From Whalleya microplaca (lineage: Eukaryota > Ascomycota > Sordariomycetes > Xylariales > Xylariaceae): a DNA stretch of 64,000 nucleotides. This document shows positions 1 through 64,000 of the stretch, one piece after another. The notes under the pieces were generated by a model. It was not told the DNA's origin and did not search any database. It saw only the letters and a list, made by a program, of their open reading frames with translations. Made by a program: the position numbers and the translations under genes. Location: positions 399,668-463,667 of the forward strand of contig MU385753.1 in the NCBI GenBank assembly GCA_022497155.1, given 5' to 3'. Position 1 is the first letter of the stretch. Each line of letters begins with the position of its first letter.

Positions 1-1511
1 TACGGCACAGCGACCTATCAGGAGGTCAATCCTGCCCTACCCGCCATCGTTACATTTCCTTTCCTGTTTGCAGTCATGTTCGGTGACTTTGGTCACGCAG
101 TGATCATGCTGAGCGCCGCCTTGGCTATGATCTACTGGGAGAAGCCACTCAAGAAGGTGTCTTTTGAACTTTTTGCCATGATCTACTATGGTCGTTACAT
201 CGCTCTGGTCATGGCTATATTTTCGCTGTTCACCGGTCTCATGTACAATGATGCCTTCTCCAAATCTATGACGCTGTTTGACAGTGCCTGGGAGTGGGAA
301 GTTCCGGAAGGATGGCAGGAAGGCGAAGCGCTTACGGCTAAGCTCAAGGGCGACTACCGATATCCATTTGGCATAGACTGGGTCTGGCACAGCACTGAGA
401 ACGACCTATTGTTCTCAAACAGTTACAAGATGAAGATGTCTATTATCGTTGGATGGGCACACATGACATACTCGCTTTGTCTCTCATTATTCAACGCGAA
501 ACGCTTCAAGAAACCGATTGATATCTGGGGCAACTTCCTTCCGGGAATGATCTTCTTCCAGTCCATCTTCGGCTACCTTGTCCTCTGCATTATCTACAAA
601 TGGTCCGTAGACTGGTACGCAATCAACCAACAGCCCCCTGGCCTACTGAACATGTTGATCTACATGTTCCTGCAACCGACCACGCTGGATATTCCACTGT
701 ATTCCGGCCAGAAAACTGTGCAAATAATCCTGTTGCTTCTCGCGTTCATCCAGGTCCCCATCCTCCTGTTCCTGAAGCCGTTCTACCTGCGATGGGAGCA
801 CAACCGCGCTCGTGCTAAGGGCTATCGCGGCATAGGCGAGCCGTCGAGAGTCTCAGCGCTGGATGACGACGATGGCGACGGGCACATCGAAGGCAACGGG
901 CGCCCTAGCGCGGACACGGATGACGGCGAGGGTGTCGCTATGATCGCACACGGCGACGACGATGAGGAGCACGAGGAGTTCGAATTCAGCGAAGTCATGA
1001 TCCACCAGGTCATCCACACCATCGGTAAGTTAAGCAGACCCCCGCCCTATGGGCATCGTCTCCAATACAAGCACCACTCACTAATGCGTAATTAGAATTC
1101 TGTCTGAACTGTGTCTCCCACACGGCCTCCTACCTGCGTCTCTGGGCCCTGTCGCTTGCTCACCAGCAGCTCAGTGTTGTGCTCTGGGACATGACGCTCG
1201 GACCGACACTCGCCATGCCGGGCGCTATCGGCGTCGTCATGATCGTCGTTGCGTTTTACCTGTGGTTCTTCCTCACGTGCGCCATCCTGATTTGTATGGA
1301 AGGCTGCAGTGCCATGGTAAGTCTAGGCGCCGTTGAAACCCCTTCACGAGAGAAAGTATCCGCTAACGCCCTTGCGCAGTTACACTCCCTCCGTCTCCAA
1401 TGGGTCGAGGCGCAGTCGAAGTACGCCGAGTTCGCGGGGCACATGTTCACGCCATTTTCTTTTATCACCATGTTAGAGGAGGACGACGGGTTAGCCGAGT
1501 TCCGGGGTTGA
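1..1511 (+). CDS. VPH1: V-type proton ATPase subunit a (vacuolar), 5'-truncated by the window edge
   Basis: This is the membrane subunit a of the V0 sector, which forms the proton half-channels next to the c-ring and acidifies the vacuole. The reading frame is open from base 1. I read exons 1-1024, 1096-1316 and 1380-1511, giving 458 C-terminal residues. The first intron splits a Glu codon (G|AA). The second (1317-1379, 63 bp) is a multiple of three and could be read through, but splicing restores the family sequence AMLHSLRL. Visible family features are [19 protein letters not shown] near the start, several membrane segments, an acidic loop (roughly residues 250-325 of the fragment), and [17 protein letters not shown], which carries the essential buried arginine. 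The N-terminal cytosolic half lies outside the window. The family call is secure; the exact splice sites are inferred from consensus and phase. Confidence 0.96.
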
Positions 1512-2253
1512 CGACCTGATCGTTATGGAGGAAGAAAGGGAGGGAAAGTTGTGTATGAGTAAACTTGTATCGTGCAGTCCGTAGCTATAGATGTGTCTAT
1601 CAATACTATAACGTCAGGATGGATCCTGGTAATCATGATACATTTTGATGTCTATCAGTGGTGTTATGTGGAAGTTGAGGGCGTCTCGGCACTCAAGGTA
1701 ATCTTCATCCAGGAAAGCCACTTTAACTAGCTAGTATTATTTGATACGCTGTCAAAGTTTGAGACATGGTGGAAGCTATCGACTACTGAACGTACCGAAC
1801 GTATGCCTAAATGTTGAAGTGGTTTCTAACGCTCTTACCTGATATAAACACTACCTAGATGATTTGATTTTGCTACATGAGACATGGTAACAAAACTTCT
1901 TTCGCAGCTGTAATACGTTCCGTTGACTCATGGATATCTATCCCGGTTAGGCTACATACCCATCTAGCAGCCGGGGGGAGGGGGATAATAGGCAAAACAT
2001 CACCAGCCCATCGCTGGTCTGGATGATAACAATCGCACCATTCTAAGGGGTAGAACATGTAGCAGCAGGATTGAAGAATAACTCCTATATCTTAGGTATA
2101 TGGAAACAGCGGCTCACCAAAATGATCTTCAGCTCTGCGACACAGGAGCGAGTATCCTGCCGACCTCCAAGTCGACAGGCGCCCATTCCATGCTGGTGTT
2201 GTGTCCTTCGATATATTATATGTATTCGGTCACTGACACCGATATAAGCGGGA
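1512..2253. other. Intergenic, no gene seen
   Basis: This is the 3' flank of VPH1 and the space before the broken hydrolase gene. Short open frames exist on both strands, but none shows a recognisable domain, signal peptide or splice pattern. Confidence 0.5.
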
Positions 2254-3127
2254 CTAGCCTCCCCGCAAGCACAAGAGGGGGAACTCATCTCTATACTGGA
2301 CTGTGACTTTCCTAACTCCACGATCGTTAACTCGCCATTGCACCGTGCTGACGGCATCGCTTGCGCAGGTTGACGTCTCGTCTACCTCGCCGATACACTG
2401 TAGAGTGAGGTGTGCCGTATTAGCGAGCGACTCGGTCATACGGTGGGGCATCACGTCCCCGGCTGTACAATGTACGAGCATAAGCCACAAATGCTCGTAC
2501 TTATTCACAATGGAGACGAGGTGGTCAGCGGCGGGCCATGTATCAGCCAACTGTCTCCGAAACCAGTCACGTACGTATGATGGCATATATCTCAAAGGCG
2601 CAAGCATCGGCACGCCCTCCACCACTCCAACAGCCATGAACGCATCCTCCGTGTATGTAAAGGGGTCACACAAGACCAGCCCCGCGAACGGCGGGGGCCT
2701 TCGTTCACCTGCGTAATGATCGAGCGTGGCGCACGCGACGGCGTCCGGGGTTGTCCCGGACTAGTCGCAATGACAGGTCGTGACCGAGATCCTGGGATAG
2801 CCTCTTTTCGCGTGAGGCTTCGTGCCTCGGGTATACTTGCAGAGAGAATACAAGCCAGGCATAGAGCGGTGGCCCATTGGAGGAAGGGATGATAAAGCGA
2901 AAGACCTGATTGGGCAGAAAGCCAGAGGTCTTGGGGTGGTCGAGTTTCTGCGTCCACCATATAGGCGCCTTGCGGGCGTAGAAAACGTGTCGCTGGACGA
3001 AGGGCGAGCTGTCGAGGAAGAGAGCAATTACCCATCCGCCACAAATGAAGGATGCGAGCTGGAGGATCTGGGAAATCATGACCCTTAAACGTAAATGATG
3101 AAAGTTCCCATGGACGCGATATATCAT
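2254..3127 (-). pseudogene. Alpha/beta-hydrolase pseudogene with an internal deletion
   Basis: Two neighbouring minus-strand frames together read as the two ends of a fungal ABHD12-like membrane alpha/beta hydrolase. The first piece (3127 to about 2750) has an N-terminal hydrophobic stretch, WWTQKLDHPKTSGFL and PPLYAWLVFSLQVYPRHE, then LRLVRDNPG. The second (about 2765 to 2254, another frame) has VACATLDHYAGE, FAGLVLCDPFTYTEDAF, VPMLAPLRY and LADTWPAADHLVSIVNK. In this family about 90-100 residues lie between those blocks, including the HGNAG-type oxyanion region and the GxSxG nucleophile elbow. Here the blocks abut within a few codons and in different frames. The C-terminal catalytic His region is also missing. 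I judge it non-functional. An unusual intron could hide the frame change but could not supply the missing nucleophile. Confidence 0.72.
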
Positions 3128-4149
3128 CGTCGAATATAGGTCTACAGTAGGCCAAAAGATTAGAATAAAAGCAATAGGGAGAGGTTACGATGGAGAGGAA
3201 GATGTATACTGTTCGTCTCAGCTTGAAGAAGCAGAAGACTTACTCACACGGGTTAGGTAGATAGCTGATAGCCAACTAACAGAGCGGAGAATACTTGGAC
3301 CGCGAGTGCTCATTTGCTATAGCTTTAAACAACCTAGGACCTCAATGACATGCTATGTAATACTGAGAACTATTGTTGTGCTTCGTTTCATCCAGCACAT
3401 AATTCTCAAATGTATGCTTATTCGACACTCAGTTGGGAACGTCTGAAGTAGACGGATAAGGAATAGAAGCAAGATAATATAAAGGCTGATGTTGACTCGC
3501 GTACTTTAGTTTATTTAGTTGTGGACTGCACTATTTAGAAGAAAATAACTAACACCAGCGTGTGACTACCGCCCTAGACCAGCCCAGCTCTGCCAAAAGC
3601 TGATATTGACTGAGAGGCGAATGTAAAGGTAGCAATCAGTCTTAATAAGTCACCATTAGATTAAAGGAGAGAATCGCCACTAGTCTTAACCATCGCGCAA
3701 CGACAGACATATCCAGCCAACAAAGCCCCACTCCGCAGGTTTGGTTAAGCCACGCCATCTCAGGCAGAGTATCTATCCTTGGGCTTTTCCGAGACCATTC
3801 CAACAAGTCATGTGGTTGTAAACAGAAACATAATCTACCTTGATAGTGTTCCGAACCCATGAATCCATTAGACTCCATATATCTACGGTCTCTAGCATAT
3901 CTGGATTCGCGAGTTCTGCATCTATGAGCTTGAAAAGCGGAACTTGTAAGTTACACAGAACTTATGAATGTACGTAAGCTAGCTGCAGACTGCTATACAA
4001 ATAACGATTGCGCCGCCGTCGATCATCTCCGCTAGTACAAGATGGAGTACTAGGTGACAAAGGAATAAAATCTGTTGTCCGATAACAATCTCGACATTCG
4101 CACTTCTTCACTTATTTATGCTTTATTGGGCATCAATACCACGATAGAG
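3128..4149. other. Intergenic, no gene seen
   Basis: AT-moderate sequence between the hydrolase pseudogene and the 3' end of the NACHT gene. A 78-codon minus-strand frame at 3642-3878 has no recognisable content. Confidence 0.5.
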
Positions 4150-7040
4150 TTATGTGGGGTAGGAGGGTATGTGTATTGAAATTTTCAATGGAAATTCAGT
4201 TTTGTCACACTTAACCCTGTGACACACGGTATTATGTATTCTTTTCGATTGCGAGATAATGTCCAACAACTCAATTCGAACGATCAGCTCTTGATCGTCG
4301 ATGCTAGTTGTAAAAGGGTCACGCTGCAAAACATGATTCATCCATCGTTCAAAGCTTGGGGAAAGTGGCTGGCAGATGGTATTGTAGTAAGAGGCGTCGG
4401 CCGTCCCGACGTGGTCGCGGACGTTGTAGTGGTGGAAGCACCACGCTTTATATGCGTAATGGCCGAATTTCTCGGTTTTAGGGCTGGGCTGGCCAATCTC
4501 GAAGTCTTTGGTGTCCCAACCAAGACAATACAGATAGGTGACACATATGTTGAGGAGAAGCAGGTGGGATCCTATCAGAGTGAAAGAAGGTTGGGTGATG
4601 TCTTCTCCCGTCTCAGCCCCCATCTCCTGTGAAGAAGACTGACATATAAGTGCCCGAGTTTCATCAGACCAGATCGGCATTGATGGTAAGATGAATCCAT
4701 AATTACGTGTCGTCAAAAGAAACTCCCTCGCAGTTTCGTGTATCAAGTACACCTTGTCGTGAACTATTCTGATGAATTGGCCACAGAGCGATTTGATATA
4801 GTTCTCGCACGGATAGACGATATCGTCTTCAATTTCGTCGAGTGTAAGCTTGGCACGCCTCGAGACATGCTCCGACGTAATAGAAACTGGCGTAATAGCA
4901 AGAGCAATGCTCATTTCCTCCGTAGTAAGGGGATGGTAGGCGGCGAGTACTATGCTGAGCAGCTTCTGGGCTTTGGGGTTTTCTAAGCGCGACGCAAGAA
5001 GTTCGCTATAAACATTGAAGATGTCACGATTTCGCAGCAGTTCATCAAGCTCTCGCCGCGACGCGCCCGCCTCTACCTTCTGTTCCAATAAGTTTAGAAT
5101 CAGAGAGACCCAGAGAAATGTCCGGTCAGCCCTCACGATTAGCTGTGCCTCGACTTCTTCAAGAATTTCTCGGGGAAGCCCTTGGTGGATAAGATCGTTA
5201 ATCTTCGCTTTGACAACCTTCGTAATGTCATCGCTTATCGCGTCTGTCTCATCTTCGCCTCGTAGGCGGATCATGGCGCATTTCACGGGTATGGCTTCTG
5301 GTTCCTCGGTACTTCGCCCCGAGAGCGATTGCAATGCGTTCTTGATTTGGTTCTCGGGACGGCTTGTCACGAAAAGTTTGACCATCGAGTTGCTCCTCTG
5401 GTAGACCGAAGAACCTTTGACCAACTCAGCTTCCTTCTCGTGGCAGTTCTGCTGCCCTTCTTGTTGTCTGAAATGTTTTGAAATTAGACTCAGGAGATGA
5501 CCGCGAGACCCAGAGTCACACTCGTCGATACCATCGAGGAAACAGATTGTGCTATTAGCATCTCTGTGTTCTGTAAACACAAGAAAGGCCTTCCAAAGTG
5601 TTTCCAGTTTCTCAAGGTTGCCACCCTGAAGGGTCTCAAGTCCCGTCGAGATCAGATCTCTTTGCTGGCTATATAGCTGATGCAAAAGAGCCTTCATTCC
5701 AGCAACGGCGCTTGATTGCTCTATATTGTCAGACTTGAAGAAGAAATAGCATACGTTCGTTTTTGACGTCTCAGAAGATCTTGACATATTGTCTATGAGG
5801 AATGAGGCTAGAACTGATTTACCACACCCGGGGTCGGCTGAAAACCACAGGAGGGATGGCCCAGGTGACTGCAGCCACGTCTTATACCTGTCGTGGGCGA
5901 AAATCCATGTGCATGTCCCTTTCACTCGCGCGGGATTTCGATTTTTATGTGCATTATAATTTGAGGCGCCTAGCAACTTCATGATATGCTTTGTATGTGC
6001 ATCATCATTCGATTTTTGGAATGATTCCATGGCATTGAACGGATTATTCTCCTTTGTTGACCTTGAGTGCTTTACCAGCTCCTCTAGCCGAGCTTTAATG
6101 GGCCCGAATTGATTTGCGTCGATATCAGAAAATCGACACATAGTTCGGTGGTCGCGTTCTAATGATATGACAGTTTCTGTTGAAATACCAAGAGTGGCGG
6201 AGTTCTTCTCGACTACCTGACGGCTTGCGTTAATGGGAGACATCTTCCATAGGGAAATCAAAAGGGTTCGCTCACGACGCAGTTCAAGAAATCCATCTTC
6301 AATGTCTCATAACACGAGATGATCCTAAGGTTACTACTTTGGTTACGAAAAGATGCTGATATATAGTCGAGGATCCTTGACTGCGGTTCCAAGTCTTCGG
6401 CTAGTTGTAAATTGGTGGTCGTACCAAACGACGCCGACTTGAGGATCTTCGCGATAATGCTTGCCCATGAGGCCAATTGAGAGCCTCTATGAGGTGTGCC
6501 AAAGAACATAACCCCCCCAAATTTGTTCTTGAGGCCAATATAACTTTTACTTTCTTGGGCTCTGATGAAAGCCTGTAAACAATTTAGATGTTGAGTGGCT
6601 ATAATTCAAGGGACTTCCCTAACCTGTTTGAAGACTAGGCCACCGAGCGAATGGCAGATGAATATAATTGGACGTTCTGATTCCACGGGGTTTTTTCTTT
6701 GAGCGCTGAGGCCCTCAAGAAGCTGGTCGCCGAAGTCTGATATATCTGAGGTTGATTTGCTGAATTGGAGTATGGAATTGTACCAGAAAGACATGATACG
6801 TGCCTTGGGCACGATTTCGGGTATTATATCGGCAAGCCAGTTGACATCGGTATCCTCGTCAGTCCAGGTACTCCGATAATGGCCATTCAGTCCATGAATA
6901 GCAACAATATCTACACAGTCGACGGCTTGGGCATCTTTTGGCACAATCGTATGTAGGCCATAGTCAGGCTTACTAGGGCCCTTTGCGGACACAGTGCCCT
7001 TCCCGTGGAAACGCTTTAATGCCTTGGAAAAGAAATCCAT
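4150..7040 (-). CDS. NOD-like receptor: SesB-type lipase domain plus NACHT NTPase
   Basis: This is a STAND-type receptor of the kind used in fungal non-self recognition. I read exons 7040-6624, 6572-6276 and 6216-4150, with 51- and 59-bp introns in phase 0, giving 926 residues. The start is the first ATG of the frame; upstream the frame is open but has no ATG. Residues about 35-235 are an alpha/beta-hydrolase (SesB/DUF676-like) domain with VAIHGLNGHYRSTW, the elbow CHSLGG (Ser about 131) and MFFGTPHRGS. The NACHT domain follows, with P-loop DPGCGKSVL near residue 367 and Walker B ICFLDGIDEC near 457, then the helical region and REFLLT about 660. After that come roughly 200 residues without recognisable WD, ankyrin or TPR repeats. 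The usual repeat sensor therefore seems absent, either truncated or of a repeat-less subtype. In such receptors the N-terminal domain is the effector; its substrate is unknown. Confidence 0.88.
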
Positions 7041-7984
7041 GTAAACTGATAGACAGCCCGGGTATTTCAACCTGCGAGTTTGACCGCATTGTAATCCAGC
7101 TCAAATTGGGCAGCCATGATTGACGGCTTATAAGCTTAGAGGCGGGTGCGGGGGTTTACCTGCACGTGATACTTATAACAGGCTGGGCAGTGCATGCGTG
7201 TTGGAAGAAGATGGATTGGAGGCGGAAAAGAGGTTGTTGTACTGAAGGTGGAGGACGGCTATGCTAATCTAATCCACGAGTACGCGACTCTCCTACGGCA
7301 CAGGAGCGACTGCCTGGATGAATGAGCATCTTTGGAAGGAAGTAATGATCAGGGTATGAATTATACTTGGAATTCACGACGTATCTTGAAGACTATACAT
7401 ATAGTGTCTACATAGTAGAGGTATCTCTAGGACCCCTATCTTTAGACTTAGATTCGGGATTAGATGAGCTACTAATAATAAAGCGAAAGTTACTACACGT
7501 AGAGCTGTTGGGAATCAAACCTACATACGAATTGCGACCATTCTACATACGTATATGTACCGTCGACTATCAGAATAACATTGCAATGACCCCGGTATAC
7601 GCTGTGTTTTCTGATATTTCAGATGTTGGGCGCATCCCACGAATGGAACATATCAATATCCCGTACCCATCTTCTGTTGCTGCTGCATTCTCAAGGTAAT
7701 CTAGGTATAGTCTTTCGGCACGGTTCCAAACTACACACATTGGGTAGTAATAGTACTGATCAAATAGTTCTATTGGCTTAGAGTTGTTCATGGGGATAAT
7801 GGCAAAGCAATGAAGTAAGCTTAAGTTGCTAGCGATGATGTTTGGCACTATGGAATTGGCAGAGACAACGCTGTTGCGATTCACAAACAGTGGCAGGTAT
7901 TGTCACGGGACAGCTGATAGCTGACTAAGCACCCCATATATCTGATAGCATCAGATACACACACCACAGCTAGGTTACTAGGTT
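7041..7984. other. Intergenic upstream of the SesB-NACHT gene
   Basis: This presumably contains the promoter of the receptor gene. Frames of about 105-110 codons on either strand (7367-7699 plus, 7570-7884 minus) overlap each other and have no recognisable domain. Confidence 0.45.
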
Positions 7985-8062
7985 GCTGGGCACACAGCAA
8001 CTGGGCTAAATGGTCTGTGCGCTCCGCGCACAGCCATTTACCCAGTTGCGCATGTGGCCAGC
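7985..8062. repeat. Near-perfect 38-bp inverted repeat (hairpin)
   Basis: The arm beginning GCTGGGCACACAGC is followed, across a 2-3 base centre at about 8023, by its complement ending GGCCAGC. Arms match over about 34 of 38 positions, with small offsets at CACA/CACAT and TGGT/TGG. No coding sequence surrounds it. A folded non-coding RNA, a small MITE-like palindrome or a replication-generated hairpin are all possible. Confidence 0.75.
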
Positions 8063-10335
8063 AGTAATTATTCAATACACAACTCATGCCTTTCTACCAC
8101 ACCTCATCAATCCATCAACTACAATAGCACACAGATATACACAGCATATAGCTTCAATAGGAACCCCCCTAGCGCAGCCAGATGCCCCGTATATCGTGCT
8201 AGCAGTTGAGACGTGATAGGTATCCTTTGACGGGTAAGGTAGCACAACAGGTAGGATGACCGGTAATAACCGACATCACGACAGATCCGGAAATGCAAGC
8301 TTCTTCTTCACTTCGCATGACAAGCACACGATAGCAATGAAAAAGAGATGTAAAAGCCTGTCAGACGTCCACCATCACCCACCCCGGCCGCGCGCCCGAA
8401 GGCAAGACCGCAGACTGATCGGGGTCGAGATCTTCACCACTCTCTATACAGCACCTCTTGCGAGGGTACCGCCACCCTTGCGGGCAGATCGAGAGTAAGG
8501 ATCAAAGGAGCGCGAGGCCCCAGTGCCCCCGGATAGAAATTTCACTCTAGGGCGACGGGGATATCATTCATCAACCAGGGTGGGCTCTGAAGCTCCTTTA
8601 GGGAACACAGAGTGGGACGAATACTATAGAAATGATTCTCTGAAGTCTGTATCGCGGCGCGGTTAGCAATTGTTGGGAGCGCTTCCAGTATGGGGGAGGG
8701 GGGAGACTGACATTGTCGACATGAAGAAGAAAGGAAAAGAAAATTGAAATGGAGGGAGGAGGGCCGGTATTTATAGGTAAGTTGCTGCGGGCGGTGAGCC
8801 ATTCTGCCGCGTGCCAAATCAGCCAGGGACCCATTGTGCAGAAATTTTCTTTGGTGGGGCACGAGTGATTGCTCTTGGCGTTAAGCGGGTACATACCCAC
8901 TAGAACAGATCAGTTCCAATAGCAATGCAATCATACCTACGGATTACTATTGGCCTGATTTTGAGCCATAGTAGAATCAAGCGAACAATGAACGCGGTAT
9001 CCATTAATACTCTACAATACATATTAATATATAATATGTTATGTCTATCTGATTCACTGCCGTAAAGCAGCACTTTAAGCCACAGCTCTATGGCACCCGG
9101 GACTAACAGAAGGCACCTGATCCCCCACTCGTTTGTGTACAATGTATTGTAACAATACAGATGTATTAGACCCAGTACTGCTAGCTAGGGCAAATATTGG
9201 TAACAATAGGACATGTCAACAATAGATGTAGACTGGACTATGCGCTTTCTGATGGGCCACTATCCTTGATATTCATAGACGTGCTTCTTTACACGTACGG
9301 CAGTTAATCAGATAGTACTCGGTACTTGCTGCTTGGGTTTATATTCACTCCTAGCCAATCAGCCAATATGTACGTTTTCACCAAAATTGGTTAGCTTCTT
9401 CAATTAACCAATCGAATTTCTGATTTTATTGGTGCGGCTCAACGATGCCAAGCATATCAAAATCTGCTGTGACACCACAGAACACCAGCCCAGCCACCCG
9501 ACCCAACGCCCATGTAAGGTACACGTACAGTATGTGAATCCTGAAACTCCAATACTTCATTAGTGCCAGATACAATAACATGTTGGTGCCCTGGTGCCTT
9601 GCCATAACACCGTGCCGTCGCGCGTGCGTGTGGAGAGAATTACATACGGTGCGACTGCACCTGTACAGAGTGGGTGGCCCCAAAGCATGGGAACACATCG
9701 CCGAGCAGTATTGGTAGTCCGCGCAGCCATATCCACTCGAAGGGTGCGGGACTAGCATCTGTTGAATCTGATTATCCGTACTGTCGAGTCTGGCTGTGTA
9801 AGGATATTATGCTGTAGCTGAGATATGGCCAGTGTCTGTGTTGTGTGTTGCGTCTGTGTCTGTATCTCGAGGAATGCAATTCGTGTTAAACCAATGGGTG
9901 GGACATATACATAGCTGAGTGACTTACGGACTGTATGCTAGATGACATCGTTACAACTGTACCGCGAATGTCCACGCCTCAATCTGCCCAGCGATGAATA
10001 GCTATGTATTCCCTGCCTGCGTCTTGCCGTCCTTTCGCCGTGTCTGTAAACAACCTCATATCTGTCTGAGAAGCCGTGAATTCTGCCAATTGATCATTCC
10101 ATCTTCGTGTTTGAAAGCATATGCTGTCTCTATTACAGTCCACCCACAACCGAAGCCTAGCTGTCGCGGGGTAACCTAGTCATCTGTGCTTGAACGAATC
10201 GTATGTCCTGCGATTCCAGTTCGCTGTTGCCGACGAAGCACATATATTAGATTCGTCACCCATGTCAATATGGGACAAAGCAATGAGGAGTACAGTGACT
10301 TGATTAGGTGAAGTTATAGAAAGGTGGCAGAGCCC

Positions 10336-10337
<2 letters not shown>
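8063..10337. other. Intergenic, no gene seen
   Basis: Overlapping short frames on both strands (for example 8542-8862 and 8900-9142 minus) show no domain, signal peptide with plausible mature part, or splice continuation that I recognise. Confidence 0.45.

Positions 10338-10376
<39 letters not shown>
10338..10376. repeat. (TA)19 microsatellite
   Basis: An uninterrupted run of alternating T and A over about 38 bases, in non-coding sequence. Confidence 0.97.
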
Positions 10377-10379
<3 letters not shown>

Positions 10380-10874
10380 GACAGGCGGCACCCATACGTA
10401 GTCCCGGACCTCAGCCCTATAGGGCGTATCTTTACAGTTGTACAATACGGCATAAGCACGATCTAGAGCTTCCACGCGAAGTATTCACATAGGAACGTCA
10501 TCGGTGGTGCTATGAATAACTGCCATTTCCTATCTATCCTCTAGCCTTCATTCGTTTCCGTCGCATTTTCGATCTATTCTTCGCACAGTACCTCGTCGGT
10601 AACGACACTGCAAGATTCGGAGGACAGCGTGACTTCACAGGTTGTATTTTGGTGGTCTGCGACCGCACAAGGGGTATTGCTGGGAAATTCCATCGTGTGC
10701 TGACAGCCACCAGCAGTCACCAAGTTGGTGGTGTAATGTTCGGATGTTCCATGCCAGATGAAGCTGGTAGACATTCACGTGCAGGCATACCCGCGTAGAA
10801 AGGCCTTGTGCATGCCTGGCAGAGTGGACCAGACCAACCCTCTGTAATGGGTACATAGGTTCTCGGGATAACCA

Positions 10875-11515
10875 TCACTCCGAGCACCGACTAATCTGGC
10901 GATGAATCCCCATTGTGTGGGTTGCACGTTGCTGAAGGAGATCGATATGTGATGCGTTCATCCTGCTTCCCCGCAAGCTTAATGGGTTATTGAGTTGTGG
11001 GGTAAGGCGAAGGCGAAGGATGTAGTTCACCCTGGGCGCGTCCTCGCCCAGGAGCCGGTGGCTTCGTGTCTCGGCAAAGAGGGCCACGAATACCGGCTCA
11101 TGGTCATCCAATGCCCGCTGGCTGGCGTGTATGAGCGGTCCTAAGGCACTTCTCACATCGCCAGGGACTTTGCCAACGGTGTGAGCTTGTCGCGTATGGG
11201 TCGAGAGCCGACACGCCGGAGCTAACTTGTCCCACTCCTCGCTCGCCACGATACGAGAGTGGAAGAACACCCCCTCGCATCGCAGCGCGTGCTTTGTCGG
11301 ACGTTGTGGGTCCCAACAGACTGGGCCGGTTTACTGAGGACACCATCTTTGAAAGATGAGAGAGTCGACGGCTCCCAGAGACGGCCGGCCATGTTGGACT
11401 CAGGGCTCACGGAGACCCTCCTGGGACAGTGAGTCGTGAAAGGGTTCATATCTACCGATATGTTGTCAGTGTATATGTCGGACCACCCTTTCTCATCTAC
11501 ATAGATAGCAGCCAT
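10875..11515 (-). pseudogene. Frameshifted ORF of unrecognised family
   Basis: Two minus-strand frames read as one protein broken by a one-base shift. The first, from ATG 11515, contains NPFTTHCPRRVSV, GRLWEPSTLSSFKDGV and KPAQSVGT. At a run of five G (about 11270-11274) the sensible reading moves to the other frame and continues VFFHSRIVASEEWDKLAPAC, HTRQAHTVGKVPGDVRSALG, PVFVALFAETRSHRLLG and VNYILRLRLTPQL to a stop at 10875. The amino-acid texture on both sides looks coding, and the two parts do not overlap in content. I do not recognise the family with confidence. A base-calling error in the G run would make it an intact gene. No frame beyond either end clearly extends it. Confidence 0.4.
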
Positions 11516-13795
11516 TGAAGCGGATCAAACACCTCCCAGATATACTGTAGGGAGGAAGTTTTGCCCCTGGGGTAGGATGGCGAGAGTAAGAAATGACGAC
11601 GGGTGCTACTCACAGCGACGGAGAGAAGTCAACACACCCATTAGGTGGTTGCCGAGCAGGGCACGTAGTCTCTCCTGGGTGTCAGGATCAAACAGACTAA
11701 GTCGCCTAATCATGGTTCTACAGGCAGTTTACTTCGGATGTGACGAAGGTGTCGAAAAAGGGACCCCCTTTAATAAGTATTTTCCATCCCACCAGGGCCC
11801 TGTTTTTGCTGTACTCTTCACAGCTCCTCTGTCTTCCTCATCGCTCACCATCGCAGGGCCTAGGGCATCTTGCTGGTCCCGTGCCTGAAGTGTTCCAAGT
11901 GGAGAGAAGACGAGACAAGTGTTATAGGGGAGGAGGTGTGCAAGGTCGTCCAAAGAACCGCCGAAGCTTGGCAGCAGGCATCATACTCGTCGAGGATGGC
12001 ATGGCATGGTGACATGCGAACACACGCCAAAGGAGAACATGTAGACGATGAAGAAGCAGTGTAAGAACAAGACAGCGAGGGCCATTATGTGTACCATGTC
12101 GGGAGTTGGGAATCAGGGGCCGCACCAAATGTGCGTCATCCCAGCGGCCTCGCACGCCGGCCCCGGGAGAGCCTAGGTCCAAGGAGAGAGGAGTCCCGCG
12201 GAACGGTCCAAGTTCCGAGCCTTCTAGAGATCATCCGGGTAGTTCGAGCCCACGGAACTACAAACCCACGCAACTGGCGGAGAAGGAAGAGAGGAACCTC
12301 TCAAAGTCCGAGATCGACATCCATGAAACGGAACCCTGCGTGCGGGACAACGGGGGTCAGCTCAAAGTGCTTAGATTTCCATGCCCGATATCAATAAATT
12401 TCACGTACCTTAGGTAGATCGCTTATAAAGGCCCTACATAGTATGTGGTGACTGGAACGCCTCCACCAGCCCGAGGCACGGTCTATGCAAGCGCGATATG
12501 TATGACACGCTGGAATTGCTCGCCGGGTCTATATCCATACACACAAAATGGCGGGCTTTGAGAACCGGTGACTAGGTCGAGGGAGAGCATGAAGGTGAAG
12601 GGGACAAAGAGGAAGAAGGATTGGAACGGAAGAAAGGATTCTCCCTTCCCATTTGCGCCTCCTGGATGAGACTATTCGTCAGCTTGGTTATGCCACGATA
12701 ACTGTAATAATCATCACAGCAACACTTACGCTGCGCTGTCTGCATTCGACATAAGCAAGCTATCCGTGGTATTCGGAAGAAAGCGTTTTTTCTTCACTGC
12801 CTTACACTGAATGCTGGCGCTGCGCGATGAATCGTCCTGTTGCCGACTGATGAATAGGCTCGAAGGGTTTCTACCCTACAAAGAAAGCGGAAGGTTAGGT
12901 CCAGGTGACCAGGAGATTGGCCAAGAAGGGCGAGAATATAGCGGAGACATCAAAGATGAGGCCGGAGTGAAGTCAAGGAAGATAGAGAAGATAAGGAAGA
13001 CAGAGAAGACGAGGAAGACGGAGAAGATGAGGAAGACAGAGAAGATGAGGGAGAGAAAGAAGATGAGAGAGAGAGGGAAGACAAGAGAGGAAGAACAGAA
13101 TCATAAACAAAAAGGTTCGCCCAAACCCAAACCTACACAAACCTGCACCTTCTACCCTACAACCCCCTCTCCCAAGCTCCTCTTTCTCCGCCCATCAACA
13201 GAGTATCCCACCCCTTCTGCCCTTCCACCGCACAAGACAGACAGGAACAACTCCTTATCTACGCAGAAGACAACCACAACCCCAAGCAAGCGAACTACGA
13301 CCCAAACCAAACCATACACGAACGTCACATTCACGCATAGAAGGTACATCATGTATCGTCATAAACCTTGAGAGACCCAGACAGGTCCAACCTTGAAATT
13401 AGTCTACTAAGAAGAAATGCCTATGTACCTAACCCTGCTGTGTGTACCTACCTACCTTCTCTTCTCGCCACCGCCCATCCATCCCGCTATGTATGCACAA
13501 GGAGAAAGAGAAACGGGTCTGGCGACCGCTCAAATAGGGAAAAGGGGAAGGGGGAAAGAGCCTTTTTATATTTGCTCGGAGCACACACACACACACCGAA
13601 TATTTCCATACACTCCAAAGGCCAAACCCGACCATGCTGTAACCATGCAACAAAAAAAGAATTAGGGGATATCATAGTAAAAGGTGGAATAATAATCACG
13701 ATCCAAGCCAGAAATATCGTGACAGCAAAAAAAGAAAAAAAAAACCCCGAGCTGTTTAGCCCGAGCATGAGCATAGGCCGGAGATTGAGACCAGT
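11516..13795. other. Gene-poor stretch before the 3' end of the VNX1-type gene
   Basis: Many mutually overlapping frames, none with a recognised domain. A minus-strand block at about 11930-12100 has a hydrophobic run and KLRRFFGR, faintly like fungal membrane-acyltransferase relatives, but it is interrupted and I do not call it. The last part contains poly(A)/poly(T)-rich sequence consistent with the 3' UTR of the exchanger gene. Confidence 0.4.
12965..13100. repeat. Purine-rich low-complexity tract
   Basis: Degenerate tandem units of the type AAGA(T/C)(A/G)AGGAAGACAGAG give a Lys/Arg/Glu-rich translation on the plus strand. The apparent 186-codon frame around it is a by-product of this composition, not evidence of a gene. 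Confidence 0.8.
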
Positions 13796-16700
13796 CTAGA
13801 ATGCTTGCCCGCTGGTCCCTCGGCCGATGGTCTTGTAGGTATTCCACACACCATCCGCGCCAAGGGTGTCGAATCGGCTCGCGCCCATGCCCATCTGGCC
13901 ATCTGTGTACCCAGAGAAGTAGAATCCAACAATGACGACCAAGTAGGACAGAATCAGAATGCTGCCCTTGAAGTAGTTGCTTTTCCCTTCGCCGTACATA
14001 TAACTCAGCATGAACACACATAAAATGACGGTCACCATATCCCATTGTGGAAACAATAGACTGAAGGTGTAGCGTGCTGGATCTGAGTCGGGTCCTGACG
14101 GTGTCATCGGGTAGACCGCAGAGAAGAAGACCAATGCTGGGATTTGAAGAAGGCAGACTTGAAGCGCATATGCAGAACCGATTTCCATGGATAGGGCAAT
14201 ATTTCCATTCATCGCGAAAGAGATAGCGTTCTGTAAACTGTGATTAGCTTTTGAATTATCCAAAGATGCAGTGATTTGCTTACCAAGAATTCAGTGGTGT
14301 TTGGTACCAGAGCAAACAGTGTGATACCTAGGAACTTCGGATCAACGGCGTAGTTGTCCAACACTACATCCACTGTGTCAACCAAGATCTCGGCGACAAT
14401 GGCGTAAAGAATGGTAGCCCCTAATAAGATGACTGAACTCTTCATTCTACTCCAATTCGGAGCATCATGCCCACCGTGACCGGCACCCTGAGCATGCTCT
14501 CCAGCTTCCTCGAAGTCGGGAAAGGTGCTGGCGCGGATTGGTGTAGGGCGCGCTGCCGAACTGCTAGCTTCTGCGCTGGATGGTTGCGTGTATAGTCGAC
14601 GTGGAACTCGCGCGTCGCGAGCGGCAATAGCGGCTGCGGTAGCGGCTAACTCCGTGACACCACGGACTAGGTCGTTGTTCTCGGCATCAGAAAAGCCCGG
14701 AAGGTGGACATTGGATCGCATGCCACCCAAGCCACTTCCGGGGCTCTTGGGAGGAACCATGTGCGGTGTTTGCATAGCGCCGTTTGGTGGAATCACACCG
14801 GATGGCTGACGCGAATGGCGGGCTTCTTCTCTGCCCAGCAATCCAACGTGCTTCAACGATTGACCTAAGATACGCTTATACAGATTGCTGTCTCGAATGT
14901 CGGCACCGCTTGCATCGGCAATGTTACGCACTTCGGAAAGTCGAGCTGCGCTCTGCTGGGCTTCTTCATGCTTCTTCTCGTCTATCTCGCTGTTCCAGAT
15001 AACGGCAGCATGGGTTCGTAGGGTAAACCATAAACCAATGATATACGACAAGAAGAGAAGGATAGCAGCCATGTAGCAGAATGGACGTACAGCATCGATG
15101 TAAAAACGATCGTCGAGGGCTGGCACTTGTGAATAGTAACAACGGCGACAATCTCGTTCACTCGACCCTATGAAGTCGGTACAATTCTGACATCGAAGTT
15201 CATGGGTGCCATAGATCTGGTAGAACAGCGTCGGGCCGAATGCCGCAATAACGGCGAAGAGAAGCATCGTTGACGTGACACCGGCGGATCTGGCATTGAA
15301 GCGTTGCGTCTTGCGCTTGATAGCGCCAAAACACATGGACAGCCCAGGCAAGAAGAGAATACCAGCGAAAATACTCCCGATGATACTGCCTTCAACAAGC
15401 TGACCTTTACCATCCTTCAGAGCAACGCAGTATAGGAAGACTTCTACGAGAGTCGAGAAAAAGGCATTGATCGCCGCACCTAGGCCCATAGAGGACTGTG
15501 CTGAAATGGAAGCGACGGCCTGCCCAATGAAGTATGCCAGAGGAATGATGGAAAACAATCCGGCCACGAACAGGAAGCCTGGTGAGGTCAAGAAGTTGTC
15601 AAAGTGAAGAACGCCTTCGAGAACGATCCAGTCGAAAATGACCAACATGACCACAGCCATGAGGTTAATGAGGAAAATGTTGGTCCCGTCGACCGTATAC
15701 TTCCAATATTTCGAACCGACGGCCCGGTAGGTGCAGAGCAGGATCGATGAATAGCGACCATCAGCGGTTCTTGCGATGCTCATATCGGACTCGAAGGACA
15801 GAGCCAGTGGATGCCTTCGAAGATGATCGAAGAGGAGGTGCGTAGCCTTGCCCATCGGGATCCAGAAGACCATGAACCAACAGATGGCAGACACTATGAG
15901 AAGGGACGGCGTAAGGAGGCCCCAGAAGAAGATAAAGAAGATGACACGTCCAATATTCCATTGCCCTCGGCCAAAGAGGCGTCTCTTTAGCTGTCGTCCT
16001 TGATCATCCGGATGATCAAAGCGACCTGAACGGCCCAGCAGGCTATCCGTCTCACTGGGCTCAGAGTCGATACTTCTCCTTGATCGACCCACGATGGACC
16101 GGTTCCGTTCAGGGCCAAAGAAGAGTCTTCCGTATTCCAGATCTCCGCTCTGCCATTGCTCATATTCACTAATACTTCGCCCCTCACCTTGATCTTCATC
16201 TAGATAGGCCTCATCTCGCTCGAGACGGACAAACTTCCCAAAGGGATAGAATAGATAGCCAGCAAGACCCCAGAGTACGCGGCCATATTCCCTCCCGCTA
16301 GGAGCTGCTGCAAATATGAAACAGGCTATCGCACCAAGGGCAGCAAAGGAGGCCATCCACCAGCCAAAGGCCAATGTCCATATGATGTTGAAGAATAGCA
16401 ACCAGCTACTAACTCGTCCTCCGGGCGAGGAATGGATGTCACCCTCGGCAGTTTTCTGGACGGATCGGTCCTTCTTGTACAATGCAGGTTTCCAGATCCT
16501 TATACCAAAAGGATGTGTCTCGTTGATAGCCTGCTGACGGTCTTTCAATGTGAAGCTCTCGGCCTCGCTGATGTTATCATCGTCGTCGTCGTCATCATCG
16601 AGTATATCGGACCCAGGTGGCGCGTCCTGCAATGCGTCTTCCTCAACCGGCTCGATTCGCGATTGGGAGGGCTGTTCCTCTTCGTCTTCTTCTATCCGTT

Positions 16701-17413
16701 CTTCGATGTCCTCCTCATCCGGGCCGTTGCTACGGCTCGAATGCACCCGAGACAGAGCTGGCGCGGCCATGGACCGCCGGCGCATCGTAGACGACTGCCT
16801 ACCCGCTTCGTTATATGAGAAGCTCTGTTGCCTCCCGGTGGCATCGTTTCCCACTTCGTTTATATCGTCGTCTGTCGAGAAGACCTCGCCGCGATGGGGG
16901 GCTTGGGTGTTGGAAGAGGCTCGACGTGGCATAGGGGGCTTCTTAGGGCGCTGTCGGCCACGGTCCGGCAAGGGTGAACGAGGCTGCTGGGTGCCGGTTC
17001 GCGAGTGGGCACGTTCATGGGCAGAAGGTTCTCCCAAATACTGCCCGCCGGCAGCGGGCGGAGGTGGCGGAGGTGACTGAAGGGTGCCTAGCAGCGTATA
17101 AGTTAGCTTGGATTGGCGCAAATGCCGGATGACATGACATCAAGCCGCCAGCCGTCTGTCAGAAATAAAGTGAAATAGAGTTTCTGCAGGTTCCCTAGGC
17201 AGCGACTAGTTCGGTAGAGAAGCCAAAGTTTGTTCGACGATAGCACGTACCATAAGATTGGTCGGGTCTCCTCCGCACAGTCTCAGTGGATTGGTAGCTT
17301 TCTGGAAACACGTCGTCTCTGGGATCCCTGTTCTCGCGTCGACTGGGAGCCTGTCGCGTATCGGTGGGCGAGGGTGTGGTAGAGCCGTCGTCATCCTGGG
17401 AGTGAGGATCCAT
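13796..17413 (-). CDS. VNX1: Vacuolar cation/H+ exchanger of the CAX type II family (VNX1-like)
   Basis: This is a membrane antiporter expected to move Na+/K+ (or Ca2+) into the vacuole against protons. I read exons 17413-17251, 17087-14284 and 14230-13796, giving 1133 residues. The first intron (163 bp) has donor GTACGT, branch GCTAAC and acceptor CTAG, and rejoins SYG|TLQSPPPPPPA. The second is 53 bp. The N-terminal ~230 residues are disordered, with a Pro run, a Glu-rich stretch and a run of eight Asp. A first membrane cluster follows, then a central exchanger half with FFSTLVEVFLYCVALKDGKG, then a Cys-rich lumenal loop (RCQNC...CRRCYYS). A second half has LVPNTTEFLNAISFAMNGNIALSMEIGSA in the joined exons. 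These are the two inverted alpha-repeats with their acidic residues. It is somewhat longer than the yeast protein, as in other filamentous fungi. Substrate preference cannot be read from sequence. Confidence 0.92.
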
Positions 17414-20400
17414 TGCCGGCTGGGGGCACAGGACGCCCTCGTACGACTGTACGACGACTGGACAATGACACGAAGCTTTCAGCTAGCAGGCTAGATGGCC
17501 TGGTGGCATGTGAAAGCAGGTTCAGGTGCAAGATGTGAGACAGAATACACGGGGGAAAATAATATCTTTTTTTCTCTCTCTTAAAACTTCGGGTTGGACA
17601 GCAGACCAGAAGTGGTCGCGTCGGCTTACTGACCTACTCGGCTTCGACGGGCGAGTCGGAGCTGAGAAGGACGAAGAGAAGCGGCCTCAGTACAGATGTA
17701 CGGAGTAGTTAGAAGCTTGGAAGAATGCGGGAGGGTGAGATATTGTATCCAACCTGCAGATCTAGCGTGTTAAGAGGTTGTATGTTGCTGCATCATTTCC
17801 CACCTGCAAACCCCGATGCGGAGATGTCTAATAAACAAGATGGGGACTTTCCGCTTTCTTTTTTCTTTTTTTCTAACTTACATATACATCTGGTACGTAG
17901 AGGTAATGTAAGTTATGGCAAGGCAGAAGGAATGACGGGACGCGCAATGCAACCTATGCAAAATGATGCAGTGCCAGTGCGACGGGAAGGAGGGTAGTAC
18001 AAAATACTTCCTAAATGCACTTCGAAGAAAGATTGACTCGATTCGGTTGCACCTACTTCGATATTCCTCCTACCTATGCCAGTCAGATCAGATTGCAGAT
18101 GACGGATATCACGAACATTAGCAGGTCCCAGGTGATCGTCTATTCTGTAGCGGAGGGCTTGTTTACGATAAATCAGGCATAACACCCTTGCCGCCCTGAA
18201 CGTCCAAACGTCCGAACGTCAATCGGACAGGCAAGGCCCCGTATTTTCACAATTATATACGCAAAACTACCTAGACAGCTAGGCTAGTTACTACATAGGC
18301 TCTGTAAGCCCCGCGAGATCCCCCAATAAGATGCTCTCCCTAGTCCTAGAAATTACGGTTTCTTTATCTTTCGCGACGATTCATGCCAACCAGCATTCTC
18401 ATCTATAAAGTCGTATACAACTAAATTTTGAAAATATGGAACGTTGAATGGTTGAAGACTGAGGGTTAAAATCACCTAAGTAGGCAATAATGTGATTGAG
18501 GCTGGTTCTCTGTCTACTCCTATCTTGGCCCACGACTTTTAATAAAGTCGATTAGCCCCCTTTATGTTACCCTTCTTGAGAAAACCACCTGTGCATCTGC
18601 TCTTCTCTATTTTCTTCAATGACAAATTGACTTCATTTGTGACAACTTGTATTACGTCTTCAGCTTGGCTAGAAGAGACGTAATTGAAACCAATGAGGCC
18701 ACCCTTTTAGGCCAAACACTCAGCAACAACCAGATGGAGGATTGTCTCCTAAGACATTGAAGATTGGTAGATGTAAACATGATTTCACTCTTGGTTTGCC
18801 TACTTAGGGCACACATTGCATTAGAGCAATTGTTCTTTCTTCCCTCTCTGTTCCAGTTTTAGCGAAGATTTTGATCACGAGATATAGCCAAATATCGGTC
18901 AAAGTATCTATAAGTCCTAGGTAGCTTCAACAAGCCATCTAGTACCTTTGACAGATATTTACAGAATAAGTTTCCTCTAGATGGTCGACCCACGTATGAG
19001 AATATACATAGATTGAAGAATAGATCGAAGGCTACTGCCTAACTCGCTGAGACGGAATGTAAACGGTATCGCCAGTCCACAAGCTTCACATCTACGGATG
19101 ACAGATCATGACGGGTTCTCAATAGAATTTCCGGCGTAACAAATCAGCTACTACATCAGCAGCAGATTATTTCTTTATGCGCGTGCTTCATTGACCACTT
19201 ACAGATGTTTATCATCTGAGAAGATACATTGGACAGAAACTCTGCCGCGGAGAGACTGAGAATAAAAATAAAAATAAACACATGTTGTTCTACATTTCTC
19301 ACGTTAAAAATCTTAGATAACTTCCATACGAAAACAGAATTATCCGGTTCGTCAAGAACATCAGTCTCTCGATACATCTATAATAGACCTAGACTTACAC
19401 GAGGGATGTACATCCTTAACTTTCAGTCAATATCTGATTATTGTGAGCATGATATTAGCGTAGTGTAATGAGACACTAGTCGAATGGACAACCTCTCGGT
19501 TCAAGAGAAGGTAATATCTATATTGTGAGAGCTACTTCGATTGTTTGATCTATTCACCCTAGCCCTGTTTGGTTGAGTTATGTTGGCCATGTTCATGTAT
19601 AAGTGGACGACTGAGCCATACATACGAAGACTGGAAAGGGGTCTTGGAGGCTTCTGAGGGTTTTATGGAAGACATTGGCTTACTAGCTTCCTAACTAACA
19701 AATGCATTTCTTAGTAGCTTATAGCGAAGCTTCTTGCATATCACTCAGGGGTTGGATCTTGTAAGTCGAGCAACTGTTTGTTACGGTATGTTTACGGTAA
19801 GTGATTATGTAAAGCCGAGCGAGCCAAGCTGAAACTAAAGCAGCATGGTCGGAGTACGTATGCCACTAGAATGCAGCACGGGAAGACCCATCTATTCTGA
19901 TGCTCCTCGTGATTATCTACGGTGATTATCTCATAGGGCCCTTCCCGTCTGGAGAATGCACTATGCAGTATTGTATGGGGCCTCTCGCATAGGGCCCGGC
20001 AACCGCGCGTGGTGAAAAGTAGGTAACGATATCTATCTACAGATAGGTGAAGTCCGAACTGGTACGTAAAACGAAGCATTTCAAAACTCCCTACTTAACC
20101 CCCTCTTCGAGCACCAGAAATATTATATGAAAATTCTGTCATAAATCGCAGACAGGAGTCAACCCAGGCAGAATATCTAATACGGATCACCCAATTAGAC
20201 AAGATGAATTGCTCATCAACTCGACTTTTGCGATGCCAATGGCCGGCGTCGGGTCGTTGCATAGATCCACCGTTTCGTGATGTAGCATCTGGGATTGCAG
20301 GCAAGCAGGGTAGCTTTCGCTTGGATTGGTTTTCTCTTGGCATCTGTCAGTGTTCTAGATTCCAGTCTAGCGGGGAAGGCTTGCATCCGCCTGATGAGGC

Positions 20401-20765
20401 TGTGAGGTCAGTGCTTCCTGTCTTTTACATACAAACCTTGGAATCTGAATTATTAGATAAGATAAGGTAGGTACCTAAGTATAGCCCGGAACTTATTATC
20501 GCCGGAGTTCCGGAACGCGTAGCTGCCACCTGCCTGACCTTACCCTTGTCAGGTCCATCATCGACAGCTGTTTAGCCTCATCAATTCGCTGCCCTTGACT
20601 GATATCAACATTGCGATCCATAACGTTCATCGTCCGCAACCCTCAGTTCACCTCCTCTGGTATCCGAACTACCGCCCGACATTAAATTCATAATTACCCG
20701 ATAATCTTCGACACTTGACCTACAATACATACGACCCCAACTCTTCGCGGAGAGCTCCAGCAACC
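17414..20765. other. 3.3-kb intergenic region, no gene seen
   Basis: Upstream of both VNX1 (minus) and RPT6 (plus), so promoter elements of both must lie here. The middle part (about 18240-19800) is AT-richer and almost free of long frames on either strand. I find no repeat, transposon motif or structured RNA that I can name. Confidence 0.5.
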
Positions 20766-21991
20766 ATGGCGCTCGACAACTACTACCACAATAAGATCGA
20801 GGCGATGAAGTTGGAGATCCTCAAGGGCCAGGCTGTTCTCCGCCGTCTTGAAGCACAACGAAATGATTACAACTCGAGGGTACGGTTACTGCGGGAAGAA
20901 CTAGGTCTTCTGCAGCAGCCCGGATCCTATGTTGGTGAGGTCGTTAAGGTAATGGGTACGAAAAAGGTGTTGGTGAAGGTACATCCAGAAGGAAAATATG
21001 GTACGTGCAAATATATGTCCATGTCTATCTCATTTGGAAGTGCTAATGGCCCGTAGTTGTCGATGTGTCCGACGCCGTGGATATAGCGAAGCTCACAGTC
21101 GGCAAACGAGTTACCCTATTATCTGATTCATACAAGCTCGAAAAGATCCTCCCATCCTCCGTTGACCCTCTCGTATCTCTCATGATGGTAGAGAAGGTGC
21201 CCGACAGTACATACGATATGATCGGTGGACTGGATCAGCAAATCAAGGAGATCAAGGAAGTTATCGAATTAGGTTTGAAGCATCCTGAGCTCTTCGAATC
21301 CCTCGGTATCGCACAACCGAAAGGTGTGCTTCTCTATGGACCCCCTGGAACAGGCAAGACCTTGTTAGCCCGAGCTGTCGCACATCATACCGACTGCAAG
21401 TTTATCCGAGTGTCTGGTTCCGAGCTAGTGCAGAAGTACATCGGTGAGGGTTCGCGCATGGTCCGCGAGCTGTTCGTGATGGCGCGAGAGCACGCACCCT
21501 CGATCATCTTCATGGACGAAATCGACTCCATCGGCTCCTCGCGCGTGGAGGGCTCCTCGGGCGGCGACTCCGAGGTGCAGCGCACGATGCTGGAGCTGCT
21601 CAACCAGCTGGACGGCTTCGAGCCGACCAAGAACATCAAGGTGATCATGGCGACGAACCGGCTGGACATCCTGGACCCGGCGCTGCTGCGGCCGGGGCGC
21701 ATCGACCGCAAGATCGAGTTCCCGCCGCCGTCGGTCGAGGCGCGCGCCGACATCCTGCGCATCCACAGCCGCAAGATGAACCTCACGCGCGGCATCAACC
21801 TCACCAAGATCGCCGAGAAGATGAACGGCTGCTCCGGCGCCGAGCTCAAGGGCGTCTGCACCGAGGCCGGCATGTACGCCCTGCGCGAGCGGCGCGTGCA
21901 CGTCACCCAGGAGGACTTCGAGCTCGCCACCGCCAAGATCCTCAACAAGCACGACGACAAGGAGGTCTCGCTCCAGAAGTTCTGGAAGTAG
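20766..21991 (+). CDS. RPT6: 26S proteasome regulatory ATPase subunit 8
   Basis: One of six AAA+ ATPases of the base of the 19S particle, which unfold substrates and open the 20S gate. Exons 20766-21000 and 21057-21991 flank a 56-bp intron (GTACGT...TGCTAAT...TAG), giving 389 residues, the usual length in filamentous fungi. The start ATG sits in CAACCATGGCG. An upstream in-frame TTG extension is not conserved-looking and is ignored. Visible are an N-terminal coiled coil ([11 protein letters not shown]...LRREELGLL-type heptads), an OB region, Walker A GPPGTGKT near residue 173, Walker [12 protein letters not shown] near 228, the second region of homology [20 protein letters not shown], and the C-terminal FWK tail. 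Base composition of the third codon position changes sharply to very GC-rich from about 21440 to the stop, while the protein stays fully conserved. Confidence 0.98.
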
Positions 21992-23218
21992 ACTGCTGGC
22001 TGGCTTTGTTGCGGGGGTTGGGGGGTTGTGGTATCTCGATATTCTGGTGGGAAAGGGGTGGCAATGATGCGGTCCTCGCTTTCGACCACGCGCTTCTGCG
22101 TGGTGCCGGTGGTTTAGGTCGGAATCCTGGCGGATTCGAGATACTCGTTTGTAAAGTGTACAATACCTTAGAGCGGCGAAGAGACATGAAGCCTATGAAA
22201 CCGAAGGCTTGTTATTTTGGATTCGTTTGAAGTCGTGACACTTATTTCCGTATCGTTGCTTGCACTCGTCGTGGAGACCCGTAATGCTTTTTCGCTATGA
22301 CTACCTTCTGGTATCCTAAGCTAATATGTCTTACATGCATTATTATGATACATAAGGTCCTCTCACTTGTTGGAGTCCTTCTATTGGTATGGTTTGTAGT
22401 AGATGGTTCTGAAAGCGTATTAATGTCAGTCTCGAGTCGGATCATGTCCTCTCATCTACGGCTCCCTAAGCTGCGAGGAATTTGAAGCCAGAATCTTAGT
22501 CTACTCTTGATCTACATCTATGGATTGAGATTCTACGTCCCCTCGAAATTGAATGTAATCAATGAACATATGGCCTTCATACACATGTATCACCATTTCC
22601 AAGGACCCAGGCCCATTTCTCAGGCCCCTAGTAATGTCCACTAACTCTCCTGATTATACATGAATATAGACATAATTCCTTATTCTCGCTCATCGCATTC
22701 TTCATGGGCGTAATTCTGGAGATTTTAGAAATCTTATACCTGTATTATCATGATATGGTTTACTGAGATTGCGGACATCCTCTGCTACGATGAATCAAGG
22801 GGCAAGGTGAAATTTTTTTGATATAGGGGGGCATACTGATACACCATACACATACATTATCTGAAGACTGACGATTGATATTAGACTACCCCATCATAGT
22901 TCTTTTTGTCTGTATATAACGCTGAAGATATTCCCGTTTACTTCCCTCACATACCTACACCGTTTGACTTAGTTCACATGGTCCAGCTCACCTGTAGGGC
23001 CATACACATATTCACGCCGAAAAAGGGGGCCGAGCCGTGCAAGATTCATTATAAGGCTTACTCTCTCGCTAGTATACTCACCGTAAGCGAGGAACAAAAC
23101 AAACGCTAGCATTACAGTCTAAGGAACCATGAGACTGCTGACTAACTTACACATATACGCATCTGTTCTCTTCTCACAGTAAACTTGAACATCTACAAGA
23201 GCTTATGCGAGACTGATG

Positions 23219-23241
23219 TATATATATATATATATATATAA
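23219..23241. repeat. (TA)n microsatellite
   Basis: About eleven TA units in non-coding sequence. Confidence 0.9.
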
Positions 23242-23464
23242 GAGCCATCACACACCTACAAATCCCAACCGTATACCTCGCTACTGAAGCTATCCTAATC
23301 CCAAGGTTTTTGGGACCATACTGTATAATATCTACCGAGTTAGGTTCCATATTATTCATGTCGCGTCGAGTTGATAGTCAACATCATGCTTCTTAAACCA
23401 AACCGTATACATCACAACTGACAACCCACAACCAACAGCACAACATACATTCAACTAACAAGTA

Positions 23465-23508
23465 GGCAGAATTAAGCAGAATTAAGCAGAATCAAGCAGC
23501 ATCAAGCA
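23465..23508. repeat. Short tandem repeat, 10-11-bp unit
   Basis: Four degenerating copies of GCAGAATTAA-type units (GCAGAATTAA, GCAGAATTAA, GCAGAATCAA, GCAGCATCAA) in tandem. Confidence 0.85.
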
Positions 23509-24054
23509 TCGACAAGGTAATAGACAGAATTCAATTTATTTCTCAGCCCCGGAGTCAGGGAAGCCAGTAATGCACCCACCGACTCACTCGTTCACTGGCA
23601 AGCAAGCCGGCGTTACGTTACGTGACGATATCGTATGCCGCAGTAGCAGCAGCAGCACCTCCACCTTCTATCGTACATTTAAAAATGCGCGCGTGTGTGT
23701 GCTGTCCCTCTTCTTCTTCCCCCCCTCGTCCTCATCAAAATCACAGGCTATGTAATAATGTTCAGCCCCCCTTTTGCTTCCCTCACTCGCTCCCTCTCTC
23801 TTTTCTTATCCTTCTTCATCTTGTAATAACTCTCTTCAACAACAATGTTGCCGCAATGCATTTATGCGTGTGTGTTCGCGCTTCTCTAGCCGAATGGAAA
23901 ACCGTCCAAAAAAAAAAAAAACATAAAAAAACAAAAGAGGAGTAATTAAAAAAACAACCAAAAAACCCGAAAATCAGAGTATGCCGTTATGCCGTGATCC
24001 CCGAAACGCCAGTGGGCGTGCCAAATAATAGTCCCTTATGAACACCAGTTGCCT

Positions 24055-24055
24055 A

Positions 24056-24088
<33 letters not shown>
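24055..24088. repeat. (CCTG)n microsatellite
   Basis: Seven to eight tandem CCTG units in the 3' flank of the phosphatase gene. On the minus strand this reads as a Gln/Ala/Gly/Arg-rich phantom frame. Confidence 0.92.
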
Positions 24089-24325
24089 GTGCCTACCTGC
24101 CCACCTGATAAGCCAGCCAGCCGACCAGCTGGTAGTGATGGTGGCTTGCTGGTTCCGCTGGAATGAATGCTGTGCAGATGCAAACGCCGACGAATGCGTG
24201 TTCTGTGAGCCTTTTCCTCCCTCGCCCCCTCTCCCCTGGATAGATAGATGCTAACCCTCTCGTCCCATCAACAATCAGTCTGGTATAATGTGCGTGACCC
24301 CGATCTTTATTTTTTTTCACGATAT

Positions 24326-27300
24326 TCACCACCTTCGGGTTTCTAAGCTCCCGCTCCGCAGTCGCCCCTTGTTCGCAATAGCAGCATTGTTTTTCTCCTG
24401 AAGCCTCCATACCCACTCTGTTACGGTCTCGTAGCAGAGCACAAACTGTCGCAGGCTTTGGACCATGCTCAATCGTTGTTTTCGGAAGTCTTCGACCGTC
24501 GTCTCGATCAGGTCCACGCTAGTGTCGTGGAGCCAGGTAGTGTCCAACGCCACATTTCCAGTTGCCAAGGATTGTGTCTTGGTACCACTGGTGCTGGTGC
24601 TGTTTTGGTCATCGGAATTGCCCGTCTTATACCTGGTCTTCGGCGACGCCGACTCGTCCTCGTCCATGCTCACATCCCCATCTGCGTCATGTGTATTAGT
24701 CTCATTTAGTGAAGTCAGGCGTTGTCGCTTCAGCATGTCGATGACGCTATCGACAGTACAGAATGTGCCCGTGCGGCCACATCCTGCCGAACAATGTACG
24801 AGCATCGGTCTAGCATTTCCATTAGATTCAGGTTCATCATACCAGCTCGCAGCGGGCGGATATTCAGAGGCAACGGAAGCAGCGATGATATTAGAGTCGA
24901 TAGGTAACGATGCATGCTGCATTACGTTCGCTAATTCCACAAGCCCTAGTAAATGAGACGGTTGTGCCGGTGCGCCAAAGTCGGGCCACGACGGGTAGTG
25001 AAGTTGTGTGATCTCGCGTATCGGGGAGAAAGGGTGAGCGGCGTGGGATAGAGCGAATTTTCGAATTATGACATAAGGCGTCTCAGATTGCGTCTGGGGA
25101 GGTTGAGGAGTTGATGATGCGGACTCCGGCGTATTCACGGTGTTGGCCCGTCTCCTGCCAGATTCTGATGTGCTGTTTACGGACGATGGGCCAGCTGCGG
25201 AGCGCGTACGATGCTTGTCAATATCGAGTGACACTTTCTTTTCAGATAACGGCTTGAGCCTGATGGATCCGAATTCTCTGCTTTGCCAATATGAATGACA
25301 CTTGAGCTGGCCACCCTCCGATTCCGCAGTCAACATGACAATAACGCGGACATCTTGATCCCAGATTACAGACCAAAAATCCTAAACCACGTTAGCTTCA
25401 TGATCAATTATTATGACATCATTCAAAAACGTACCTCGAAAGTCGCCGGCAGCGGTCCTTGGGAGGCGATGTAGCGCTTATAGCTTCGCGAGGTTCGCAC
25501 ATGACTGGCATTGATGTAGTCGCAGGCACCTTCGGTTCGATCTGCCAAGCGAACACGTGCATGTTCAAAGGGAAGAATGTCTTTGTATCGGTTTTTGACA
25601 CCCTTCTCGACCCCTGACAAGCGGACTTTACCCGTATTTGTATTCGGTGGCGCGGAGGTGTTAAAAGCTGCGTATGCATCCTTCATGCGAGATTGTTCGC
25701 CCTGCTCGATCTTCAAGAACCTTTCAGATACCATTTTGCCGTGATCTGAGGATTTGGTCACGTCGCGGAGCCATTGCGGGAGACAACTGGGGTCCAGATT
25801 GGAGGGCACGGATATATCCATCTGGCCGACGCCATCTGCCAAGTCCATGTTCTGCCGTATGTTACTGAAAAAGGGATTAGGGTTATTGGCTGCAGAAGGG
25901 AGCATTACTCCACCGATCACAGGCGCAAAGCTCGGCCTTCCACCTGCCGACGAGGTGACTGAGGTACCAGGCCGTTCCGCCGCGGATTGATGGTCAATAA
26001 AATCGGGATGCGTGATGGCAAAGCCCTGAAAGCCTCCTCGGAGGAGGTGAACGTTTCCAGAAAACCCCTCATTTGAGAATTTCTTGAACATGTTCATGGC
26101 AGAAACCGCATCTCGCTTTTCTGTCGAAGAAGCATCGTAGACAACCAGATGCTTGGCCTCTGGCCAATGTGCGAACTTATTCTGATCCTCCTCGGTCTGA
26201 AGGGTCTTCTGAAGCTTTTCGAGATTGAACGTAGCGCGCTTCAATAGAGTCGTCGGAATGCAGAGATTCAATGCACCACGAATTCGGGACTGAGCATACT
26301 GGGTGGACACGCGAACATCCAGCAGAAGTATCTCGCTTTCGGGCAAGTTCTGAAGCATCTCCTTCAGCTGGGTTGGTAAAAGTAAACCTGGCCCGTTGCC
26401 TTCGAGTGTTGCGGGTAGGGTCTCCGCACGCGCCTTCATGGGTTCAGCTGACTGGTCCAACTTATTCTGAGGTAAGGATAGCCGCGGATGGCGATCGTCA
26501 ACCTTGGATAACGTTGACCTTCGCATCGGCTCGAAGGGCGAGTCTGACTGAGCAGGGGACTCAAACCGGGGTCCATTGCTAAAGGATGGAGGATTTAGCG
26601 ACACCTCCGAGTTCCTCTTCGAATCCGACGACACATACGCCGAGTCGTGTAGACTGTCTGCATCAATATCCATGCGACTCCCTGTGCTGTCTCGAGTTTG
26701 ACCACTCGACGATCTAGGGATGGACAATTCCGAGGCAGTATCGCTCTGATTCGTCGGGCGACGTGGCGGTCTGGGCCTTGATAATTTAGGTGGCTGCATT
26801 GGTGCAAAATGGGAACTGCCTAGAGTAAAAGCTTTGGACTGGTTGGCATCGATCTGACGTCTGAAGGCCTCGAATTCCGGGTTGGCATCAAGAGGCACTT
26901 GCTTCGGTATGGCGGCACCGAACGACTTTACGGAGGAGCTCTGCGGGCTCCAGTTGTCGAGAGGAGCAACGGACGACTCTCGAATATCGGCATTTGGGTG
27001 GTCAATATTCAGGCCAAAGTAATTAGGACTCGGCGTTCGGACGTCTGTAATGATGGGAGGCGATAGTTTAATAGTGCTTGGGGGATATGCTTGGCCAACG
27101 GAATAGGGCAAGCGAGGAGAGGCAGCAGGCGTTGTTGACCTGTTAGCGCGAAAGGATTGCATGTTGGCCTGAGAATGGCGTGAGTGGTGAGAATGTGAAG
27201 ATACCAGGGATGGCCTCGAAGAAGTCTTCATAGTATAGTGGTGAGTAGCCGCCGAACGGTCGTTGTTTCTTGTCGAGTCTGGGGCCATTTTCATTTTTTG

Positions 27301-27327
27301 CTTATGACGTCGTTTCTTTCTTCCCAT
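24326..27327 (-). CDS. Rhodanese-like plus tyrosine-specific protein phosphatase (Pyp1/PTP2-3 type)
   Basis: Predicted MAP-kinase tyrosine phosphatase. Exons 27327-25435 and 25381-24326 flank a 53-bp intron (GTACGT, branch GCTAAC, acceptor TTTAG), giving 982 residues. The start is the first ATG of the frame; a second at MAPDSTR, about 13 codons on, is equally possible. The first ~300 residues are disordered and Ser/Pro-rich. A Cdc25/rhodanese-like module spans about 312-430 (LLLDVRVSTQYAQSRIRGALN...HLVVYDASS). Its usual catalytic Cys position reads Asp, so it should be a docking module. The PTP domain has RYKDILPFEHARV, DYINASHV, the WPD loop (YPSWPDFG) and the P-loop HCSAGCGRTG, with Cys about 828 and Arg about 834. 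An acidic insert (DADGDVSMDEDESASP) follows the P-loop helix. Which MAP kinase it acts on cannot be read. Confidence 0.92.
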
Positions 27328-30300
27328 TCCACTTCCAGAAACCTTCCACCTTATAAACTCGACATGATGAGCAGTGACTGTGTATATAAATGGGGTATGA
27401 ATGTTTTTCTTTAGGAGGATGTTATTAGGGCCTATCGACAATGACGGGTCGGATATAAGGGGTGGCTCGACTCGTGTAGAGGGAAACCGGTGTAAGTTAG
27501 TAGACAATAGACAATAGACAATAGAACACGGTCGAAAACGCTGTGCGACGGGCAGCAACGACAACGACAACCACACAAGACGAATGGATAGAAGGCAGCG
27601 GAGCTCAGCTCTTGTCTTTTTCGGATAATGACAATAAAAACTCGAAGCAGCAGATGAGAGGGGAGATGGAAGGGTCTTTTCGCCAGCCGCTCCTTCGGGA
27701 TTCAAAGATTCAGGGGCCCTCTGCTCTCTCTGGGTGGCCCGATGGCGGTGATGTGTTATAGGTACAGCAGTGGTAGCAGTCAAAGTCTGGACCACTGGCG
27801 ATCTCTACTTTGATGTACCTCGTGGTAGTGGTTGAGTGCATAGAAAGCAAGTATCATGAGAGTGCCTTGGTGTGAATGGTGTATGTAATGGGGCGCAAAG
27901 GGCGTGTTCGGATTGCCTGACTTGAACAGCGGTAACGTGAGCAACCTGGGCTTGTAAGGCTTGTAGAAGAGAGATGGGGGTTAAGGTGTCGTAGATAGAG
28001 GACGCTACGGGAGTATCTGGGCCCGGATAGGGCAAAAAGAAGTGTCGTGAGTGGAAATGATCAGCGATTCAAGGGCGCTACTTCATGACGGCGGCAAGGG
28101 GTTGAGAAGCTGCGTGGAGGTGGAGATAATCTTGGACATAGGGAACCAGTTGGATGCAAATTCCGCTACTATAGTTAGTTATTCCGTAGTTATTAGTTAT
28201 GCGATGCGATCACAACCTAGCAATGGCTCGTGTCTATAATGCAGATGATGGCACACTCATCTGATAAGGCAGACGAATGTGAGACATATAGAGGTAGGTA
28301 TATGAATGACATCTACGAATATGACATCGCCGCCAACGTACAAAGACAGTGGAACCAGACAGAGTTTAGAGCATTACCTGTATATGTACTCCGTAAACTG
28401 TAAATAAACTGTACGCAGTACATACAGAGCGATGGCTGGAAAAGAGTGGAGCGACGATGACGAAATGTCTAAGATACATAGGTACATGGCTGCTATCAGC
28501 AAAAAAAAGAATTAAACCTACAGGACCCTGGATATGATTAGTAGAATCGATGACTCGGCTAACTCTGTCATAGTGCATGGAAAACACCTGACATCTCGAA
28601 TAACACGGTATAAGTGCGAAATAGGTATCTAGCTTAGAAGCTTAGCTACGGGTGGTAGCCTGACAGCTAGCAATAGCGCACAAAAATTATTTCAGATTAG
28701 CCGAGCGTATACTATTACAGGTATTGAATTGATCATAACCAGGTATGCCCGTAAAATCTTGATTCCAGTAGCTACATGCAGTACTAGGGAACAGGTGAGG
28801 TACCTGGGCTGCCTGGCTGCTAGGTCTGTATTCAGCTGCATTGAAAGCGTGCGGACAGATTCAGGGGCTGGGTGGTTGAAGGCCGTTCCCTTTATTATTT
28901 ATTGGCCTGATATGTACAGTTATGTGTGTATAGTATCTAATCTCTTTAGGCATATATGTAATTTAGTCTCCTTGAATACCTATTCCGTATACTCCGTACA
29001 TGTACTAACTAACTAGAGGTATGAACGGGGACGACACAGTAAGTATAAAAATAATAAAGCTCAACAGGACCTGTACATGCGGATTACACACTACTTGCAC
29101 AGATAATGAGGTACATACGTAGCCTTAGATATGTTAACGAGAATTGCCTCCCGAGCCGCTATTGCCCCGTACTGTGTAGATTTCCATCTCGCAGGCGGCA
29201 GGTCTCACGCCATCCAACGTGTTTTGTTGGTTGCGCTAAAAAGCCAGATGGGGGATGGACCACAGGGGTAACAGGCGAATGAATGGGACCGCGCGGTGGC
29301 GCATCATTCAAACGTCATATCCAGCAGCCAGTAGGAAGCACAGGCCACCTGTGACGCTCGTTCTGGAAATATCCCACCAAATTGGTCTCACTCCCTACCC
29401 TTTATCGCTTTATCATGTGCGTTCAACATATTAATCAGGGGTCTAGACTGCTGCTACGTACCTAAGCAAACAGCCGAATCCCTCCTTTAGGCGACACCGT
29501 GAGTCGCACGTTGTTCTGGACCCTGTTCCCCTCATCAGTGATTGACAAAGATCATCCTTTTGCCTCGACCATCGTTTCGGGATAATCATCATTGTTTCTT
29601 TTTTTTGCCCCGAGCGAACAAGGTGTGCTCACTGCTCACGGGGACATGTCAGCTGTAAACGCGACATACGTTTACTAGCCGTCCAAGTGATGGGTAAGGC
29701 TGGAGCTAATAACGAGCTGCTTGTTGATTCAAAAGCCTAGTTAATGCTTCAGGAGGTCTGTAAGTATCCTTTGATACTCCAACCTTCCCAAGTCCTCCTA
29801 GCAGGCAGGCCAATTCACTCTTATCCCAATTATAAGAGACGGCAGGGAACGACCTCCTATTCAAACTACATATAATAGTATTCCCTACTATATTCAGCAA
29901 TCTTACCAGGAAGTACCTGTCGTTTGGGAATGACTTCCTTCAGACCCGAAGGATGTCTATTTTCTTTAGTCTCCTGACCCTTCTCCCGCAACACCGTCTC
30001 TTCTTCCAGATCATGTAGGCTAGGATGGTGGCCTGCTCTTTATTCTGCGCACAACACCCGCTGCATGGAATTACCATTTTTGGTATTCAGAGATCAGCAA
30101 TCTGGCTGCGAGCAACTTGCTAATACAGACCCGTGGCGCTGCTTATGGGCTCACGAACCAGAGACCTGTGTGAGGTGGGACATAAATGGCGACAGCTTAG
30201 GCTGATAATGACATAAGATCGACCAGCCTCCAGCACAGGATGCACCAACGAAGTCGAAATCAGACCTCTCAGATAGCAATGGTTCACTTGTCTAAGAAGT

Positions 30301-33051
30301 CTTCCGAAGCCTGAACCCGTCAGTTTGTGTCTACATGCGAACCTGTGTCTGCTCCCGACTTTCACGCTTCTTGCCGGGAAATTTTCTCATCCGCAAGCTT
30401 TTACATAAAGCCCCTTTCCCTTATCCTTTTTGAAGCTCGTCTCATCACATCATCTCTTACGTCATAATGCTTCTTCATATCATATGCAGTGCTACCGACC
30501 TTAGTTGAGCCCGGTCGAAGGAACGTCCATGATGGAATTTACAATTTACAATTTACGATTTTTGCAAATTCTCAGAAGATGATGGAAGGCTTCTGAACAA
30601 AAAAAACCAATCAACGACACGCGCGCGAGAGGCAGAGAGGTGAATTTGGCATATTCTGAGCAAATAATTTTGCCAAGCCAAGTTAAGTCTGCTATGGAAT
30701 GTCGATCACCTCACACAACCCCTACCAAAGCTGGGTCTGGAACCTCGAAAAGGATCAATACGGCTTCTGCTTATTGTCGACTTCCTGCCTGTTTTAGCGC
30801 CAACGGACGGACTGAAATCCCATTTCCAAAATTTGACTGGGTCTGGAGACATGGGCAATACAGAATTCCATATTGTCTTATCGCCCATTTGTACTTTTCG
30901 ACTACTCTTCACCGCCGACGCGCACACTCCTGCGGGACACTAAGTAGTGGAGGACTTGCTCCGTTGGAATCCCCAGCGAAGCCCTACTGTCGATCTGTTT
31001 CTAGAAGATTTTATTGGTCTTCGAAGCCTACAAGCTGTTTCTACATTCTAGGACGAGTAATTGTTGCCGTGCGGAAGTGGGGCAAAGACACCAGTGGCAC
31101 TGATCTTCACGACAACACCATCATTTTTTTATCTGCTTACAACCCCGCTGAGTCTTATGCCAAGGACTGTTAACACACTGCCGACGGAGTGAAATGGGCT
31201 TTGAAACCTACAAACCCGACGGCTTGCATAAAAAGAAGGATCCAGGCCAGTATGTAGCCACCTGGGCTCTAGACAGAGCGAAATCGATGCCTGACTTTCG
31301 ACACCCCGCATCCCACCTGCCAACATAGCCTAATGTTGGCGAGGTCGATTCACTTAGGCATTGTCTCAGCTTACAGCCGTGGGGTTCCAGGTAGGTGAGT
31401 ATTCCCGAGTCCGCCTTGCCCTTCAGTCTGTCTACTGCTACTGCATGAGGCTAGGAAGCCCGCTGCGCTCATGCATGCTTCATTCGGAATGGTCGTTCGG
31501 AATGGGCCATTTCTGTAGCCTCGTATCTAATTATGGCACACTTTTGTATTGATATCCAGTCGCATTACACAGTAGATGGCTGTTCCGTATTGCGCTAGCC
31601 TCTCTTGCTAAGGCTGCCGTCTGGACCTAGCCTGTTACGGCGACTAGATGCTCGCCATGAGGCTTTACTTGAAACAAGGCCTAACGACTATTGGCGAAGC
31701 GGTGATTTGAATGGGGATTTCCACCTTGATGGTGAAGTCTTAAATCTTGACTTGATCTAGATCTAGAGAACGGCCAGCCGGGACATACTAACTACTAATG
31801 TTAAGGAGCTAACTCACATATCGACAACGTAGGCAATAGGGCTTGAGATATATATAGTTAGCTTTAGATTTGTCATCATAGCAATAACTGGCCGCCCTTG
31901 GAATAAATCGATAACCACGTATACGGTACAAAACCACTCATTACTTTTCTATCCACCTCGTTTCTGAGACACATAGATGTCGCAATGATACAGATCCTGT
32001 TGTTGACATTAATGTCTTTCTGGCGCTGCTCAAATACAAATGTGATGACAGTCTTCAGTTATGTGGCCCATCAACTCGAGAAGCACCCTCACCCGACTAC
32101 CACCGCCATTGCGGTTAGAGTTCCGTATATTCGGCTCAGCCACCTAACTGCCAATGAAGCTAAGCCTCATTTTAGCACCATAGATTCTTTCATGGTGTTC
32201 TCGGGAAACTTACATATCTAGATAGGTGCAATGGCCGTTTCTTCTCAGTCAGCACCACTCGCACGCGACCCTGAGGTAGAGGCGATAGACTTCGCGGCGA
32301 GTACGCGGTCAATGATGTCTTGTCTGAGTCCTGATGTCTAGGGCTGTTCGCCTTGTTTCTTGGTGGATGGTGTAGATTCCTGCCACTTCCCGTATCTGAG
32401 TGCGTGGAAGGGACTTGGTTTTCCTCCCCGTGTATGGGGAGCATATGAGTTGACAGAGTGTATACCAGCCTTGTTGCTGTTGCGTCTCCCGAGTATGGGA
32501 TCGGTGAAGTCGCCTTCTGAACCCAGGTTCCCTGCCGGAGTATCCAATGCGTAGGTTGCAGTTGTGCGGTAAGTCGAGCGTCTTCTAGGTATTGAGTGTC
32601 CTGGGTAATGCCCTCTAAGAGCGGCAACTAGTTGACTAGGCGTTGCTGGCGAGCGTCGAACTAGATGTCGTAGTCTCGTCTCCCCTTTTCTCACCCTGTC
32701 GTGTTATCGTGTTGAAGTAGACGCCGGTTTTGAGTATCAATACAATAACTGCCATTGGCGAACTATCGTCGATAAAGTCCTACTGGCCGGTGTCCTGTGT
32801 ATTTATAAGCCACTCTGTATTCCGATACTTTGTATCCTTCCTCTATGGGCCGCGGCTGTCCTTGAAGCTTGGAGCTAGGGTGTGGAGTTGGACTGGACCG
32901 GAAGCTTACAGGATATTTTAGACGACCTCATTCGAGGACGGCATCTCTTAGAGCCAAGCAATCGTAATGCCAAGCCCATGCCATCTATGAGTAGGAGGCC
33001 TCGAGGGCGGGCGTAAGCTCTGTGGTGTCAATATAAGTCATAGAGGATAGA
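27328..33051. other. 5.7-kb stretch without a supported gene
   Basis: The first few hundred bases are presumably promoter and 5' UTR of the phosphatase. Further on there are only isolated frames: a 177-codon plus-strand frame at 30640-31173 that lacks an ATG at its start and any domain, and overlapping minus-strand frames at 32190-32694 rich in Thr/Ser/Arg that look like non-coding composition. No terminal repeats or transposase motifs were recognised. Confidence 0.45.
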
Positions 33052-36000
33052 TCATCGCCGCCGCCTGCTCCTTCGTCCTCCTCTGCTAGCTTTTCCTAGT
33101 TGCCGCATGGCTCGTCGACGCCTTCGTCTTAGTATGGTTGAGTTATTACTTGAGCTTCGTCGCATTCTTGGATCCTCTAGCTCATTCAGCGACTCCCACC
33201 ACCGATCACCAAGGTAACCCACTTCTTCCGGCGTCTGATAAGATTCCATCACCTTGATACATGACTTGATGATGTCCTTAGTGTCATCATGCTTAACACG
33301 TTCTAGCGCCTTGTGAGCAGCATCAATTGCTGTATCACCAGCATTATTTCTTGCTTTGGCATCCGTCTTACCAGTATTCCAGAGCAGGCGAAACGTACCT
33401 GCGAGATCTGAAAGCATACGGAAAGGTAAATTCCAAGCCATTGCATCAGAAAGTGGTGACATGCCATCATTATCCCTAGAATCGGGATCTACCTTCTCCG
33501 TGAGAAGAAGCATTTGTATTGCGTTGCTGCTATGACGCTGTGCTGCGTATGATAAAGGAGTCCGACCACGGATGTCTTTGGAGTTGGGGTCAACTTCTCT
33601 AGTAGCAAGCAACATTTTGACTATATCTATACAGCCCAAACCTGCTGCCTCTGATAATGGAGTCCGGCCACGGATGTCTTTGGAGTCGGGGTTAACTTTC
33701 CCAGTATTAAGCAACATTTTGACTATATCTGTACAGCCCAAACCTGCTGCCTCTGATAATGGAGTCCGGCCATAGATGTCTTTGGAGTCGGGGTCAACTT
33801 TCCCAGTATCAAGCAATATTTTAACTATATCTGTACAGCCGAAAGCTGCTGCCTCTAATAATGGAGTCCGGCCACGGATGTCTTTGGAGTTGGGGTCAAC
33901 TTCTCTAGTAGCAAGCAACACTTTGACTATATCTATACAGCCCAAACCTGCTGCCTCTGATAATGGAGTCCAGCCAGAAATGTCTTTGGAGTCGGGGTCA
34001 ACTTTCCCAGTATTAAGCAACATTTTAACTATATCTATACAGCCAAAATTTGCTGCCTCTGATAATGGAGTCCAGCCATCTATGTCTTTGGAGTCGGGGT
34101 TAACTTTCCTAGTATCAAGCAACATTTTAACTATATCTGGATAGCTAAATTGTGCTGCATATAAAAGAGGAGTTCGACCTTTGGAATCTGTAATATCGCA
34201 TTCAACATCCATGGTTGCTAGTGATGCTTTGATGCTATCCACACAGTCACTCGTCTTGGTATAGAAGAATTGTGTAAGGCCTACATCACAACTGGGGTCG
34301 CCGAGACATTCAGAATCGGTTGGGATTCTCACGGCTTGTATCATTTCGTGAGATACGCCTATTATGTATGATATAGCAGGATGGTTGTGTGTAACTAAAC
34401 GCCAGGTTGGGAGCAGGCGCAAAATTCGGGTGACTTGTTCTGGCTGCACGAATTTTCCTGACAGCGCAGTGCCTGTCACTATGCATGAGCCTGAGTTCTG
34501 TCCTTGCTGGTCTCTCCATCCGGAATCTCCTCTTCGGGTAGATATGAATAGATGCGCTATATCTAGAGAATAGTTTGTTGCTGCAGAGATCGCCGATGTT
34601 GCCTCAGATACATCTGAGCAGGCCCCATCGAGGGTCATATTCGCCAGTATTATTTCACATGGACTGCCTTTCTCCACCAAAGAAGACTGCTGTGTAAATT
34701 GTTGTATGAATTGGCTAGTATGGACCAGTAGAGCGGTTTTCTCCTTGCTTATAAAACTTGAATCAGTGGGCTCCTGGGAGAAACACGATTGGACTACCTT
34801 CACAAGATTAGGAGTAACGGGTTGCTGAGAAATGAGCCATTTGGCTGCTCTTGTAGCATTCGACATAATGGCCCAATGTAGGGCTGTGAGCCCAGCGGAA
34901 TCCTGTTCGTTAAGATTCGCGCCACCCACAAACAATAACTTCATTACCCCCACACAGTCTAGTTTTGCGAAGGAGGTAAATAGGCTTGGATGAGGTCTTT
35001 GTTCAAACTCTGATTTTGGTTCTCTAAGAGATTTGAAGTATGCCATGTCTTCTTCATCTATAAAACTAGCAGCCATTGGATTCTTTAACGCTAGTAGACC
35101 GAGATTTATCGCAGTTTCTTGTTGTCTATTCTGCAAGGCGACTAATAAAGGAGTGTGGAACGGCCCCCCTTTTATTTCCATATGGCGGCTTCTATCTGGG
35201 TGGATGTTGACCAGGTAAAACAAATTGTGTTGTGCAAGAATGTATAGCAGTGTGGCATCGATCCGATGTATCGTGTGATACTGTTCGCATTTTCCGCCAA
35301 ATTTCTCAACTATTTCACAGCGAGGGCCGGCTTTTTCAACCACGAAGCTATACGCGTGGACCCAGTCATCCAGTGGGAAGTGAGTAAGGAATTCCAACTG
35401 TGCTATCCCATGATATTGTGCTATATCAGCATGGTCTAGGACATGGTGTACCGCATATGACAGCAAAGGATGATTGCGGGTGGCATGATTCTCTGACCTT
35501 GCTGATTCTATCCTTTTGAGGCATATCTGCTTTATCTTGTCATGGGTCTTGCCTTCAACATTTTCTCCCAAGTGTGGCCATAGCTGTAGAAGCCCCTTGT
35601 CGAGAAGGAGGAAATCACGAACAGATTCGTGAATGAACTCTAGTGTACCACTAGGTTTGCACCCCTCATGGTGCATAGTCTCTTGTACGAGGCCCTTTGA
35701 CGAGTTCAGAATGAAGCGACGCATTTGCACCATAGTCGTGCTTAGCCAATGTTCCCACAAAAAGTTGTTGCCTAGACCGAGCTGAATCCCATAATAGAGC
35801 TCTGTTATGTCCAATGGGTCCCGTGCAACTAAAACCCACTGAATGCACAAGAGCGTAGCATCTCGGTCTTCGAGATTTTGCTCGAAATCTCGAATTAAAA
35901 TATCGTGAAACAAGGCCATCAACTCCGAGGGCAATTTGTCCAGCTGCTGTCTTAGAGCTGTCACTTTTCCTCGATCAAACGCTTTGTTCAGCATTGGGAT

Positions 36001-37103
36001 GACTAGTGCGACCCAAAGGAAAACCCCAGACGACTTGTGCATGATCTTATCTTTTATTTCATTGTACTCCATTGAATCACCAATCCGAAGCTTCAGATCA
36101 ACGTACTGTTTGATGTCAAGGACGTGTTTCGGATTGTCTTCAAGCACCAAAGAAATTCCCTCATTGAATGAGATATTAGGGTAATGCCGGCTCGAGAAGC
36201 AGACATTGAGCTTTGTTTTATTCTTGGCGGCTTCACGACCAAGACTTTGAAAGAATGACATCAGATCTCGGATTTCATCCTCGGGGCATTCGTCCAGTGC
36301 GTCAATGTAGCAGGCGATGTTCCGACTCCTAAGTTTCCCTACAGCACTGAAGCATCAGAGGTTAGCCTTGCTTTTTTTTTTCTAGCAGCGTGGCAAATTA
36401 TCTAGAGACCTTAGAACTTCATTAGGAGCCTTTAGCTGCCAAATGTATTCCAAGAGCAGATTTTTGTTCTTTGAACCGGACGGAAAGAGCAACAAATGTT
36501 TCTGAGTGCTACTTACTGTTGGATAAGATTTTGAAGATCTTGTATTTGCCACCCATTGTATTCAGCGAAACTGGGCTCCTTGTAATCAAGCTCATCAAGA
36601 GTGATGCGTAGATCTGGAAACAACTCGAATAGCTGGCACAATAGTGCTCGATAGAGTCCCATAGCTGTTCTTTCAAGCTCGCTTCCTCTAGCATGGAAGA
36701 AGAATGAGACCACCTCTGCGTGAGGCAGAGCCTCTCTAGATTTTCCAAGCAAGAATTTCATAAGAGTGGACTTCCCGGCCCCTGGCTTGCCTCTAATCCT
36801 CAAGAATCCATGATGGTCATCGAACTTCAGAGGGTTAACCCATTCAGTATATTCCGGGGTGCGGACAAACCAAGCACATGTGTCTGAAATAGGCGGCCGA
36901 AGATTTTGTTTCCGGGCATTAATTTGCGGGAATTGCAACAAGCGGATGAATTTTCGATACCTGTCTTCACGCTTCTGTTCCTCGGACTCGTGTCGTTGAT
37001 TGCTTTCACCTGTAAATATGTAGGTATGCCCATTTTGAACCCGAGAGTCTCCCAGATTTATCTGCCGCCGGATATTGTGGTCTGCTCTTGCCGGGCTAGC
37101 CAT
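33052..37103 (-). CDS. NOD-like receptor: HET-s-type amyloid motif, NACHT NTPase, ankyrin repeats
   Basis: Predicted sensor of a cell-death pair with the divergent HET-S homologue. Exons 37103-36517 and 36346-33052 flank a 170-bp intron (GTAAGT, branch GGCTAAC, acceptor TTCAG) joined in frame, giving 1293 residues. Residues 16-30 (NLGDSRVQNGHTYIF) match the repeat motif at the C terminus of the neighbour. Then come DTCAWFVRTPEYTEW, P-loop GKPGAGKST (105-113) and Walker B IACYIDALDEC (206-216), the NACHT core. A winged-helix/helical region with LEFIHESVRDFLL follows. Two isolated ankyrin-like units occur (AGLTALHWAIMS at about 660-680), then a tight array of about eight 34-residue ankyrin repeats (about 915-1150), and a basic Arg-rich tail. 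No other effector domain precedes the motif, as expected if activation is passed on by amyloid templating. The ligand is unknown. Confidence 0.9.
33540..34183 (-). repeat. 102-bp tandem repeats encoding near-identical ankyrin units
   Basis: The plus-strand marker ATGTCTTTGGAGT recurs at 33572, 33674, 33776, 33878, 33980 and 34082, exactly 102 bases apart. Each unit encodes a 34-residue ankyrin repeat. Copies differ at a few codons only, clustered at positions 3, 5, 9, 12-13, 16, 21, 24, 26-27 and 29 of the unit. High internal identity points to recent unit exchange or concerted evolution. Confidence 0.95.
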
Positions 37104-37537
37104 TGGTACCCAGTATGTCTACCAAACTGCCCAATGCATTGTGCGAAATTGGGTGGTTGCGATGTGTGGAAAGAGATTTCACGGTCGGCGGCTGCTTTGA
37201 GATTTTAGTACTGCCACTCACCATAAGTCTGCCTAGCCCCCCACCGACTTCACTGCCTGGTACTGCGATATCGAACGGATGATTGGACGCCACATGATGC
37301 AGTCATCAATTGCACTGCCGCCCGACTGGTATGAGGGAGTGGTTCCGCATGACCCCTTGGTATGTGAGGGAGACAGCCTTAATAGGCATCTATCTAGGCA
37401 GACGCGCAGTGTAACTTTTAGCAGGGTATTTCAAGGTCGCTGAATCTCCCCATTTGCGCGATTCTGCCGGGAATGTCCATGATCGCCTGGCGTCTTGTAG
37501 CATTTTGTTTCCAACAAAGAGAAAGCGGCCCTTACAT
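37104..37537. promoter_or_regulatory. 434-bp divergent promoter region of the receptor/HET-S pair
   Basis: The two start codons (37103 minus, 37538 plus) face away from each other across this segment, so regulatory sequence must be shared or interleaved. No obvious TATA box or palindromic operator stands out. The assignment rests on gene orientation only. Confidence 0.55.
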
Positions 37538-38425
37538 ATGCCTGGGCCCTTTAGTTTCGTAGCGGGATCTATAGGCATTGCCTCCGCCTTGAACGCATGT
37601 ATCAGCGGTATTGGAAAGATCCAGATTGCTCGCCGCTCTGGATCAGATTTTCAGACGTCCCAATTGCGCTTGACTTGGCTGAGACTTCGACTTTCACGAT
37701 GGGGGGAGGCCATTCAAGTTCATGATGATCCGAGGTTCAAAGGGCCCATAGAGACGACTCCCGAAGTTAAAGCTGCGAAAGACACTATCTTCCAGATCCT
37801 TAGGCTCCTCGAGAAGTCTGAAAAGTCGTCTAAGAGCCTCGAAGGACGAGGTGGTCAACCCGAGGATCTTTCGCCATTCCAGAACAGAGACCTGCCGCAG
37901 AATCTGCTCTCTCTGGACAACGAAATGCAAGCTCTTGTCTCACAGCGACAGAAGAATAGAATGAACCGAGCCAAGATTGTCAGCTGGGTGGTATACAAGA
38001 AAGAGGATCTCTCTCAACTAATTGAGAACATGGCCTCACTGATCGATGAGTTATATCGAAACTTCCCGACTCCGCAGAGGGACGAGACTATAGCGATAGA
38101 GGAGCTAGAGACGCTCAAATCAGCCGCTATGGATCAAGAAGCTGCAATGCAGAATCTGCAAAAGGTCGTGGAAGGCATAGATGGCACAATCAACAAGACG
38201 ATTGAGTCAATGACCCCGGCTGGTCATGGGTACGGAGACCAGTCATACAAGGACAATGCTCGAATCCATAACGGAGACACGATCAGCAAAGTCTGGGCCG
38301 ATATCGATATGCCCGGGGGTCTACCTGCCGGACCGGGGATGAGAATTGGCACTCAGAGAGCAGAGGGGAATGCAAGGGTTCGTAACGGCAATGCTTACGT
38401 CGACAGCGATAATTTCTGGTCGTAG
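37538..38425 (+). CDS. het-S: HET-S homologue: HeLo domain with C-terminal amyloid-forming two-repeat region
   Basis: Predicted membrane-targeting executioner of fungal regulated cell death. It is a single exon of 295 residues, close to the Podospora HET-S length. The chosen ATG gives MPGPFSFVAG; the upstream open frame has no ATG. Residues 1-30 form a hydrophobic N-terminal segment (FSFVAGSIGIASALNACISG), and RLSRWGEA with DDPRF (51-67) is the signature HeLo core, predicted helical to about 220. The tail carries two motif copies, DNARIHNGDTI (239-249) and GNARVRNGNAYV (277-288), separated by a Gly/Pro-rich linker (MPGGLPAGPG) and ending in FWS. In the family each copy forms one layer pair of a beta-solenoid amyloid. 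The divergent NACHT-ankyrin gene has a third copy at its N terminus. By recollected ungapped alignment, positions 33 and 86, important for HET-s/HET-S specificity, are Arg and Gln. Confidence 0.92.
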   Translation: MPGPFSFVAGSIGIASALNACISGIGKIQIARRSGSDFQTSQLRLTWLRLRLSRWGEAIQVHDDPRFKGPIETTPEVKAAKDTIFQILRLLEKSEKSSKSLEGRGGQPEDLSPFQNRDLPQNLLSLDNEMQALVSQRQKNRMNRAKIVSWVVYKKEDLSQLIENMASLIDELYRNFPTPQRDETIAIEELETLKSAAMDQEAAMQNLQKVVEGIDGTINKTIESMTPAGHGYGDQSYKDNARIHNGDTISKVWADIDMPGGLPAGPGMRIGTQRAEGNARVRNGNAYVDSDNFWS

Positions 38426-39687
38426 TATCACGGTCGGAAGTCGGACAGCTTTATCTAGCACAGCACCTGCACAGGTGCGCTTTTGAGAAATCAGGCATAC
38501 TACGACCCCTGCTGTCAGCCACCTGAGCCCCACCAGTCTAAACATGTACAGTAGCTATTGGCTTATTTTGAAGTTATTCACTCGTTGTATGTAAACATAT
38601 TTAACATCTTCAAAGCCTTCGATTACTATTGTCCCTCTTCCTGTGGCAATAGACGCAACCCTTGTTATAGCTCATTGTCACTTCTGTTGAATTTTGATAC
38701 AACCTTTATTTCTACGTAATCTGTTTAGAAAAGATGGCGACTCGATATACGGACTTTACCTGTGTACCCCGAAGTCGATAGGCGGCAGGGTCGTAGTATT
38801 ACTGTTGAAAAGCACTTACATACTTGATAGTTCGATAGTCTTATCATTAACTTACAATGATTTACGGCTGCTTGACAATAGAGAGATAATCCCAGTGTGA
38901 GCTGACATGCAGGGTTCAAGGGCTGCTCAAGGGGTTGAGGGGCATTCCAGTGGTCGATTCATCGATTCAACTCAAAATTCTAGTGAATTGAATTCAATTA
39001 AATTAAAATGACATGAAACGAAATGCAAAAAGGGCTGGTTCTTGACGACAATTGGGAAAACATCTACGAAATCCCTCCAAGGGCATTAACAGAACTGGGT
39101 AGTGTCACGTGAATGACAAACGTTAAAGTAGGGGGTTTATAAGGTAGGCTTTGAGGTAGTCAGTAGCGTAGCCCAACTCTAGGATAGATGCCATATAAGT
39201 TGTAAGACTGGGTGTATGTATATACTGCTTTGGACACTGGATATATCGAGTATTGATGTGACCTATCTTGCCTCATGTCACACATACACACTCTGTCAAG
39301 CAGTCACTCACTCACTCACGCCACCTCTTACTCCCTCACACACAACACAGCCACGCGAAGCTCCCTCACCTTTATACCCTCACCTTCATACCTCATCTTC
39401 ATACCACACCTTCACAGCTCCACAAGCCAGCACAAGAACACCCTTACACCAAAGCAAGCGAGTCCAAATCACTCATATTCATTGCCCGTGGCAGACATGC
39501 AACTAAGCTATACACCCCCCCATCCACCTCATACCCGACCTCCAACCCCTGCCTCACTAAAACTAAACCGATACACATATATATATGCACAGGGGGTATC
39601 AAAACAGCTCAGCCCAGCCTCCATCCATCCCCCACCTGCAGACTCCAAACCAGTCAGCACCGCACCGCACCCCTAATCCCTCCCTCC
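38426..39687. other. Intergenic between het-S and the disordered protein gene
   Basis: The 3' flanks of two convergent genes. CACA/CTCA-rich simple sequence at about 39280-39460 produces several overlapping Thr/Ser/His-rich frames that I do not regard as genes. Confidence 0.5.
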
Positions 39688-42600
39688 CTAAGCCCACGCG
39701 AACGGCGCCTCCAATCTCCCACCGTTATCCTTCTCCTCCCGCCCGCTTCCGTGCCCGCCCGACGCCTCCAGACCCGCCTTGTTCATCTCGGCATCCACGT
39801 CCCACGCGTCGAGGAACTGGTCCAGGTTTCCCAGGACGGCGGCGACGTCGTCGACGCCCTGGCTCTGGCTCTGTTGCCGCTGCCACGGGGACTGCGGCTG
39901 TGGCTGCGGGCCGTTGTCCATCATCACCGTATCCTCCCCGTCACGAATCCCAACCCCAGTCCCCAAAATGGCGTCTTCCGCTCGCGCCGGCCCATCATGG
40001 TGAGAAGCAGGAACCGCGGCCATCTGCGCATCAGCCTCCCGGAACGCCTCGGCCATGGCGTCGATGGCGGGACTGGCGGGTTTCTGCTGCGAGGAACTCG
40101 GCAGTAGCCGTGGCTGGAGGCGGAGGCGGACGTTCTCGCTGCGTCGCTTGATGGCCTCGAAGTGGTTCTGGAAGTGCCCGCCGCCGACGTCGTCGTCTTC
40201 GGTGCTGACTGGAAGTTGGGGCGGAGGTGAGGCTGCTCTTGTGGCGTTGGTGGGTGGTGATGAGAGAGTAGGAGGGGAACTTTCTTCCTCGCTGGGCAAC
40301 GGGGCGAAGGACACACGCCGACTCGAGCGTGTGCTACCCCATGGGGTTGAACGCTTGGTGCTGGAGAGAATGCTTCGGACTTGGCCGGTGGATGAGGGTC
40401 GAGTGTTAGATGGTCGTGGGTGCTGGCATCGTGGGGACGGAGTGTTAAACTTGGCGAATGACTTGATTGATACTTCAGGCTCGGGAGTGGACGGGCGAGT
40501 CTCAGGGGGTGGAGGTGTGAATGATTCTGTGATAGACTGCTCTGAAGCTCGATACTCTGATCCGGACACTGGTGTAGATTGGTCAAGGCGAGAATTGAAT
40601 ACTGGTCCCTTAGAACCCAATAATGGAGCTGGACTAGACACACGATTGGGTGAAGACGTAGTGTATGTAGCCATCTCATCCCATAAATTCTGGTGCGCAC
40701 TAGAGCTTACGGTAGCGCGTCTTGTGACCGCAGGCGTAGGTACGGAAGAGCGAAGTTCTAGCGCATTTGCGCTTGTTGGTGCTATGGACTCTGCAGCCCA
40801 CGGGCTCTGTTGTGATGGTCGAATCTTAGGGGTTCCACGATCGCTGGCTTGAGAGCTGATCACGGTGATGTGACTAGGGCATGGAGAAAGCGAGGGTTCA
40901 TACTCGACTGGTTCTACCTTAATGTGCTCGATTCCCAATTCACCGGCTGGAAGTACGTCAGGAACCCATGGGCTCTGTCTCTCGACACTCTGAGAAGGCT
41001 CTGGTGGGGTGCGTTGGGTTGTCTGGTCCTCATTCTCCGCCATATTTTCAACTTTGATGTCTGGGACTGTGGGGTTATGCTCAGATACAGTCCTTTGCTC
41101 AACTGGAGAACTGCCATTGGCCCCAGCAACGCCCCAATCTAATTGAGATAATGGCACTACGACTGGGGCGGATTCAGTGTCCGAATCTTCTTCCATTTCG
41201 TGACGTGAAATACCTGTTGTTGCGATAACCGGTTCAGCACCTGACATTGCTTCAATAGTTGTGGTACTTAGGTCCTTGGATGAAACATGATTAGAGGTTG
41301 AGTCACCAGTCTCAAGCAAAGTGGCTTCGTCGACATCCATGGCATCTCCGATCAAGGTGGACCCCTCACCCACTGCTGGTTGTAGGTCAGCCTGATATGT
41401 CTCAACCAATGTGCTCTGTCCTATAGGCACACTCTTTTCATCCATCTTCACTTCAAGCATTGTTTGAGGCACAGGATGATCCTGGGCGATATTCAAATCT
41501 ATGCTCCCTGTATTCTTCTCGACAGGATTAGTATCTGTTGGCAAGATCGAAAGAGCTGCTGCTGCGACCTGCATCGAATCGGTGGGCTCGATTGAACTTC
41601 TCCGGTTCTCAGGTATAGTAGCCTCCTCACAAGTCGCATAGCTAACGGACCCATCACGGTCTGATATATGACTTCCATTACTCTCAATTTGCTGGTCTTC
41701 GGAAAGTGACTGCTTTGTTGTGGAAATTGCTGGGGAATGTATATTATCATCATCCTGGGTATTGCTGCTGGTTTCGGTTTGAGAATTTGATGTTTGAGAC
41801 CCTGCTCTCGATTCATTGGAAGTGTGTTGTTTTAGTGTCAGTTTAGGTTGGTCAGAGATACGCTGGTGTTGGAGCTGCTCCTCTGGCAGATTTGTCTCGA
41901 CGACCGCATCTTCCTGTCTCGACGACTCGGGAGTCTTAGTCTGGGTCGGCTCAGCGGAGGTGATGACGGTCGGAACGTCTTGGCCTGTTGTGATAGGGGT
42001 AGCCTGCCTGAGTGGCGGTCGGGTCCGATAATAAAAGCTGTTATCTTGGCAACTCTCAACACCAATATCTCCTTCCACCTCTTGACCATCTCGAGACTCT
42101 CTGTCAACAGTGTCATTACTGACTTGATCCTGCGTGTCGGCGTGAACTTGCTGACGAGTCTGGCCATCTTTGGGAGACATTTGCTTCGGAAGACTATCGA
42201 CGGATCCGCTACTAGCTGGTCTAGAAGCTTTAGGTAGCTCGCCTTGTGAAATTGCTTTTCTACCTTTTGACGGTTGAGCCTTTTCTTTCGCAGGCCCCGC
42301 AGGTCCCTGATCCGTACTCGAGGACGGGGTAGTTAATTCAAAACTTCGGCTCGCGGACTTCGTATGGCGACTTGACCCTTTAGTTTGACTGGCCGAGCTA
42401 GGCATTGATACATTTCGCATTGATGTCTGCGCTGCTGGGAACGGCGTAGGAGTCGACGCCGCGGCTGTACTTTGAGAGTTGTCGGGCCTCTTTCGCTTCG
42501 ATGGCTTCCTCTTCAACCATTCCTTGCCGGCAGGACGTTTCCTGCTAGGCTCAGAATTTTGATCGTTAAGAATCTCGTTGGGGGCCCAGAACTCGTCCCT

Positions 42601-43143
42601 CTCTGCTAAGCCGGAAGACACCTCTGTCGCCCAAGCCCGTATTCGAACACATTTCTCTGTTTCCATAGAACTGGAGAAGGGCATGTCGCTCTGGCTGTCA
42701 GGGCTAGGCAAATAACAACGCACTGAGTCGCCGGTGCTTGGGGTTCCATCCTGCTGCCTCAATTCTTCCAATTCTTTGCGAAGGCTTTGCTTGATTGCGG
42801 GGAGGGGCTTGGTTGGAATTCGAGCCGGTCTAGTAAGAAGCGATTCTGAGGCCGAGGTTTTCGAACGCCAAGGATTCTGCCATCCGGAGGCCTTGTCGAA
42901 TGGCCCACGAAGCGAGGCGGACAATATGCGGATTGGTTCTCCACGTAGAAATCGTAGACCCTGCTCTTCGTATCTTAACCGTTTAGTGATTTTTGCGCCA
43001 TCGTCAAGTCCATCGTCAGATCCCGGACAGATAATGTCGTCGGAATTCGCAGGGGAGGGTGCAGCACAGAAAATTGGTTCGTCTCCAAGGCAAAGCTGCC
43101 TCCAGGGGTTGAGGTCCAAATCGTCGTGATCCATTATTTCCAT
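39688..43143 (-). CDS. Large disordered nuclear-type protein of unknown function
   Basis: A single open frame of 1151 residues. ATG 43143 is used, with a second ATG three codons later (MDHDDLDLNPW). Conserved-looking blocks are DLNPWRQLCLGDEPIF at the start, RIRAWATEVSSGLAERDEFW, and VDDVAAVLGNLDQFLDAWDVDAEMNKAG at the end. Between them the chain is Ser/Thr/Pro/Gln-rich and probably unfolded, with basic clusters (KEWLKRKPSKRKRP) like nuclear localisation signals. Two IKVE sumoylation consensus sites (codons at 41047-41058 and 40912-40923), a nearby ITVISS stretch resembling a SUMO-interacting motif, and RRVSFAP (40302-40322), a PP1-docking RVxF motif, are visible. Some fungal annotations label relatives 'protamine P1', which I think is a composition artefact. 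It is divergently transcribed from the Cdc11-like gene. Confidence 0.8.
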   Translation of the reverse strand: MEIMDHDDLDLNPWRQLCLGDEPIFCAAPSPANSDDIICPGSDDGLDDGAKITKRLRYEEQGLRFLRGEPIRILSASLRGPFDKASGWQNPWRSKTSASESLLTRPARIPTKPLPAIKQSLRKELEELRQQDGTPSTGDSVRCYLPSPDSQSDMPFSSSMETEKCVRIRAWATEVSSGLAERDEFWAPNEILNDQNSEPSRKRPAGKEWLKRKPSKRKRPDNSQSTAAASTPTPFPAAQTSMRNVSMPSSASQTKGSSRHTKSASRSFELTTPSSSTDQGPAGPAKEKAQPSKGRKAISQGELPKASRPASSGSVDSLPKQMSPKDGQTRQQVHADTQDQVSNDTVDRESRDGQEVEGDIGVESCQDNSFYYRTRPPLRQATPITTGQDVPTVITSAEPTQTKTPESSRQEDAVVETNLPEEQLQHQRISDQPKLTLKQHTSNESRAGSQTSNSQTETSSNTQDDDNIHSPAISTTKQSLSEDQQIESNGSHISDRDGSVSYATCEEATIPENRRSSIEPTDSMQVAAAALSILPTDTNPVEKNTGSIDLNIAQDHPVPQTMLEVKMDEKSVPIGQSTLVETYQADLQPAVGEGSTLIGDAMDVDEATLLETGDSTSNHVSSKDLSTTTIEAMSGAEPVIATTGISRHEMEEDSDTESAPVVVPLSQLDWGVAGANGSSPVEQRTVSEHNPTVPDIKVENMAENEDQTTQRTPPEPSQSVERQSPWVPDVLPAGELGIEHIKVEPVEYEPSLSPCPSHITVISSQASDRGTPKIRPSQQSPWAAESIAPTSANALELRSSVPTPAVTRRATVSSSAHQNLWDEMATYTTSSPNRVSSPAPLLGSKGPVFNSRLDQSTPVSGSEYRASEQSITESFTPPPPETRPSTPEPEVSIKSFAKFNTPSPRCQHPRPSNTRPSSTGQVRSILSSTKRSTPWGSTRSSRRVSFAPLPSEEESSPPTLSSPPTNATRAASPPPQLPVSTEDDDVGGGHFQNHFEAIKRRSENVRLRLQPRLLPSSSQQKPASPAIDAMAEAFREADAQMAAVPASHHDGPARAEDAILGTGVGIRDGEDTVMMDNGPQPQPQSPWQRQQSQSQGVDDVAAVLGNLDQFLDAWDVDAEMNKAGLEASGGHGSGREEKDNGGRLEAPFAWA

Positions 43144-44045
43144 CTCAAGGGTGAGGCGTCCCTAATCCCATCTCCTGATACCTATTGATAGAGTACATGT
43201 GCGAACCGGAAGTCGGAGACAATTGGAATGGGAGTTAGACACTTCAAAAAACGAATGTAGTTGAAAGGTAGAGAGGGGCTGGTACCCGAGGGTGGTTGCT
43301 GGGTTGTAAAGTGGACGGTCCACTGTGGCTTTTCCCATTCCCCAACCTAAGATCGAACGTGGGATCGCGAAGTCGCGACTGAGCGCGTTAATGGATTTAA
43401 GTGTGGCTTGCTTTTCGCGTGTGATGAACAGTCTCATTTGGTAATAGCTGTGGCTTGACCAGAAGTGGGGAATCGGAGAAGATAGCAAAACTGGGGCTAC
43501 GGTTGCTACGGAAACCGGTAGCCAAGCACCCAAGCACCCAAGCAAGGTATCCATCCAAGCTTCTCTCTGTTTTGCCCGCTTCGGCTGGAGATTCGCGTCG
43601 TGCAGTGGTGGGACATGCCTACTGCAATTACGTACCTACCTAGTCTACAATTCCTCTGTGAGGACTCTTCATACGTCCATAGAGCTTCATAAACTATTCC
43701 TCATTCACAACAATAAAGACTTCGATCAGCTATTGGATAATATTAAGGGCCAACCCCCCACCCGTCTTCAATCCTTTCAGACTAAAGCTTACAGCTATCG
43801 TCTGTATATATTCCCGGTCACTCCAACGGCTTCAGTCGCAAACGCGCTCATTGCCCCACGCATCACTTGCTGTAAACAGTCGCGATTGATAAACCACTTA
43901 CAGAATCCCACTTGCGCCAACATCCCACCACCGACGAGATTCAACCAATTGGCCTATTTACTAAGTTTCTATTCCATGGAAACTCGATAGCTATCTTGAC
44001 CACAGCTCTTTCGTCGCGCCGACAGACTAGGCGCACCTGTCCGTC
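43144..44045. promoter_or_regulatory. 0.9-kb divergent promoter region
   Basis: Lies between the starts of the disordered protein gene (minus) and the Cdc11-like gene (plus). Short frames inside (for example 43162-43554 minus) have no recognised domain. Promoter function is inferred from orientation. Confidence 0.5.
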
Positions 44046-47000
44046 ATGGCGCACGCCTGGCTCGACTCGCTTTCCGAGGACTGGGTTTCCCAGCCCAGAT
44101 CCGAAAATTCACAAATTCAATTGCCGAGCCTCACAAGTTCGACGAGACCCGATCCAAGTCATGATAATAAGCCATCACGTGGTCCCGTTAGTCGAATACC
44201 GAGAGTCTGCGATGCTGCACGTGCTGCGTCAAGGAGGTCTCAGCAACTGGCGCACGACAGCAGCGCCCAAATCCTGAGCGAGAGAAGCTCTAATGATATC
44301 AACATTCGAGGCTTACAACGCGATCCCTCCAAGTTCTCGCCACTACTTAAGAAGTCCCAGCGAGGACGCTATTTCAGTCGATCTGCTTCGGCTTCTACCT
44401 CCGCGTCTGTCGTTCACGATACTGTCCAACACAAGGTATCACAAAGTGCTTCTCCTACGAAGACCAAGGAGAACATACCCGAGTGGAAAAGGCGCTTGGT
44501 CTACGGAGAGCTTAACTATGGAGAGTCTAAGGATCTATTTAGCTCGGCCGGCACTGGCTTGGAAAACATGTTTCGCCCACCTGTGGAAGCCGATTCGCCC
44601 GCAGACGAGACTCTAGAAGAGAACGGAGGCTACGCACCCAACGAGACGACCTTACCCTCGAGCCCACCACCATACTTGAGACATGCGCAGCCAGAAGCAC
44701 AGGCGGACGAGACTGAAGATCAATTTATGGACGAATCCTCGATACGACACGCTGCTCCGCAACCCCGGCCAGTGGTTTTTCGTAGAATAGAAGACGACAC
44801 CGAAGACTTCAGCCCGGAGGGTAATTCGACATTCGAAGAACGTCATGATAGCCAAGATGTAGGGACAAATGAGCCCAGCAACAACTCTATATCCTCACTT
44901 CAGGCCAACCAACACCTCGATGCATCGCGTAAGACTAGCGGACAAAGCGATAGGAGAAACGAGGATCTTAGCCCAATCCTGATTTCGCGCCACAACTCTG
45001 GAGATGGCAAAGTGAGCTTCACTCCAGTTGAGCTCCCGGCGCAGCAGCTTCGAAAACGGCTCGAAAAGCTCAGAAGGAATCAGATGTTGATAGATGCAGA
45101 ATTCGATAGCGACCAGGACCAGGAACCAGCGACTGCCCGTAGTGGATCCCAGAAGTTTGACACCACTGACGATTACGTCAAGAATGGAGGCTTCCTTAAT
45201 TTACAACGAGGCGGTCGCTCCGCAGAAGATTCTTTCCGACGACGTCCCTTAAGTCCACCGCTGCACATTGACACGTCTGAAATGCTTCCTGAATCGTCAC
45301 TTCAAGCTAGCACTCCAAAACAATTTCCCACCGTCAGGGTAGAGAGATACGCGTCAGCTGATAGGAATAACGATCCTCAATCTCCCAAGAGCCCTGTTCT
45401 GCCTCGTGCTCCGCATCCCAGTCCCGAGAAGCGACTCCAACCACCCTCTGGCCATAATGGGAGTCCTCTGAAATTATTCGGTCCATACGACACATTTACT
45501 AATCAAACACTCCTTCGGCGCATAAGCCAGTTTGAGGATCAGATGACTGAAGGCCCATCGCGCGCTGCGCAGGACGAGAGCATTGCTTTTTCAGCTCAAG
45601 AGGCGCCCTCCCATTCCGAATATATACAAGGTCGGGGGCCAGAATCTCATTTATCGAAGGCACGACAAGTCAGCCATGACTACCAGGAGACCATTGACGC
45701 GGTCAACACCTTTGGGTCTGGGGAGCTTGATGGCTATGAATTTAGTGAAGATCTGACTATGAATTCTGTCGATCGCTCTCACTATACCGACAAAGAGAAT
45801 GTGGCCCCCAGAGACCGCTTAACCGTACCAAGCCAGGCTGTTAAATTTGATTTGCACCGAGCTTTTCCTGCGGAAGATGAGTCTCTTTTTATACAACGAC
45901 GACGTCATAAATCGAATACTTCGATTTCCTCCCGACATGCTCTGCCCGTATCCATGACGTTTAGCAGTTCACGGCCCCAGAGTTCTTCGCATCCGACTGC
46001 ACCTATTCATTATATTGTTCAGGCGACCCCGAAAAGGGACAGTTTAGAAAGCAAGAGACCTCGATCCTCGCCATCCAAAGATCCCACGCCGAAAAGAAGA
46101 AGAACATTACACCGCTCCGATATTGCGTATGGTCTAGAAGATGGGCGTGTGACGATAGAATCGGTGCAGTCCTCGCACCGAACCATGCAGTCGGCCATTG
46201 TGAGGGAAAGAATTGATAATCATCATAACAACTTCCAGCAAATTGCTGACCCAAGGACTCTGGCTTCGCGTCAGATTCTCCGACCTCGATCGCCCACTCC
46301 GAGTCAAAAATCTTCCGTAACACGCGACCGACAGCCGCCTATGAGCCTTGACTTCGACCGTAGTAAGGCGTCAGCACGAGCTCGAGAGTCGGATATATCC
46401 GTTCAAGATTTCGCTGCTGACGGGTCAAGGAAGACATCTATGAAGACCCAGGACTTCTTCGATGCGGCGGAGGAAATCATGGCCATGATCCGAAGCAAGG
46501 CTCGACTTAACAACGATCTCGGTAGCGTTGAGGAGTCTCGGGTTGAGAGCGCCGAGCGGTGTAGCCCCAACGAGACTGGCGGTTACGAAGAGTCGTTTCA
46601 AGAATCGACGAAGGAACCATTCTCGCGACCTCCCAGCCGAGAAGGGGCCCCTATCATTAGAATGCCAGTTCGCCAAGAGGACCCAGAGCTTGCAGATCGA
46701 TTGAAGATGTATGAAGAGGAGCTAAGTGAGCTAGGAGGAATCATCTCTAGTTCGATGCATTCTCTGGGCCGAGCAAGGAAGATTGCTCACGAAGCCAACC
46801 ATCTCAATGAGGCTGCGCAGCAAAGTTCTCGCTTCGAAGAGACCCAGCCCAGTGCTCTAGACGAACAGGAAGTGATTAGTGACCTTCCTAACGTCAGGAT
46901 TTCGCGAAACCCCGATAAACCTGAACTAGTCGATAATGGAGCCGAGTTTCCTTCTAATAGATCAAGGTCTTCGGGAAATTCTACCGGGCGTTCTATTCCC

Positions 47001-49772
47001 ACTAACTCGTCTCGTGGCTCTGATTCCAAAAGACTTATTAGACCTGATGTAGTCAGCCAACTCATTAGCGACCAGGTAGGCAACATGATGTTCGATAAAG
47101 ACCGAAATGTCTGGCATAAAGTCAAACCTGCTAGGCCGACATCTAGAGGTGGGAATATTCTTCCCTCTGAGGATAGTGAGGATCCATTCGCTAGCATACC
47201 TGACCTCTCGGTTGATACGGTTAAGGAGACCCGGAACCTCGGATTGGGCGTTCCAGAAAACCTGGGACGCCCTGGGACGGCCTCAAGTGAAGATGCGCCG
47301 TCGCAGAGCACATTGAAGAGACGATCCCCCACAACCCAGGGATCCACCAGGACGAGAAGCGCCACGAGTCACACGAAAGAAACACTCAGGCGAATGAAGC
47401 AGACTTTAGTAGAGACCGCAGTCGAGGACGATGAAGAGATTGAGCATGAGATAACAATCCACGAAGATCGATTGCAAAGGTCTAGTCCCCTGCGACGGAA
47501 AAACCTCACTATTACTTTCTCCTCTCCGATTGCCTCTGTCATACAGGATGTGGCTCACCAGTCGGACAGTGGAAAGGGTGACGAGGAGTCTGGTGTCGTG
47601 GACGAATCAGTGTGCAACATAGCCTCTGGCTCGCAGAAGAGGGGCCGCGATGCCAAGTCCGGTGGGTCCGCCAACGCGTCAACAACCAAGTCGAGATCGC
47701 GCAGTCGTTCTCGAGGTCAGCCGAAAAACTTATCAGTGAAAGGCGAGGCTTTCATCCCAAGACCGGTATCCAGGATTGATGAGCAGGACGAAGACACGGC
47801 CGGCGAGCCCGGTGAGCCCAGCAAGCCCGATGCGTCAGAACAGTGCCAGGTTAGCAACCGGGAAGACTCGACCATCGTGTGCCCTGATGCCGAGGACAAG
47901 CGAAACACGAGCGTGAGTGTGATTATCACCACGCCGGCTCCGACGAAGACCATACCACATTCCGGAACACCGGTTATTGGGCAATACGTGGGTACGTTGT
48001 CGTTGAGTCCCATGTCTGAATTTACCATGCACCAAATCGACCAGCCCTGCGGACTGGAGGTCAGCTATGTAGTTGGCGAGCAGTATCTCGCTACGGGAGA
48101 TGGATCTAAGAAGATTCTATCGAAGGCTGTTCGACACCTTGTCGAGAAGATTACGGAAGTGGAACCATTCGATCCTGATTGGGATACTCTGGATGAACTG
48201 GACATCAGCAACAAGAACTTGACGACACTCCATAGACTGGACGAGTTCTGCGGTAGTGTAGTTACCTTGAATGCTGCGGACAACGCTATCGAACATCTGG
48301 ATGGCGTTCCTCGATGCGTCAGGAATTTGAAGATGACCAGCAATCAGCTGTCCGAGTTGACGGCATGGGGACACTTGATGAACCTGCAGTATGTTGATAT
48401 CTCCAACAATCAGATCAACAGCCTTCACGCTTTCAAGGATTTGGTTCATCTCCGTACCCTCCGCGCCGACAACAACCAGATCACCAGTCTGGACGGAATC
48501 AAGCTACACGACAGCTTACAGGTTCTACGCGTGAGGGGCAATCTCATCGAAGACGTGAATCTCGACGGCACGCGAATGGGTCGCCTGACCGAACTAGACC
48601 TAGAGGGCAACCAAATCACCTCGCTCCAGTGCCTGGAGCAGCTCCCCTGCCTCTCCCTCCTCAACCTCCAGCACAACCGCCTATCCTCCTTCGCCCCGAG
48701 CCCCGACTTCATCATCCCCAACATCCAATACCTGAAGCTCGCGCGCAACGACCTGACGAGCCTGGACCTGTCGCCCTTCCCCTCGCTCCGCCTCCTGCTC
48801 GCGGACCAGAACCAGCTCACGGCCGTGACCGGCTTCGCCGCCTGCCGCCGGCTCGACACGCTCTCGCTGCGCTCGCAGCAGCACGACGCGCCCCTCGACG
48901 CCGGCGCGCTGCTGTCCGCCGCCTACGAGGTCCGCAAGGTCTTCCTGTCCGGCAACGCGCTGGGCCGCAGCCTCGACCGCCTGCGCCTCGACCTGCTCAA
49001 CCTGCAGTACCTCGAGCTGGCCAACTGCGGGCTGCGGACCCTGCCGCGCGGCCTCGGGCTGCTGCTGCCGAACCTGCGCGCGCTCAACCTCAACTTCAAC
49101 GCGCTCGAGGAGCTCGAGCCGCTGCGGTTCATCCCGCGGCTCAAGTATCTGTATCTCGCCGGCAACAGGATCGCGAATGCCGCGCGCGCGGTTGATGTCC
49201 TGGGCGGCTTCCCGCACTTGGCGCGCTTGGACCTCAGGGATAATCTGACTACGCATGGGTTCTACGCGCCGGTGCAGCAGCCCATGCCGTCCGCCTCCAC
49301 GTCTGATGAAGGTGATGGCAAGGGCAGGGGTAAAGGCGAGGGAAAGTGGGTTACGGGCAGTGGTGACGGCGCGGGCTTCTTCATGCTCCCCGACGCCGAC
49401 CCCGAGCGCGACTGGCAGTTCGCGCGGCGCGCGGACCTGCGCACGCGCATGCGGCGCCGGCTGCACGAGCGGTTTGTCCTGGAGGCGTGTCGGCGGCTGC
49501 GCGTGCTCGACGGCCTGCCGACCGCGGGGATCGAGGTCGAGAGGCGGGACGCCGTGTACGATGCCCTGGTTGCCAGCGGGATTTACATGAAGGAGAAGCC
49601 TGCGGGGGAAAATGTGGAGGAAGCTGAGGAGGAAGATGGAGGACAAGGGGAAGAAATGGATGAAGGGAAAGGAGAAGAAATAGGGGGAGAGAAAGGGGGA
49701 GAGAACGGGGAAGAGAACGGGGAAAATAAGGAGGAAGCCGCTGCCAAGAAAGAAGCAGAGATCCCGCGGTAG
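44046..49772 (+). CDS. cdc11: Septation initiation network scaffold, leucine-rich repeat protein (Cdc11/Nud1 type)
   Basis: Predicted spindle-pole-body scaffold that recruits the septation/mitotic-exit kinases. A single 1908-residue exon starting at the ATG in CCGTCATGGCG. The N terminus has MAHAWLDSLSEDWV and the family block ENIPEWKRRLVYGELNYGESKDLFS (about 140-165). A long disordered Ser/Arg/Glu-rich middle follows, with RQEDPELADRLKMYEEELSELGG as a short coiled coil. From about residue 1378 there are LRRs of the SDS22-like class (LDELDISNKNLTTLHRL, NLQYVDISNNQINSL, LTELDLEGNQITSL, LKYLYLAGNRI) to about 1725. After an LRR cap (ERDWQFARRADLRTRMRR, RLRVLDGLPTAG) comes a low-complexity Glu/Gly/Lys tail. 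Third-position GC rises abruptly from about 48600. It is longer than the yeast proteins, but this is usual in filamentous fungi. Confidence 0.92.
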   Translation: MAHAWLDSLSEDWVSQPRSENSQIQLPSLTSSTRPDPSHDNKPSRGPVSRIPRVCDAARAASRRSQQLAHDSSAQILSERSSNDINIRGLQRDPSKFSPLLKKSQRGRYFSRSASASTSASVVHDTVQHKVSQSASPTKTKENIPEWKRRLVYGELNYGESKDLFSSAGTGLENMFRPPVEADSPADETLEENGGYAPNETTLPSSPPPYLRHAQPEAQADETEDQFMDESSIRHAAPQPRPVVFRRIEDDTEDFSPEGNSTFEERHDSQDVGTNEPSNNSISSLQANQHLDASRKTSGQSDRRNEDLSPILISRHNSGDGKVSFTPVELPAQQLRKRLEKLRRNQMLIDAEFDSDQDQEPATARSGSQKFDTTDDYVKNGGFLNLQRGGRSAEDSFRRRPLSPPLHIDTSEMLPESSLQASTPKQFPTVRVERYASADRNNDPQSPKSPVLPRAPHPSPEKRLQPPSGHNGSPLKLFGPYDTFTNQTLLRRISQFEDQMTEGPSRAAQDESIAFSAQEAPSHSEYIQGRGPESHLSKARQVSHDYQETIDAVNTFGSGELDGYEFSEDLTMNSVDRSHYTDKENVAPRDRLTVPSQAVKFDLHRAFPAEDESLFIQRRRHKSNTSISSRHALPVSMTFSSSRPQSSSHPTAPIHYIVQATPKRDSLESKRPRSSPSKDPTPKRRRTLHRSDIAYGLEDGRVTIESVQSSHRTMQSAIVRERIDNHHNNFQQIADPRTLASRQILRPRSPTPSQKSSVTRDRQPPMSLDFDRSKASARARESDISVQDFAADGSRKTSMKTQDFFDAAEEIMAMIRSKARLNNDLGSVEESRVESAERCSPNETGGYEESFQESTKEPFSRPPSREGAPIIRMPVRQEDPELADRLKMYEEELSELGGIISSSMHSLGRARKIAHEANHLNEAAQQSSRFEETQPSALDEQEVISDLPNVRISRNPDKPELVDNGAEFPSNRSRSSGNSTGRSIPTNSSRGSDSKRLIRPDVVSQLISDQVGNMMFDKDRNVWHKVKPARPTSRGGNILPSEDSEDPFASIPDLSVDTVKETRNLGLGVPENLGRPGTASSEDAPSQSTLKRRSPTTQGSTRTRSATSHTKETLRRMKQTLVETAVEDDEEIEHEITIHEDRLQRSSPLRRKNLTITFSSPIASVIQDVAHQSDSGKGDEESGVVDESVCNIASGSQKRGRDAKSGGSANASTTKSRSRSRSRGQPKNLSVKGEAFIPRPVSRIDEQDEDTAGEPGEPSKPDASEQCQVSNREDSTIVCPDAEDKRNTSVSVIITTPAPTKTIPHSGTPVIGQYVGTLSLSPMSEFTMHQIDQPCGLEVSYVVGEQYLATGDGSKKILSKAVRHLVEKITEVEPFDPDWDTLDELDISNKNLTTLHRLDEFCGSVVTLNAADNAIEHLDGVPRCVRNLKMTSNQLSELTAWGHLMNLQYVDISNNQINSLHAFKDLVHLRTLRADNNQITSLDGIKLHDSLQVLRVRGNLIEDVNLDGTRMGRLTELDLEGNQITSLQCLEQLPCLSLLNLQHNRLSSFAPSPDFIIPNIQYLKLARNDLTSLDLSPFPSLRLLLADQNQLTAVTGFAACRRLDTLSLRSQQHDAPLDAGALLSAAYEVRKVFLSGNALGRSLDRLRLDLLNLQYLELANCGLRTLPRGLGLLLPNLRALNLNFNALEELEPLRFIPRLKYLYLAGNRIANAARAVDVLGGFPHLARLDLRDNLTTHGFYAPVQQPMPSASTSDEGDGKGRGKGEGKWVTGSGDGAGFFMLPDADPERDWQFARRADLRTRMRRRLHERFVLEACRRLRVLDGLPTAGIEVERRDAVYDALVASGIYMKEKPAGENVEEAEEEDGGQGEEMDEGKGEEIGGEKGGENGEENGENKEEAAAKKEAEIPR

Positions 49773-51744
49773 GGCTGCGAGGACAGCTTCGCCTGAGCTA
49801 AAGCTTCCTCCCCATCCCACCCTTTTTCTTTTTTCTCCCCCTTCCTCGGGGATCTACTCCGTGCCAGCCTGCCCCTTGGGAGTAGGTCTAGGCACGGGTG
49901 GTTTTGTACAGTATATATACCCGGCACGGCCGGACTCGCGGGTGTGCGGGTGCGTGGTTGGGCGGGCGTCTTGGTTTTGTGTGTTGTGTTTGTGTTGTGG
50001 TATTAGGCATTCGGTACTCAGCTGGTTGGACTGAACCCGTGGATGGGTGGCTGGATTGGCGGATGGCTGGAGGGATGACTGCATGGGGGTAGGGGGAGGG
50101 CAAGGGATTGTGGAAGATATACACTACGCACGGAACGGAACGGAAAGGAAGGGAGGTTACTGGCGTCTGTGCTTATATCCGGTTATCAGTGTAGGATTAT
50201 AGGGGTGACATAGGTAGTACGTGCTTGCTTGCGTGTTTATACCGCACGGCAGGGCACGGCACGGTATGGCATGGCATTCTGTGGTATGGTATAGCATGGT
50301 ATGCATGGTATGGTATTATAGCGTGGGCACGCTGGTAATGAGAGATGAATATATTGAACTTATTTCTATGCAACGTCCATGCGTGTGTAAGTGCTACGTT
50401 CAAGTTAAAGTGAAAAGTGAAGGTAGGTGGAATGGAGTGAGGGTTTGAGGGTTTGAGGGTCTGTAGAAGTGGTAGTGGTGGGTTTGGTAGATGTGCTGTT
50501 CGTATCGTCATAGTTTACTCAGGGTGCTAGGAAACTCAGGCAGGTGTATATGAGGAATATATATTCGGATGATATGAATCTTCCGTTAACTCTCTGTGAG
50601 CATCGACTATGGAATTCTCTAGCAACCTCCACACATTTAAAAAACACGACAGCATATCAAGTCATAATGCATTCCTAGGCCGTCGCCCCCCTCACATTCT
50701 TCACGACTGTTGCGCAAGCCGCTAATACTAGCTAAGATCCTCGATAGGTGGACAGAAACGTCGAGACCTTCAGGCCGTAGACGGGCTCGGTAAGATGTGG
50801 GATATTGTCAGTGACTCCGTATATATCTTTGTAACACCCATATTTGAGCAGCTAAAGTGGAACTTTCGACAACGGGGTTTCAAGGACTGCTAGAGAGACG
50901 ATCTACCGTGTCCATCTGATTGGCACAAGGGCTGCCCGGTTCCTAAGGGGACAACCCAGTTTGTTGCGTAAGCTCAAGTTCTATCATCTGTGGCTTAGTA
51001 GGGTATGAACAGGCTTGCTGGCCTTTTCCCGGGGTTAGATCGGCGCGTGTCAGAAGTCTCATGGCTACGGACATAGTAATAAGCCGATGAGATGGCGATG
51101 TGCTTAGCTGCTTCCAGATACTATTTTGGGCGGTTATATATATATCGCGAAGTCTGCACTTAATATAGGGACAATCTTGCCTTATGTCAGTACGCCGTAT
51201 GTGAAATGGAAAAATGTTTTCATGACTGAGGTTTAGCATGGAGGGACAGGCTCGAGTTTAAAGATCACCCGGAACGCGATCACACGGAGCAGAATTCTCG
51301 AGGCAAGACGCGGCAAGGCGTCGTGGAACAATGCCGGCACATGTGGAAGTACAAGTCTGTATCAGCCACGTAGGCATCCTAGGCTAAGCTCATACAATGA
51401 ATTTCAATAATGCCATCCACCTGCGACTATTTGGTGTAAACTCTCTACGTATGCATTTGTGTACTACATAAGTAATAGGTCTTATCGTGCTGCAAAGCCA
51501 AGCTAATCGCATACTACAAATATGACACGCCCGTAGTCCGGTTCCACCTTGATTCGCTTGATCTCAATATCCTGAGAATATTTATGTATGACACCCTGAG
51601 CAGAAGTAATAGGCAGATCCCATCCCATCCACCTTTTCAGCCTATCGAAATACCAGAACCCAACAAGTTAGATCATCAATCTGGGATCCAGGGGCGACTA
51701 GGCTTATAGGCTTCCAAGCTTTCAACATGTAGTTCGTAGATCCT
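49773..51744. other. Intergenic, no gene seen
   Basis: The 3' flank of the Cdc11-like gene. It contains GGCAT/GGTAT-rich degenerate short repeats at about 50245-50325. Beyond 50.6 kb the sequence is ordinary non-coding with no supported frame. Confidence 0.5.
50245..50325. repeat. Degenerate GGTAT/GGCAT pentamer repeats
   Basis: Repeated CACGG then TGGTA/TGGCA pentamers on the plus strand in the 3' flank of the Cdc11-like gene. Confidence 0.7.
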
Positions 51745-52747
51745 ATGTTGTTTGGTAATATGCCTGAACAGTCAGCAGTCTCGAGAATTCCTGGAGTTTT
51801 GGGCAGTGCCTTGATGTGTTGTATTGCTTTGCCATATTACCGCTTCTTTTGCCACAATACACTTCATCCAATCATATCTATTGCAAAGTCAATCGAGCTA
51901 GGTAGGAATGAAGAGGAAATTCGTCATAAGCTCTCTGTATGGGAAGATCGAAAACTATATGAGTTGCACTTCATCCAAATTGTTGTAACAGACGTTCTCA
52001 TTGTAGCCGACTTTACTTTTTAGCTGACGAGATCTTGTTTAGGGCACACTCCTTTCGGGGGCAGTCATAGGATGCTTCTCTTGGGCCCCTCGAGAACAGG
52101 AACATTAGGTAAGTCACAGTTGAATAATAACATGTAGCTACGTGTTATACTAGAAAACCATCTAAATCTTTTGATATGGAATGAAACCCACTGACCTTTT
52201 ATTTGAATACCTAGCTCGGGCCAGGATCATTGTTTTCCTGTCCTGTTTTATCTCCATTCGCAATCCTTCTATCCTCCTCGCAAGCTTTCATTGTGTTCGC
52301 AGTCAAAGCTTCCCCATCCCTCATATTTCATTCCGACGGGATTGGGATGATAGGTTATGTCCGAAAGGACAGCAATGGCAAACGCAGTCTCACCTCGGCC
52401 AGTGACACAATAAAATGCAAGCACGTGACTGAACGAGAAACACGGGTTGATATTAGATGGAATATGGTTTACACCTGGTAAGCACCAGTGATGCTATTCT
52501 CATACGTTACATTCTTCATGGGCATCGCGATATATATCACAACACCGTTATACACAAATGATATCTCACTAGGGGGCCAGCCAGTGAGTCCATAATACCC
52601 CTGCTTTCAGACTCAACTTAACCATGCTACAGGCAGCGACTTTTATTCCTTGTCACGTTTTCTCTATCAGCAGCTGTGGTTGCGTGGTGCTCATTTTGGG
52701 CCTATAAATGTATATATCTTGGCGAGCCCCAAGGGGATAACCTCTGA
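51745..52747 (+). pseudogene. Four-exon membrane-protein pseudogene with in-frame stops
   Basis: Four blocks separated by consensus introns read as a fungal multi-pass membrane protein. Block 1 (51745-51984) ends RKLYELHFIQIV. Block 2 (52043-52108) reads GTLLSGAVIGCFSWAPREQEH then TAG, which touches a GTAAGT donor. Block 3 (52225-52583) has FAILLSSSQAFIVFAV, IRWNMVYTW, then TAA at 52479-52481, and continues APVMLFSYVTFFMGIAIYITTPLY. Block 4 (52637-52747) has RLLFLVTFSLSAAVVAWCSFWAYK to a TGA. Introns are 58, 116 and 53 bp. The join of blocks 2 and 3 does not keep frame. Both internal stops are what RIP would give (TGG to TAG, CAA to TAA). The family is one I know only as uncharacterised integral membrane proteins. 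Confidence 0.72.
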
Positions 52748-54884
52748 TCACTATCTTAAACGACAGATAGTAATTGGGGATCTTGTGTGTTACTTCCGCA
52801 GAGAAGCCAAGGAAAAAAGTTGGCGAATATTTATGTACCTTTCATAACACCCTTATGCTAGAGCGAGCTATGAGCATAAGTAGGTTCAAGTGAAAGGTAA
52901 AACTGATCAAGCAGTAGGTTTAGGATGTACTTATTTATCTATATATACCATGCCTCTGTATCAAGTGTGAAGTAACACGTGAATATTTGAACGGAGCTTT
53001 GATAGAATACATTTAAATATAATGATACCATGTGGATATTGGATTGATGTACTCAACCATTAGATTCTTGAATCTATTTGAATACATTCACCCTATGACT
53101 CTTTGTAATACGTATATTCTCTTGAATTGTATGTTGATTCGAGTTTCAAGAAGTAGTAGTGTACGAAGGATCTCGTGAGCAACATTATATATATACGAGG
53201 TAGCTATGACTAAGCCTTAAGAAAGTATCTTCTAATTAACTCTGGGTTTTAAAATTATATGTATCTATACATTTCTGTAATGTAATATATGAACTAAGAA
53301 TCATTATACCAAGTTTGTACAGTTTAGCAGCTAATAAATTACATAGTCGTCGATAAGAGTGTGAGTAAGTATACCTCACCTTAGTACTTGCGGCTCACCA
53401 AACACTACTATGATATATGCAGACGTAGCCTCGTATACATGCTGGTGTTTCTACGCGTAGTAATAGACAAACCTATGTTTCTGGGTTCGATATCAGCCTG
53501 ACGACAATGTCATCTGATCGCCGGTCAAGCCACCATTTCACTATTGTCATATGGTAAATCTAGCCACCATTCCACCAACCACTAAAGCAGTTGATGACAT
53601 GTTACTGAAGAGATCTCATAATGTACCTGGTACTGAAATAGATTCAGCGTTGTAAATTTCATTTCTATTGGCTGCGGCTGGGAGCTTCGAAACCATCTGT
53701 AATGTAGCCCCGAACGGCACAGTCCACAACCTTAAAACTGCCTGGGTGGCATCCATACAGGTCCAAGGGTCCTACCAAGCACCATGTTTCTACAGTACAC
53801 TTCAGGGAATTTAGCGAACGAGTTAAGTGCATATATTGGAGGGGCATAAGCCGTAGCAGGTTTGCCGATAGGCTTGCATAATATCGAAAAGCCGCTTACG
53901 ATATAAGCTCGGCGTGAAGCCTGATCGGCTAGCCCAGAGTGCCCTATCTAAAAAGCAAATAATATATATAAATTGAAACCAAAATCGTACTTTTTCGTAT
54001 TATAGGGAGGTGGGTAGGACAAATTTCGATACGACGTCGGGTCGTAAATGCCCCTGAAGTTGTTGGTGTAGAAGGAAGAAGCGGTGTGGGGCCCTATTGG
54101 TCTGTAGGACCCCTCAACTATGTTATGGCGCCGTCCGTCAGATCGGAAATCAAATTGTGTAGCGGCCATTCGGCGATGCGCAAATGGGTACGGGGCTCCG
54201 CGTCAAAATACTACGTAAGGCAGGCTACGCCCAAGAAAAGTTGCAACACACTGTTGCCATTGGTCCGTGGCTAGGTGAAGGTCTCAGCTGCGGTCGGTAT
54301 TAGAAGTTTTACGAACGCCAGGAAAGCAGTTGGCTTGATACAAATCTCGGTGTGCTATCTCTCCTGGCTCGTTACATGCAGGAATTGCTTCTCTCGCCCA
54401 TCTTTCCCTATCGCAGACATCCTGTAATACCCACTTCTGCTGTGATGGATTGCCATCTGGTATGCAGTTGCTGCTGCGCAGATATCAGGTATGTTATTTG
54501 GCTTATTCGGATGGTGACGCTTATCTTCCCTCCGATCAATCACCGGGTCATAAAACGTCTTCACATCAAGGTTTAGGTACATCCTAATAGGTAGATCTAG
54601 ATTCAAATGTTTAATGACATAAGTAAATCTCCGTGGTTAACTCCGATACTACTTGGCAGCTATGCTTTCCAAGCTATTGTTAAGTGTTAGATTGGGAGGG
54701 AGGCTGAGTAGTGGCAAAAAGGTTGCATTAGAAGTGGAGGATCTTCTAAGCTACCTAGCTACTGGAATTCATCTAATTAGGTGTGGGGGCACAGATCACC
54801 CCTGCACTATCCAATCAAGTCCTTATATGTACCTATACTATTACCAACAGCTAGAATCACAGAGATGATGACAAGGCAATGCTT
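52748..54884. other. AT-rich intergenic, no gene seen
   Basis: Short frames such as 53665-53847 minus and 54355-54606 minus have no recognised domain. The sequence resembles relic DNA near the RIP-affected region but keeps normal CA/TG dinucleotides. Confidence 0.45.
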
Positions 54885-55914
54885 TCATTGACCATTAATT
54901 TCCCAAGTCGAAGGCAAAATGACCTGTTCAGTTGTGTGCCTCTCGAGGCTCCATTCTTCAATAGAGTCCCACTTCACACATACTGAGCTGGAATTGGACA
55001 TGGTTGTTGGTTTGCTTGGGGTTAGGGACTCCCATGAGAATGTATACATCCCAGTATTTCCATGGCACATTATAGTGATGCGGAGAGTCTCAAGGCAATG
55101 ATCTTGAAAATGTTACTGTCAATGGTTTTAGCTATATTATATGGGACACCGGCTGAGGCTTACCAAGATGGTTTTGAAGATATGTTTCTTGTGCTTCTGT
55201 AAGATTGTGGTAATACTTGTCTCGATAGAGGTACAAACGAAGCGCTTTCTATGTGAAGTTAGTAGATATAGGATGGTCTTGGTCTAAATGCTAACCAAGC
55301 AATGGAGCTCGTGGTATACGCCGATCATAGCAAGATAGCCTCCACTAGGCAGCTTCACGCCGTTCTCTAGATATTCTCCAGCTTTTAGAAGCTCTTCGCG
55401 ACTGGCTGCAAAGTACATTGCTTTACATATGTTAATGACTGCTTTCATCTATACGACAAAAGAAAAAAAAAGCTTACGTGAGAGAAGATTGTCCCATGCC
55501 CTCTCTTTCTCTGCTGTGGGATATCCGGAGTAAACGCTACTCTGATGATGTTTTAATGCGTGATCATCACTGATGTGATATTGAATAGAGCTTTGAATGG
55601 GTGCTTCGAAATTTTAGTAGATGAGCGAGTGACTTGAAGGATTGGAATGTCTGCGTACACCAACTAGCTCCCTCAGGGATTGTACAGCCATTCTCTTGAC
55701 GGCCCTGGTACCAAAACATTGCTACAAGAGCAACAAGAACCAAATGTAGCAGGAAAAGATATCCCTCGATACAGTAGTTGACTCGGTTTATATTACCTGT
55801 ATTTGTTGTCGACGATTGCGTTCGTGTGATATCATATTCACCTGACAGGCGAAGGTGCTCTTCCTCATCTGTCAAGACTTTGTCTCTCGTAAATAGAGAT
55901 GAAAATAAAGACAT
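54885..55914 (-). CDS. UstYa-like oxidase (DUF3328), membrane-anchored
   Basis: UstYa-family proteins oxidise or cyclise peptides in fungal RiPP pathways and occur in other secondary-metabolite clusters. I read exons 55914-55659, 55603-55478, 55405-55296, 55248-55164 and 55102-54885, giving 264 residues, with introns of 55, 72, 47 and 61 bp, all phase-consistent and several with CTACTAA-type branch points. One transmembrane helix spans about 47-69 (YCIEGYLFLLHLVLVALVAMFWY) after a cytosolic N terminus. The region EKERAWDNLLSPSREELLKAG and VKLPSGGYLAMIGVYHELHCL contains the first HxxHC motif (H159-H162-C163). The exon 4-5 join gives HLDHC (H191-H194-C195), the second, followed by LETLRITIMCHG. 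Both metal-binding motifs are intact, so the gene looks functional. It is divergent from a small secreted-peptide gene 455 bp away. Confidence 0.9.
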
Positions 55915-56369
55915 AGTGTAGGGGCAACTTCTTATTGAACAGCACTAGCCGTGAAAGTTACCGAAGGTGAAAAAAAAAAAGAAGAACTTGAAAGAAATAC
56001 CAAAGCTGAATGCAAGGTTGGTGGATAGGTAAGTAGAGAATAGTGGGATAGCAAGCTAACGCACCCCAAGACATGTGTTCGTGCCTACCTTTGAAGTTTA
56101 CATGTTGATCCCCCAGTAACATGCCATGAACTTACTCCTATATATGGCACTGATGTTACATTGCATATTAGCACCTCCGTTATGGGGACCAGGGACATAT
56201 AGCTCTGGTTGTTGGCCAAGAATAGGGAATGACAGTAAAGGCATATGAATATAAATAGAGACAAGTCCTCCCAGAAATCAAACTCGAATTCAGACAACAT
56301 TAAATACAAATCACCTATCTATCCAGCATCGAACCATCAGTCCTATCTACACTTGAATCCATCATCATC
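55915..56369. promoter_or_regulatory. 455-bp divergent region between UstYa-like and small-peptide genes
   Basis: The starts at 55914 (minus) and 56370 (plus) face away from each other. An A13 run lies close upstream of the UstYa-like gene (about 55970-55982). Shared regulation is inferred from orientation only. Confidence 0.45.
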
Positions 56370-56585
56370 ATGCACTCGATCAAGGTGATGCTCGCAGCGC
56401 TGACCCTCACTATTGGGCTAGCACTGGCTGCCCCAACGTCTAATGGCATGCTTAAAATTAATCCGCTGGTTATACATATCTAACAGAAGCTAGAAATGCG
56501 TGACAAGCATTCCGCCAACTGCCCCGAGGGCTTAGATGCTGACAGCCCACTCCCCGAGGGCGTCAATATCGACGACTGTGTCTGA
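56370..56585 (+). CDS. Small secreted peptide, possible RiPP precursor
   Basis: ATG 56370 opens a classic signal peptide (MHSIKVMLAALTLTIGLALA, then APTSN). Read unspliced, the frame stops after 37 codons. A 48-bp intron 56446-56493, with GC (not GT) donor GCATGC, branch CTAAC and acceptor TAG, joins it in frame to EMRDKHSANC and on to TGA 56583-56585, giving 55 residues. The mature part has two Cys and an internal repeat, PEGLDAD and PEGVNIDD. No family is recognised. The adjacent UstYa-like gene suggests a precursor of a modified peptide, but there are no Kex2-type KR-flanked repeats as in ustiloxin-type precursors. It may also be an ordinary small secreted protein. The unusual donor may mean the intron is no longer spliced. 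Confidence 0.55.
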
Positions 56586-57430
56586 AGACGATTGCCCACA
56601 ACGCACAATGAATTAAGGGATATTTCTGTTGAGAAGGTCAATTTGGATTTGATGCTGGAGTGTTAAATGCTTTCAAGGAAGTCAAAGTCATAGTTGTTTA
56701 CCCAATTGACTTTTTCCATTACAAATACTCTTAACATAGAGCTACTCGTCTATCTACTCCGTTCGTATCGTGATTATGTGCTTTGTGACATAACATGCGC
56801 TAGATATTTATCCTGATGGCTTTCCAATTTACAAGATCATAGCTCTATGTCATTCTCTCACTGCTCCCCTGTCATGACCAGGCGGGATACTGTAGTTTTC
56901 GTCAACCTACGTAGCTTGTCTCAAACTGGAAAGTGGGACAGTGAGTAATCACATGCGCCATGGATAGAAGGACAAAGCGCAGTCCACGCAGCCGCCGTTC
57001 TCAGTTCCATTTGCACATAAAGGTAAAAGCCCTGAGTAGCAATATGATGTTGGTCGCATTGCAGCGACGCAGCAGTGTCTATGGCTGGGGATCCAACGGA
57101 GATAGCCTTGTACACAAGGAATGGAGAGGACAGAAGAATCATGAGCAACCCGAACCTACCGTTGGCGATTCAACATGTGACCATGTGGGTCAATTTACGC
57201 TTGATACATGCCGATACATCTGGTTTCTACCAATGCTATTTGTTCAAGGCTCATATGGTAATCCATACCTATAATAATCACCAAGCAAGATTCCTAACAT
57301 CAACAAGGAGAGTGAGGTCAGTGTGTCAGTGTCCAACAGGTTGCCGAATCTTACCGCGGGGGTGGGGGAGGAGGCGAAATAGCCATAGCAAGTACAAGGT
57401 ATTCGGAAGAGAATTGTTATTTCAATAGTA
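56586..57430. other. Intergenic, no gene seen
   Basis: Two overlapping frames on opposite strands (56921-57148 minus and 56960-57428 plus) have no recognised content. Base composition is normal here and drops to AT-rich beyond about 57.6 kb. Confidence 0.45.
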
Positions 57431-57473
57431 GCCTATTTTAATAATATATAAAAGTACACGGCAAAATCTCTCA

Positions 57474-57576
57474 CCGCCTGCCCAACAAAGTAATCTGCCG
57501 TACCTATCCTCCCCTAAGCCCCTTACCGCTTGCCTTATAGGGTATTCTGCCATTTACCCCCCCTTACTTACCTAAC
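57474..57576. repeat. Two imperfect tandem copies of a ~50-bp unit
   Basis: CTCACCGCCTGCCC...ATTCTGCC-like text occurs twice (starting about 57474 and 57525), each copy followed by a C-rich run. It lies at the edge of the retroelement and could be part of a terminal repeat. Confidence 0.5.
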
Positions 57577-57956
57577 AGCAACAATCCATTAACGTTATAC
57601 CTTTAACAATGCTATTAATATACCTTTAGTACCTTAGCAGCAGCAGGGAGACTAATTATTTCCTAAAATCGAGGGTATTCTCGACAAGAGGTAAAGGCTG
57701 CGGAAGCTGCGGAGGCTGCGTCAAGTATTAACCTAACAGATAACTAAGTAAATTATTAGTTACGTAATAAAGTGATGCTATAAAAACATAGCGTAATTAT
57801 AATAATCCTACTACAGGAGGCTTATTTACCAGAAGGAGGCTATTAGCAGTTAGTTTATAAATTGTTTCTAATTATTACTAATCACTTTATTAAGCAGATA
57901 GTAAGGGATTATAAGTAATTCGGGTTATACCTTTATGTCACAATAATAAGGATATT

Positions 57957-58029
57957 AAAGATCTCTTTTAAGCCTATAGATCTCGGAGCAATATTACTCC
58001 GAAATCCATAGGCTTAAAAAGAGATCTTT
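57957..58029. repeat. Large inverted repeat (33-bp arms)
   Basis: AAAGATCTCTTTTAAGCCTA and onward to CTCGGAG, a ~7-base loop (CAATATT), then the complement back to AGAGATCTTT. About 31 of 33 arm positions pair. It sits at the left part of the degraded retroelement. Confidence 0.85.
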
Positions 58030-61000
58030 TATAACTAAAAGATCTTTCGGATCTTAAATCTTTATATAATTTTACTAAAGTAATTACGGTAATACTTAAA
58101 TAATCTTTATATATATTATAACTATAATAGTTATAAGCCCGGTTAACGCTTAAAGCCGGTACTTTTTAATAATTATTTATTAAAATTGAACTATTTTATT
58201 TTTTATACTTTCTTTTTTTTTATAATAGTTTTTCGAACTACAAACAAGCTTAATATTATATCTTTAATAACCGATTTAATTCTTATTATTACGCTCCTTA
58301 AAAATAGTTATAGCTGGCTTAAATGGTACGTCTAATTAAAGGCTAACTATAAAATCCGTAAGATATAGTATTTAATTAATCCAGACGTTCCCGACTGTAA
58401 CAAATCTTACGCTCTCCCTCCAGTAATACTTACGCTTAAAAAAGTTAGGACTATAAAAGTTATAAAGATTTTTCGACCCTATAACGAAAGCTTATAAAAA
58501 TAGCAAACTTTGCCAGAATTAGGCTATTTATAAGCCCTAAAAAAGCTTTCCGAGCCTACCGATAAAAAGGTAATAAAGAGTTTTAAAGATTAGGCAAAAG
58601 TTTATAGCGTTACCGCTACTAATTAAAATAACGATTACAGGCGTTATAACATAATCTAAAATTGGGTATTTAAAATAGTCGACCTTAATTTAAAAGCTTT
58701 AATAATAATTATAAGCCTTTAAAAAGAAGTAATTATAATTTAAAATATCGTTAAAGCTTTAAAAAGCTTTTTAACACTTTCGATAGCGAGCATTCGAACT
58801 ATAGTATTAAAAACCTATCGATAAGTATTAGTTAGGGCTAAAAAAAGCTTAGTTAAGTTTAATAAATAATATACGGAATAGTATCGAGCTTTCGTAAACG
58901 TTTAAGTTTATAAGCTTTTTAAAATTAATAGAGTACTAGCGGTTAAGGATTTCCTTAATATAGTGGGAGCTTATTTAGCTTTTAATTAGGTAATAAGAAA
59001 ATTAAGCAATATTATTAGGGACGATTATTTAGGGAATCGATTAATTACATTAGCTTAATACAGAGATTAGTTCGGAGCTTTATTATATAAAAACTAATTA
59101 AAAGCTCGAAATAAAGCTTTAGGCTTTTTTGTTACGTTCGGAAGATAGCTTAGTAATTTAAACTTTAGATAAGGATTTACCGATAATAGATTTTTAAGTA
59201 AGCCTAATAGTAATTCCGGAGCTTAAAATAAGTAACTATGCCTTTATTTACTAATTAAAAAGCGTTTATACCGCTAGATACCTAAATTATACGCGATCTT
59301 ATAATACGCTATTATTAAAAAGAGCGATAGGATTATTGATATCCCGAAAAAGTCTTATATAGCCGAGATTAAAAAGCGTTTTAAGCTTTTTAAGTAAAAA
59401 AACCTAGCGGATAAAATCTACTTTTAGAAATAGCAAATAAAATAGAGCTTACAAAATAGGAGTGATTAAAAGGGTTAAAAGCCTAAAAAAAATCCTAAAA
59501 TCTAATAGTTTTTAACCGTTTTATAGAAATAATAATCGACTTTATTAAGGATTTTAAGCTTAAAGGATTACCGGGTTTTTATATTACGATAAAATTCGAG
59601 AAATATTTACTTTCGGAATATACTATTATCGATAACTATAAAACTCTTTATTTAGTTAATAACGCGGTATTAATAATTCTAGAGAGCTTTTGTTTTATTT
59701 AAAATAGTAAAATAGTAAAAATAGACATTTCGAGCTTCCTTATTATTAAACGAGATAAAAAGATCTTCCCTAAGATTTTTTAGGTTAAAAAAGGAAGAAA
59801 GTTTTAAGATTTTAAGTTTATTAACGTAATATTTGTTAAAGAATTTTATATAAATATTATTTCGAAAACTCGCTTAAGAGATATAAGGATCTAATATTAC
59901 GGACTCGATTATTTATTACGGTACGGTATTATAGATTATAACGTTATATTTAAAAAGCTTTTTCGAAAATACAATTTAGTTTTTATTAAATATAACGAGC
60001 TTTTCTTATATTATAACGAGCCTGTAATAATTAATACTACCTTATTTAAAGAGATTAAATAAAGCGTAATAAGAGTATTAATTTTTTTTATAATAAAGAA
60101 AAATAAGCTATAAAAACTTTTTAAAAATCCCGCGCGCCCGAAAGAAAATTTTAAAGCTTTATAATATATTTAGTTAGGTTATTTAAAACTAATAGCGCTA
60201 AAAGCTTTAGTAATAAGTGTACGGAATGTGAGGATTAATAATACAAAACGAATAAAATATTTTTATTATATTATAACTTACGTTTATTAGGTAATATTAC
60301 GACACCGATTAGAGTATTTTTTACCCCGTTTTTTCTGAAAAATCTTATAGGATTTTTTCGATTTTAAAGAAGGGCACGAGAGATCGGAATAAATATTTAT
60401 AATAAAAAATAAATATAGCGGAATAATTTTTGCTATCCCGTTAAAAAATAAAGCTTAATTATATATCTTCGGGACCTTACGGCAATTCGAAATTAAGATC
60501 TATAAATAATATAAAATACCGATTTATAAGATTTGTAACGATAACGAAAAAGCTATAATTAAATTTAGGGGATATATTATTTATTAGTTTTAGGCCTAAA
60601 AAAAAGGGATAAATCTTAAACTTCCCTTATTATATATTAAAAAGCCTATAAAAAATAACGAGTAAATTAATTAAAAAATTATCGATAAATTAATTAAAAT
60701 AAAAATAAAAGCTAAGCTTCTTTAAAAGCTTTAGCTAAAGAGCGTATAAATTACAGCTTACCTATATAATATTTTACTATTTTAAAATAAAGCTTTATAT
60801 ACCTTTTATAAAATACTCGATTTATGGTTTAAGCAGTATTTTAAATAGTATAACCTAATAATTATATAAGCGCTAACAAGTAATTTATAGCTTAGTTAGA
60901 ACGGTATATATATTTATAGCTATCGAACTTACCCGTTTAAAACAGAACGTACGGCCGGAAAAAATAAAAAATTATTTAAAATCGAACCTAAAAAATATAT

Positions 61001-62339
61001 CGGATATTTAGTTAGCTATAAAGTTTTTAATATATATTATATTTAAATCCCGAATTTAAATTAAGTAATTACTATAAAGAACGTTCGGTTTAATAAAAAT
61101 TTATATTATTTATTAAAGCAAAAAAAATAAGAGTTTTTAATATCTCAAGTTTTCGCCGATAAACTAATAAAAACGGAAAGTATTAAATAGCTATAAATTA
61201 TAGAAATACTAAATATATGGGAAAGTTTTAAGCTCCCGGGAATAAAATCGGGATTTAATTAAATTAATTAAATAAAAAACGAGCTTGTTATAAAACCTAA
61301 GATTTTGAAAGAAATATAAAATTAAAAGTCGGAGGTAAACGCGCCTAAAAAAATCGTTAGTAATTTAATTACTATTAAGCTACTAGAAAACGATCTTACC
61401 GAAAATTAGTTACATAAATTTTTAATTTCCTATAAAACCCTAAAGCTTAATTTTAAATAGGTTTTATAGCTAGGCTTTAGTTAGGGAATAAATGCCGAAA
61501 TAAATATAAAAAATTATAGTAATACCGAATCGATAATTATCGTTCGACTATTAATAAATAATAAAAATTTTTAGTTTTTAAGGGAGGTATATTTTACTAA
61601 AAAGCTCGATATTAAAAACTTGCGTAATCGTTAAAGATTAAGCGAGTAGCCGAAGGATAATACAAATTACCGGTACGAAACTTAATAGCAAGCCGGTAAT
61701 TACCTAATGCTAAAAAAACAAAATCGAAAAATCTACCTACTTACCACAAAAAAAAACAGGCAGATAAGGGGTAAAGACCCCGAAAATCCTAATTAAAACA
61801 CTAAAAATAGAGGGTAAAAATCTATAGCCTTTACTATATTATTTTATAAAAATAACGAAATTGTTTTACTTAATAAACTAAACTGGTTAAATTTCTTAAA
61901 TACTTATATATCTAATTAACTATAGGCTATTTAGAAAAGAAATCGGTAATATAAAATACTACATACAGTAATTATAACAATAGTATACTAGAATAAGGCG
62001 GATCGCTTAAAAGCTATACTAAATAAGCTACGCGTACACCGAAATAATCTTCTTAAAGCTCCCCCGAAAACCTAAAGAAATCTTAATATTCACCCTTTAG
62101 GAAATCGTTTTAAAAAAACGCTAAAAAAGAGATTAGGAATCTTTTACGCCTGGGAACTTAAAGAATTATTAATCAAAAGCGTACTAAACACCGCCTATTA
62201 CCCCTAAAATAAGTATTCACTTATAAATTTAATAAAAATAAATATCTAAAACTTTATAAAGCCAAAATAGTAATATATAAGAATCTTTAAAAAAAAGGAA
62301 CAATTCAAAGTATATATATTGCTACATTTGTAACAAAAT

Positions 62340-63013
62340 CCTTTAAGCTAATAATAACGCTCGCTATAAAATTCGATTTTAAGGTTTTTTAATATAACGT
62401 TAAAAGCGCATTTTTAAATGCTTTACGTAATAAATTAAAGCCTATAATATATAAACTTCCTAACGGCTTTAAAATTAGTGGGAAATACGTTAAGATCTTA
62501 CAAACTTTATATAGCTTAAAAAAATTACCCTTATTATAATATAACAAATTCGTTACTACTTTTAAAATATTAGGCTTTATCGTTTTTTTTAAAAAGCCTT
62601 ACCTTTTTTATATAAAAAAGAGAAAAATTTTTATAATCTTTTATATAGACGATTTTTTATTACTATTTAAGCGTCAGTATTAAATAAAAGCTACTAAATT
62701 AATTACGGCTATAAAAAAAATATATAAAATTAAGGAATAAAGAGAAATCTCTTAGTATTTAGGGATTAGGGTATTAAAAAATCGATAGCGAAAGTCGATT
62801 ACCTTATTTTATAATTCTTATATCGATAAAATTGCCTTACGTTTTAACTTAACTAATAATAATTAATTTCTAGCGATTTTTTTACTATACGCCGAGCTTT
62901 TTAAACATAAAAGGCAAGCTTCGAAAAAATAAATTAAGAAATATTAAAAACGTATAAAATCGATTTTATATACCGTAATTATAATACGCCTTAATATAGC
63001 TTATATAATAATG
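62340..63013 (+). pseudogene. Copia reverse transcriptase / RNase H remnant
   Basis: Readable text includes YNVKSAFLNAL, YKLPNGFKISGKYVKILQTL, YSLKKLPLL, the catalytic box FYIDDFLLLF (YIDD codons 62642-62653), YLGIRVLKNR and finally ILYTVIIIRLNIAYII, where copia elements enter the RNase H region. Several stops interrupt it. Homology ends abruptly at about 63013, so most of RNase H and any 3' LTR are missing. Confidence 0.9.
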
Positions 63014-64000
63014 TAATGGGGCAGGGGATTACGGGTATTGACAACAGCTTAGAAGCCACTAGAAGCCCCTGGAGCCACGTCATAGGGCATTCCACAGGGT
63101 ATCCACAGGGCACTCCATAGGGCAATTTACAGTGGATCATATACCTGTATTTAGTTGACCTTTTCCCTCATATCTCCTTCACTTTTTTGCAACAGATATC
63201 ACCAGATAGTCAGATAGTCACACACATATAGCTCTGGCAGCTAATATACACTCATTTTTGACCTGATATCTCACTTTCGCTTCACCCCGACACCCTATCC
63301 CAAGACATTTGGCTCACCCCCGGACAGGCCTTAACTTCCTTGCCTTCTGATCAATCGAGCAAAACAGTCCTTTTTGAAGTACCACAAGTCACGGAGGCAC
63401 AGAATTCACCAGCAATAGCCACTTGAAGTACATCTACTGTCGAGCTCACTTTATCCTCATCCGACATATCGCACGCGGATCATTCCATTTCGTCCGATAG
63501 CCACCTGTCTCCCATACAAATCGAACCAAGCCATATGATCGATAGCTAGCCAGCTGCTTCCATCCATATCACATTCACGTCACTTGTTACCCACGATTTA
63601 CGAATTTTCTTTTTTATACACCAGGAACACAGAGCGCGATGACACCAGAGACACCAGACCGTATGTTTTTGCATACAAACCTGTCCATTTTTACATGGGC
63701 AACGGTGACAAGCTGATTGTGCTTGGTATGTGGCTGGATGTAGCCAGCTATTGACACGTATACAATTTGTATGGACGACGATATCGGATGACACCTTTTT
63801 ACACACCTTGATACACCTCGTCACTTGAATACCACCTTCAGCAGCAAGGGAGGCTGTCTGCTGCTTGCTGCTGATCAGCTGTAAGCTATGGCCACCTGAC
63901 CTGACCTGCTGCTGCTGCTGCTGTTGAAAGCTGTGGCTAGCTGACCTGCTGTCACCTGCTGACCTGCTGTCACCTGCTGACCTGCTGTCACCTGCTGACC
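63014..64000. other. Un-RIPped repeat-like DNA at the window end
   Basis: Composition returns to normal at once after the truncated copia. 63081-63127 has four 11-13-bp imperfect repeats (CATAGGGCATTC, CACAGGGTATC, CACAGGGCACTC, CATAGGGCAATT). A minus-strand 92-codon frame at 63546-63824 contains CHRCPCKNGQVC and WCLWCHRALCSWC, a Cys-rich pattern reminiscent of the C-terminal zinc-binding tail of PiggyBac-type transposases. No DDD core is seen, so this is only a hint that a second mobile element begins here. Confidence 0.4.
63903..64000. repeat. 18-bp tandem repeat running off the window
   Basis: The unit GACCTGCTGTCACCTGCT is repeated at least three times from about 63942 to the end, preceded by a (CTG)n run at 63908-63922. 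The full copy number lies outside the window. Confidence 0.9.

Follow-up and report, generated by a model that had tools for sequence, protein, structure and literature searches.

The stretch of DNA analysed here (the window, 64,000 nucleotides of contig MU385753.1 of Whalleya microplaca) carries two genes that diverge from a short intergenic region, one encoding a HET-S-like effector and the other an NLR receptor (Table 1). The first-pass annotation of this DNA had proposed two divergent genes with 434 bp between their start codons, and both were indeed found where it had placed them. The receptor intron was not mentioned there. Homologues align across the exon junction, and the receptor frame is that of a single two-exon gene.

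Table 1. Features of the receptor–effector locus (positions in the window)
Feature	Position	Strand	Details
NLR receptor gene	33052..37103	-	1293 aa; exons 37103-36517 and 36346-33052; spliced reading frame
Ankyrin array	33460..34173	-	residues 921-1158; seven 34-residue units, six of them similar copies
Receptor residues 716-905	34219..34788	-	mostly an insert, missing from five motif-bearing homologues
NACHT-type nucleotide-binding domain (NPHP3_N)	36184..36881	-	about residues 75-250, split by the intron
Receptor intron	36347..36516	-	170 bp; GTAAGT donor, CTAAC branch site, CAG acceptor
Receptor amyloid motif r0	37020..37079	-	residues 9-28
Intergenic region between the two start codons	37104..37537	.	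434 bp
HET-S-like effector gene	37538..38425	+	single exon, 295 aa; ORF, PF14479, 2wvo
HeLo pore-forming domain	37559..38098	+	effector residues 8-187
Amyloid repeat r1	38219..38281	+	residues 228-248, motif positions 1-21; 24.7 bits
Amyloid repeat r2	38333..38395	+	residues 266-286, motif positions 1-21; 24.9 bits

Domains of the two proteins

The effector had been described as a HeLo-type protein ending in two (N)AR(I/V)xNG motifs, and this description holds: its HeLo domain matches PF14479 (E 1.7e-29) and the solved HET-s/S HeLo chain 2wvo (E 1.8e-35), while NARIHNG runs to Gly 246 and NARVRNG to Gly 284. The protein has the make-up of the HET-S kind, that is an N-terminal HeLo domain and two C-terminal pseudo-repeats; Gly 19 of r1 and Gly 19 of r2 lie 38 residues apart, and the loop of 17 residues (in the published register) falls inside the range of 6-18 used for such pseudo-repeats. 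The predicted model of the effector has a HeLo fold and a solenoid-like fold, with strands at 230-237, 242-245 and 248-249 in r1, and at 268-275, 280-283 and 286-287 in r2 (in a VIA second look at this model, most rows span residues 8-215).

That the receptor starts with MASPARADHNIRRQINLGDSRVQNGHTYIF and continues as a NACHT receptor was borne out by the spliced frame and by the match of exon 1 to NPHP3_N (PF24883; E 4.3e-18, 66.5 bits against a cut-off of 24.8); PF05729 (NACHT) stayed below its own cut-off when exon 1 alone was searched. The ankyrin array matches Pfam Ank_2 with an E of 1.2e-56, and at 33541-34138 it forms a tandem repeat with a period of 102 bp, 5.9 copies and 88% matches. 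No relatives of receptor residues 716-905 were found among 120 NLR matches.

A motif common to receptor and effector

With a profile built on six repeats, which come from three effectors in other fungi, r0 (residues 11-28) scores 27.5 bits, whereas the best of 5000 shuffles of residues 1-60 gave 15.8 and none reached the score. The next best place in the receptor protein gives 5.9 bits, in comparison to 27.5 at residue 11, pointing to a single N-terminal motif. When the profile was built solely from the window's own two repeats, one shuffle in 5000 equalled the receptor score. Profile-profile comparison of r0 with effector tails gave P values from 1e-8 to 4e-8 (1.8e-8 and 1.4e-8 among them).

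It might be argued that short Gly/Asn-rich stretches resemble each other by chance and that the two genes are unrelated neighbours. A broad HRAM profile from which the group described below (the Gln-8 group) had been left out, the same that gave the scores of r1 and r2 in Table 1, still has its best receptor match there, but this match is weak, as 17 of 5000 shuffled versions of residues 1-60 reached it, and with the whole receptor shuffled (14 of 300) it is near chance. Nevertheless, the failure of all 5000 shuffles to reach the score obtained with the effector profile of the group, the profile-profile P values and the restriction of the motif to one clade argue against coincidence, which we consider extremely improbable and have rejected as the source of the likeness between r0 and the effector repeats. 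A further HMM, built from 12 tails that do not belong to the group, gave 54.2 bits for the effector tail (best shuffle 10.5; 1000 shuffles, 953 scored) and 10.8 bits for receptor residues 1-60 (best shuffle 9.2; 1000 shuffles, 831 scored); one row of this HMM was flawed, and without it the values are 52.7 and 10.7 bits, respectively.

The effector tail does not match the Pfam model of the HET-s domain: PF11558 (HET-s_218-289) gave no match for either the effector protein or its tail; among 15 related tails, six match it at E up to 1, the best at 1.8e-5. Position 3 is His, His and Met in r0, r1 and r2 of the window, not the Asn of HRAM1. Because of the missing PF11558 match, we rejected the idea that this tail is a canonical HET-s domain. 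Searches of the PDB with the single tail sequence and with a profile of the receptor N-terminus returned nothing useful, and a tail profile from the Gln-8 group alone ranked HET-s under chance matches to RuBisCO.

A motif variant with glutamine at position 8

We take position 8 of the HET-s motif to be buried. This agrees with the core pattern and with the text on co-variation in the description of HRAMs, where positions 5, 8, 10, 16 and 18 are generally hydrophobic (PMC4518210). All 14 motif copies of the group (r0, r1 and r2) have Gln at position 8; all 14 also have Gly 19, which is the invariant HRAM position, Arg at position 15, where HRAMs prefer a positive charge, and hydrophobic residues at positions 5 and 16. 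Position 18 is Asn in 12 of the 14, and position 10 is mixed, with Asn in r0 of the window. A polar residue in the core seems to be no bar to HRAM membership, since the published HRAM4 and 5 feature Gln at positions 18 and 16 (PMC4518210). The group fully matches none of the HRAM1-5 hallmarks, as compared with the residues quoted in the text rather than with logos or sequences, and judged by sequence it probably carries a divergent variant of the HET-s-related motif (HRAM), with Gln 8 throughout.

HRAM3 was considered, as r1 has His 3, the residue quoted for this subfamily (PMC4518210), in all four group effectors, and so does r0 of the window. However, the group has Gln rather than a hydrophobic residue at position 8, and its r2 has Met 3. 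Mean identity is 0.275 for r1 and 0.294 for r2 in the comparison with 13 other tails, of which nearly all carry His 3 in r1, and 0.314 and 0.402 in that with seven tails with mostly Ile 3. The His-3 tails are not closer, and we did not file the group under HRAM3 on account of His 3 in r1.

One may also suppose that the pair is a relic, its genes intact on paper, whose motif has drifted (Gln 8, and Asn 10 in r0) until templating was lost. The window's r0 is in fact the lowest-scoring of six (27.5 against 27.9-36.6 bits), and its position 10 has no hydrophobic residue. Yet both frames are open and the intron is clean, r0 has the highest identity among the eight receptor segments compared, and drift would hardly be expected to leave Gln 8 in every copy; hence we regard decay as very unlikely. 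Gln 8 is what may be new here, which is a small point. A bolder reading, to which we would give somewhat less than an even chance, is that the group represents an unlisted HRAM subfamily, in which an invariant Gln replaces the buried hydrophobic residue at position 8 of r0, r1 and r2. A Gln ladder stacked within the solenoid would then serve as a private key against cross-seeding with other circuits, fitted once, in Xylariales, onto a receptor lineage that already had enzyme heads and ankyrin repeats.

The proposed circuit and the origin of its head

Homology gives good support to a circuit made of a HeLo effector with two repeats and an adjacent NLR with one N-terminal repeat, and the two genes very probably encode the two parts of an amyloid signalosome like that of NWD2 and HET-S. 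As the motif is common to both genes, we infer that the HeLo neighbour is the cognate effector of the receptor. In this scenario, binding of a ligand by the ankyrin array would bring the receptor into an open state, in which it would oligomerise via its NACHT domain and gather several copies of r0 into stacked beta-solenoid rungs. On this stack, r1 and r2 of the HeLo protein could then be templated to adopt the fold of r0. By analogy with HET-S, the converted tail would release the HeLo domain, which would attack the plasma membrane and thereby kill the cell.

Alternatively, the motifs might be amyloid and related by descent, with the receptor acting mainly on other effectors, or the HeLo protein responding mainly to other receptors, and the adjacency a leftover. 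In other fungi, genes that do not lie side by side are suspected of signalling to each other (PMC9815663), and four of five related receptors lack a linked effector among the matches listed. In this genome, on the contrary, the effector-tail search gave one place with E values up to 10 allowed, and the other loci examined showed no r0 (8 of 39 NACHT, 30 of 78 NPHP3_N, 9 of 9 HeLo and 10 of 25 receptor-exon-1 matches), so that distant partners appear improbable and the neighbouring effector remains our choice.

Like NWD2 and HET-S of Podospora anserina, the genes are divergent neighbours (0.6 kb apart there, PMC4344463, and 434 bp here), with a two-repeat HeLo effector and a NACHT receptor bearing one N-terminal repeat. 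The motif differs by the lack of the HRAM1 Asn 3, by Gln 8 and mostly Asn 18, and by the tail's missing PF11558 match. We treated the receptor as NWD2-like and did not file it as an NWD2 orthologue because it has ankyrin instead of WD repeats. FNT1/HELLF of P. anserina (HRAM5) differs in that HELLF has a HeLo-like rather than a HeLo domain, and in its motif subfamily. In Nectria haematococca, a NACHT-ankyrin receptor adjoins effectors as well (sesA/sesB/het-eN), and their common sigma motif was proposed to be prion-like (PMC3321046), but both the motif family and the effector domains are other than those of the window pair.

The first-pass annotation had read the locus as the Podospora circuit with an unusual sensor, the repeat class having been swapped. 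By homology, the NWD2/HET-S-type pair stands; the swapped-in sensor does not, and we rejected ankyrin as the new part, as NWD2 homologues with ankyrin repeats were reported already in 2015 and the trees point the other way. Motif-bearing receptors are nested among NLRs most of which combine ankyrin repeats with another kind of N-terminal head, and among the sampled receptors the r0-type motif is limited to one clade. Ankyrin thus looks older in the tree than the amyloid head, and it seems to be the head, not the sensor, that changed. A literature search gave no title on such pairs in Xylariales among the matches listed, while the wider literature may differ.

With this locus, the amyloid signalling pairs known so far gain a conserved receptor–effector pair that has an ankyrin sensor and whose motif is distinctive. 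Should the reading of Gln 8 be true, the group would provide a natural system for testing which side chains determine the specificity of cross-seeding among HET-s-like amyloids. Finally, a clade-restricted head on an ankyrin receptor suggests that fungal NLRs can switch their output while the type of sensor is kept.

Layout of a predicted amyloid signalling pair

The HET-S-like HeLo gene (the effector) and the divergent NACHT-ankyrin NLR gene adjoining it (the receptor) are, judging from their sequences, a predicted amyloid signalling pair that is real, conserved and of a known kind. They come from a 64-kb window (contig positions 399668-463667) of a genome of 48.1 Mb in 114 contigs, and their start codons lie 434 bp apart. 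Xylariales are the source of the best named relatives of both, so the host probably belongs to this order. The first-pass annotation had read them as an amyloid circuit of the HET-S/NACHT type, and by homology this reading appears to hold, with a motif common to receptor and effector. In the NWD2/HET-S system, the effector tail is templated by the ligand-bound receptor, a step followed by HeLo attack on the membrane (PMC4344463, PMC3321046). The window pair would work likewise by homology, though we infer every step beyond the shared parts.

Features of the gene pair and of a second NLR (window positions unless stated)
Feature	Position	Strand	Description
Effector gene	37538-38425	+	one exon, 295 residues
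Receptor gene	37103-33052	-	1293 residues, one intron
Receptor intron	36516-36347	-	170 bp; standard splice and branch signals
r0, receptor N-terminal amyloid motif	receptor residues 9-28	-	one motif copy, by motif profile
Receptor residues 716-905	34219-34788		mostly insert
Higher-order ankyrin period	33541-34179		306 bp
Receptor tail	33052-33170		arginine-rich
Second NLR	4150-7100	-	NACHT/NPHP3_N exon, 4150-6306; weak serine-esterase-like (DUF676) frame upstream, 6606-7100

The HeLo domain spans effector residues 8-187 (PF14479, E 1.7e-29), and the nearest solved chain is the HeLo domain of HET-s/HET-S (2wvo, E 1.8e-35). In the two tail repeats, r1 and r2, Gly 19 (motif positions numbered as in PMC4518210) falls at residues 246 and 284, a spacing of 38; the six relatives compared have 36 in five cases and 32 in one. 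The effector tail scored 54.2 bits, or 52.7 with one row removed, with an HMM built from 12 tails foreign to the group (the group being the six r0-bearing receptors and four effectors with the same kind of tail, window included), against a top of 10.5 among 1000 shuffles, of which 953 were scored. The proposed likeness of the tail to HET-s was recovered: a profile of 15 tails, picked from 121 and including the group's four, reached fibril structures of HET-s(218-289), with E 8.1e-9 (1.3e-8 when one row was faulty) and an alignment through both repeats. The four group tails alone reached HET-s at E 0.058-0.07 only, ranked below chance RuBisCO matches. PF11558 did not match the window effector tail; at E up to 1 it matches 6 of the 15 profile tails, and the paper on HET-s-related amyloid motifs (HRAMs) gives it as matching only 38 of 155 two-repeat proteins (PMC4518210).

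The receptor N-terminal motif

In the receptor, r0 is followed by a NACHT-type domain (NPHP3_N, E 4.3e-18) and ankyrin repeats. With a profile of six repeats from three effectors of other fungi, residues 11-28 score 27.5 bits and the second-best place in the receptor 5.9 bits; as none of 5000 shuffles of residues 1-60 attains 27.5 bits, the match to the motif first noticed at this N-terminus is confirmed. Against a profile of the window's r1 and r2 alone, one shuffle in 5000 attains the r0 score. A broad profile without the group (94 non-redundant segments) still places the receptor's top match at r0, but weakly: shuffling residues 1-60 equals it in 17 cases of 5000, and shuffling the whole protein in 14 of 300. 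Residues 1-60 score 10.8 bits with the HMM of 12 outside tails, against the shuffles' top of 9.2 (1000 shuffles, 831 scored); on the full-length receptor the same HMM gives only 4.5 bits. Profile-profile comparisons, with window sequences on both sides, joined the six receptor N-termini to effector tails at P 4.4e-8 (1.4e-8 with one tail row dropped) and to group-only tails at P 1.8e-8. A profile of the six N-termini alone did not find HET-s in the PDB.

Receptor relatives and the age of the ankyrin repeats

The receptor search returned 4144 matches, and the first 100 residues of each of the best 120 listed were scanned. Five carry r0 (27.9-36.6 bits; next best 5.2), all from Xylariales: Hypomontagnella monticulosa, Xylariaceae sp. 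AK1471, Annulohypoxylon moriforme, Hypoxylon sp. NC0597 and Hypoxylon trugodes. Together with the window receptor they form a single clade both in FastTree (support 0.994; 119 of 121 sequences, two being left out for length of the matched region) and in IQ-TREE (support 100/99). The latter held 54 rows, namely the six, 44 other matches and four own-genome paralogues, and long branches were flagged for the AK1471 receptor P0006 and three own-genome rows. Averaged over all pairs of these six receptors, identity is 0.637 in r0, 0.54 in the NOD and 0.227 in the linker after r0.

The ankyrin sensor had been considered unusual, a repeat class swapped into the circuit. This was not borne out: of the 120 listed relatives, 113 are annotated with ankyrin domains and not one with WD40. 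The annotated N-terminal heads of the IQ-TREE sister rows (P0009, P0010, P0012, P0013, P0014; four of the five with ankyrin domains) are carboxylesterase in two rows and HET, subtilase or none in the others, and the near paralogues L050, L052 and L053 in the same genome have an alpha/beta-hydrolase-like frame upstream with FVHGFTGHP or a close variant (Pfam matches for L050 being slightly under cut-off). In this sample, then, the ankyrin repeats look older in the receptor lineage than the amyloid head, which looks to have been gained once.

Six ankyrin units of the window receptor are similar copies, with nucleotide identity of 0.755-0.980 (mean 0.861), a mean amino-acid identity of 0.747, and nonsynonymous and synonymous difference proportions about equal (0.143 and 0.129, 15 pairs). 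Their variable positions include repeat positions 3, 5, 13 and 14, which serve in target binding in designed ankyrin proteins. The DNA has a tandem period of 102 bp and a higher-order period three times as long, a pattern that duplication of blocks of three repeats would give. Fungal NLR arrays with more than 85% internal identity are described as fast-evolving recognition surfaces (PMC4986451); the window array is near this cut-off, but below it at the amino-acid level.

Receptor residues 716-905 are mostly without counterpart in the five motif-bearing homologues and without a relative among the 120 NLR matches listed, and contain no GTRNGT donor and no CTRAC branch site. The arginine-rich tail extends past the end of most of these homologues, and the true C-terminus may lie earlier than the end of the frame.

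Linkage, own-genome loci and the glutamine variant

Effector searches gave 4 matches with the single sequence and 179 with a profile, of which the best 120 were listed; tails of the same kind occur in P0002 and P0003 (AK1471) and P0126 (Annulohypoxylon maeteangense). The contigs of effector P0003 and receptor P0006 agree in size (3,712,617), which suggests that the two may be linked in AK1471 as well. For the other four r0-bearing receptors no HeLo match on a contig of equal length was among the matches listed, which is weak evidence of absence because the lists omit relatives (P0003 itself is not in the best 120 of 179).

In the window's own genome, the tail search found no place other than the effector itself, and the HeLo family search gave nine matches at eight places, two of them 190 bp apart and probably exons of one gene. 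The motif profile exceeded 12.2 bits at only three of 58 loci, all three covering this pair; the 58 loci, some overlapping, took in 8 of 39 NACHT, 30 of 78 NPHP3_N, 9 of 9 HeLo and 10 of 25 receptor exon 1 matches and one tail match. At the window's second NLR (L027), no amyloid-motif profile match exceeded 8 bits. Another locus, L010 (319-2286, - strand), encodes a fusion of a HeLo domain (E 9.4e-30) with a protein-kinase-like domain (E 6.3e-7, slightly under its cut-off), in an order similar to the one in MLKL, a necroptosis protein.

Gln 8, Arg 15 and Gly 19 are present in all 14 motif copies of the group (6 r0, 8 r1/r2), and position 18 is Asn in 12 of them. We sought 242 repeat segments in 121 HeLo proteins; 237 had Gly 19, and nine of these have Gln 8. 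Eight of the nine are the group's, and the ninth, r1 of P0131, is apparently anchored in the wrong register. In the HRAM paper, the pattern of hydrophobic core residues includes position 8, which is reported to co-vary with position 18 (PMC4518210). The hallmarks quoted for HRAM1-5 (Asn 3, Gln 3, His 3, Gln 18 and Gln 16) do not fully describe the group, although its r1 does have His 3. On this comparison with the quoted hallmarks, we put forward as a proposal that the group may be a further HRAM subfamily. The glutamine variant is the sole feature of the pair that deserves specialist attention.
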